Assembly: GCA_029258655.1 (NCBI GenBank)
Contig: JARHYD010000076.1
Location: 1-39,018, forward strand
Direction: 5' to 3'
DNA length: 39,018 nt
Source of the DNA: Mailhella sp.
GTDB lineage: Bacteria; Desulfobacterota; Desulfovibrionia; Desulfovibrionales; Desulfovibrionaceae
Each line of letters opens with the position of its first letter. Within the stretch, counting starts at the first letter, position 1. The position numbers and the translations under genes are program-made. This document shows positions 1 to 39,018 of this stretch, piece by piece. The notes beneath the pieces are model-generated. The model had not been told where the DNA came from. It did not search any database and worked only from the letters and a program-made list of their open reading frames with translations.

Positions 1-121
1 TGCTGTTTTTTACCAACATAGGAGCTATTACAGCCCATTTTTCATCAGAAATATCATGTCTACTCATAAATAAAGTTAAACATATAATTAAAAATATGTC
101 CAGTTTTTTTAGAGACAGCTC
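1..121 (-). mobile_element. End of an IS5-family element, cut by the window edge
   Basis: Read on the minus strand, an ATG at position 67 opens a frame to the window edge that begins MSRHDISDEKWAVIAPML. This is the typical N-terminus of IS5/IS427-group transposases (compare MSRYKLKDEH in the element at 11833). The outer end is AT-rich and starts around position 121 with GAGCTGTCTCTAAAAAAAC. It abuts a CTAG that interrupts the IS1595 remnant to the right, so this element probably inserted into that older one. The other end and the rest of the transposase lie outside the window, so it cannot be judged intact or dead. Confidence 0.6.
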
Positions 122-253
122 CTAGCAAAATTTAATGGTTTAACAGATGATAAATTTATATTGCATTTAAAAGAATGTGAATGTAGGTTTAATTTTAGAA
201 ATGAAAATTTTACAAAATTTATAGAAAAACTTTATTTCAAAAATAAAAAGTGA
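122..253 (+). pseudogene. IS1595-family transposase, C-terminal remnant
   Basis: From about position 125 an open frame reads AKFNGLTDDKFILHLKEC, then RFNFRNENF, and stops at 251-253. This resembles the C-terminal end of IS1595 (ISXO2-like) transposases, which usually carry an AKFNG motif and an ESExRFNxR motif here. No upstream part of the gene is present because the IS5-type end at 1-121 interrupts it. It is a fragment and cannot encode a working transposase. Confidence 0.6.
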
Positions 254-254
254 T

Positions 255-1060
255 GGTCTAAAACCTGTTTTTATTATACCCTCTTTTGCCCCATTGTTTT
301 TGTCAAATAAGATCTGCAAAGAAAAAATCTATTTTAAGTTCTTTTTTGATTTGATTATGACAAGCAAATTCCTTTCCTCTATCTGAGGTAACAGATTTCA
401 TAGCTCCTTTGGGTAAAATAGAAAAAAGATAGATTATTGCTTCTTTCATTGCATGGGCTATTTTTTTTTATTACTTGTAAATGCTGTGAGTAATCTTGAT
501 TTTCTTTCTACATAAGTAAAAATTACATCTTTGCTTTCACCTCTGCTTGAATGAATACTATCAAGTTCCCAATGTCCAAATTCACTACGATTATTTACTT
601 TTTCCGAGCGTTCTCTTATTGATACTTTATTTGAAAATATTCCTCTTTTCTCAATTCCTTTTCGTTTTTTGCCTTTATGACGCAACACTTAAAAATTATT
701 TGAATTTATTTTTCCTCTATATATCCAATTGTAACTAGTTTTTAAAGCTTATTTTTTTATGTAATACTGTATTTGCAATTTGTTTAGGTGACCATGTACA
801 CTGTAACTTTTCTTCAATAATAATTGCAATATCTCGTGATAATTTTGTTTTACCAAAAATTGTTTTTCTTTTTTTATTATACTTATTCTAAGTAGTTATA
901 GAATTATAGTTGTCTTTATTTCTTTGCAGTTCCCTCGCAATAGTTGAATGATGTTGCCCCATTAAATTAGCAATTTTTCTATAACTATTATTTTACATCA
1001 AGGTTTTGCATTGGGCTACTTTTTTTATACTTGTCGCACTTCGTTTTATAATTAACTAAA
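255..1060 (-). pseudogene. IS30-family transposase, heavily decayed
   Basis: On the minus strand, pieces of one IS30-type transposase appear in order but in different frames and broken by stops. An HTH-like piece reads YRKIANLMGQHHSTIAREL (about 985-925). A middle piece reads SRDIAIIIEEKLQCTWSPKQ. The catalytic region then gives RSEFGHWELDSI and VERKSRLL (about 690-480) and SDRGKEFACH (about 390-360). The final E-containing block that normally follows FADPY is lost: the frame ends at a TGA near 310 and continues as unrelated-looking sequence. IS30 transposases are DDE enzymes of about 320-350 residues; this copy has several stops and shifts and is dead. Confidence 0.75.
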
Positions 1061-1128
1061 AATAAAAGAATAGGTTGAAACGATTTCTAACAAACTATTT
1101 TAGTAAATTAAATTTATAAATAATTTGT

Positions 1129-1157
1129 TTGACATATATATATATATATACTAAATT
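1129..1157 (+). promoter_or_regulatory. Promoter of the heptose operon with TA repeat in the spacer
   Basis: A consensus -35 box TTGACA lies at 1129-1134, followed by a 17-base spacer and a -10-like TAAATT at 1152-1157. The spacer is almost entirely an alternating AT run (1134-1150). The start codon of the first operon gene is at 1188, with an AGGAAA ribosome site just before it. Each TA unit gained or lost by slippage would change the -35/-10 spacing by two bases, so this could be a length-dependent promoter switch. Confidence 0.55.
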
Positions 1158-1187
1158 CTAATAAATTTATTATATATAGGAAATCAA

Positions 1188-2210
1188 ATGAAAGCATTAA
1201 TAACTGGTATTACAGGTATGGTTGGATCTCATTTGGCAGATTACCTTATTGAGCATACAGATTGGGAAATTTATGGATTATGTCGTTGGCGTAGTCCGTT
1301 AGATAATATTTCACATTTAATTGATAATATAAATAATAAAAATAGAATACATCTTGTTTATGGAGATTTACGTGATTCTTTATCAATGGATAATGTTGTA
1401 AAAGATGTTATGCCAGATTATGTTTTTCATCTAGCTGCTCAAAGTTATCCTAAAACAAGTTTTGATGCTCCATTAGATACACTAGATACTAATATTCAAG
1501 GTACAACAAGATTATTAGAAGCATTAAAAAAATATACGCCTAAAGCTATTATTCATGTTTGTGCCTCTTCTGAAGTTTTTGGACGAGTTTCAAAAGAAAA
1601 ATTAGAGGAAATGGGAGGTATTATTAATGAAGAATGTACTTTTCATCCCGCATCACCTTATGCCATTTCAAAAGTAGGAACAGATTTAGTGGGTAGATAC
1701 TATGCAGAGGCTTTTGGTATGACAGTAATGACTACTCGTATGTTTACACACACTGGTCCTCGTAGAGGAGATGTTTTTGCTGAAAGTACTTTTGCAAAGC
1801 AAATAGCTATGATAGAAGCAGGATTAATTCCACCAGTTATAAAAGTTGGAAATCTTGATTCATTAAGAACTTTTGCAGATGTTCGAGATGCTGTTCGTGC
1901 TTATTATATGCTTGTAACTGAAAACCCTATTCCAGGTGAATATTATAATATTGGTGGAGCATATACTTGTAAAGTAGGTGAAATGCTTAATTATTTGCTT
2001 TCATTATCAACTTTAAAAGATAAAATATCCATCGAAATAGATCCAGAAAGAATACGCCCTATTGATGCTGATTTACAAATTCCTGATACTCGTAAATTTG
2101 AAAAACACTGTGGATGGAAACCAGAAATATGTTTTGAAAAAACAATGCAAGATTTGCTTGACTATTGGAGAAAACGTATTGCTAATGGCGAAAAATTTTT
2201 ACAACGGTAA
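1188..2210 (+). CDS. GDP-mannose/GDP-heptose 4,6-dehydratase-like SDR enzyme
   Basis: This 340-residue extended SDR protein resembles GDP-mannose 4,6-dehydratases and the capsule enzymes that act on GDP-manno-heptose (WcbK/DmhA/DdahA group). The N-terminal NAD(P)-binding loop is GITGMVGSH (residues 7-15). The catalytic Ser/Thr region is CASSEVFG (125-132), with the YxxxK pair at Tyr158 and Lys162. The first step would be formation of a GDP-4-keto-6-deoxy sugar. Because gmhA, hddA and hddC-gmhB follow within the same operon, GDP-D-glycero-D-manno-heptose is the more likely substrate than GDP-mannose. That choice is inferred from context, not seen in the active site. It is the first gene behind the 1129 promoter, with AGGAAA upstream of the ATG, and is five bases from gmhA. 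Confidence 0.85.
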   Translation: MKALITGITGMVGSHLADYLIEHTDWEIYGLCRWRSPLDNISHLIDNINNKNRIHLVYGDLRDSLSMDNVVKDVMPDYVFHLAAQSYPKTSFDAPLDTLDTNIQGTTRLLEALKKYTPKAIIHVCASSEVFGRVSKEKLEEMGGIINEECTFHPASPYAISKVGTDLVGRYYAEAFGMTVMTTRMFTHTGPRRGDVFAESTFAKQIAMIEAGLIPPVIKVGNLDSLRTFADVRDAVRAYYMLVTENPIPGEYYNIGGAYTCKVGEMLNYLLSLSTLKDKISIEIDPERIRPIDADLQIPDTRKFEKHCGWKPEICFEKTMQDLLDYWRKRIANGEKFLQR

Positions 2211-2215
2211 AAATT

Positions 2216-2779
2216 ATGAATACTATTAAGTTATTAGATGAAATAATAAAAAATTTTACTTTATTAAAAAATAAACATGATATTATTGAAAAAATAGCTC
2301 AAACTTGGATAACTTCTATAAAAAATGGTAATAAAGTAATTTTTTGTGGTAATGGAGGTTCTGCTGCAGATTCACAACATTTAGCAGCAGAACTTATGGG
2401 TAGATATTTAATTGATAGAAATCCAATGCCTGCTATGAGTCTAACTGTGGATACATCAGCACTTACTGCTATTGGAAATGATTATGGATATGAAAATATT
2501 TTTTCTAGGCAATTAAAAGGGGTAGGAAAAAAAGGTGATTGTTTAGTAGGTATTTCTACTTCTGGTAATTCAAAAAATATTATTGAAGCTTTTAAGGTAG
2601 CTAAAGATAAGGAGATTATCACAATAGCTTTTACTGGTAATTCTGGTGGGGAAATGTTGAAGTTGGCTGATATTACATTAAATGTACCTTCTGAAATAAC
2701 AAATAATATTCAAGAAATGCATATAGCTTGTGGGCATATTATTTGCGGTATTGTTGAAAATAATTTTTTTGGTCAATAG
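2216..2779 (+). CDS. gmhA: Sedoheptulose-7-phosphate isomerase
   Basis: A 187-residue SIS-domain protein of the usual GmhA length. It converts sedoheptulose 7-phosphate to D-glycero-D-manno-heptose 7-phosphate, the first committed step of heptose-nucleotide synthesis in the cytosol. The phosphosugar-binding sequence GNGGSAADSQHLAAEL (about residues 45-60) includes the family's catalytic Glu, and the C-terminal EMHIACGHIICGIVE holds the catalytic His region. A second SIS loop, GISTSGNSKNI, is also present. It sits five bases after the dehydratase and two bases before hddA. This copy may be dedicated to the GDP-heptose branch, with the core-LPS gmhA elsewhere; that is inference from the adjacent hddA and hddC. 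Confidence 0.93.
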   Translation: MNTIKLLDEIIKNFTLLKNKHDIIEKIAQTWITSIKNGNKVIFCGNGGSAADSQHLAAELMGRYLIDRNPMPAMSLTVDTSALTAIGNDYGYENIFSRQLKGVGKKGDCLVGISTSGNSKNIIEAFKVAKDKEIITIAFTGNSGGEMLKLADITLNVPSEITNNIQEMHIACGHIICGIVENNFFGQ

Positions 2780-2781
2780 TT

Positions 2782-3843
2782 ATGATTTTAATACGTACTC
2801 CTTATAGAATATCTTTTTTTGGTGGTGGAACAGATTATTATGGCTGGTATGAGCGTTATGGTGGAGATGTATTATCTACAACAATTAATCAATATAATTA
2901 TTTAACTTGTCGTTATTCTTCTCCTTTTGATACTGAATTTAGAAATAGAATTTCATGGCGAATTAATGAAAATACCACACGAATTGAAGATATTCAACAT
3001 AATGCTGTACGAGAAGCTTTATTATATCATGGGGTAAAACGTGGTATTGAAATTATCCATCAAAGTGATCTACCTGCCCGTTCTGGATTGGCATCATCGT
3101 CATCATTTTGTGCTGGTTTATTGAAAGCAATTTATACGTTAAAAGGTGAAATGATAACAAAATATGGGTTAGCACGTGAAACAATTCGCTTAGAAAGAGA
3201 AATATTAAAGGAACAAGGTGGAATACAAGATCAAATAGCTGTTGTTTATGGGGGATTAAATTATATCCATATTAATCATAATGGTAGTTTTAGTGTTGAA
3301 CCTATTATTATTTCTGAAGAAAGAAAAGAACTTTTAAATAGTCATTTATTATTATTCTTTACAGGATTATCTCGAAATTCTTTTGAAATTGCACAAAAAC
3401 AAGTTGAAAATATTACAGTCAAAGAAAAACAACTTACACGTATGCAACAAATGGTTTTCGAAGCATGTGAGATTCTTAATAGTGATAATGATATAAAATT
3501 ATTTGGTGAGTTATTAGATGAGACTTGGCAGTTAAAACGTTCTTTAGCAACTGATATTTCAAATAATTTTATAGATAATATTTATACTGTTGCAAAAGAA
3601 AATGGAGCAATAGGAGGTAAAATTTTGGGAGCTGGTGGAGGTGGATTTATTTTACTTTTTGCTGATCCAGAAAAGCATAAAAATATAAAACAAGTATTAC
3701 ATAAACTTATTTATGTTCCATTTAAATTTGATGATCAAGGTTGTCAAACATTATTTTATGCACCGAAAGAGTATGATAAAGCCGTTTATGAAAAACGTGA
3801 TTTTCTTTTTTCACAACATGAACTAGGTAATATTATTTTATGA
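2782..3843 (+). CDS. hddA: D-glycero-alpha-D-manno-heptose 7-phosphate kinase
   Basis: A 353-residue GHMP-family kinase matching HddA in length and motifs. It phosphorylates D-glycero-alpha-D-manno-heptose 7-phosphate at C1 in the GDP-heptose pathway. The N-terminus IRTPYRISFFGGGTDY is the substrate-binding GHMP motif 1. The phosphate-binding loop is PARSGLASSSSFCAGLL (about 97-113). The C-terminal motif is KILGAGGGGFILLF (about 281-294). Its TGA stop overlaps the ATG of the next gene (ATGA), so the two are probably translationally coupled. HddA, as opposed to HldE, marks this as the GDP-linked, alpha-anomer branch used for capsule, S-layer and O-antigen heptoses. Confidence 0.93.
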   Translation: MILIRTPYRISFFGGGTDYYGWYERYGGDVLSTTINQYNYLTCRYSSPFDTEFRNRISWRINENTTRIEDIQHNAVREALLYHGVKRGIEIIHQSDLPARSGLASSSSFCAGLLKAIYTLKGEMITKYGLARETIRLEREILKEQGGIQDQIAVVYGGLNYIHINHNGSFSVEPIIISEERKELLNSHLLLFFTGLSRNSFEIAQKQVENITVKEKQLTRMQQMVFEACEILNSDNDIKLFGELLDETWQLKRSLATDISNNFIDNIYTVAKENGAIGGKILGAGGGGFILLFADPEKHKNIKQVLHKLIYVPFKFDDQGCQTLFYAPKEYDKAVYEKRDFLFSQHELGNIIL

Positions 3844-5009
3844 AAGTAATAATTTTAGCAGGTGGATTAGGTACACGGTTACGAGATGTAATAAATGATG
3901 TTCCTAAGCCAATGGCAGATATAAATGGAAGACCATTTTTAGAATTATTATTGGATAATTTACTTTTTTTTGGGGCATCAGAATTTATTATATGTGTTTC
4001 TTATTTAAAAGAACATATAATAAATTATTTTGGAACTAATTATAAAACTATTCCTATTTATTATTCAGTAGAAGAAGAACCACTTGGAACAGGTGGAGCT
4101 ATAAAACAAGCTTTTGAATTATACCATATTGAAAACGCATTAGTTATTAATGGTGATAGTTTTTTACAACTTGATTATGCTCAATTTTATAAGCAAAATT
4201 TAGAACAAAAATTAGCAATAGCACTTCGCTATGTTGAAAATGCAAATAGATATGGTTTAGTTGAGCTAAAAAATAACATAGTTAAATCATTTACAGAAAA
4301 AAAAGATGAGCAAAAAGCTGGTTACATTAATGGTGGGATTTATTATATAAATAAATCTTTATTTGAAAATACTACTAAAAAAGTTTTTTCTTTTGAAACA
4401 GAAATTTTAGAAAAAGTTGTTCATGAAATAAATGTACCTGCAATAATTGCTGATAATTATTTTATAGATATTGGTATTCCAGAAAGTTATTATAAAGCTT
4501 GTAATGAACTTATTGATATTGTTTATCCTAATAAAGCTATTTTTTTAGATAGAGATGGGGTAATTAATGTTGATAAAAATTACGTTCATAAAATAGAAGA
4601 TTGTGAATTTATTGAGGGAATATTTGATTTTTGTCGAAAAGCAAAAACGCAAGGTTATCTTCTTATTGTAATTACTAATCAGGCAGGTATAGGAAAAGGG
4701 TATTTTTCTATAGAACAATATAATATTTTTATGGATTATATTAAAGAGCAATTTATAAAAGAAAACTGTCCGCTTGATGATATTTTTTTCTGTCCTTACC
4801 ATATAGATGGAATAGGTGGCTATAAATTAGATTCAATAGATAGAAAACCTAATCCCGGTATGATTTGGAAAGCATGTGCAAAACATAAAATTAATGTACA
4901 ACAATCTATTTTAATTGGTGATAAAGAAACAGATATTGAAGCTGGCAAACAAGCTAATATTTCAAATTGTATTTTGTTAAAAGATAATAACTTTGAAGGA
5001 ATATTGTAA
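3840..5009 (+). CDS. hddC-gmhB: Fused heptose-1-P guanylyltransferase and heptose-1,7-bisphosphatase
   Basis: A 389-residue two-domain protein. Residues 1 to about 228 are a nucleotidyltransferase like HddC, with AGGLGTRLRDV (7-17), VPKPMADING (21-30) and the metal-binding INGDSF (103-108). Residues about 230-389 are a HAD-family D,D-heptose 1,7-bisphosphate phosphatase like GmhB. There the nucleophile and acid are Asp237 and Asp239 in FLDRDGVIN, and ITNQAGIGKG and LIGDKETDIEAG follow. One polypeptide therefore removes the 7-phosphate and then loads GMP on C1. The zinc-binding Cys/His set of classical GmhB is incomplete: CPYH is present at 318-321, but the later Cys-x-Cys before RKPNPGM is absent. 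It overlaps hddA by four bases. Confidence 0.9.
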   Translation: MKVIILAGGLGTRLRDVINDVPKPMADINGRPFLELLLDNLLFFGASEFIICVSYLKEHIINYFGTNYKTIPIYYSVEEEPLGTGGAIKQAFELYHIENALVINGDSFLQLDYAQFYKQNLEQKLAIALRYVENANRYGLVELKNNIVKSFTEKKDEQKAGYINGGIYYINKSLFENTTKKVFSFETEILEKVVHEINVPAIIADNYFIDIGIPESYYKACNELIDIVYPNKAIFLDRDGVINVDKNYVHKIEDCEFIEGIFDFCRKAKTQGYLLIVITNQAGIGKGYFSIEQYNIFMDYIKEQFIKENCPLDDIFFCPYHIDGIGGYKLDSIDRKPNPGMIWKACAKHKINVQQSILIGDKETDIEAGKQANISNCILLKDNNFEGIL

Positions 5010-5076
5010 TTATGTTGGTAGAAATATGATAATGAATTTTATCTAATTTGTTTAACACTATAAAAAAGGAAGTTAT

Positions 5077-5616
5077 ATGTCGTTTGATTTTGAAATTACT
5101 GAATCTCAAAAAATAAAAGGTGTATATATTATAAAACCTTCAATTGGAAGAGATCTTCGTGGTACTATTTGGACTTCATTTTATAAAGATGAAATTGAAA
5201 AACTTTTACCAGAGGGATTATATTTTAAACATGATAAATTTTCACAATCAAGAAAAGATGTTTTACGAGGTATACATGGTGATCATAAATCATGGAAGCT
5301 AGTAACATCAGTATATGGTGAAATTCATCAATATGCTGTTGATTGTAGAAAAGATTCTCCGACTTATTTACAATATGAAGAATTTATTATTAATTCAGAG
5401 AATCAAATTTTACTTCTACTTCCTCCTTTTATTGGTAATGCTCAATATGTAACAAGTGATTATTCTGTATATCATTATAAATATGCTTATCATGGTGAAT
5501 ATGCTGATGTTCATGAACAATTTACTTATGCATGGAATGATCCTAAAATTAATATAAAGTGGCCTACTGATCATCCAATTTTATCAGCAAGAGATATAAA
5601 GCATATAACAAATTAG
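5077..5616 (+). CDS. RmlC-like GDP-4-keto-6-deoxyheptose 3/5-epimerase
   Basis: A 179-residue cupin of the dTDP-4-dehydrorhamnose 3,5-epimerase (RmlC) family. The catalytic base is His67 in LRGIHGDH, and Tyr134 in the YHYKYAYHGEY stretch fits the position of the family's catalytic acid. In Campylobacter capsule pathways, RmlC-like enzymes (DdahB, MlghB) epimerise C3 and/or C5 of GDP-4-keto-6-deoxy-heptose. The flanking hdd genes suggest the same use here rather than dTDP-rhamnose synthesis, since no rmlA, rmlB or rmlD is nearby. A 67-base gap separates it from hddC-gmhB, with a clear AAGGAAG ribosome site and no convincing extra promoter. Stereochemistry (C3, C5 or both) cannot be read from the sequence. 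Confidence 0.82.
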   Translation: MSFDFEITESQKIKGVYIIKPSIGRDLRGTIWTSFYKDEIEKLLPEGLYFKHDKFSQSRKDVLRGIHGDHKSWKLVTSVYGEIHQYAVDCRKDSPTYLQYEEFIINSENQILLLLPPFIGNAQYVTSDYSVYHYKYAYHGEYADVHEQFTYAWNDPKINIKWPTDHPILSARDIKHITN

Positions 5617-5625
5617 GAAGTAGTT

Positions 5626-6675
5626 ATGAATAAAGATAGTAAAATTTATATTGCAGGACATAGAGGTATAGCTGGGTCAGCTTTATTATCCTATTTACAA
5701 AAAAAAGAATATTCAAATGTTATTATTAAAACCCATAGTGAACTTGATCTCTGTGATTCAAAAGCTACAGCAGATTTTTTTGCAGAAGAAAAACCAGAAT
5801 ATGTGTTTTTTGCTGCAGTTTTACCATGTGGGATAGCTAACTCACAATATCGAGCTGATTTCATTTATAAAAATACTATGATGCAGGCAAATGTTATTCA
5901 TAATAGTTATGTGAATAATGTGAAAAAATTACTATGCTATAGCAGTAGTTATGTATATCCTAAAAATGTTACTTCCCCAATAACTGAAGATAGACTATTA
6001 ACTGGAGAACTTGAATATTTTTGTGAACCATTTGCAGTAGCAAAAATTAATGCAATGAAAATGTGTGAATCATATAATATTCAATATGGAACAAATTTTT
6101 TAGTTGCATTACTTATTAATCTTTATGGTAATAACGGTAATTTTGATTTAGAAACAGCTAGAGTTATGCATGCACTTATCAGAAAAATGCATTTAGGAAA
6201 ATTATTAATTGAAGATAATGAAGAAGCTGTTTTAAAAGATTTAAATATGACATCAATAGCTGATGCAAGAGAATACCTTCAACGATTTGGTTTAACTAAA
6301 AAAAGTGTTGAAATTTGGGGAACAGGTAAATCCAAACGTGAATTTTTGCATAGTTATGATATGGCAGACGCAAGCCACTATTTAATGCAACATATTAATT
6401 TTTCTGATCTTTATAATAAAGATGCTAAAGAAATTAGAAATACCCATATTAATATGGGGACAGGGATATCAACAACAATTCGCGAACTAGCTGAAACAGT
6501 ACAAAAAGTAGTTGGATATGCAGGGGAATTATTTTTCAATACTGAAAAACCAGATAGTGCTATTGACAGAGTTAGCGATTGTAGCAAATTAAAAAATTTA
6601 GGCTGGAATCCTAAAATTACTTTAGAAAATGGCATTTCACAAATGTATAACTGGTATTTAACAAGTAATAATTAA
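5626..6675 (+). CDS. GDP-fucose-synthase-like SDR reductase with altered catalytic residues
   Basis: A 349-residue SDR protein related to GDP-L-fucose synthase (Fcl/WcaG) and the Campylobacter C4-reductases that finish GDP-6-deoxy-heptoses (DdahC/MlghC). The cofactor loop is AGHRGIAGSA (10-19). The numbering lines up with Fcl: Ser107 and Lys140 are kept, but the usual catalytic Tyr136 is Phe (CEPFAVAK), Cys109 is Tyr (SSSYVYPK) and the position of His179 is Arg. Cys109 and His179 serve the epimerase half-reactions of Fcl, so their loss fits an enzyme that leaves epimerisation to the preceding gene. Loss of the Tyr is odd for a reductase. It sits nine bases after the epimerase gene, with a GGAAG ribosome site. 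Confidence 0.82.
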   Translation: MNKDSKIYIAGHRGIAGSALLSYLQKKEYSNVIIKTHSELDLCDSKATADFFAEEKPEYVFFAAVLPCGIANSQYRADFIYKNTMMQANVIHNSYVNNVKKLLCYSSSYVYPKNVTSPITEDRLLTGELEYFCEPFAVAKINAMKMCESYNIQYGTNFLVALLINLYGNNGNFDLETARVMHALIRKMHLGKLLIEDNEEAVLKDLNMTSIADAREYLQRFGLTKKSVEIWGTGKSKREFLHSYDMADASHYLMQHINFSDLYNKDAKEIRNTHINMGTGISTTIRELAETVQKVVGYAGELFFNTEKPDSAIDRVSDCSKLKNLGWNPKITLENGISQMYNWYLTSNN

Positions 6676-6684
6676 GGAGTTTTT

Positions 6685-7845
6685 ATGTACAATTATTCAT
6701 TAGCATCATCAAGTTGGGATAATAAAGAATTAGAAGCAATTCAAAGTGTAATAAATTCTGGTATATATACAATGGGAAATAATGTTGCTCATTTTGAAAA
6801 AGAATTTGCTTCATTTGTAGGTAGTAAATATTGTGTAATGGTAAATTCTGGTTCTAGTGCTAATCTACTTGCAATTGCAGCTCTTTTTTATACTAAACAC
6901 CCTAAATTAAAAAGAGGTGATGAGGTTATTGTTCCAGCTGTTTCTTGGTCTACAACTTTCTTTCCTTTACAACAATATGGGTTAAAACTAAAATTTGTTG
7001 ATATTGATCTTCAAACACTTAACTATGATTTAAATGCATTAAAAAATGCTATTAGTGATTCAACCAAAATGATTATGGTGGTAAATCTTTTAGGTAATCC
7101 TAATGACTTTGATGAGATTAATAAAATTATTAATGGAAAAGATATTATCATAATTGAAGATAACTGTGAATCAATGGGAGCAACGTATAGAGGAAAACAA
7201 ACAGGAACTTTTGGTTTAATTGGTACATTTTCGAGTTTCTTTTCTCATCATATTGCTACAATGGAAGGTGGCTTAATTGTAACTGATGATGAAGAATTAT
7301 ACCATGTAATTTTATGTTTAAGAGCTCATGGCTGGACAAGAAATCTTCCAAAAGAAAATAAAATAAGCAATAAAAGTGATAATCCTTTTGAAGAATCTTT
7401 TAGGTTTATTCTACCTGGTTATAATGTTCGTCCTGTTGAAATGAGTGGTGCTATTGGACGTGAACAATTAAAAAAACTTCCTGATTTTCTTAAAAATAGA
7501 AGAGATAATGCAGAATATTTTTTAAATTTATTTGAAAATAGTGAAGATTATTATGTGCAAAAAAATATCGATAATAGTTCATGGTTTGGATTTTCACTAA
7601 TTATAAAACCAAACTCTGGTAAAAAACGTGAAGAAATTTTACAAAAGCTTAGTGAAAATAATATAGAGCATAGACCTATTGTTTCAGGTAATTTTGCAAA
7701 AAATGCAGTTTTAAAATATTTTGATTATGAAATTCCAGGTGAATTACCAAATGCTAATTATATGGATAATTATGGATTTTTTGTTGGTAATCATCAGTTT
7801 GATATAAAAGAACATATAAATATGTTGTATTCATTAATAAAATAA
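6685..7845 (+). CDS. ColD-like PLP sugar 3-dehydratase (DegT/DnrJ/EryC1 fold)
   Basis: A 386-residue member of the DegT/DnrJ/EryC1 aminotransferase fold. Instead of the Schiff-base Lys it has His-His at 188-189 in SSFFSHHIATMEGG, with His188 in the position known for GDP-4-keto-6-deoxymannose 3-dehydratase (ColD, about 388 residues). It also has NSGSSANLLA (54-63), which binds the PLP phosphate, and IIEDNCESMGA (156-166) with the pyridine-binding Asp. The C-terminal cysteine cluster of iron-sulfur E1/RfbH dehydratases is not seen, favouring the ColD type. ColD-like enzymes remove the C3 hydroxyl of 4-keto-6-deoxy sugars. In this GDP-heptose operon it may yield a 3,6-dideoxy-heptose; GDP-colitose chemistry is the alternative. 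It is the last gene before the 7849 terminator. Confidence 0.85.
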   Translation: MYNYSLASSSWDNKELEAIQSVINSGIYTMGNNVAHFEKEFASFVGSKYCVMVNSGSSANLLAIAALFYTKHPKLKRGDEVIVPAVSWSTTFFPLQQYGLKLKFVDIDLQTLNYDLNALKNAISDSTKMIMVVNLLGNPNDFDEINKIINGKDIIIIEDNCESMGATYRGKQTGTFGLIGTFSSFFSHHIATMEGGLIVTDDEELYHVILCLRAHGWTRNLPKENKISNKSDNPFEESFRFILPGYNVRPVEMSGAIGREQLKKLPDFLKNRRDNAEYFLNLFENSEDYYVQKNIDNSSWFGFSLIIKPNSGKKREEILQKLSENNIEHRPIVSGNFAKNAVLKYFDYEIPGELPNANYMDNYGFFVGNHQFDIKEHINMLYSLIK

Positions 7846-7848
7846 AAA

Positions 7849-7880
7849 AAAGTCCTTATTATGAAAATAATAAGGACTTT
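7849..7880. terminator. Bidirectional terminator between convergent glycan operons
   Basis: A perfect 14-base-pair stem (AAAGTCCTTATTAT / ATAATAAGGACTTT) encloses a GAAA tetraloop. A-rich sequence on its left gives a U-tract for minus-strand transcripts; on the plus strand the stem itself ends in TTT. It lies between the stop of the plus-strand heptose operon (7845) and the stop of the minus-strand cluster (7898). Confidence 0.85.
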
Positions 7881-7897
7881 AAAAAATATTATATATA

Positions 7898-8746
7898 TTA
7901 CTTGGTTATAATTACACTAGAGTATTTGTCAATTACGGGAATAAAGTTGATATCATTTTCTTTACAAAATTGGTCAACAGCTTTTTTTACTCCTGTCCAA
8001 TAACAAACACCATAATCATGTACAAATATATAACCACCTTTTACTAAGCGAGGATAAAAATAATTTAATCCTTCATAAATTGGATTATATAAATCTGTAT
8101 CTAAGCTTATAAAAGAAAATTTTTGAGAAATATTACTTGGTATTGATTTTGGAAAATATCCTTTACAGATTTGGCAATTATTTTTGTTATGCATTCTGTT
8201 CAAAACATATTCTTCTGACGTATTAGAAAAAGAAACCCCTAATATATTGTTTTCGTTTTTTAAATCTGTTTCTGGAAAACCATCAAAGGTATCAAAAAGA
8301 AATAATTTTTTATTAGGAAAATAATAGTTTAAATGATAAGAAAAGTCTCCTTTAAATACTCCAACTTCAGCCATATCACCTTCAATATTTTGAAATTTTA
8401 TTTTTTCTAGGCAAAGTTTTAATTGGGCAATTCTTAAATCATCATAAAAAATATTATTATTAAAATCCAAATAAAGAATTTTTTCTTCTGGTATGTTTAA
8501 CGCTAGTAAGCTTTCTTTCATCGCTACAAAATGATTAGGTGCAGATAAAATAATATAATCAAAATCAGTAGACATAAGATCTTCGTGAGAAATTATTGGA
8601 ATATCATAATATTGATTGAGATATGATTTATCTACATTATGTATTTTACTATCTAAAAAAGCTATGATATTATATTCATTTGTTTTTAATAGATATCTAG
8701 CAATTTTTCCATATCCAAGCATGCCAAAAATAACTACATTTTTCAT
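7898..8746 (-). CDS. TylF-type methyltransferase with N-terminal Rossmann domain
   Basis: A 282-residue protein with two parts. Residues 1 to about 100 look like a small nucleotide-binding Rossmann domain, with IFGMLGYGKIARYLL at the N-terminus. Residues about 118-282 resemble the TylF/MycF family of S-adenosylmethionine-dependent sugar O-methyltransferases, with GDMAEVGVFKGDFS as the SAM loop, FLFDTFDGFPETD, SLDTDLY and GGYIFVHDYG (metal-binding acidic residues). It is the last gene of the minus-strand cluster and overlaps the upstream SDR gene by four bases, so co-translation is likely. It probably O-methylates the sugar or polyol made by this cluster or a finished glycan; the acceptor cannot be told. 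Confidence 0.75.
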   Translation of the reverse strand: MKNVVIFGMLGYGKIARYLLKTNEYNIIAFLDSKIHNVDKSYLNQYYDIPIISHEDLMSTDFDYIILSAPNHFVAMKESLLALNIPEEKILYLDFNNNIFYDDLRIAQLKLCLEKIKFQNIEGDMAEVGVFKGDFSYHLNYYFPNKKLFLFDTFDGFPETDLKNENNILGVSFSNTSEEYVLNRMHNKNNCQICKGYFPKSIPSNISQKFSFISLDTDLYNPIYEGLNYFYPRLVKGGYIFVHDYGVCYWTGVKKAVDQFCKENDINFIPVIDKYSSVIITK

Positions 8747-9792
8747 ATTAACTCCTTAAAATTTTCTAAATAATTTTTAGTTCGCTGTAAAGCTTCTTTA
8801 ATGCTTATTTTGGGTTTCCAGCCTAGTTTTTGTAATTTAGTTGTATTTAGTTTAATTTTAACTGTTGGCGGATATTTTTTATTTTGTTCTAAATCTATCT
8901 TGATCTTGATAGAATCACTAGTTAATGTTGTGCAAAGAATAGCTAAATCTTTAATAGACATATAACTTGTTTCGTTTGATATATTATAAGCTTCACCTGA
9001 TGAACCTTTTGTTAATAAAATAATTATAGCGGCTATTGCATCAGTTGTATACAGAAAGTCCCGACATGAAAGACCTTCAGTATGCATTATTATATCAGTT
9101 TTATTAATTATTGATTTTAAAAATTGGGCAAATACTCTGTTATCATTGAGTGTTATACCAGCTCCAAAAGTCAGTGTTGGTCTTGCAATAACTATGTGAG
9201 AATTATATTCTTTTGAAGCACAGTAGCACATGGTTTCAGCCATTCTTTTTGCTTGTGGGTAGGAACTTCTTTCTTTTAAAATTTCTATATAGCCCAAGTC
9301 TGTTTCGTTGATGTATTCTGTGGTGGTAGAACCATATATTTCCATACTAGATAAAAATAACACTTTTGATTGATATTTTTTCGAATGTTCAATAACTTTT
9401 TGTGTTAACATTAAAATAGTATTGATTGTTTCGAGTGGTTTTGAAATAAAAGTGGAACTGTCAGTAATAGAAGCTGTATGAAGAACAAAATCCGTTTTAG
9501 GTAATAATTTTGTGTTTGATGTATTTATATTAAATGTTGAAAGTCCAGTAAATGATTTATAATCATTAAAAATTTGATTGAATTTATTTTCGTTACGGAT
9601 ACAAGCAATAATATCAATATGCTGATTGTGCTTTTTACAATGTGTTATAATAGCCTGTATAAAAAGACTTCCTAATAATCCTGTTGCTCCAGTAACTAAA
9701 ATTGTTTTATTATATAATTCTTGCCATGGGAGTGATAAATCAGATGAAATGGTATTTAAATCTTCTAATAATGTTAAATTAGTATGTTGCAT
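8743..9792 (-). CDS. NAD-dependent epimerase/dehydratase family protein
   Basis: A 349-residue extended SDR enzyme. The cofactor loop is VTGATGLLGSLF (about 33-44), the Ser motif is FLSSMEIYGS and the YxxxK motif is YPQAK. The C-terminal part, LGWKPKISIKEALQRT, is typical of nucleotide-sugar epimerases and dehydratases. The substrate is not recognisable. It lies next to an IspD/TarI-like cytidylyltransferase and a TagF-like transferase, so a CDP-linked sugar or polyol is the natural suggestion. SDR genes of this kind beside ispD-like genes are common in surface-polysaccharide loci. Its ATG is one base from the stop of the cytidylyltransferase gene, and it overlaps the methyltransferase by four bases. 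Confidence 0.75.
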   Translation of the reverse strand: MQHTNLTLLEDLNTISSDLSLPWQELYNKTILVTGATGLLGSLFIQAIITHCKKHNQHIDIIACIRNENKFNQIFNDYKSFTGLSTFNINTSNTKLLPKTDFVLHTASITDSSTFISKPLETINTILMLTQKVIEHSKKYQSKVLFLSSMEIYGSTTTEYINETDLGYIEILKERSSYPQAKRMAETMCYCASKEYNSHIVIARPTLTFGAGITLNDNRVFAQFLKSIINKTDIIMHTEGLSCRDFLYTTDAIAAIIILLTKGSSGEAYNISNETSYMSIKDLAILCTTLTSDSIKIKIDLEQNKKYPPTVKIKLNTTKLQKLGWKPKISIKEALQRTKNYLENFKELI

Positions 9793-9793
9793 A

Positions 9794-10513
9794 TTATATT
9801 CCCATTATTTTTAATGCATTTCTACATTCTAAGATTGCTTTAGCAATATAAAAATCTTCTGGAGTAGTTATTTTTATATTATCAGATTTACAAAGGACAA
9901 AAAATAATTCTTTGTTGTAATGTCTAACAAGGGAGGCAGAATCCACAGATAGAGAATATTTTTCATCAAATGATTTTTTATATAATTGATAAATTTCTTC
10001 AATAATAAATGTTTGTGGGGCTTTTGCTATATAACAATGATCTCTTTTTAAGATAGTATCTATTTTTGATTTTGATTCAGATAAAAAAAATGTTTCTACA
10101 GCCTTACAAGCAGTTATAGCATTACCATTTTCTAAAGCACAATTTATGTTTTCTGTAATCAGGTCTTCATCAATAAAAGGTCTGACTCCATCATGTATGA
10201 GGACTAAATCTTTTTTGTTACATTGATTATATATTTCATGTAGTCCTATAAAAATAGATTCTTGTCCAGTTTTTCCTCCAGAAGTGATTAAGGATACTTT
10301 ATTAATTTTATTGTTTTTTATTTCTTTTTTTAAAATTGATATGTAATTTTCTATACATACAACAAAGATTTCAGTAATTAAAGGATGTCGTTCAAATACT
10401 TCAATTGTATGAATAATGATAGGTTTATTATCAATTTCTAAAAATTGTTTTGGGATACCATTTGTAGACATACGAGTACCCTTTCCACCTGCAAAAATTA
10501 ATGCAATTGCCAT
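9794..10513 (-). CDS. IspD/TarI-like cytidylyltransferase
   Basis: A 239-residue cytidylyltransferase of the IspD/TarI family. The CTP-binding N-terminus is ALIFAGGKGTRMSTNGIPKQ, and HDGVRPFIDEDLI is the conserved acidic metal-binding segment. IspD makes CDP-methylerythritol for isoprenoids; TarI and Bcs1 relatives make CDP-ribitol for wall or capsule polymers. The N-terminal PKQFLEIDNKPIIIHTIE is closer to the TarI type as I remember it, and the neighbours (SDR enzyme, TagF-like transferase) point to surface glycan synthesis. The family members are close enough that the isoprenoid role is not excluded by sequence alone. It is tightly packed with both neighbours on the same strand. Confidence 0.8.
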   Translation of the reverse strand: MAIALIFAGGKGTRMSTNGIPKQFLEIDNKPIIIHTIEVFERHPLITEIFVVCIENYISILKKEIKNNKINKVSLITSGGKTGQESIFIGLHEIYNQCNKKDLVLIHDGVRPFIDEDLITENINCALENGNAITACKAVETFFLSESKSKIDTILKRDHCYIAKAPQTFIIEEIYQLYKKSFDEKYSLSVDSASLVRHYNKELFFVLCKSDNIKITTPEDFYIAKAILECRNALKIMGI

Positions 10514-10514
10514 A

Positions 10515-11648
10515 TTATTTTTCCTTGTTTTCTATTATTTCAAGAATAAATTTAGAAATTCTTTCCGTAGAATGTCCATCACAAGCACTCATATAATTTT
10601 TATAAATAAAATTTTCTGGAATTCCATTTTTAATTTTATTTATAATTTCATCAACTGAATAGCAAACACAATTAGGTGCTAAATCTTCTGGTAAAACATA
10701 AAGACATCGTTCTGTCTCAATATAATTATTTAAATCTTCTGCATAAATTAGTATTGGTTTTTTAAAAATTGAAAAATCAAATAATATTGATGAATAATCA
10801 GTGATTAAAATATCTGTTACTGAAAGAGCAAAATTTAGAGGGAGTTCTGAGAAATCAAGTACGTTATGCAGATTATTAATTTTTATTGTTGGGTGTTTTC
10901 TAATTGCAATACAATAATTAGAAGAAAGTGTATTTTGTAATTTTTGTAAGTCTAGATTATTAATATGATGTCTTCCATTTGTTTGTCTATATGTTGGTGC
11001 ATAAAGAATAATTTTCTTACCTTGACAAGATGGAAAGTCAATATTTAATTGTACTTTATTTTTTTCTATATTTTGAGAAAAAAAATTATCTGTTCTTGGT
11101 AGTCCTAGAGCAAGTACTTGATTTTCTTTTATTTTAAAAATATTTGCATAAAGCGTAGTAAGTGTTGGGTCTGAACAAATTAGATATGAAATATTTCTAT
11201 GTATCCTAGAAACACGTTTAAATTCATCATGTTGATTATGTGTTTTTCTGTATGCATCGTGACCAATACATTTATATGCACCACCTCCATGCCAACATTG
11301 AAGAAATTTAGTGTTAGGATGAAGATGTATTTTACTTGTGAAAGGTAAACTTTGGTCTTGTATAATTATTTTAGATGTAGCAATAATATAAATAATATAT
11401 AGTTTGTTATTATCATCAGTTATAATTTTAAATTGTATGTTTTTTTCTTTTAAAAAAGATGTTAAACAAATTAAATTTTGAAATTTTTGACTATTGGGTG
11501 AAAAATAAAATGTTATATTTTTCTTTTTACAGAAAAAACTGATTATATGATATAATATACTAAATAAATTGTACATAAAAATAGTGCAATGATTAAAATT
11601 TTTCGTAACTGGATAAATAATAATTTGTTGTAATTTATTTATAAGCAA
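10515..11648 (-). CDS. TagF-like CDP-glycerol/polyol phosphotransferase
   Basis: A 377-residue protein related to CDP-glycerol glycerophosphotransferases (TagF/TarF/TarL group). It carries a WHGGGAYKCIGHDAYRK motif, comparable to the catalytic HGT region, then ALGLPRTDNFF, KIILYAPTYRQ and the family hallmark LITDYSSILFDF near residues 280-292. Such enzymes transfer a polyol phosphate from a CDP donor to a glycan at the cytoplasmic face of the membrane. It is the first gene of the minus-strand cluster and probably uses the CDP compound made by the next gene. The long frame begins at TTG 11648, preceded very closely by AGG; an ATG at residue 25 lacks a ribosome site. The start is therefore uncertain. 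Confidence 0.75.
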   Translation of the reverse strand: MLINKLQQIIIYPVTKNFNHCTIFMYNLFSILYHIISFFCKKKNITFYFSPNSQKFQNLICLTSFLKEKNIQFKIITDDNNKLYIIYIIATSKIIIQDQSLPFTSKIHLHPNTKFLQCWHGGGAYKCIGHDAYRKTHNQHDEFKRVSRIHRNISYLICSDPTLTTLYANIFKIKENQVLALGLPRTDNFFSQNIEKNKVQLNIDFPSCQGKKIILYAPTYRQTNGRHHINNLDLQKLQNTLSSNYCIAIRKHPTIKINNLHNVLDFSELPLNFALSVTDILITDYSSILFDFSIFKKPILIYAEDLNNYIETERCLYVLPEDLAPNCVCYSVDEIINKIKNGIPENFIYKNYMSACDGHSTERISKFILEIIENKEK

Positions 11649-11694
11649 TACCTAATAATTATATTATTAATTTCATAAAAAACAATACATGATA

Positions 11695-11723
11695 TTAATA
11701 TAATAATTTTTATTATTGGTCAA
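11695..11723 (-). promoter_or_regulatory. Probable promoter of the minus-strand glycan cluster
   Basis: On the minus strand TTGACC (11718-11723) is followed by 17 bases and TATTAA (11695-11700). It lies about 50 bases upstream of the TTG start at 11648 and is the only good sigma-70-like pair seen in this gap. Confidence 0.4.
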
Positions 11724-11832
11724 GCAATCTTACTAAAATATTTAATTTGTAATGATATGATAGTTGATAATTCTTATTTATTTTGTTAACTTATTAAATT
11801 AATTACACGGTGTTATGTAGATAATTTGAATA

Positions 11833-12661
11833 GGGTGTGTTTCTAAATAATGCTTTTAATTTTTTTAGGAGTTATGTGAATAAATTTTATTATGAGTAGA
11901 TATAAATTAAAAGATGAACATTAGGAACTAATTTCTCTTTATTTGATTAGAAAAAAGAGTAAAGCTGACAGACTTTAACTAGTTTATGATAGAGTTATTT
12001 TTCATTTTTTGGATTTTACATACTGGTGCATTATGGCATGATTTATCAAAAGAATTTGGTGCATGGCAAACTGTTTATAAAATGTTTAATCGTTGGTCAA
12101 AAGCTTAAGTTTTTAATAGGCTTTTTGATATTTTCAAAAATGATGCAAAATTAGATTTTCTAATAATTGATAGTAGTTATGTTAAAGTACATAAGCACGG
12201 GACTAATCCCAAAGGAGGTCAAAAAAAGAAAGTATAGGTCGTAGTGTAGGTGGAATAACTACAAAAATTCATGTTGTAACTGATAGTTTAGGAACATCTT
12301 TAGATATAGTGCTTTCTTGTGGAAATAAACATGATTCACCTATTGGTTATAGTTTATTAGAAAAAATAGAAAATTCAATTATATTAGCTGATAAGACATA
12401 TAATTCTAAAAAAATAAGAGCAAAGTTAACTGAAAATAATAGTAAACTTGTATCTTCATCGAAAAAGAATGCATTAAATCCAATAGATTATGATAAATAT
12501 TTATATAAAGAATGTTATATAGTAGAATGTTATTTTAAAAAAATAAGAGAATTAAGAAGAATTGCAACACGGTATGATAAATTACAGCTTATGTATAAAA
12601 TATTTCTTATGATTGAAACTCTTATGATTTATTTAAAATAGATTAATTTGGAAACAGACCC
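11833..12661 (+). mobile_element. Inactivated IS5-family (IS427-group) insertion sequence
   Basis: The ends are imperfect inverted repeats. The left end reads GGGTGTGTTTCTAAATAAT; the right end, read inwards, is GGGTCTGTTTCCAAATTAA. A TA dinucleotide flanks both ends (11831-11832 and 12662-12663), as expected for the target duplication of this group. The 829-base length is typical. It lies directly beyond the minus-strand glycan cluster and, with the elements at 1-1060, brackets the whole surface-sugar region. The enclosed transposase gene is broken (see separate entry). Confidence 0.85.
11892..12641 (+). pseudogene. IS5-family transposase pseudogene
   Basis: Translation starts at ATG 11892 with MSRYKLKDEH, then meets TAG where Trp is expected, and more stops follow. 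Pieces in shifted frames continue the protein: LHTGALWHDLSKEFGAWQTV, FLIIDSSYVKVHKHG (first DDE Asp), and after another break GGITTKIHVVTDSLGTSLD. The last open piece (12309-12641) contains ILADKTYNSKKIR (second Asp region) and YIVECYFKKIRELRRIATRYDK, matching the C-terminal Glu region. At least three breaks make it non-functional. Some of the stops look like single-base changes, consistent with decay in an AT-biased genome. Confidence 0.85.
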
Positions 12662-12684
12662 TAATATTATAAAGAAGTATTTTT

Positions 12685-12763
12685 TATTTTTTGGGGGAAA
12701 TGATTTCCCCCAATCCCCCTCAATTAGGCAAATTTATTGAAATATGTTTCAATAAATTTGCCT
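12685..12763 (+). repeat. Double-hairpin intergenic element, copy A
   Basis: A T-run is followed by a G5/C5 hairpin (12693-12711, arms GGGGGAAA/TTTCCCCC, loop TGA), a C-rich tail AATCCCCCTCAA, and then a second perfect hairpin at 12726-12763. The second hairpin has 17-base-pair arms beginning AGGCAAATTTATTG and a TATG loop. The order (T-run, G/C hairpin, C-rich tail, second perfect hairpin) is repeated in inverted orientation by copy B. It begins about 20 bases after the IS end. The hairpins are certain; common origin of the two copies is inference. Confidence 0.65.
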
Positions 12764-12910
12764 ATTTTAGTGCATGAGTAGAAAGTCTTTTTTCTCAAAA
12801 ATAAAAATGTTCTTTATTTTTGTCTATTAAATATAACTAGTTTTTAATGTTCATTATTAAAGAAAGAAGTTTACTACTTATAACTAATTTAGAAATATAG
12901 CCTATACAAA

Positions 12911-13008
12911 AAAACTCATTTTGCACGCAAAATGAGTTTTGGATTAAAAATTTTTGAGAAGGGGTGTGGGGGAGAACTTTTTATAAAAAGTTCTCCCCCA
13001 CAAAAAAT
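12911..13008 (-). repeat. Double-hairpin intergenic element, copy B (inverted)
   Basis: Read on the minus strand from the thioesterase stop: a T-run, then an 18-base-pair hairpin (12965-13002, arms TGTGGGGGAGAACTTTTT and complement, loop of two bases), a C-rich tail CACCCCTTCTC, and a second perfect 14-base-pair hairpin (12911-12940, AAAACTCATTTTGC arms). The layout matches copy A at 12685-12763. The G/C hairpin starts 10 bases after the stop codon of the thioesterase gene, and the distal hairpin probably ends its transcript. Similar G/C hairpins flank genes in Desulfovibrio, as I recall; this was not checked. Confidence 0.65.
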
Positions 13009-13012
13009 AACA

Positions 13013-13438
13013 TTAAATTGTTTTTGAAAAAGCTTCTTTGAGCCATATAGGTGTACGAATAGGTTTGCCTTGTAAATTGGTAATAGCATGAATAGTATAA
13101 CCAGTTGTTAAAATATTATTAAATTCTTCATCATAAATTTCATATTCAAATTTGAGTGACGCATTTTTCCATTCAGAGATTGCAACACGTACTTGTAAGA
13201 CATCATCATAGTGTGCTGATTTTTTATATTTAACGCTAAGTTCTGCAACTGGGAGCATAATACCTTTTTTTTCCATTTCTTTATAGGGAAATTGCATTGC
13301 ATGGCTAAAGGCAGTACGGGAACGTTCAAAAATATGAGCATATTCGGCATAATAGACAATACCCATAGCGTCAGTTTCACCATAAGAAACATGATGTGTA
13401 TAAAAAATATTTGGATTAGCAAAATTTTGGTTAATCAT
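13013..13438 (-). CDS. ybgC: YbgC/FadM-type acyl-CoA thioesterase
   Basis: A 141-residue single hot-dog-fold (4HBT) thioesterase of usual YbgC length. The signature HHVSYGETDAMGIVYYAEY (about residues 15-33) contains the catalytic Asp, and FERSRTAF follows. YbgC-like enzymes hydrolyse short- or long-chain acyl-CoA or acyl-ACP in the cytosol and in many Gram-negative bacteria sit with tol-pal; no tol genes are present here. It is a single gene, divergent from the flagellar operon, with its own promoter (13466-13494). Confidence in the family is high; the natural acyl substrate is unknown. Confidence 0.87.
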   Translation of the reverse strand: MINQNFANPNIFYTHHVSYGETDAMGIVYYAEYAHIFERSRTAFSHAMQFPYKEMEKKGIMLPVAELSVKYKKSAHYDDVLQVRVAISEWKNASLKFEYEIYDEEFNNILTTGYTIHAITNLQGKPIRTPIWLKEAFSKTI

Positions 13439-13465
13439 TTTTTATCCTTACTATTATGATTAAAG

Positions 13466-13494
13466 AGTATAGTTTTATTTATTTTTTTTAGCAA
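13466..13494 (-). promoter_or_regulatory. Probable promoter of the thioesterase gene
   Basis: On the minus strand TTGCTA (13489-13494) is followed by a 17-base spacer and TATACT (13466-13471), about 28 bases upstream of the start codon. The match is good at -10 and moderate at -35. Confidence 0.45.
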
Positions 13495-13591
13495 GTTTTC
13501 CTTGTCAAAAAAATGTCTAAAAAAAGTTAATAAAAAAATATTGAAAAAGTTTTTTTATTATAACTATTTTATTTTTATATTTTTTTTTATA

Positions 13592-13607
13592 TTGGTATGA
13601 AGTATGC
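13592..13607 (+). promoter_or_regulatory. Sigma-54 type (-24/-12) promoter of the flagellar operon
   Basis: TTGGTATGAAGTATGC has the invariant GG and GC dinucleotides exactly ten bases apart (GG 13594-13595, GC 13606-13607). It keeps the TTGG and TGC cores of the TTGGCACG-N4-TTGC consensus, with C-to-T changes elsewhere. Expected transcription would start near 13619, about 20 bases before the flgB ATG. Sigma-54 control of flgBC-fliEF is known in many flagellated Proteobacteria. No activator-binding site was identified. Confidence 0.6.
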
Positions 13608-13639
13608 TTATAATGGGTGTATCTGTTATGGAGGTTAAT

Positions 13640-14053
13640 ATGAAAAGTTTAGATCAAGATCATATGAAATTAGTAAGTCGTGTTATGGATATGCAGTTGC
13701 AACGCCAAAACGTTATTATGGGTAACATTACTAATGTAAATACTCCAAATTATAAACCATTAGAGCTTACTTTTGAAAAAGAATTACAAGATGCATTAAA
13801 TCTTGACGCTAAAGGAAAAATCTCACGTACAAGTAGTGAACATATTCCGTCAATTTTTGATACAAATACTTTTAATGCAGATTGGACTCGTCGTTTTATG
13901 CCACGAAGAGCTCATGGTGAAGACAGAGTGAATATTGATAAAGAAATGGTAAAATTGGCAAAAAATAATTTACAATATACTACATTATCACAAATAACTA
14001 AAAGTGGTTATGATGGATTAAAAAACGTTATTTCTGAAGGATCTAAGGTATAA
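13640..14053 (+). CDS. flgB: Flagellar basal-body rod protein FlgB
   Basis: A 137-residue proximal rod protein. It shows the rod-family N-terminus (VSRVMDMQLQRQNVIMGNITN, then NVNTPNYKP) and the C-terminal helix ending in YDGLKNVISEGSKV. The ATG at 13640 is chosen because GGAGG lies six bases upstream and it gives the normal FlgB length. An upstream in-frame ATG at 13604 would start inside the -24/-12 promoter. FlgB assembles at the base of the rod with FlgC, FlgF and FliE in the periplasm and is exported by the flagellar type III system. It is the first gene of the operon and is two bases from flgC. Confidence 0.92.
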   Translation: MKSLDQDHMKLVSRVMDMQLQRQNVIMGNITNVNTPNYKPLELTFEKELQDALNLDAKGKISRTSSEHIPSIFDTNTFNADWTRRFMPRRAHGEDRVNIDKEMVKLAKNNLQYTTLSQITKSGYDGLKNVISEGSKV

Positions 14054-14055
14054 TT

Positions 14056-14496
14056 ATGGATTTCATGACAGCATTAGATGTGAGTGCTTCTGGATTAACA
14101 GCAGAAAGAACTCAATTAAATATTACGGCAATGAACCTTGCTAACGTAAAAACAACACGTATGGCAGGTGGATATGGACCATATCAACGTAAAGCAGTTG
14201 TAAAAGAACTTAGTGACCTTGATAATCCTTTTGGTAAACACATGGCAACTGCTTTGGATAGACAAGTAAAAGGTGTAAAAGTTGTAGGTATTGCAACAGA
14301 TTCACGTCCAAGTAAACGTGTTTATGAGCCAGGCCATCCTGATGCAGATGAAGAAGGCTATGTAGAATATCCTGATATTAACGTAGTTGAAGAAATGGCA
14401 ATGATGATGACAGCTCAAAGAAACTATGATGCAAACGCAACAGCGATTGACACAATAAAAGCAATGTATACAAAAGCATTAGAAATTGGTAAATAA
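14056..14496 (+). CDS. flgC: Flagellar basal-body rod protein FlgC
   Basis: A 146-residue rod protein. The N-terminus (ALDVSASGLTAERTQLNI, then AMNLANVKTT) carries the ASGL and NLAN motifs of the rod/hook family. The C-terminus contains VNVVEEMAMMMTAQRNYDAN and a final helix that packs in the rod. The central segment YVEYPDINVVEE is the hallmark of FlgC. It follows flgB by two bases and precedes fliE by eleven, in the standard flgB-flgC-fliE order. Confidence 0.95.
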   Translation: MDFMTALDVSASGLTAERTQLNITAMNLANVKTTRMAGGYGPYQRKAVVKELSDLDNPFGKHMATALDRQVKGVKVVGIATDSRPSKRVYEPGHPDADEEGYVEYPDINVVEEMAMMMTAQRNYDANATAIDTIKAMYTKALEIGK

Positions 14497-14507
14497 GGGG
14501 ACATAAC

Positions 14508-14846
14508 ATGAGTATTGCAATGACTGGATTAGTAGCTTATAATAAGGCACTTGATGATTTCAAATCAACACAACATAATATGGCTAAGGCAACAACTAAT
14601 CTTGAAAGAGAAGTTCCTACTGTACAAAAATCTTTTGGTGAAACCTTGACAGAATCTTTAAAAGAAGTAAATAACTTGCAAGCAACAAAAAACGATATGA
14701 TTACTTCTTTTGCCTCTGGTGAAACACAAAATGTACACGAACTTATGATTAGTATGCAAAAAGCAAGTGTGGCTATGAACCTTACTTCTGCAGTTCGTAA
14801 CAAAGTTATCGAAGGCTATAAAGAATTAACTAGATTACAGTTCTAA
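14508..14846 (+). CDS. fliE: Flagellar hook-basal body protein FliE
   Basis: A 112-residue protein with the FliE C-terminal signature: GETQNVHELMISMQKASVAM followed by LTSAVRNKVIEGYKELTRLQF. FliE links the MS ring (FliF) to the proximal rod and is exported early. The start ATG at 14508 has GGGGACA just upstream. It precedes fliF with a 27-base gap that contains a GGAGTGGAG ribosome site. Confidence 0.93.
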   Translation: MSIAMTGLVAYNKALDDFKSTQHNMAKATTNLEREVPTVQKSFGETLTESLKEVNNLQATKNDMITSFASGETQNVHELMISMQKASVAMNLTSAVRNKVIEGYKELTRLQF

Positions 14847-14873
14847 GATATTTTTTTGGAGTGGAGTTAGATT

Positions 14874-16550
14874 ATGCACCCAGTGATTGAGAAAAATTTA
14901 GAAAAAGTGAAAAATTTTTGGTCAAAGTTTACTTTAAACCAAAAAATTATAATGGTTGCAGGTACGGCTTTTGTTTTAGCACTATTTATTATTTTCACTG
15001 TATGGGCAACTCGTCCAAATTATCAAACATTGTATTCAAATCTTACTCCTGAAGACGCTAACCGCGTTGTGAATATTCTTAAAAGTTCCAATGTTTCTTA
15101 TCAATTAGCCAATAATGGGACAGCTATTTTAGTTCCAGAATCAATGGTAAATAGCTTGCGTATTAAAATTGCAGGTGAAGGTAATTTAGTAGGGCAAGGT
15201 ATTGGTTTTGAAATTTTTGATACTGTTCAAATGGGACAAACTGACTTTGTACAACGGATTAATTATCAACGTGCATTACAAGGTGAATTAGCACGAACAT
15301 TATCTGATTTTCCTAATGTGGAAAGTGCTAGAGTACACCTTGTTATTCCAGAAAAAAGTCTTTTTATTGAAGAACAACAAGAACCTTCTGCGTCCGTTAT
15401 TTTACGCCTCAAAGAACCAGGCAAGCGTTTTACAAAAAAAGAAATTGATGCAATGGTCAATTTATTGACAATGGCTGTTGAAGGTTTGGAATCTTTTAAT
15501 GTTTCTATTTCTGATAATAACGGTAAAGCTCTTTATGCTCCAAAAGAAGAAGGTGGAATTAATGATTCTCAATTAGACTATCGTCTTCGCTATGAAGCAA
15601 ATATGGAACGTAGAATTCAAGAACTTCTTGCACCTGTTCTTGGTATGGGTAAACTTATTGCAAAAGTAAGTGCAGATATTGATTATAGTCAAAGAACTAT
15701 TCGCCGTGAAATTTTTGACCCAGAAGGACAAGTAGTACGTTCCGAACAAAGAACAGAAGAACAACAATCTGGTCGTGCTAATTTAGGTGCAGATTCTGCT
15801 GATGTAAACTTCCGTGGTGATGGGCTTGGTAATTCTCTTAGCACACAAGAAGGTAACAGAGAAGAACGGCTTACGAACTATGAAATTAATAAAGAAGAAC
15901 AAAATATTATTACAGATAAAGGTAGTGTTCGTAGACTTACTGTGGCTGTGGCTGTTGATGGTCACTATGCTAAAAATGCATCAGGTGAATGGGAATATGT
16001 TCCTCGTACTGAAGCTGAACTCAATCAAATTAAACAACTTGTAGCTAATGCCGTAGGTATTGATATTGCTCGCGGTGATACAATCGAAGTAAGTAATATG
16101 GCTTTTGGTGAGTCTATTGTTCCAGAAGAACCTAATGCAATCGAACTTCTTCTTGAATTTGCAAGAACAATGGGTACTCCACTTATTACAGCTCTTCTTA
16201 TCTTCATCTTTATTATGTTGGTTGTTCGTCCTGCTATTTTGACACTTATTAGACCAAAAGTAGAAGCAGGAGAAGTGCTTGAAGGCTTAGAAGGTTTACC
16301 CGCAGCAGAAGAACAATATGCTCTCTATGAAGCTCAAGAAAAAGAAGCAAGAGAAGCTGCAGAAAAAGCACGTAAAGCCCTTTCTGGTGATGATTCAAAT
16401 GATGATTTATACTCACTAAGTCCAAATGCTACTCTTGAAGAAGTAAAAGGCAGAGCATTACAGCTTGCAGAAAGAAATATGGATCAAACTATTCGTCTTA
16501 TGCGACGTTGGATGCAAAATGATGCAAAAGAACTCACAAAAGCTGCATAA
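14874..16550 (+). CDS. fliF: Flagellar MS-ring protein FliF
   Basis: A 558-residue inner-membrane MS-ring protein. A first membrane segment lies at about residues 23-45 (KIIMVAGTAFVLALFIIF). A YscJ/FliF ring-building domain follows, with LTPEDANRVVNILKSSNV, RINYQRALQGELARTL and ARVHLVIPEKSLF. A second membrane segment lies near 437-460 (PLITALLIFIFIMLVV). The cytoplasmic tail ends in ERNMDQTIRLMRRWMQND (533-550), the type of C-terminal helix that in FliF binds the N-terminal domain of FliG. The same motif is repeated in the small gene ten bases downstream. No fliG follows. The length is normal for FliF. Confidence 0.95.
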   Translation: MHPVIEKNLEKVKNFWSKFTLNQKIIMVAGTAFVLALFIIFTVWATRPNYQTLYSNLTPEDANRVVNILKSSNVSYQLANNGTAILVPESMVNSLRIKIAGEGNLVGQGIGFEIFDTVQMGQTDFVQRINYQRALQGELARTLSDFPNVESARVHLVIPEKSLFIEEQQEPSASVILRLKEPGKRFTKKEIDAMVNLLTMAVEGLESFNVSISDNNGKALYAPKEEGGINDSQLDYRLRYEANMERRIQELLAPVLGMGKLIAKVSADIDYSQRTIRREIFDPEGQVVRSEQRTEEQQSGRANLGADSADVNFRGDGLGNSLSTQEGNREERLTNYEINKEEQNIITDKGSVRRLTVAVAVDGHYAKNASGEWEYVPRTEAELNQIKQLVANAVGIDIARGDTIEVSNMAFGESIVPEEPNAIELLLEFARTMGTPLITALLIFIFIMLVVRPAILTLIRPKVEAGEVLEGLEGLPAAEEQYALYEAQEKEAREAAEKARKALSGDDSNDDLYSLSPNATLEEVKGRALQLAERNMDQTIRLMRRWMQNDAKELTKAA

Positions 16551-16559
16551 AGGTGTTTT

Positions 16560-16793
16560 ATGAGTAATGCAAAAAAAGATGTAAAAAAAGATGAAAGTAA
16601 AAATGAAAAAAAGAAAGAGCATCATTTAGAGTATCAACAACGCGTAGGACAAGTAAAAAATGCTATTCTTATACTTGGCGAAAGAAATATGGAAAATACC
16701 ATGCGTGTTATAAAACGCTGGCTCAATGATGATACAAGAATTATTAATCAAAATATTGTAGAGAAATTCGGTAAAAATAATAATATTTCATAA
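16560..16793 (+). CDS. Small protein repeating the FliF C-terminal (FliG-binding-like) motif
   Basis: A 77-residue, highly charged protein. Residues 1-25 are Lys/Glu/Asp-rich and likely disordered. Residues 31-60 form a probable helix containing ERNMENTMRVIKRWLNDD (41-58), which aligns without gaps with ERNMDQTIRLMRRWMQND at the end of FliF (nine of 18 positions identical). It has no membrane segment or signal. It lies nine bases after fliF with an AAAGGTG ribosome site and ends just before a strong terminator, so it is the last gene of the operon. In FliF this type of helix docks onto FliG; a free copy could compete with or supplement that contact. The function is inferred, and I know of no named family. 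Confidence 0.7.
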   Translation: MSNAKKDVKKDESKNEKKKEHHLEYQQRVGQVKNAILILGERNMENTMRVIKRWLNDDTRIINQNIVEKFGKNNNIS

Positions 16794-16809
16794 AAAAGCT
16801 ATAATAGCT

Positions 16810-16851
16810 AAAAAAAGACTAACAAAAGAGGGAATTGTTAGTCTTTTTTTT
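16810..16851 (+). terminator. Rho-independent terminator of the flagellar operon
   Basis: The stem AAAAAAAGACTAACA / TGTTAGTCTTTTTTT has an 11-base loop and ends in a long T-run, 15 bases after the stop of the small FliF-like gene. It closes the operon without fliG, fliH or fliI. Confidence 0.9.
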
Positions 16852-16903
16852 ATGGAATAATAGCTAACCTCTAGTATTTTATTTGATTATGTAGCTTTTA
16901 TTA

Positions 16904-17165
16904 AGGTATGTTTCTAAATTAATCTTTTTTTTCTTTGGGGGTTACACTGTCTTTATCCGTAAGGTTCATTTTTTGCCAATGGCTACCACTGCACTCTCAA
17001 GCAATGCTCCTCAAGAATTCCTTCTGATACATATTCTTTCAACAAGTCACTTCGTTTCTCGCTTTCATAGAGTGAAAGTTACTAGGTTAGTGACTTTATG
17101 AAAATATTTTTTATTTTATAAGTTTAATATGGTAAAGTAATTATAATTAATTTGGAAACATATCT
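16904..17165. mobile_element. IS5-related deletion derivative or MITE-like relic
   Basis: The left end AGGTATGTTTCTAAATTAAT and the right end read inwards AGATATGTTTCCAAATTAAT form inverted repeats nearly identical to those of the IS at 11833-12661. TA flanks both ends (16902-16903, 17166-17167). The 262-base interior carries no transposase. It is richer in G and C than its surroundings and, on the minus strand, has coding-like pieces in two frames: ESEKRSDLLKEYVSEG (from about 17066) and SGSHWQKMNLTDKDSVTPKE (ending near 16925, stop just inside the left repeat). It may be a non-autonomous element that captured a gene end, or two IS scars around an old gene fragment. Confidence 0.6.
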
Positions 17166-17279
17166 TAATTATGTAAGAATTTGAAAAGAAAAATTTATAT
17201 TGCATTTTGTATAATAAGAATATAATTTTTGTTACAGACTGAATGTATTATTTTTTATTAAACAATATGGATTATTATA

Positions 17280-18761
17280 ATGAATATATATAGTTATATT
17301 ATTCTATCTTATATTTTAGGGTGTTGTCCTATTTTATTTTTATGGATTCAAAATATTGCAGAAATAAATTTTTTAAAATTATTGAAAACATTAGGGTATT
17401 ATTCTATTATATATTTATGTTGTTTTTTTATATGTCAATTTTTTGTTGATATTCAATTTTCGTCAGCGATTTTGATAAGTTTGTTTATTATGATTTTTTA
17501 TAGTAAGCATCTTATGATAAAGATTATTTTAAATAAGTATGTATTACGAAAGCAAATAATTTGGATTTCATTATTTCTTGGTATTGTAATTTTTCCTTTT
17601 TTGCCATCAGTCGTTTTAGATATTTTTTTTATTTTGTTATTAATTTTTGAGGTATTATTTTTAACTATGATAGGCTATAATGCTTATCAATATGTAACGG
17701 CTGTTTCTTCTTATATAAATGAAAAAAATAAGAGTGTAAAAATAGAGGTAACATTAAAAGAAAATATTAATTTACCTGATGTTTATTTTATTATACCAGA
17801 TAGTTATGGTGGAGCAACGGCACTTAATCAATATTATAATTTTAATAATCAAGTTTTTTTATCTTGGTTAGAAAAAGAAGGGTTTACTGTATATAATAAT
17901 GCACGTTCGAATTATTCGCATACAAATTTTTCTATTCCTTCAACTTTTCAGATGAATTATTTAGTAAATTTTAAGGATAAGGTAGGAAAAGGTCAAATAC
18001 AATATGCTAAATTAGCTGTTAATCAATTTATGAATAAGGCATTAGCAATTTTTGAGCAATTAGGATATACTTCATACCATATAGTAAATGATTTTGATAA
18101 ATATTTAATGCATAAAAAAGGGTATAAATTTTCATATAAGTTAGATAATATTGAGTCGTATAATTTTGAATTGTCACTTTTTTCTTCTACATTTTTAGCA
18201 AAATGGATAAAAAAAATTTGTTTTTATTTTTCACGAAAATTTTTGTTGAATACTTTTGATTATATTGAAAATTTAGATTTAAAAACTAAAAGAAATTTTA
18301 TTTATTGTCATTTAATGTGTCCACATCATCCATTTTATTTTGATGAGAATGGAGATATTCCGATATTAGAGTTAGATTTTTTTAATCCAGTTAATTATCC
18401 AAAGTTATATGTTGATCAAATAAAATATTTAAATATTCGGTTAATGCGAATAGTTAAAAGTATTAAGAAAAAAAATCCGAATGCAATTATTATTATACAG
18501 GCAGATCATGGAGCAGCTGGAACTGTTTTAGAACCAAGTAATGAACGAGATATTTGGAATGATAGGTTTTCTATTTTGCGAGCGATTTATGCACCAAAAG
18601 AGTACGATTTAGATTTTATATCATCAGTAAATTTATTTCCTATGTTATTTAATAATTGGTTAGAAACGCCCATAAAAATAAAAGATGATCATTATTGGTT
18701 TTTATTAAATAGTAAAACGTTAGAATTAGGAAAGCTTGAATTTAAAAAAAGAACAAGATAA
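17280..18761 (+). CDS. Membrane-anchored sulfatase/phosphotransferase-fold protein
   Basis: A 493-residue protein with about four or five N-terminal membrane segments (roughly residues 5-27, 37-58, 60-82, 90-112 and 113-136). They are followed by a soluble alkaline-phosphatase-superfamily domain. Features of that domain are DVYFIIPDSYGGATAL (first metal Asp region), RSNYSHTNFSIPSTFQMNYL (probable Thr/Ser nucleophile region), HLMCPHHPFYF and IIIQADHGAAG (metal-binding Asp-His). This architecture is shared with phosphoethanolamine or phosphoglycerol transferases and uncharacterised surface-glycan enzymes. The substrate is unknown; decoration of LPS or another envelope glycan is plausible. It is a single gene between an IS relic and the convergent cobalamin operon, very AT-rich, with a weak ribosome site (GGA 9 bases upstream). 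Confidence 0.7.
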   Translation: MNIYSYIILSYILGCCPILFLWIQNIAEINFLKLLKTLGYYSIIYLCCFFICQFFVDIQFSSAILISLFIMIFYSKHLMIKIILNKYVLRKQIIWISLFLGIVIFPFLPSVVLDIFFILLLIFEVLFLTMIGYNAYQYVTAVSSYINEKNKSVKIEVTLKENINLPDVYFIIPDSYGGATALNQYYNFNNQVFLSWLEKEGFTVYNNARSNYSHTNFSIPSTFQMNYLVNFKDKVGKGQIQYAKLAVNQFMNKALAIFEQLGYTSYHIVNDFDKYLMHKKGYKFSYKLDNIESYNFELSLFSSTFLAKWIKKICFYFSRKFLLNTFDYIENLDLKTKRNFIYCHLMCPHHPFYFDENGDIPILELDFFNPVNYPKLYVDQIKYLNIRLMRIVKSIKKKNPNAIIIIQADHGAAGTVLEPSNERDIWNDRFSILRAIYAPKEYDLDFISSVNLFPMLFNNWLETPIKIKDDHYWFLLNSKTLELGKLEFKKRTR

Positions 18762-18864
18762 TTGATTGGTCAGAATATGTTGTTTGTATATAGGGCAAGT
18801 AAAATGAGAGAAGTTTTTTTCTTTGTGTTCCTTAAAAAATAAGAGAAGTTTTGTTAATGAGAAA

Positions 18865-21552
18865 TTATAAAATATTTTTTGATAATCCTAAGCTTTGGTA
18901 AATAGCATTCATATCAACATTGTTACGAACAATATTAGCAAGGTTATCAAGAGATTTTTCTATATTATAGGAAACATAGTGTTGCATTTTATTTAATCCT
19001 AAATGTTGACGAATATAATTAAGAAATTCATGTCTAAAATTATCACTATCAAATAAACCATGAATATAGGTTGCCCAAATAGTATTTTTTACATATCCAT
19101 AAATTTTATGTGAGTCTTGAAAATAAGCGTCAAAATTTTTACTAAGCATAGTTGTTTCCCCATGATGAATTTCATAACCATAAATAGAGCTTGAAAGGGG
19201 GCTTTGAATATTTTCAACTGTGGTTAGACATTTTTCTTTATTAAAAGTTGAAGTAAGGGGAAGAAGTCCAAGTCCTGCTGTTTTTTCTTCGTTTGTTTCA
19301 ATGTGATATGGATCTAAAATTTCTTTTCCAAGCATTTGTAGTCCTCCACAAATACCTAAAATAAAACCATTTTTATTAGAGAATTCAAGAATTTTTTGTG
19401 CTAATTCATTGGATCTAATTTGTTTTAAATCTTCTACAACGCTTTTAGAACCTGGAAGAATAACAAGATCAGGATCGCCAAAATCTTGTGTTGTACGAAC
19501 AGCTCGAACAATACAGTCTTGCTCTAATGCAAGGGCTTCAAAGTCAGTATGATTAGAAATTTTGTTAAGCATAATAATAGCTATATCAAGTTTTCTATTT
19601 TGATTTTGTTCTTTTGGGATAGAATATTTTTGAATTTTATTTGCCCAAATACTTCCTGCCATATCTTCTTCTGGTAAGTTTAAGTTTTTGATATAAGGGA
19701 TAATTCCAAGTACAGGTTTACCAGTGGTGTTTTGCATATATGTATGAGCGGGAGCTAATAAAGAACTGTCACCACGAAAACGGTTAACTAAAAAACCCGT
19801 TAATTGTTTTTCTTCTAAATAATCAAAAGTTTGCCATGTACCAAGAAAAGAGGCATAAATGCCACCTCGATCTATATCTCCAACTAATAAGGTGGAGGCA
19901 TTAGCATATTGTGCCATTTTGATATTAACAATGTCATTTTCTTTTAAATTTATTTCAGCAGGGCTACCAGCTCCTTCTAAAACCATAATGTCTGCTTCAT
20001 TGGCTAATTCATCATATGCTTTTGTTACATATTTCCAAAGTTCATTTTTCTTTTGATAATATTCTTTGGCTAAAGCAGTACCAATGGGTTTACCTAGTAC
20101 AATGATTTGTGATCCCATATCTGTTTGTGGTTTCAATAAGATAGGATTCATTCTTGCATCAGGATCAACTCTACACGCTATTGCCTGCACAAGTTGGGCT
20201 CTGCCCATTTCTTCTCCAAGTGCAGTAACTCCAGAATTTAAAGACATATTTTGTGCTTTAAAAGGTCGTACTTTGTATCCATCTTGCGTGAAAATTCGGC
20301 AAAATGCAGCTGTTAAAATACTTTTTCCTGCATTTGATGATGTTCCTAAAAGCATAAGAGCAGGTGTTTTCTTTTTTGTGAAAGTGTTTTTTTGAAAAAG
20401 AAGGTTGGATAATGCATTGCATAGTTTTGTGTGGTCTTCTTCAAAACGAACAGCAATTCTGTAATAACCAGTTTTTAATTCATAGTAGTTGGAACAATCT
20501 CTTATGGTAATATGAAATTTTTCTAAAAGATCTAGCCAAAAATGTTTTTTTCCAAGATAATCATTATCAAGATGAATAAAAATATAATTTGCCCAAGAGG
20601 CATAAAGTGTTAAGCCCGAAATAGTGAGAAGTTTTTTGTAAAGATCTTTTTTTCTTTGTATGGATAATTCTTGATGTTTATGTAAATCATTTTGTACAAT
20701 TTCATGTTTTGTAAAAAGTGTTTTCGCTACTTGTATGGCGAAGGTATTGACATTCCAACAGGGTAATTCTTTTTGTATTTTTTGGGCAAAAGTTTCATGG
20801 CAGGCAAGATAGCCTAATCTTAATCCCGCTAATGCATAGAATTTTGTAAGGGAACGAATAATGATTGCATTTTTAGGCAAATGATAAATAAGACTTTGTG
20901 CTTTTGTATATTCAATAAAGGCTTCATCTATAATAAAAAGGCATTGTTGTTTATTTTGTATAATGGATAATAATTGGTCTTGAGGAATAAAACTGCCACA
21001 TGGATTTGATGGATTAGCAAGAAAAATAAGGCAATTATCTTCTAATGAGAGAATTTGTTGTTTGAGTTTTTCAATAATATTTTTTTGTTGATTTTCAATT
21101 TCTTTAGAAAAAAGACCTGTTTCTTCAAGATGTTTTATAGAAATAATAGGGGGCAATTCTGTTATAATATGCTCAATAGTAAAATAATTTTTTTCAAGAG
21201 CATTTTGGTATTCACTAAAAGCTGGTTCTATAATAATTGCTTTGTGATAGTTAGGTCTTAAAGCTCGCGTAAGAGCAAAAAAAAGTTCATTGCTTCCATT
21301 TGCAAAAACAAAATTTTCAGGTTTTAGGTGATAAAATTGACTTGCTAAGTCTTTGAGTTCATTTGCTTCTTTACTAGGATAATATTGTATTGTATTCAAT
21401 GTTTGAAAAAGACTTGCTTTAATAAAATCAGGCATACCGTCAGGACGAACATTGACACTAAAATCAAGAATGTTTTCTTGGCTTATACCTGTTTCTTGTT
21501 GCCAAAGATAAAAATCTCCACCGTGATTATTGTTATTTTGTATATTATCCAT
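18865..21552 (-). CDS. cobD-cbiP: Fused threonine-phosphate decarboxylase and cobyric acid synthase
   Basis: An 895-residue fusion. Residues 1 to about 390 are a class I/II PLP enzyme of the CobD/HisC type, with FANGSNELFFAL (83-94), LANPSNPCG (178-186) and the PLP Lys237 in SLTKFYALAGLRLGY. CobD decarboxylates threonine phosphate to aminopropanol phosphate. Residues about 397-895 are CbiP/CobQ, the glutamine- and ATP-dependent amidase giving cobyric acid, with MLLGTSSNAGKSILTAAF (400-417), VLEGAGSPAEINL and GDIDRGGIYASFLGT. Its C-terminal GATase domain has the Cys in LGICGGLQMLGKE and a His in TYIHGLFD. A linker of about ten residues (QKNTFTKKKT) joins the halves. It is the last gene of the operon, six bases after cbiA. 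Confidence 0.95.
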   Translation of the reverse strand: MDNIQNNNNHGGDFYLWQQETGISQENILDFSVNVRPDGMPDFIKASLFQTLNTIQYYPSKEANELKDLASQFYHLKPENFVFANGSNELFFALTRALRPNYHKAIIIEPAFSEYQNALEKNYFTIEHIITELPPIISIKHLEETGLFSKEIENQQKNIIEKLKQQILSLEDNCLIFLANPSNPCGSFIPQDQLLSIIQNKQQCLFIIDEAFIEYTKAQSLIYHLPKNAIIIRSLTKFYALAGLRLGYLACHETFAQKIQKELPCWNVNTFAIQVAKTLFTKHEIVQNDLHKHQELSIQRKKDLYKKLLTISGLTLYASWANYIFIHLDNDYLGKKHFWLDLLEKFHITIRDCSNYYELKTGYYRIAVRFEEDHTKLCNALSNLLFQKNTFTKKKTPALMLLGTSSNAGKSILTAAFCRIFTQDGYKVRPFKAQNMSLNSGVTALGEEMGRAQLVQAIACRVDPDARMNPILLKPQTDMGSQIIVLGKPIGTALAKEYYQKKNELWKYVTKAYDELANEADIMVLEGAGSPAEINLKENDIVNIKMAQYANASTLLVGDIDRGGIYASFLGTWQTFDYLEEKQLTGFLVNRFRGDSSLLAPAHTYMQNTTGKPVLGIIPYIKNLNLPEEDMAGSIWANKIQKYSIPKEQNQNRKLDIAIIMLNKISNHTDFEALALEQDCIVRAVRTTQDFGDPDLVILPGSKSVVEDLKQIRSNELAQKILEFSNKNGFILGICGGLQMLGKEILDPYHIETNEEKTAGLGLLPLTSTFNKEKCLTTVENIQSPLSSSIYGYEIHHGETTMLSKNFDAYFQDSHKIYGYVKNTIWATYIHGLFDSDNFRHEFLNYIRQHLGLNKMQHYVSYNIEKSLDNLANIVRNNVDMNAIYQSLGLSKNIL

Positions 21553-21558
21553 AATTTC

Positions 21559-22983
21559 TTAATCCATTATAAGAGAGTTTGCAAAATAAAAGTGCATATA
21601 TGATGCATAAACATTTTTGTAGCGTATACCTATGTGCTGATTATCAACAGTTAAAAATGGAGAATAATTTTCTTCTATTTCTATATCTGACCAATGAAAT
21701 TCATGTCCTCGAAAATATTGTATATTTTTATTTAAGAAAAAAGGTTTATTATAAAAAAATCCTTGCTTATAACCTAAGGAACGTAACCTATTTCCCATGA
21801 TTGCGGTTGCTTTTATAACATTACACATGGGATAGGTATTATTATGAGCTTGTTCAAGATTTTTATTTTCAAAGTTTTTGTCTGATGTTGTTATAAGTTT
21901 TGAGCAAAGATACATATAGCCACCACATTCTGCAAAAATGTGTCCATTATTTTCTGCAAAATGATAAATTGCATTTTTCATTGCAATATTTTGACTTAAT
22001 GTATCAGCGTAAATTTCTGGATACCCACCTCCAAAATAAAGAGCATCTACTTTGGGGATTGTTTTATCTTTTAAAGGAGAAAAATAGCAAAGTTTGTATC
22101 CAATATGCTCTAAATATTGTAAATTAGTAGGATAATAAAAACAAAATGCTTCATCATAAGCAATACCTATTTTTTGTTTTTGGGGGAGTTTTGGGATAAG
22201 GGGAAAAGGAGTAAGTGTATTAGCATATTTTGTTAAGGTAAGAATTTTATGTATATCAAGGTGTTGTGCTAATGTATCAGCAAGAATATCGAGTTGCTGT
22301 TCTAATTCTTCGTTTGTTTGAAAAATATGGGTTAAACCAAGTTGTCTTTCTTTTGTTTTAAATTGTATATTTTTAGGAAGATAACCAAGTAATGGTGGTA
22401 AATTCCAAGCTTGTAAACTTTCTTGTAAGATTTGATAATGGCGTTCACTACCAATATTATTAGCAATAATACCTATAAGAGGAATAGCATATTCTTTTGC
22501 TTGTTCGTAAAATCCACGTACAATAGCACTTATTGATTGTGCCATACCTTTTGCGTCAATAACCATAATAACTGGTACTTGTAAAAGTTTGGCAATATGG
22601 GCTGTGCTACCTTCAATGTTTGGAAGAGTATTATTTTCTTGGACTGTATGAAAATAGGAAGGAAGATTAGGATCTTTTTTTTCGTATTTTTTACCGTCAA
22701 AAAAACCCATTACTCCTTCAATAATAGCAATATCTGCGTGTTTGCTGTGTTTTGTAAATATGTTAATAACTTCTTTTTCACCCATGAGCCAAGTATCTAA
22801 ATTATAGGAAGTATGTTTGCTTGCAATGGTATGGTAGCTTGTATCAACATAATCAGGACCACATTTAAATGCTTGTACATTATATGTTCGTGAAAGCAAA
22901 CGCATAAGCCCCATAGCGAGGGTTGTTTTGCCTTCACCAGAACAAGGGGCAGTGATACAAAAAGCAGAAGATAATGTTTGCAT
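21559..22983 (-). CDS. cbiA: Cobyrinic acid a,c-diamide synthase
   Basis: A 474-residue CobB/CbiA protein of normal length. It amidates the a and c carboxylates of cob(II)yrinic acid using ATP and glutamine. The N-terminal ATP-binding segment is CITAPCSGEGKTTLAMGL, then KCGPDYVDTSYH and VIEGVMGFFDG. The C-terminal GATase domain has YFGGGYPEIYA, the catalytic Cys in FAECGGYMYL and SYMHFYFAN with the partner His. It lies 134 bases after the cbiF-G-H gene, a gap that holds a hairpin, and six bases before cobD-cbiP. CbiP amidates the remaining side chains, so the two enzymes act in sequence. Confidence 0.95.
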   Translation of the reverse strand: MQTLSSAFCITAPCSGEGKTTLAMGLMRLLSRTYNVQAFKCGPDYVDTSYHTIASKHTSYNLDTWLMGEKEVINIFTKHSKHADIAIIEGVMGFFDGKKYEKKDPNLPSYFHTVQENNTLPNIEGSTAHIAKLLQVPVIMVIDAKGMAQSISAIVRGFYEQAKEYAIPLIGIIANNIGSERHYQILQESLQAWNLPPLLGYLPKNIQFKTKERQLGLTHIFQTNEELEQQLDILADTLAQHLDIHKILTLTKYANTLTPFPLIPKLPQKQKIGIAYDEAFCFYYPTNLQYLEHIGYKLCYFSPLKDKTIPKVDALYFGGGYPEIYADTLSQNIAMKNAIYHFAENNGHIFAECGGYMYLCSKLITTSDKNFENKNLEQAHNNTYPMCNVIKATAIMGNRLRSLGYKQGFFYNKPFFLNKNIQYFRGHEFHWSDIEIEENYSPFLTVDNQHIGIRYKNVYASYMHFYFANSLIMD

Positions 22984-23052
22984 ATAGGAATTTTTTATGA
23001 AAATCTTTAATATATTTTAAGATGTCGTATGATTAGGTTTTATTTTTTGATT

Positions 23053-23097
23053 TGATAGGGAGAAAAACTTTTTTTATTTTATTTTTCTCCTTATCAA
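23053..23097. other. Hairpin between cbiF-G-H and cbiA
   Basis: TGATAGGGAGAAAAA pairs with TTTTTCTCCTTATCA (one G-T pair) around a T-rich loop. It lies in the only sizeable gap inside the operon (22984-23117). It has no clear T-run on the minus-strand side, so it could be a processing or partial-termination site rather than a full terminator. Confidence 0.45.
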
Positions 23098-23117
23098 AAT
23101 TATTAGGTTAGAAAAAT

Positions 23118-25709
23118 TTATTTATGATATTTTTCCATATAACCTCGTGCTTCATAAAGATAATTATCATCAAAAATGGTTCTGTTATTACCAATAACAA
23201 GAAGGGTAGACATATCTATATCATCAAAAGGAAGATCTTTTAATTTTCCTATCCATTTTGTTTCATTTTCACGACCAGCATTTTTTACATAGGCAGATAA
23301 TGTTTCTTCACCCCGTTTTTCAATAAAAATTTGAATAGCTTCATGTAATAGTTCTCGGCGTTTTTTACCTGCTGGATTATAAAGAGTAATAGCTAAAGCA
23401 CTGCTAGCCACAGCGTGTAAGTTTTGTCGTACTTCATTACTTGGAACAAGCAAGTCAGAAAGGCTTACAAGGCAAAAACCATTTTGTAAAGGAGCTCCAA
23501 GACTAGCTGCTGCAATATTTGCAGATGTTATTCCTGCATAGGTATTGACCGTAATAGTATTAAATTCTGGAATACTTCTGCGTAATTCAAGTAAAAGCCC
23601 TGCCATTGCTAAAATACCCGGATCGCCTGAACATACCATACATACGTGTTTACCTTTGGAGGCTTCTTCCATAGCTTTTTTGCAACGTTCCATTTCTCCC
23701 ATCATACCATTTTGGATAATGGGTTTATTATCAATATGTTGACGAATAAAATCAATATAAGGAGTATAACCAGCTATAATGTCACAATTTTTTATAATGT
23801 CCATAACTTCTGGCGTAATATGTTTATATGATCCAGAACCAAGACCTACAACGCTCATAATACCTGTTTTGGTATTTTGTATTTTACCATGTGGAAGTTT
23901 GGTTAAAGCAAAAGTAAGGCATTTTTCATAGGCTGTTTTTTCAATAAAAGGACGCTTTACTTTTGGATAACCTGCACATAGCAAAGAAGACGCTTCACTT
24001 ACTGATTTTACACCAATTTTATTATGGACAGTTTGAGAAGGGTTTGGAATAGTAATATGTTCAAGTTCTTGTTCTTCGTAAAAATAGGTAGGAACTTGGA
24101 GTTTTTCTGCTAAGTTTAAAATAGCTTTTTCGTCTTTTTTGAGGGAAACACTAGAAATTTTAGCAATTTGTTTTTCTGAAAGATGATGTTTAGAAAGGAA
24201 ATCATGCAATTTTTCTTGCATAAGTATTGGGTCTGTATCTTTTCTACATCCAATACCTAAAACAAAAGATTTTGTGCTAAGATAGAGATTTTTTTCGTCA
24301 GTATAAATATCTTCTTCATTATTATTTATTGTATCAACATATATGCAAGAGGTATTGCTTTTTGTTACATATTGTATACCGAGATTGGAAAAATATTGTT
24401 CATAAATTTCTTTATTACCAATAAAATCAAGTGGTTCATTATGTAATAATTTTGCATTAATGGTTTTTATTGCTTTTGGATTTAAAATTCTTGCGTTTAA
24501 TTCCATAGCAATTTCATCAATACCTGTTTTATTATTTGTATCTGTTGCTGTGCTAATGCAAGCTTGTCCTCCTGTAATGCGAGCTATTTTACGAGCAAGG
24601 CGATTTGCTCCTCCTATATGACCAGAAACAAGGCTAATAATATGGCTACCACTATCAGAGCAAGAAAGCACTGCTGGGTCAAAACTTTTATGCTCAAGGC
24701 AAGGTGCAATAGAACGCACAGCAATACCTGTTGCCCCTAAAAAAATATGGGCGTCAAAACTATTCCAGTTTTGGCTGATAAGGTTTTGAATATTTCCTTT
24801 TTGTATCGTTATTGCTTGTTCATCTTCATAAACAGAATAAATTTGCGTTGGTAAATTTAAACCTTGTGCAATTTCTTTTGCTTTAGCAAGTCCTTGTTTA
24901 GAAAATGCATATAATGCACAAATTCCTTGAAAATATTCCCGTTGCAAAGTATTTCTATATCCATGCGAAAAAGTTTTTTCATAGAGTTTTGAAACATTAC
25001 TATCTTCTTGACCTTGTAATGCTTTACCAACAAAAATAAGAGCTTGGCGACCAAAACCAGCTTCTTCTGTTTTTTGGCTAATATCTGCTATTGTACCGCG
25101 TAAAATGCGTTCTTCTTTCCATGTTGCACGGTAAACAACAGCAACAGGCGTATCAGGACTAAGTTCTCCATTTTTTGATAAATCTTCCATAAGATCATCA
25201 ATTTTTCCTGTACTAAGAAAGAAAACGAGTGTTGCCCCTGTTTTGGCAAAAGTACTTGCTTTTTCTTTTTCTGGCATGGGAGTTCTGCCAGGAGTTCTTG
25301 TTAAAACAACACTTTGACTAATTTCTGGTGAAGTTAATTCAATACCAAGACTTGCTGCTGCACCAAATACACTACTTACACCCGGAACAATTTCAATATC
25401 ATAACCTTGTGCTTTGATTAATCGAATTTGTTCGTTGATAGCACCATAAATAGCAGGATCTCCAGTATGCAGACGAACAACTTTTTTATTTTCTTTTGCA
25501 AAAGCAAGCATACTATTGACTTGTTCTTCTAAATTCATGTTTGCACTATCTAGGATAGTACATTCTTTTTTGCAATGTTTGAGTAAAAGGGGATTGACTA
25601 ATGATCCTGCATAAAGGACAAAATCTGCTTCTTGTAATGCTTTTAATCCTCGTATGGTGATTAAATCTTCAGCACCAGGACCAGCACCAACTATGATAAT
25701 TTTATTCAT
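23118..25709 (-). CDS. cbiFGH: Triple fusion CbiF-CbiG-CbiH of the anaerobic corrin pathway
   Basis: An 863-residue protein with three enzymes in line. Residues 1 to about 235 are the C11-methyltransferase CbiF/CobM (IIIVGAGPGAEDLITIRG, YAGSLVNP, HTGDPAIYGA). Residues about 258-600 are CbiG, the cobalt-precorrin-5A hydrolase (HIFLGATGIAVRSIAP at 321-336, VSGHIGGANRLARKI, LGIGCRKDT, SVSEASSLLCAG). Residues about 615-863 are the C17-methyltransferase CbiH/CobJ (MSVVGLGSGSYKHITPE, VCSGDPGILAMAG, YAGITSANIAAASLGAP). They act in the order CbiH, CbiF, CbiG on cobalt-precorrins 3, 4 and 5A, so consecutive ring-contraction steps are on one chain. CbiG marks the anaerobic (early cobalt) route. It overlaps the end of cbiET by eight bases. 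Confidence 0.95.
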   Translation of the reverse strand: MNKIIIVGAGPGAEDLITIRGLKALQEADFVLYAGSLVNPLLLKHCKKECTILDSANMNLEEQVNSMLAFAKENKKVVRLHTGDPAIYGAINEQIRLIKAQGYDIEIVPGVSSVFGAAASLGIELTSPEISQSVVLTRTPGRTPMPEKEKASTFAKTGATLVFFLSTGKIDDLMEDLSKNGELSPDTPVAVVYRATWKEERILRGTIADISQKTEEAGFGRQALIFVGKALQGQEDSNVSKLYEKTFSHGYRNTLQREYFQGICALYAFSKQGLAKAKEIAQGLNLPTQIYSVYEDEQAITIQKGNIQNLISQNWNSFDAHIFLGATGIAVRSIAPCLEHKSFDPAVLSCSDSGSHIISLVSGHIGGANRLARKIARITGGQACISTATDTNNKTGIDEIAMELNARILNPKAIKTINAKLLHNEPLDFIGNKEIYEQYFSNLGIQYVTKSNTSCIYVDTINNNEEDIYTDEKNLYLSTKSFVLGIGCRKDTDPILMQEKLHDFLSKHHLSEKQIAKISSVSLKKDEKAILNLAEKLQVPTYFYEEQELEHITIPNPSQTVHNKIGVKSVSEASSLLCAGYPKVKRPFIEKTAYEKCLTFALTKLPHGKIQNTKTGIMSVVGLGSGSYKHITPEVMDIIKNCDIIAGYTPYIDFIRQHIDNKPIIQNGMMGEMERCKKAMEEASKGKHVCMVCSGDPGILAMAGLLLELRRSIPEFNTITVNTYAGITSANIAAASLGAPLQNGFCLVSLSDLLVPSNEVRQNLHAVASSALAITLYNPAGKKRRELLHEAIQIFIEKRGEETLSAYVKNAGRENETKWIGKLKDLPFDDIDMSTLLVIGNNRTIFDDNYLYEARGYMEKYHK

Positions 25710-26988
25710 GGTTATTTCCTATACTTTTTTTAAAAATAAAGAGATAAATAGTATTTGTTTGTTTAAAGTGGTGATAAATTTTTGCTATTTCGTGTTCACT
25801 GCTAATAGCTATTTGTAATAAATCAATTTTTTCTAATTGTGAATTTTGGTATGCATAAAGGGCATGATAACTTTCTAGGGTAACAGCACTTGCAAGAATA
25901 AGGGCATTATCATGGGTATTATGAATACAACTATCTAAAATTTCATGTATTTCTTTTCCTCCACCACCTATAAAAATTCGATGTGCTTTAGGTAAAAGAG
26001 GAATGGTTTCTAAGATTTTTCCGTGATGAATGGTATAATTAATAATACCAAGATTTTTTTGATTATTTTTTATAATGGCTTGACGGTGTTCGTATTGTTC
26101 TACTCCATGTACGTCCATTTCTGTTAGTCCTGCGACTTCAAGACCTATTGCTCCACTTCCTGCTCCCAAATCCCACATAATGCCGTATTTAGGTAGGCGT
26201 AAGCGTGATAAAATAATTGCTCGTGTATCTGATTGGGTAATGAGATTATTTTCTTTTTCATAAATATCTTCTGATAAGCCTAAGGTAATGGCTTCTTTTT
26301 GTTGAAAATATTTTGTATACAGAATTTCTTTTTCATAGGGGAATAAAACAAGAATAGACGTAGGGGAAACTTCTTTATCTTGTATTTCTTTTAATGTTCC
26401 TTGAAAAATGGTTTCTTTTTTTGTTCCTAAACTATCTGCAAGTAGGGCTTTTCTTTGTGCTTCTTGGGGGGCAAAAAGAAGAATTTCTTGTGCTATTTTG
26501 TGTGCAGGAAATTTAGAACCACCATAAATAACAGGCATTTTTTCAAGAATAATTTTACGTAATGGAAGAGATTCACTAAAATGTGCAGTAAAAAGACTTG
26601 CTTTTTCCCAAGCTAAACCAAGACGAGTAAAAAGAGCTTGAAAGGCTGTAATGTTTGGATAAAAAATACATATTGCTTGTGTATTTGTTTCTTGCAAAGT
26701 TTTTTGTAATGTTCCCCCAAAACCATTATATAAACAATCGCCACTGCAAAGAATAAGAATATTATGTTTTTTAGAAAGTTCTATAATTTCTTTTGCTTGT
26801 TCTTTTGCTTTTGCTGTAATGGCAATTTTTTGTGCTGTTGTATTCTCTAAGGTAATGTTGTCTAATAAATTTTTTGAGCCATATATATAGGTTACTTGAG
26901 CTATTAATTGTTTTAAAAGTGGTGTTAATTGAAAATCAATACCACAGGAAAAAATATGTATTTTTTGATTTTCTTGATTGATGTTCAT
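25702..26988 (-). CDS. cbiET: Precorrin-6B/7 C5,15-methyltransferase and decarboxylase (CbiE-CbiT fusion)
   Basis: A 428-residue fusion equivalent to CobL. The N-terminal CbiE part (about 1-205) is a tetrapyrrole methylase that is rather divergent: the usual GxGPG loop reads SCGIDFQL and the motif CSGDCLYNGFG replaces SGDP. The C-terminal CbiT part carries the SAM-binding WDLGAGSGAIGLEVAGL and IFIGGGGKE. The ATG at 26988 is preferred over a GTG at 27012 because AAGGA lies seven bases upstream and it avoids overlapping cbiD. Together the domains methylate C5 and C15 and decarboxylate the C12 acetate. Its 3' end overlaps cbiF-G-H by eight bases. Confidence 0.93.
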   Translation of the reverse strand: MNINQENQKIHIFSCGIDFQLTPLLKQLIAQVTYIYGSKNLLDNITLENTTAQKIAITAKAKEQAKEIIELSKKHNILILCSGDCLYNGFGGTLQKTLQETNTQAICIFYPNITAFQALFTRLGLAWEKASLFTAHFSESLPLRKIILEKMPVIYGGSKFPAHKIAQEILLFAPQEAQRKALLADSLGTKKETIFQGTLKEIQDKEVSPTSILVLFPYEKEILYTKYFQQKEAITLGLSEDIYEKENNLITQSDTRAIILSRLRLPKYGIMWDLGAGSGAIGLEVAGLTEMDVHGVEQYEHRQAIIKNNQKNLGIINYTIHHGKILETIPLLPKAHRIFIGGGGKEIHEILDSCIHNTHDNALILASAVTLESYHALYAYQNSQLEKIDLLQIAISSEHEIAKIYHHFKQTNTIYLFIFKKSIGNNHE

Positions 26989-26998
26989 AGCGTATTCC

Positions 26999-28150
26999 TT
27001 ATTGTGTTTCACTATGTTTTATCATAAGGATAGTTCCATCGAAATCGCAAACAAGTATATGAAAAATACCATGAGGGTAAAGAGTTTTAAAAAAAAGAAG
27101 AGCTTTTTCTGCTAAATTGTGGAGTATTTGTTTTTGTCCTTTTTCTGTGAAAGAACATAGTGCTTCTCGAACTGATTGAGCATTTTTCCAAAGGGTATCT
27201 TTTATTTCTTCTTGGGGTAATTGTTGAATAGCAAGAGCTATTTCTTTTTTTAATAATGTAAGATCTTGTTCTTCTTTATGAGCATGGGTATAAAATTGTT
27301 GTGCAGCGTATTTGCAAAGTTTTCCTGCCATACAAGCAATACTTATTTCTTTTATATGATAATTTTTTGCTGTTTCTATACTAAATCCAATAAAATCAGC
27401 TATGGAAATAAATGCACTTTCTGGAAGATGCGAATAATATTTTTTTGCATTTGTTAAACTTCTGCCTCCAGTAGAAAATACAATATGCGTTCCATTTTCT
27501 AATCTTACTGTGTTGGCACAAATTTTTATTGTAGCTTTATAAGCATCATGGCTAAAAGGGCGAACATGGCCAGTTGTTCCTAAGATAGAAATGCCACCAA
27601 TAATTCCAAGTTTGCTATTTAATGTTTTTTTAGCTAATTCTTCACCATGTTCAACTGTTAAATTAAATTGGAATACCGTAGTTTTTTTATGATGATATGT
27701 TCCAAAACCATGTAATTGCATATTTTCTATAAGCATTTGACGAGGTTTTATATTAATTGCCCATTTGCCTTCTTCGCAATCTAATCCTTTACGTGTGCAT
27801 AAACCAATACCATGTACAGCATGGACTATAAGAGTGTTATTACCAATGGGAAGAATATAATCTTCTTTTTGTGCATAGGAAAGAGTAGATTCACAAAATG
27901 TTGCGGATAAAATAGCTAAATGGGTACAATCAGGATCATCACCACCATCTTTTTGTATTTTTAAAATACCATGATCAAGTTCATCAAGAATAAGTGGTAA
28001 TTCTTTTTTTTGGTTATCAAGAAAAAGTAATTCAATATGTTGTGGTTTTTCACCTGTAAGATAATTTTTCCATAAGCCAAGACAAAGAGCCGTCATACAA
28101 GCTCCAGTGGAATATCCATAACGTAAAGAATGTTGTTCTTTGCCTTGCAT
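26999..28150 (-). CDS. cbiD: Cobalt-precorrin-5B C1-methyltransferase
   Basis: A 383-residue CbiD protein. Motifs are LRYGYSTGACMTAL at the N-terminus, GDDPDCTH, GIGLCTRKGLDCEEGKWAIN and ILGTTGHVRPFSHDAY. CbiD methylates C1 of cobalt-precorrin-5B and is specific to the anaerobic route, replacing CobF. It lies 10 bases before cbiET and 60 bases after cbiC. The C-terminal extension, about 40 residues ending in HSETQ, is ordinary for the family. Confidence 0.95.
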   Translation of the reverse strand: MQGKEQHSLRYGYSTGACMTALCLGLWKNYLTGEKPQHIELLFLDNQKKELPLILDELDHGILKIQKDGGDDPDCTHLAILSATFCESTLSYAQKEDYILPIGNNTLIVHAVHGIGLCTRKGLDCEEGKWAINIKPRQMLIENMQLHGFGTYHHKKTTVFQFNLTVEHGEELAKKTLNSKLGIIGGISILGTTGHVRPFSHDAYKATIKICANTVRLENGTHIVFSTGGRSLTNAKKYYSHLPESAFISIADFIGFSIETAKNYHIKEISIACMAGKLCKYAAQQFYTHAHKEEQDLTLLKKEIALAIQQLPQEEIKDTLWKNAQSVREALCSFTEKGQKQILHNLAEKALLFFKTLYPHGIFHILVCDFDGTILMIKHSETQ

Positions 28151-28210
28151 AGGTTTAAGTCTTTTTTATAATCTGTTAGGAAATATATTGTTTTATGATG
28201 TTATCTATTG

Positions 28211-28864
28211 TTAATCTAAAATATTTTCCATAATAGCGTGTAATGTTGTTACTGCTAAAGCACTTCCACCACGTCTACCTAAAAGACTAATATAAGGAAT
28301 AGTACAAGTTGTTAAATATTCTTTAGATTCTACAACATTAACAAAACCAACAGGCATTCCTATAATAAGAGCTGGTTTTGCATTATCTTCTAAAACATAT
28401 TGTACTGTTTTAGCAAGAGAGAGTGGAGCATTACCAACTAAAATAATGGCATTATCAAGTAAAGGTCTATTTTTTTCCACTGCACAAATAGCACGTGTTC
28501 TTCCTTCTTTTTTTGCTTTTGCAATAATATCTTCATCACTTATAGAGCAAATAAGTTTTTCTTCTGTATAGCGAGGATTTATTTTTTGCAGTTTAGCAAG
28601 AGAAAGTCCAGAACGTATCATTTTAGAATCACATATAATATTAGCACCATTTTGTAAGGCTTTTATGCCTGCTTGAATAGGATTATTACTAAAAGTTAAT
28701 GTGTCAGCAATATGCATATCTGCTGTTGTGTGAATAAGTCTGCGTGCAACTTTCCATTCTTGCTCTGGTAAAGAGGCAAGCGAAGTATTTCGTGTTTCTT
28801 CGTAAATGATACGAAAACTTTCTTTTTCGATTTCATCACCTGATAAATTCCAACGTATATTCAT
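28211..28864 (-). CDS. cbiC: Cobalt-precorrin-8 methylmutase
   Basis: A 217-residue CbiC/CobH protein of normal length. It moves the methyl group from C11 to C12 to give cobyrinic acid. The catalytic His lies in ARRLIHTTADMH (about residues 40-51). The C-terminal signature GMPVGFVNVVESK and GRRGGSALAV is typical. It follows cbiL by 15 bases and precedes cbiD by 60 bases, with all genes on the minus strand. Confidence 0.95.
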   Translation of the reverse strand: MNIRWNLSGDEIEKESFRIIYEETRNTSLASLPEQEWKVARRLIHTTADMHIADTLTFSNNPIQAGIKALQNGANIICDSKMIRSGLSLAKLQKINPRYTEEKLICSISDEDIIAKAKKEGRTRAICAVEKNRPLLDNAIILVGNAPLSLAKTVQYVLEDNAKPALIIGMPVGFVNVVESKEYLTTCTIPYISLLGRRGGSALAVTTLHAIMENILD

Positions 28865-28879
28865 AGTTATCCTAGTATA

Positions 28880-29590
28880 TTATTTTTTTACCATAATTAA
28901 AGATAAATAACTTTCTGGTAATTTTTCAATTTCTTCTAAGCCATAGGCTATTTTTTCATGTTCAAGCCCTAAATTTTCTCCATATATAATTTCAATATGA
29001 GGAAATTTTTCTTTTTCTTTTTTTAAACGTTCTAAAAGAGCCTGACGTGATTTATATGTTTTTAATAAAATTGTTGTGGCGTTATTAGGAAATTCTATTT
29101 TTTCTACATCTTCAGCTTTAAAAGAAGGAATAACATGAAAACTTTCTCTATTTTCTACAAGAATAGTTTTTGTTTTTGCTGCAAGTGTTGTGAAAGAGTT
29201 AATTCCAGGAATAACTTCAAATTCTATATCAGGGTGTTTTTCTATGATAATTTTAAGAATATAGCCAAATGTGCTATACGTCATAGAATCCCCTAGAGTA
29301 GCAAAAGCAACATCTTTTCCTTGTTCTAGTTCTGTAAGAATTTTGTGTGCATTTTCTAATACTTTTGCTTCTCTTTCTTCCTTATTTTTTGCCATGCTAA
29401 AAATAAGAAGCTCTATTTTTCCTTGTGGTTCAATATATTCTACCACAGCCTTTGAAACACTGTCAGAAGCATTTTTTGAAATAACTGTAAAAATTACATC
29501 TATATTTTTAAGAATTTTATACGCTTTTAATGTAAGATATTCTGGATCGCCAGTGCCAATTCCAATACCGTATAATTTACCAAGTTTCAT
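28880..29590 (-). CDS. cbiL: Cobalt-precorrin-2 C20-methyltransferase
   Basis: A 236-residue tetrapyrrole methylase of the CbiL/CobI type. Motifs are LYGIGIGTGDPEYLTLKAYK near the N-terminus, ATLGDSMTYSTFGY and VIPGINSFTTLAAKT. The ATG at 29590 is chosen because the family begins right at this point and AGGAT lies nine bases upstream; an earlier in-frame ATG at 29635 would fall on the promoter. It methylates C20 of cobalt-precorrin-2 using SAM. It is the first gene of the operon, so the cluster takes over once precorrin-2 has been made and charged with cobalt elsewhere. Confidence 0.93.
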   Translation of the reverse strand: MKLGKLYGIGIGTGDPEYLTLKAYKILKNIDVIFTVISKNASDSVSKAVVEYIEPQGKIELLIFSMAKNKEEREAKVLENAHKILTELEQGKDVAFATLGDSMTYSTFGYILKIIIEKHPDIEFEVIPGINSFTTLAAKTKTILVENRESFHVIPSFKAEDVEKIEFPNNATTILLKTYKSRQALLERLKKEKEKFPHIEIIYGENLGLEHEKIAYGLEEIEKLPESYLSLIMVKK

Positions 29591-29633
29591 TGTGTATCCT
29601 AAGAAAAAAAATATTCTTTTTTGTAGCATAGAC

Positions 29634-29642
29634 ATTATAGCA
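29634..29642 (-). promoter_or_regulatory. Extended -10 promoter of the cobalamin operon
   Basis: On the minus strand TGCTATAAT is a perfect extended -10 element, about 44 bases upstream of the cbiL ATG. No clear -35 box is present. The leader is too short for a cobalamin riboswitch, and no B12-box-like GCCACTG is visible. Confidence 0.55.
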
Positions 29643-29789
29643 CGTCAAATTAGTCTAGGCTATTATATTGTATGTTTGGGCTTAGAATTTTAGTATTTGT
29701 AATACTATTATGTTGATAATTTATTATGAATATTTTGAAAATATTTTTAGTTATAGAAAAATAAGAAAATTTTATAAAAGCTCTTTTCT

Positions 29790-29818
29790 TTGACGAGGAA
29801 AGATTTATATTATATACT
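29790..29818 (+). promoter_or_regulatory. Promoter of cysS
   Basis: TTGACG (29790-29795), a 17-base spacer and TATACT (29813-29818) lie about 38 bases upstream of the cysS ATG. The match to the sigma-70 consensus is strong. Confidence 0.7.
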
Positions 29819-29856
29819 TCTATAATTAGAAAAATCAATCCGTAAAGGGAGTTTTT

Positions 29857-31326
29857 ATGCTTATATATAACTCAATGACAAAGAAGAAAGAAGAATTTAT
29901 TCCTCATATTGCGGGAAAAGTAGGTATGTATGCCTGTGGTATTACAGCTTATGATCTTTGTCATATAGGTCATGCTCGTTCTGCTGTTGTTTTTGATGTT
30001 ATAGCTCGGTATTTAGAATATAAAGGAAATAAGGTAACATTTGTACGTAATTTTACAGATGTTGATGATAAAATTATTAATAAAGCAAATAGTGAACATA
30101 TTTCTAGTGAAGAAGTAGCAGAACGATATATTCAAGCATTCCACGAAGATATGGATAGATTAAATGTGCGTCGTGCAAGTATTGAACCACGTGCAACAGA
30201 ATATATTAATGAAATGATAGAACTTTGTGAGCGTTTGATACGTCAAGGTCATGCGTATGCAACAGCTTCTGGTGATGTTTATTTTAGAGTTCGTTCTTTT
30301 AAGGAATATGGCAAATTATCAGGTCGTAATGTTGATGATATGCGAGCAGGAGCAAGAATACAACCAGGTGAAGAAAAAGAAGATCCACTTGATTTTGCAT
30401 TATGGAAAGCAGCAAAACCCGGTGAGCCTTTTTGGGAAAGTCCTTGGGGTAAGGGGCGTCCCGGTTGGCATATTGAATGTTCTGCTATGAGTGAGAAAAA
30501 TTTAGATTTACCTTTTGATATTCATGGAGGCGGACAAGATCTTATTTTTCCTCATCATGAAAATGAAATTGCACAAAGTGAGGCAGCATTAGGCAAGGGC
30601 TTGGCAAGATTTTGGGTACATAATGGTTTTGTACAAATTGATTCTGAAAAAATGTCTAAATCTCTTGGTAATTTTAAAACTATTCGAGATATTTTGGAAA
30701 CAAGACACCCAGAAGCTTTACGTTTCTTTCTTTTAAGTAAGCATTATAGAAGTCCTATTGATTTTAGTTTTGCAACTATGGACGATGCAGAAAAAGGACT
30801 TATTCGAGTTTATGAATGTTTAAATGAAGTACATAATGCTTTGCAAAAAGATTATAATAAGAAAATGGCAATGCCTGAAGAAATTTTGAATGAGTATCAA
30901 GCATTAAAAGAAGGCTTTATTCAAGCTATGGACGATGATTTTAATACAGCGGGAGCATTAGGGCATATTTTTGGTACTGTGCGTCTTGTGAATAGAGTTC
31001 TTGATGATAAGGCTTTGCGAGGCAAAGATGGTACAAAAAGCTTTTTAGAAGATGTATTAAAAGAAGTTCAGTTATGGGCAAGTATTTTAGGTATATTTGC
31101 TTATACTCCAAGTGAAATTTTAATTGCATTGAGAAAGTTAAATGCCCAACGATTAAATATCGATGTGCAAAAAGTGGAAGAACTTTTAGTAGCAAGAGCT
31201 GAAGCAAAGAAAAATAAGGATTTTGCAAAAGCTGATGCTGTTCGTGATGAACTTATGCAAATGCATATTGAAGTTCGTGACACGCCAAATGGACAAGTTT
31301 GGGCAATTAATGAAGTACAAAAATAG
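29857..31326 (+). CDS. cysS: Cysteine--tRNA ligase
   Basis: A 489-residue class I aminoacyl-tRNA synthetase. It shows MYACGITAYDLCHIGHAR with the HIGH motif at residues 36-39. The zinc-binding residues begin with Cys27. GRPGWHIECSAM and FPHHENEIAQSEA lie in the catalytic domain. The KMSKS loop is in SEKMSKSLGNF (about residue 265). The C-terminal KNKDFAKADAVRDELMQ is the usual anticodon-binding tail. It charges tRNA-Cys in the cytosol. It is preceded by a strong ribosome site (AAAGGGAG) and followed after 24 bases by the M48 protease, probably in one operon. Confidence 0.97.
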   Translation: MLIYNSMTKKKEEFIPHIAGKVGMYACGITAYDLCHIGHARSAVVFDVIARYLEYKGNKVTFVRNFTDVDDKIINKANSEHISSEEVAERYIQAFHEDMDRLNVRRASIEPRATEYINEMIELCERLIRQGHAYATASGDVYFRVRSFKEYGKLSGRNVDDMRAGARIQPGEEKEDPLDFALWKAAKPGEPFWESPWGKGRPGWHIECSAMSEKNLDLPFDIHGGGQDLIFPHHENEIAQSEAALGKGLARFWVHNGFVQIDSEKMSKSLGNFKTIRDILETRHPEALRFFLLSKHYRSPIDFSFATMDDAEKGLIRVYECLNEVHNALQKDYNKKMAMPEEILNEYQALKEGFIQAMDDDFNTAGALGHIFGTVRLVNRVLDDKALRGKDGTKSFLEDVLKEVQLWASILGIFAYTPSEILIALRKLNAQRLNIDVQKVEELLVARAEAKKNKDFAKADAVRDELMQMHIEVRDTPNGQVWAINEVQK

Positions 31327-31350
31327 TTTCCTATAAAATAGTGAGGGAAA

Positions 31351-32748
31351 ATGTTTAAAAAACTTTGTATAGGAGTAATGCTTACTTTTATGGTGAGCCT
31401 TGCTCCTCAAGGTTCGTATCAAGTTAATGCAGCTCTTTTTAAAGAGTTTAGTGTTAGTGATGAAAAAAAACTTGCAAAAGAATTTGAAGTTTTGGTTAAA
31501 TCACGTCTTCCTATTATTGAAGATCCAGAAATAAAATTTTATGTTCGTTCTGTGGTGGAAAAAATATTAAAAAAAGTTCCTCCACAACCTTTTTCCTTTG
31601 AAACAAATGTTATTTATAGTCCAGTGTTAAATGCGTTTGCTACACCTGGAGGATATGTATGTGTTTTTACTGGATTATTAATCAATTTAGAAGATGAAGA
31701 TTCCCTTGCTGGTATTTTATCGCACGAAGTTGCTCACGTTACGCAAAGACATATTGCCTCTAGGATAGATAGAAGCAAATATATTAGTATTGGGACTATT
31801 GCTGCTGTTGTTGGGGCTGCCTTAGCTGGAGGTGGTGAGGGAAGTGGTGCAATTTTAACAGGAGGTATGGCTGCAAGTCAGGCAGCTATGCTTAGTTATG
31901 GGCGTGAAGATGAAAGTGATGCGGATAAATTTGGTTTGCAATATATGTTAAAAGCTGGGTATAATCCTAATGGTATGGCAAAAGCTTTTAAGGTATTGCA
32001 AACAAAAAGTTTAGGTGTTGGTTCTGATTTTCCAACATATTTATCAACGCACCCTAATATTAATGCTCGTATTGCTACTTCTGATGCGTATATACGAACA
32101 CTTTCTAAAAATATTCAAAATAAAAAAACAGATAATAGAAAATTTTTACGTGCAAAAGCTGTAACTGTTGCGTATTATGCTGATCCTCGTTTTGCTGAAA
32201 ATTATTTTGCAAAAAAGAAAGATTTTCTGGATTATGTAGGATTAGGGGTTATTGCAGCTAAAAGAAATCAGATTAAACAAGCAGAAGAATTTTTATTAAA
32301 AGCTGTTTCACTAGCTCCGCAAGATACATTAGCTAATCGAGAATTGGGACGCTTTTATTTTGGTATAGGAAAGTTTAATCTTGCAAAGCAATATTTAGAA
32401 AAAACTCTTGCTTTGAATGCTAAAGAATATATGGCAATTTTTTATTATGCCCGTACTCTTGATGCTGAAAATAATACGTTTGCAGCTCAAAAAGAATATG
32501 AAAAAGTATTAAAATATGCTCCTGAAGATGGTGAAGTTTTAAATTTATATGGTAGAGTTCTTGGTCGTCAAGGTAAAGAATTTGAAGGATATATACAGTT
32601 AGCATTAGCAGAAATTTATCAAAATAACGAAGATAAAGCTCTTTTTTGGTTAAAGAAAGTCCAAGAAATGGCTAAAACAGAACAACAGAAAAAAGAATTG
32701 AAAAAAGTAAATTCTATTCTAAGTGAACGTCAAAAATATTGGAAATAG
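31351..32748 (+). CDS. M48 metalloprotease with TPR repeats (BepA-like)
   Basis: A 465-residue exported zinc protease. Residues 1-27 are a signal peptide (basic start, hydrophobic core, likely cleavage after VNA). The M48 domain has [13 protein letters not shown] with the HExxH at 125-129, and the third ligand Glu lies in [12 protein letters not shown]. Residues about 285-440 contain TPR units (for example [20 protein letters not shown] and [16 protein letters not shown]). BepA/YfgC of this architecture helps outer-membrane protein assembly and clears misfolded ones in the periplasm. It lies between cysS and hslV and is probably co-transcribed with both. The exact BepA identity is likely but not certain. 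Confidence 0.9.
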
Positions 32749-32756
32749 GTATTTGT

Positions 32757-33299
32757 ATGGAAATTCGTGGAACAACTATATTAGCTGTAAAAAAAGAAAA
32801 TAGTGTGGTTATTGTTGGTGATGGGCAAGTTACTATGGGACAAAGTATGGTGATGAAACATTCTGCTAAAAAAGTCCGTCGCTTATATAAAGGAAAAGTA
32901 ATAGGTGGTTTTGCAGGTGCTACGGCTGATGCTTTTACACTTTTTGAAAGATTTGAGGCAAAACTTGAAGAATGTGGGGGAAATCTTACTCGTGCAGCTG
33001 TGGAACTTGCTAAAGATTGGAGAAAAGATAAATATTTGCGTAAACTTGAGGCAATGTTGCTTGTTGCTGATATTGATCATATTTTAATTTTAACTGGGAC
33101 TGGTGATGTTATTGAACCAGATAATGATGTGGCAGCGATTGGTTCTGGAGGAAGTTTTGCTTTATCCGCTGCTAGGGCTTTATTAAAACATAGTGATTTA
33201 GATGCAGAACAAATTGCTCGGGAGTCAATGGAAATAGCAGGTGATATTTGTGTTTTTACAAACCATAATTTAACGTTAGAAAAATTAGAAAAAGAATAA
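32757..33299 (+). CDS. hslV: ATP-dependent protease subunit HslV (ClpQ)
   Basis: A 180-residue proteasome-like peptidase. The ATG at 32757 is preferred because the family begins [11 protein letters not shown]; an in-frame upstream ATG (32739) would overlap the protease gene. The catalytic Thr follows a short propeptide (MEIRG). Further signatures are [32 protein letters not shown] and [15 protein letters not shown]. HslV forms a double hexamer that degrades proteins unfolded by HslU; hslU is not next to it here. It starts eight bases after the protease stop. Confidence 0.95.
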
Positions 33300-33432
33300 T
33301 TTTTTATAAATGATATTAGGGGGGACATAATTTTATTTTATCGTGTAATTATAAAAAGATATGTTATGCTATTATATAAATAACGTGTATTTTTATTATA
33401 AGGATATGCGAATAAGGGGAATTTCTTTTATT

Positions 33433-33462
33433 TTGTTTTATTCTTGTTTTAGTTGCTATAAT
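33433..33462 (+). promoter_or_regulatory. Extended -10 promoter of corA
   Basis: TTGCTATAAT contains a perfect extended -10 element (TGCTATAAT, 33454-33462). A TTGTTT box (33433-33438) lies 18 bases upstream of the -10. The 224-base gap after hslV holds this and a similar TGCTATTAT at 33367-33375, so corA is probably transcribed on its own. Confidence 0.55.
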
Positions 33463-33523
33463 AAAGGGAAATTACGCGTAGCAATTTTCACTGGTTAACA
33501 TTGTATATTTTGAGCTAAAAGAC

Positions 33524-34492
33524 ATGATAAAAAAAGTTATTCGGATAAAAAATCAACGCTATACAGAAATAGATGAAAATGTTTCTGTTGTTGAGACAAT
33601 AGCACAAAATAAGCATGATTTATTTTGGTTTGATTATAGTGAAATTGTACCAAGTGAATGGGCAGCACTTGTAGATTCTTTGCAGTTAAATGATTTAGAA
33701 AAACTTTTTTTAACGGATAAAAAAGCTTTTCCAAAAGTTGAAACAATAAAAACAAATGGACTGTATTTACGAGTTCCTACTTCTAATGCGTGGGAATATA
33801 ATTCTCATTATATTCATTTAATTTTAATTGGAAATGTTTTTATTACTGTTTCGCGAGTGAAAAGCAACGCTATTGAAAAAGCATTGCAACAACTAAAAGC
33901 AGGAGCTTTAATTGAAGGCATTGAAGGTGTTTTTTTGTTGATGTTTTTACTTGAAGGTTTAGAAGAGCATTTAGTAAATAATTATTTAGAAGCACGGAAT
34001 ATTATTAATGAGTTTATTGCCTCACTTGATGTAAAACCCCATGATGAAGATAATGATAATGTTGTACGTATAAAAGGAAAACTTGATGGAATTGCAGGGC
34101 AATGCGAAGAGTTTTTATTTGGTTGTACTTTGTTAAGAACTATTTTAAGTATACCTGTGTTTCCTGTTAGTACCAAAAAAATATTAAATGATATTGTTGA
34201 TACATTAACCCACGTGGAAAATAGTATGCGTAAGCTTGATAATCGGTTAGAAGACCAATTACATAGAATAGATTCTCATTTGCGAGAATTAGCAGATAAA
34301 CGCTTGCGTATGTTGACTATTTTATCTAGTATTTTCTTACCTCTTACTTTTATTTCAAGCCTTTATGGTATGAATTTTGAGTTTATGCCTGAATTATCCT
34401 ATAAATATGCTTATCCTATATGTCTTGCTGTTATGGGCATTGTAGCGATTATTATGTTGGCTTTTTTTGCAATAAAGGGGTGGTTTAAATAA
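33524..34492 (+). CDS. corA: CorA-family magnesium/cobalt channel
   Basis: A 322-residue CorA protein. The N-terminal cytoplasmic domain is alpha/beta with long helices. Two C-terminal membrane segments (about 262-282 and 296-318) flank the signature YGMNFEFMPEL, with the GMN motif near residues 281-284. CorA forms a pentameric inner-membrane channel for Mg2+ and also takes up Co2+ and Ni2+. It lies about 4 kb from the start of the cobalamin operon, which uses cobalt, but on the opposite strand with its own promoter, so a link is only suggestive. Confidence 0.92.
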   Translation: MIKKVIRIKNQRYTEIDENVSVVETIAQNKHDLFWFDYSEIVPSEWAALVDSLQLNDLEKLFLTDKKAFPKVETIKTNGLYLRVPTSNAWEYNSHYIHLILIGNVFITVSRVKSNAIEKALQQLKAGALIEGIEGVFLLMFLLEGLEEHLVNNYLEARNIINEFIASLDVKPHDEDNDNVVRIKGKLDGIAGQCEEFLFGCTLLRTILSIPVFPVSTKKILNDIVDTLTHVENSMRKLDNRLEDQLHRIDSHLRELADKRLRMLTILSSIFLPLTFISSLYGMNFEFMPELSYKYAYPICLAVMGIVAIIMLAFFAIKGWFK

Positions 34493-34611
34493 GGAGTGTT
34501 TTCAAAATTTTCATAATTACTTTAACTATGTTAGAAAGATAAGTATAACATACTAAAGTGTATTTTAAAATTAATTTTTATTTTTACAGAAAATAAAGAA
34601 TGAAATCTTAC

Positions 34612-34640
34612 TTGACGAAAAAAAAATAACGCTATATATT
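34612..34640 (+). promoter_or_regulatory. Promoter of the small membrane protein gene
   Basis: TTGACG (34612-34617), a 17-base spacer and TATATT (34635-34640) form a strong sigma-70-like promoter, 34 bases before the ATG at 34674. A GAGG ribosome site lies between them. Confidence 0.65.
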
Positions 34641-34673
34641 CTTTAAATAAACTATTTTCTCGAGGTTAGTTAT

Positions 34674-34865
34674 ATGCAATGGATGCAAATGGGGGAAACA
34701 ATTCATAGTCCTGCACCATGGGATTTACCTTTATGGGATCCTTCACACGTGGTCTTTTTTGGTGTTCTTTATGCTGTTTTGGCTTGTCTTGGTATAGGTC
34801 TTGCTTTAGTGCATCGTGGAGCTAAAAAAGATATGCAAAAAGAAGAAAACGGCGAACAACATTAA
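34674..34865 (+). CDS. Small single-span membrane protein of unknown function
   Basis: A 63-residue protein. The N-terminal 27 residues are Trp/Pro/Met-rich (MQWMQMGETIHSPAPWDLPL) and probably lie outside the membrane. A single membrane segment spans about residues 28-46 (VVFFGVLYAVLACLGIGLAL), and the tail is charged and His-ended (RGAKKDMQKEENGEQH). It has its own good promoter and a GAGG ribosome site, so it is probably real and well expressed. The shape resembles small accessory subunits of membrane oxidoreductases, but no partner gene is nearby. Similar short proteins seem to occur in Desulfovibrio, from memory only. Confidence 0.7.
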   Translation: MQWMQMGETIHSPAPWDLPLWDPSHVVFFGVLYAVLACLGIGLALVHRGAKKDMQKEENGEQH

Positions 34866-35020
34866 AAATATTTAATTTTTTTGTTAATAATTTCTTGTCT
34901 TTTCTTTTAAAGTAGTATATATTTTTTTCTCATTATTATTGATAATGAATATTTTTGCTTTTAATGCAAAAAGAAATATTTTCTTTTTGACATAATATAC
35001 CCAAGAAGGTGGTGATTTTA

Positions 35021-35224
35021 GTGCCAGGAGTATTCTTAAACGAAGACGAATATAATTTTGATCTCGCTTTACGTCGCTTTAAAAAGCAAGTAGAAAAGGC
35101 TGGTATTCTTTCTGAAATGAAAAAACGCCAACATTTTGAAAAGCCTAGCGTTATGCGTAAAAAGAAAAAGGCTGCTGCTCGTAAGCGTCTTATGAAGAAA
35201 ATGCGTAAGATTAATATGGCATAA
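35021..35224 (+). CDS. rpsU: 30S ribosomal protein S21
   Basis: A 67-residue bS21 protein. GTG at 35021 is chosen because the family begins [20 protein letters not shown] and a strong AAGGTGGTGA ribosome site lies just upstream. The middle reads [19 protein letters not shown] and the C-terminus is Lys/Arg-rich ([18 protein letters not shown]), as in all S21. It binds the 30S platform near the anti-Shine-Dalgarno region. rpsU followed by a yqeY-like gene is a common order. Confidence 0.96.
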
Positions 35225-35266
35225 TTTGATTACTTATACTTAGGTATAACATAAATTTGCTACAAG

Positions 35267-35295
35267 GAAACCGGAAGTCCATGATTTCCGGTTTC
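35267..35295 (+). terminator. Hairpin after rpsU
   Basis: GAAACCGGAA pairs with TTCCGGTTTC around a nine-base loop, 42 bases after the rpsU stop and before yqeY. The T-run after it is short (TTTCTTAAC), so it may be a partial terminator that adjusts read-through into yqeY. Confidence 0.6.
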
Positions 35296-35327
35296 TTAAC
35301 ATTATACTTTGTAGGAGGAATAAGTAT

Positions 35328-35786
35328 ATGAGTATTGCTGAAAAAATAGAAAAAGAATATTTAGAAGCATATAAAGCGAAAGATAAAAATCGTTTAGAAA
35401 CATTACGTCTTTTAAAAACAGCAGCAAAAAATAGACAAGTTGAATTAAAGCAATCTCTTATTCCTCTTTCTGATGACGAATATATGACGGTTCTTTTACG
35501 TCAAGTAAAACAAAGACAAGAATCAATCGAACTTTATAGAAATGCAAATCGCCATGATTTAGCAGATAAAGAACAAGCAGAACTTGAAATTTTACAAGAA
35601 TATTTGCCAAAACAATTATCTGAAGAAGAATTAAAAGATGTTATTGAAAAAGCTTGTCAACCTTATTTAGCTGAAGGAATGAAAGCAATGGGTAAGGTTA
35701 TTAAATCTATTATGGACGAATATAAAGGACAAGTTGACGGTAAGCTTGTAAGTGAAGCAGTAAAAGCTCGTTTACAACAAGCATAA
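35328..35786 (+). CDS. yqeY: GatB/YqeY-domain protein
   Basis: A 152-residue YqeY-family protein of the usual length. The N-terminus SIAEKIEKEYLEAYKAKDK and RLETLRLLKTAAKNRQVE matches the family, as does LRQVKQRQESIELYRNANRHD. The C-terminal helical domain (EYLPKQLSEEEL, then KAMGKVIKSIMDEYKGQVDG) is the one shared with the tRNA-binding tail of GatB. Its exact role is unknown; a tRNA or amidotransferase-related function is assumed from the domain. It has a strong ribosome site (TAGGAGGAA) and precedes mutS2 by 14 bases. Confidence 0.93.
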   Translation: MSIAEKIEKEYLEAYKAKDKNRLETLRLLKTAAKNRQVELKQSLIPLSDDEYMTVLLRQVKQRQESIELYRNANRHDLADKEQAELEILQEYLPKQLSEEELKDVIEKACQPYLAEGMKAMGKVIKSIMDEYKGQVDGKLVSEAVKARLQQA

Positions 35787-35800
35787 ATGATTTATACTTT

Positions 35801-38137
35801 ATGGATGAATTTAGTTTACAAGCACTAGAATTTTCTAAGGTGTTGCAACATTTGGCGTCTTTTTCTAAGTCAGAAGCTGGAAAAAATGCGTGTCTTATGT
35901 TGCAACCTTTTTCTTGTTTAAAAGATATTGAACATTTTCAACACGTTTTTGATGAGTATAGCTTATGGAAAAGTAAAGGAAATTTTGCTTTACATGATTT
36001 TCCAGATATACGTTTTTTATTGGAAAATATTTCTGCACAAAATTTTGATCCAGATACTGATGATTTTTGGGCAATGCGTGAAGTATTAAAACTTATAAAA
36101 AATGCTTATACTTCTTTACATATTTTTGAAAAAGAATTTCCCATCTTATGTGGTGAGTATGAATTTGATTTTCCAGAAAAATCATATTCTGCTCTTGTTC
36201 GTTGTATTGCTGATGATGCAAGTTTTAAAGATGAAAGTTCACCTGGTTTATTATTGGTTCGGAATGAGCTTCGTGGGTTACATCAAAGCTGTTTGCGTAA
36301 AGTAAAAGAATACAGCGAGCAGTACAATATTGGCCATTATTTGCAAGATGATTATATGACCATAGTTGGTGATAGATATGTATTGCCTTTAAAAGCAAAT
36401 TTTAAAGGTCGCTTGCAAGGTATTATACATGATTATTCACGAACAGGGGAGACTCTTTATTTTGAACCAATGTTTCTTGTGGAACTCAATAATCGTTTGC
36501 AAGAATTAAAACAAGAAGAACGTGAAGAAATTCAAAAAATTATCCATTTGATTAAAGAATTATTATTTTCTGAAGAACAAGCGTTAAAACAAGCTTGGGA
36601 ATTTCTTTTGTTATTAGATGTTAATGAGGCAAAATGTGGTTTAGCAGAAGTGTATGTTGCTAAGCATAAAACACAGTTACAAGGCCATGAAGGTTTTTGT
36701 GTTCCTTTTGGTGAAACGCTTACATTGGAAAAAGCTTATCATCCACTATTGTTGTTAGAAAATAATAAAACAAAATCGTCTATTCAAATTCAACCTATTG
36801 ATTTGATTTTTAGAAAACAGGATAAAATACTTGTAATAAGTGGTGGTAATTCTGGTGGTAAAACTGTTGCTCTAAAAACACTTGGTTTAATAGGTTTAAT
36901 GTGTTTAGCTGCTTTGCCTGTACCTGTTGCAAAAGGCTCAAGTATTTTATTTTTTAAGAGAATTCATGCTTTTATTGGTGATGAGCAAAGCCTTGATGAT
37001 CATGTTTCTACTTTTACAGGACAAATTAGGCACTTAGCTGCAATATGGGAGAGTTTAGATAGCTCTCATCTACTTTTGCTTGATGAGTTTGGAGCAGGAA
37101 CTGACCCTTCACAAGGGGCAGCATTAGCACAGGCTGTGCTTGATGGCTTGCTTGAGAAAGCGTGCTATGCTGTAAGTGCAACCCATTTTCCAGCATTAAA
37201 AAGTTATGCTTTGACTAATCAAGGTGTACGGGCTGCGTCTGTTTTGTTTGATGAAAATAGCAAAAAACCTTTGTATAAATTGGCGTATGATCAGGTAGGA
37301 GCAAGTAAGGCTCTTGATGTAGCACGTGAACATGGATTAGCAGAAAGTATTCTTGTGAAAGCTTCACAATATTTACTTGTTGATACAAAAGAGCAAGATC
37401 TTGTAATAGCAAAATTAAATGCTGTTGCTGTTGAACGGGAAAAAGAAGTAGAGCATTTACAAAAAGAATTGCAAAAAACAAAGCAAAAACGTGAACAATT
37501 ACAAGAAAAATATGAAAAAGAAATAAAAATATTACAAACTGAGTTTAGAGAAAAATCACAAGAACTTATTCGAGCTTGGAAAACAGAAAAAGTTTCTGCT
37601 AAAGAAACTATGAAAAAACTTGGGCAATTACGAACAGAACTTGTTAAAAATGAAACAGAAAAAGAAGCATTGCCTGAAGTTGATGAAAAAGCTTTGAAAA
37701 TAGGAATAGAGGTGTTCCATAGACCATGGAATAAAAAAGCTTTGATTCAAGAAATAGATACAAAGGCAAAAAAAGTTAAAATTAATTTAGGTGGTGTTTC
37801 TATGTGGGCATCATTTAAAGATATTGAAATAACAGGAAGTTCTGTAAAACAAACGTCCAAAATAGGTGTAATACAAAATCTTTCTCAAACAAAATCAAGT
37901 TTTACCCTTGACTTACGGGGAAAACGTGCTGATTTAGCTATTACAGAATTACATCAATTTTTAGATAATGCTTTGTTAGCTGGTTATGATAATGTGGAAA
38001 TTATTCATGGACGCGGTACAGGGGCATTACGAAAAGCAGTACATGAAGTGTTAAAAGGGTATGCTGTTATTGAAAGTTTTTCTTTGGCAACAGAGGAAAA
38101 TGGTGGTGATGGTATGACTATGGTAACATTTCGTTAA
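35801..38137 (+). CDS. mutS2: MutS2 family protein with C-terminal Smr domain
   Basis: A 778-residue MutS2. The core and clamp helices occupy about 1-320. The ATPase domain has Walker A in ISGGNSGGKTVALKTLG (about 345-361), Walker B in LLLLDEFGAGTDPSQGAAL (about 423-441) and SATHFPALK. A long Lys/Glu-rich coiled coil (about 520-620) follows. The C-terminal Smr nuclease domain starts at DLRGKRADLAITELHQF (about 704) and contains EIIHGRGTGALRKAVHEVL. The mismatch-recognition domain I of MutS is absent, as usual. MutS2 suppresses homologous recombination in some bacteria and rescues collided ribosomes in others. It probably follows yqeY in one operon. Confidence 0.95.
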   Translation: MDEFSLQALEFSKVLQHLASFSKSEAGKNACLMLQPFSCLKDIEHFQHVFDEYSLWKSKGNFALHDFPDIRFLLENISAQNFDPDTDDFWAMREVLKLIKNAYTSLHIFEKEFPILCGEYEFDFPEKSYSALVRCIADDASFKDESSPGLLLVRNELRGLHQSCLRKVKEYSEQYNIGHYLQDDYMTIVGDRYVLPLKANFKGRLQGIIHDYSRTGETLYFEPMFLVELNNRLQELKQEEREEIQKIIHLIKELLFSEEQALKQAWEFLLLLDVNEAKCGLAEVYVAKHKTQLQGHEGFCVPFGETLTLEKAYHPLLLLENNKTKSSIQIQPIDLIFRKQDKILVISGGNSGGKTVALKTLGLIGLMCLAALPVPVAKGSSILFFKRIHAFIGDEQSLDDHVSTFTGQIRHLAAIWESLDSSHLLLLDEFGAGTDPSQGAALAQAVLDGLLEKACYAVSATHFPALKSYALTNQGVRAASVLFDENSKKPLYKLAYDQVGASKALDVAREHGLAESILVKASQYLLVDTKEQDLVIAKLNAVAVEREKEVEHLQKELQKTKQKREQLQEKYEKEIKILQTEFREKSQELIRAWKTEKVSAKETMKKLGQLRTELVKNETEKEALPEVDEKALKIGIEVFHRPWNKKALIQEIDTKAKKVKINLGGVSMWASFKDIEITGSSVKQTSKIGVIQNLSQTKSSFTLDLRGKRADLAITELHQFLDNALLAGYDNVEIIHGRGTGALRKAVHEVLKGYAVIESFSLATEENGGDGMTMVTFR

Positions 38138-38148
38138 GTTTTTATAAC

Positions 38149-38168
38149 AAGTTAATGATAACTTTTTT
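38149..38168 (+). terminator. Weak terminator after mutS2
   Basis: AAGTTA pairs with TAACTT around ATGA and is followed by TTTT, 12 bases after the mutS2 stop. The stem is short and AT-rich, so read-through into the next gene at 38183 is likely. Confidence 0.35.
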
Positions 38169-38182
38169 GATGGGAAAAATTT

Positions 38183-39018
38183 ATGCGATATTGTAAAAAT
38201 TGTTTACAACCAGATACAAGACCTGGAATTAAATTTGATGAAAATGGTATTTGTTATGCTTGTGTGTATAATGAAAGTAAAAAGGAAATTGATTGGGGTA
38301 AACGTGAGCAAGAATTAAAAGATATTGCAGAGTGGGCAAAAGCAAATTCTCATGGTAGTTATGATTGTGTTGTTGGAGTAAGTGGTGGAAAGGATAGTAC
38401 TTTTCAGGCTGTTTATGTGAAAGAAAAACTAGGATTAAATCCACTTTTAGTAAATTGTGAACCAGATGAAATAACAGAATTGGGAAGACATAATATTGAT
38501 AATTTATCAAGTTTGGGTTTTGATATTATAAAAATAAAACCAAATCCTCTTATAACTAAAAAATTGGTTAAACGTTCTTTTTATGAATTTGGAAATGTTT
38601 TAAAGCCAACAGAATATTGTTTAATAGCATCAGCATATATTATAGCAGAAAAATTTGATATTCCTTTAATTGTTCAAGGGGAAAGTGATGCGTTAGCATT
38701 AGGAATTATGGAATGTTCTATTGGTACTGATGGTGATGCATTAAACATGAATAATTGTCAGACATTAGCAGGTTGTAATGCTTCTGATTGGTTTGATGAC
38801 GAGTTAGGATTGGATCAACTATTTTTTTATCAATTTCCAAATAAAGAAATAATGCATTCTAAAAATATAAAAGCTATTTATTTACAATATTACGCTAAAG
38901 AATGGTCACAAAATCACAATGCAGCTTTTGCGTTAGAGCGAGGTTTTCGTGGACGAGAAAAAGAAGATTTACATGATTTAGGACGATATACTAGAAATAC
39001 AGGTGTAGATAGTGATTT
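38183..39018 (+). CDS. N-acetyl-sugar amidotransferase, WbpG/PseA-like (5' part)
   Basis: An open frame of 278 codons runs from ATG 38183 off the window end. It starts MRYCKNCLQPDTRPGI, followed by CYACVYNE: the two Cys pairs form a probable zinc site. The PP-loop ATP-binding motif is VVGVSGGKDSTFQA (about residues 69-82). The frame continues with PTEYCLIASAYIIAEKF and QGESDALALG. This is the WbpG/PseA/LegN type N-acetyl-sugar amidotransferase, which adds an amidino group to UDP-linked or nonulosonic-acid precursors, usually with HisH/HisF-like partners. It suggests that a further O-antigen or flagellin-glycan locus lies to the right. About 100 residues of the normal length of about 380 are missing because of the window edge. 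Confidence 0.85.
   Translation, partial: MRYCKNCLQPDTRPGIKFDENGICYACVYNESKKEIDWGKREQELKDIAEWAKANSHGSYDCVVGVSGGKDSTFQAVYVKEKLGLNPLLVNCEPDEITELGRHNIDNLSSLGFDIIKIKPNPLITKKLVKRSFYEFGNVLKPTEYCLIASAYIIAEKFDIPLIVQGESDALALGIMECSIGTDGDALNMNNCQTLAGCNASDWFDDELGLDQLFFYQFPNKEIMHSKNIKAIYLQYYAKEWSQNHNAAFALERGFRGREKEDLHDLGRYTRNTGVDSD

Follow-up and report, generated by a model that had tools for sequence, protein, structure and literature searches.

The phasomes of Campylobacter, Neisseria and Haemophilus influenzae use mainly homopolymeric or tetranucleotide repeats (for H. influenzae, PMC2651432). Their simple sequence repeat (SSR) loci occur preferentially in surface glycan and outer-membrane genes (PMC6321876, PMC5953494, PMC2651432). 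The closest described counterpart of the locus reported here is the H. influenzae hifA/hifB promoter, where (TA)9-11 determines how far the -35 and -10 boxes lie from each other (van Ham et al. 1993, cited in the review PMC2651432). Whether multi-locus phase-variable genomes are truly restricted to pathogens or merely appear so because of database bias has been called a major open question in a 2025 review (PMC11868660).

The window analysed here, a stretch of 39,018 nucleotides, comes from a probable Desulfovibrionales gut lineage that is not known as a pathogen. As in hif, a surface structure has a sigma-70-type promoter whose spacer contains a TA run, and the length of this repeat would change in 2-bp steps. 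Whereas hif is a single divergent fimbrial promoter with demonstrated variation, the promoter described here is unidirectional, precedes a sugar operon, is one of at least six in its genome and is proposed to vary. The genome also resembles the Campylobacter, Neisseria and H. influenzae phasomes (PMC6321876, PMC5953494, PMC2651432) in having many SSR loci in both promoters and reading frames, but its repeat is TA and its lineage is not one of recognized pathogens.

The type of switch is therefore already known from hif, and the novelty seems to lie in a TA repertoire spread over multiple loci of a probable Taurinivorans-like gut lineage. The locus is of interest because it leads to such a repertoire, for which there is no apparent earlier description. 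The Taurinivorans muris paper makes no mention of phase variation (PMC10507020), and in literature searches that covered few subscription journals, no paper was found joining phase variation, simple sequence repeats and Desulfovibrio, and the papers on phase variation and Bilophila were not relevant judging by their titles. The genus offers a direct test of the question of pathogen restriction.

Promoter Architecture

The first-pass annotation of this DNA had described a consensus TTGACA separated by 17 bases, nearly all of them alternating A and T, from a -10-like box. This description is exact: 16 of the 17 spacer nucleotides belong to the TA repeat, the spacer being completed by a single C at position 1151 between (TA)8 and TAAATT (table 1). 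The layout it likened to hif, with a repeat between the -35 and -10 boxes, is likewise present (TTGACA-(TA)8-C-TAAATT), albeit with a weak -10. The ATG of the first operon gene follows at position 1188. No other 16-nt TA run occurs in the window, and none of 100 dinucleotide shuffles contained such a run. Promoter-consensus matches in positions 1-12500 are not above chance (87 vs. 94.5 in shuffles) and, because a promoter scan alone performs at chance level, our argument is not built on the consensus match.

Table 1. Features of the TA promoter, its upstream region and the operon behind it (positions within the window)
Feature	Position	Strand	Evidence or comment
Degraded IS30-type transposase gene	268..1072	-	Broken frames with DDE-type stretch
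Rival promoter-like site TTTATA-17-TATAAT in IS end	1024..1052	+	10/12; score equal to TA promoter
-35 hexamer TTGACA	1129..1134	+	6/6 consensus match
(TA)8 tract, TATATATATATATATA	1135..1150	+	16/17 nt of promoter spacer; proposed slipped-strand site
Alternative -10 TATACT across 3' end of tract	1147..1152	+	5/6; 12-nt spacing at present tract length
Candidate -10 TAAATT	1152..1157	+	17-nt spacing; weak, 4/6 to TATAAT (T1, A2, A4, T6)
AGGA, probable ribosome-binding site	1178..1181	+	Sequence inspection
GDP-glycero-manno-heptose 4,6-dehydratase-like, 340 aa (operon gene 1)	1188..2210	+	Pfam GDP_Man_Dehyd 1.3e-73
GmhA, sedoheptulose-7-phosphate isomerase	2216..2779	+	TIGR00441 1.4e-61, 207.1 bits vs. 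cut-off 209.45
HddA-like heptose 7-phosphate kinase	2782..3843	+	NF049969 6.1e-42, under curated cut-off
HddC-GmhB fusion (guanylyltransferase + bisphosphate phosphatase)	3840..5009	+	NF049965 1.3e-63; TIGR00213 4.3e-50
RmlC-like 3,5-epimerase	5077..5616	+	PF00908 1.6e-36
GDP-fucose-synthase-like epimerase/reductase	5626..6675	+	PDB 7cxt/7m13/7anc, about 1e-131
DegT/DnrJ sugar aminotransferase (RfbH/PseC-like), last gene	6685..7845	+	PF01041 1.6e-80; NF011936 7.3e-82
Terminator-like stem-loop between operon and convergent minus-strand genes	7849..7880	.	

The proposal that the present 17-bp spacing represents the ON state is possible but weakly grounded, because the -10 at 17 bp matches at only four of six positions and the better TATACT is reached only at 12 bp. 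TATACT is itself weak evidence, since TATANN gives at least 4/6 at any TA tract end; a tract-end -10 (TATANT at 11-13 bp) was set aside as a shared design for the same reason. One promoter of the congener G004 reads TTGATG-17-TATAAT, and most sister promoters, with their tracts as they now stand, offer no convincing -10 candidate at 16-18 bp. These weak -10s would fit a majority of promoters in the OFF state, but would equally fit some other role.

A serious alternative start is provided by the insertion sequence end (983-1072) directly upstream of the TA promoter, from which the site with a perfect TATAAT, scoring as highly as the TA promoter, could also read into the operon. The TA tract would then be merely a 5' leader or spacer. 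We regard transcription from this outward promoter of an IS30-like end as unlikely, given that sites such as 1024-1052 are no commoner than in shuffles, that no copy of the IS end was found near the sister TA tracts (among the best 40 candidates), and that an IS-end promoter leaves unexplained the TA tracts abutting TTGACA before other surface genes. The IS30-type element is present in many partial copies in the genome, often at contig ends. Positions 1-1072 as a whole form a composite of degraded insertion sequences, comprising the IS30-type transposase and short repeats at 1-125 and 123-278, and the recurrence of this composite at many contig ends is probably the cause of assembly breaks.

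A GDP-Heptose Operon behind the TA Promoter

Seven genes on the same strand (1188-7845), with intergenic gaps of 5, 2, -4, 67, 9, and 9 nt, follow the promoter. The best PDB match of the first gene is the GDP-D-glycero-D-manno-heptose 4,6-dehydratase 7us5 (4.1e-105), and homologs of gmhA, hddA, gmhB, and hddC accompany this GDP-heptose 4,6-dehydratase in one operon, the gene complement of a GDP-heptose operon. The GDP-heptose route serves capsule or O-antigen sugars. The gene set therefore indicates an operon of the O-antigen/capsule type and not the ADP-heptose pathway of the LPS core, and the proposal of a surface-sugar operon behind the promoter is supported. The Campylobacter capsule GDP-heptose pathway (7us5) likewise combines a 4,6-dehydratase, an epimerase, and a GDP-fucose-synthase-like reductase with GmhA, HddA, HddC, and GmhB, whereas the operon described here ends with a DegT aminotransferase.

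The possibility that a TA run marks this kind of operon in general was rejected, because the corresponding operons of other gut MAGs begin without one. Homologs of the first gene with 82-87% amino acid identity are found in MAGs labelled Elusimicrobiales, Alphaproteobacteria, Akkermansia, and Gastranaerophilales, and those of the congeners are only about 30% identical. The close matches in these MAGs point either to a recent exchange of the gene between gut bacteria or to errors in MAG binning.

Recurrence of the Promoter Module

Eighteen TA tracts of at least 14 bp were located in the genome (2.14 Mb in 166 contigs), and an exact TTGACA stands 0-6 nt ahead of six of them against an expectation of 0.05 (binomial P 6.5e-12), so that several loci with the same repeat are found above chance. 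All six of these modules are oriented toward the next gene. In the congener G004, TTGACA precedes 5 of 27 tracts where 0.19 would be expected (P 1.2e-6). The TTGACA density underlying these expectations was measured outside the tracts, in the stretches read around them.

A search of 39 genomes of the order with the pattern TTGACA-N0-6-(TA)5 identified six distinct places in this genome, five in G004 and one in G022, and no match in the other 36, and the reversed pattern, used as a control, had no match in any of the 39. Counts rise further when the near-matches TTTACA, TTGATA, and TTGACT are admitted. TA tracts of 14 bp or more were found in four of the six members of the genus and in only 2 of the 53 other genomes of the order searched, which leaves 53 of the 59 with none. 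Outside the genus, a 21-bp AT run lies 7 nt behind a TTGACA and upstream of a nucleotidyltransferase gene in G011 (L194, 1766-1786), possibly an independent case. Among viral contigs, the -35-plus-TA module was matched in 19.

Genes Associated with TA Tracts

The module recurs mostly before surface-type genes. Besides the heptose operon, the genes behind TTGACA-TA in this genome encode two autotransporters (on one contig), a GNAT enzyme, a CptA-like phosphoethanolamine transferase, and an OpgB-like phosphoglycerol transferase, and a TTGATA variant precedes a TylF-type methyltransferase. Those of G004 are two autotransporters, the lipid A deacylase PagL, an amidohydrolase, and one further protein, with the TTGACT variant preceding an MBOAT acyltransferase and a second amidohydrolase.

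A second class of tracts lies within coding genes. In this genome, these encode a family-8 and a group-1 glycosyltransferase, two AT3-type acyltransferases, WcbI, a radical SAM protein, and methyltransferases; in G004 they encode ManC, RgpF, a methyltransferase, a radical SAM protein, and AT3-SGNH proteins. By tally, which is not a statistical enrichment against all genes, most tracts are found at autotransporters, lipid A/LPS-type transferases, glycosyltransferases, O-acyltransferases, and methyltransferases. Sensor kinases and amidohydrolases are likewise among the tract-bearing loci, which are therefore not only surface genes. The AT3-SGNH and AT3 acyltransferase genes of G004 (L160) and of this genome (L089/L093) carry their TA runs at differing gene positions, suggesting that the runs arose independently.

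Tract Length Changes and Probable Phase Variation

Of seven single-copy TA tracts that the congeners G005 and G004 share as orthologs, three differ in length by exactly one unit, within flanks that are identical at 160/160, 160/160, and 157/160 positions; the remaining four are of equal length. These one-unit differences in near-identical flanks show that TA tracts change length in the genus. The three differing tracts adjoin two sensor-kinase genes and one amidohydrolase gene (before it), and none is at a classic surface gene or behind an exact TTGACA. The differences yield no switching rate because the congeners are different species.

For tracts of the promoter type, the apparent length difference rests on one pair of orthologs and one pair of paralogs. 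The tract of the MBOAT acyltransferase promoter is 15 bp in G004 and 13 bp in G001, whose ortholog is 73% identical; the arrangement TTGACT-WTCC-tract-RBS is kept with one of four bases changed, and the DNA farther upstream has diverged. Two autotransporter promoters of G004, belonging to related paralogs, have tracts of 15 and 17 bp.

Among the tracts within genes, ON and OFF frames occur side by side. A G004 paralog triplet has TA repeats just after the start codon, with nine units giving an open frame of 201 aa in one copy and eight units giving only 20 aa in each of the other two. In this genome, tract C33 marks the point where one methyltransferase gene passes from one reading frame into another, and a second methyltransferase gene breaks off at its tract, C46. 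The members of the triplet are tandem paralogs (G004:740500-747500, L156), the protein of the open copy having no Pfam match, and a scan of viral contigs for the start of this paralog gave no match.

These observations bear on the reading of the TA run as a fixed structural element, that is, a bendable or easily melted spacer or a supercoiling-sensitive promoter selected for its physics and not for its instability. The four equal tracts of G004 and G005 and the length of 16 bp shared by many tracts would suit such an element, which we nevertheless think improbable: three of the seven orthologous tracts have changed by one unit amid near-identical DNA, and promoter physics does not account for tracts in coding genes with split frames. 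Least credible is the idea that a neutral microsatellite, in a genome rich in A and T (stretches read about 30% GC), came to lie behind TTGACA by accident. This reading is in keeping with the chance level of single promoter-consensus matches, but the recurrence statistics already make it unlikely: one-third of the tracts stand behind TTGACA, and all of these share the coding strand of the gene that follows. G004 also speaks against it, having equally many tracts and the same module in a less AT-rich genome (35-45% GC in the stretches read).

We consider it likely that the sigma-70-type promoter of the GDP-heptose operon holds a simple-sequence contingency locus in its spacer, the TA run, and that this locus is one of a repertoire. 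Slipped-strand mispairing would add or remove TA units at 1135-1150, the -35/-10 spacing would shift in 2-bp steps with the unit count, and the changed spacing would alter how strongly the operon is transcribed, with consequences for the surface sugar. Where TA runs lie within surface-sugar genes, they would act by frame shift instead. The idea of phase variation through a TA spacer, raised when the sequence was first annotated, has support for most but not all of its parts. In its favor are the anatomy resembling hif, the surface-sugar operon, the recurrence of the module in this genome and a congener, and the one-unit differences at other congener tracts. By inference, the tract at 1135-1150 would itself vary and would control the operon, and some of its lengths would be ON. 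The TA run at 1135-1150 probably belongs to a set of switches that turn features of the cell surface on and off at random.

With somewhat less assurance, we favor the broader picture of a taurine-respiring-type, probably harmless gut lineage with genome-wide bet-hedging by TA repeats, in which the promoter module and the reading-frame runs together would shuffle the expression of O-antigen/capsule, lipid A, and autotransporters. If this is true, phase variation at multiple loci of one genome would extend beyond the usual pathogens, and the surface sugars of a gut bacterium would be heterogeneous within one clone, with a bearing on phage sensitivity and mucosal antibody binding.

TA tracts may also be places at which assemblies break or misjoin. 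An assembly gap of N in G005 (L192, 330-675) has TA runs on both sides, and its G004 counterpart is an uninterrupted 17-bp tract.
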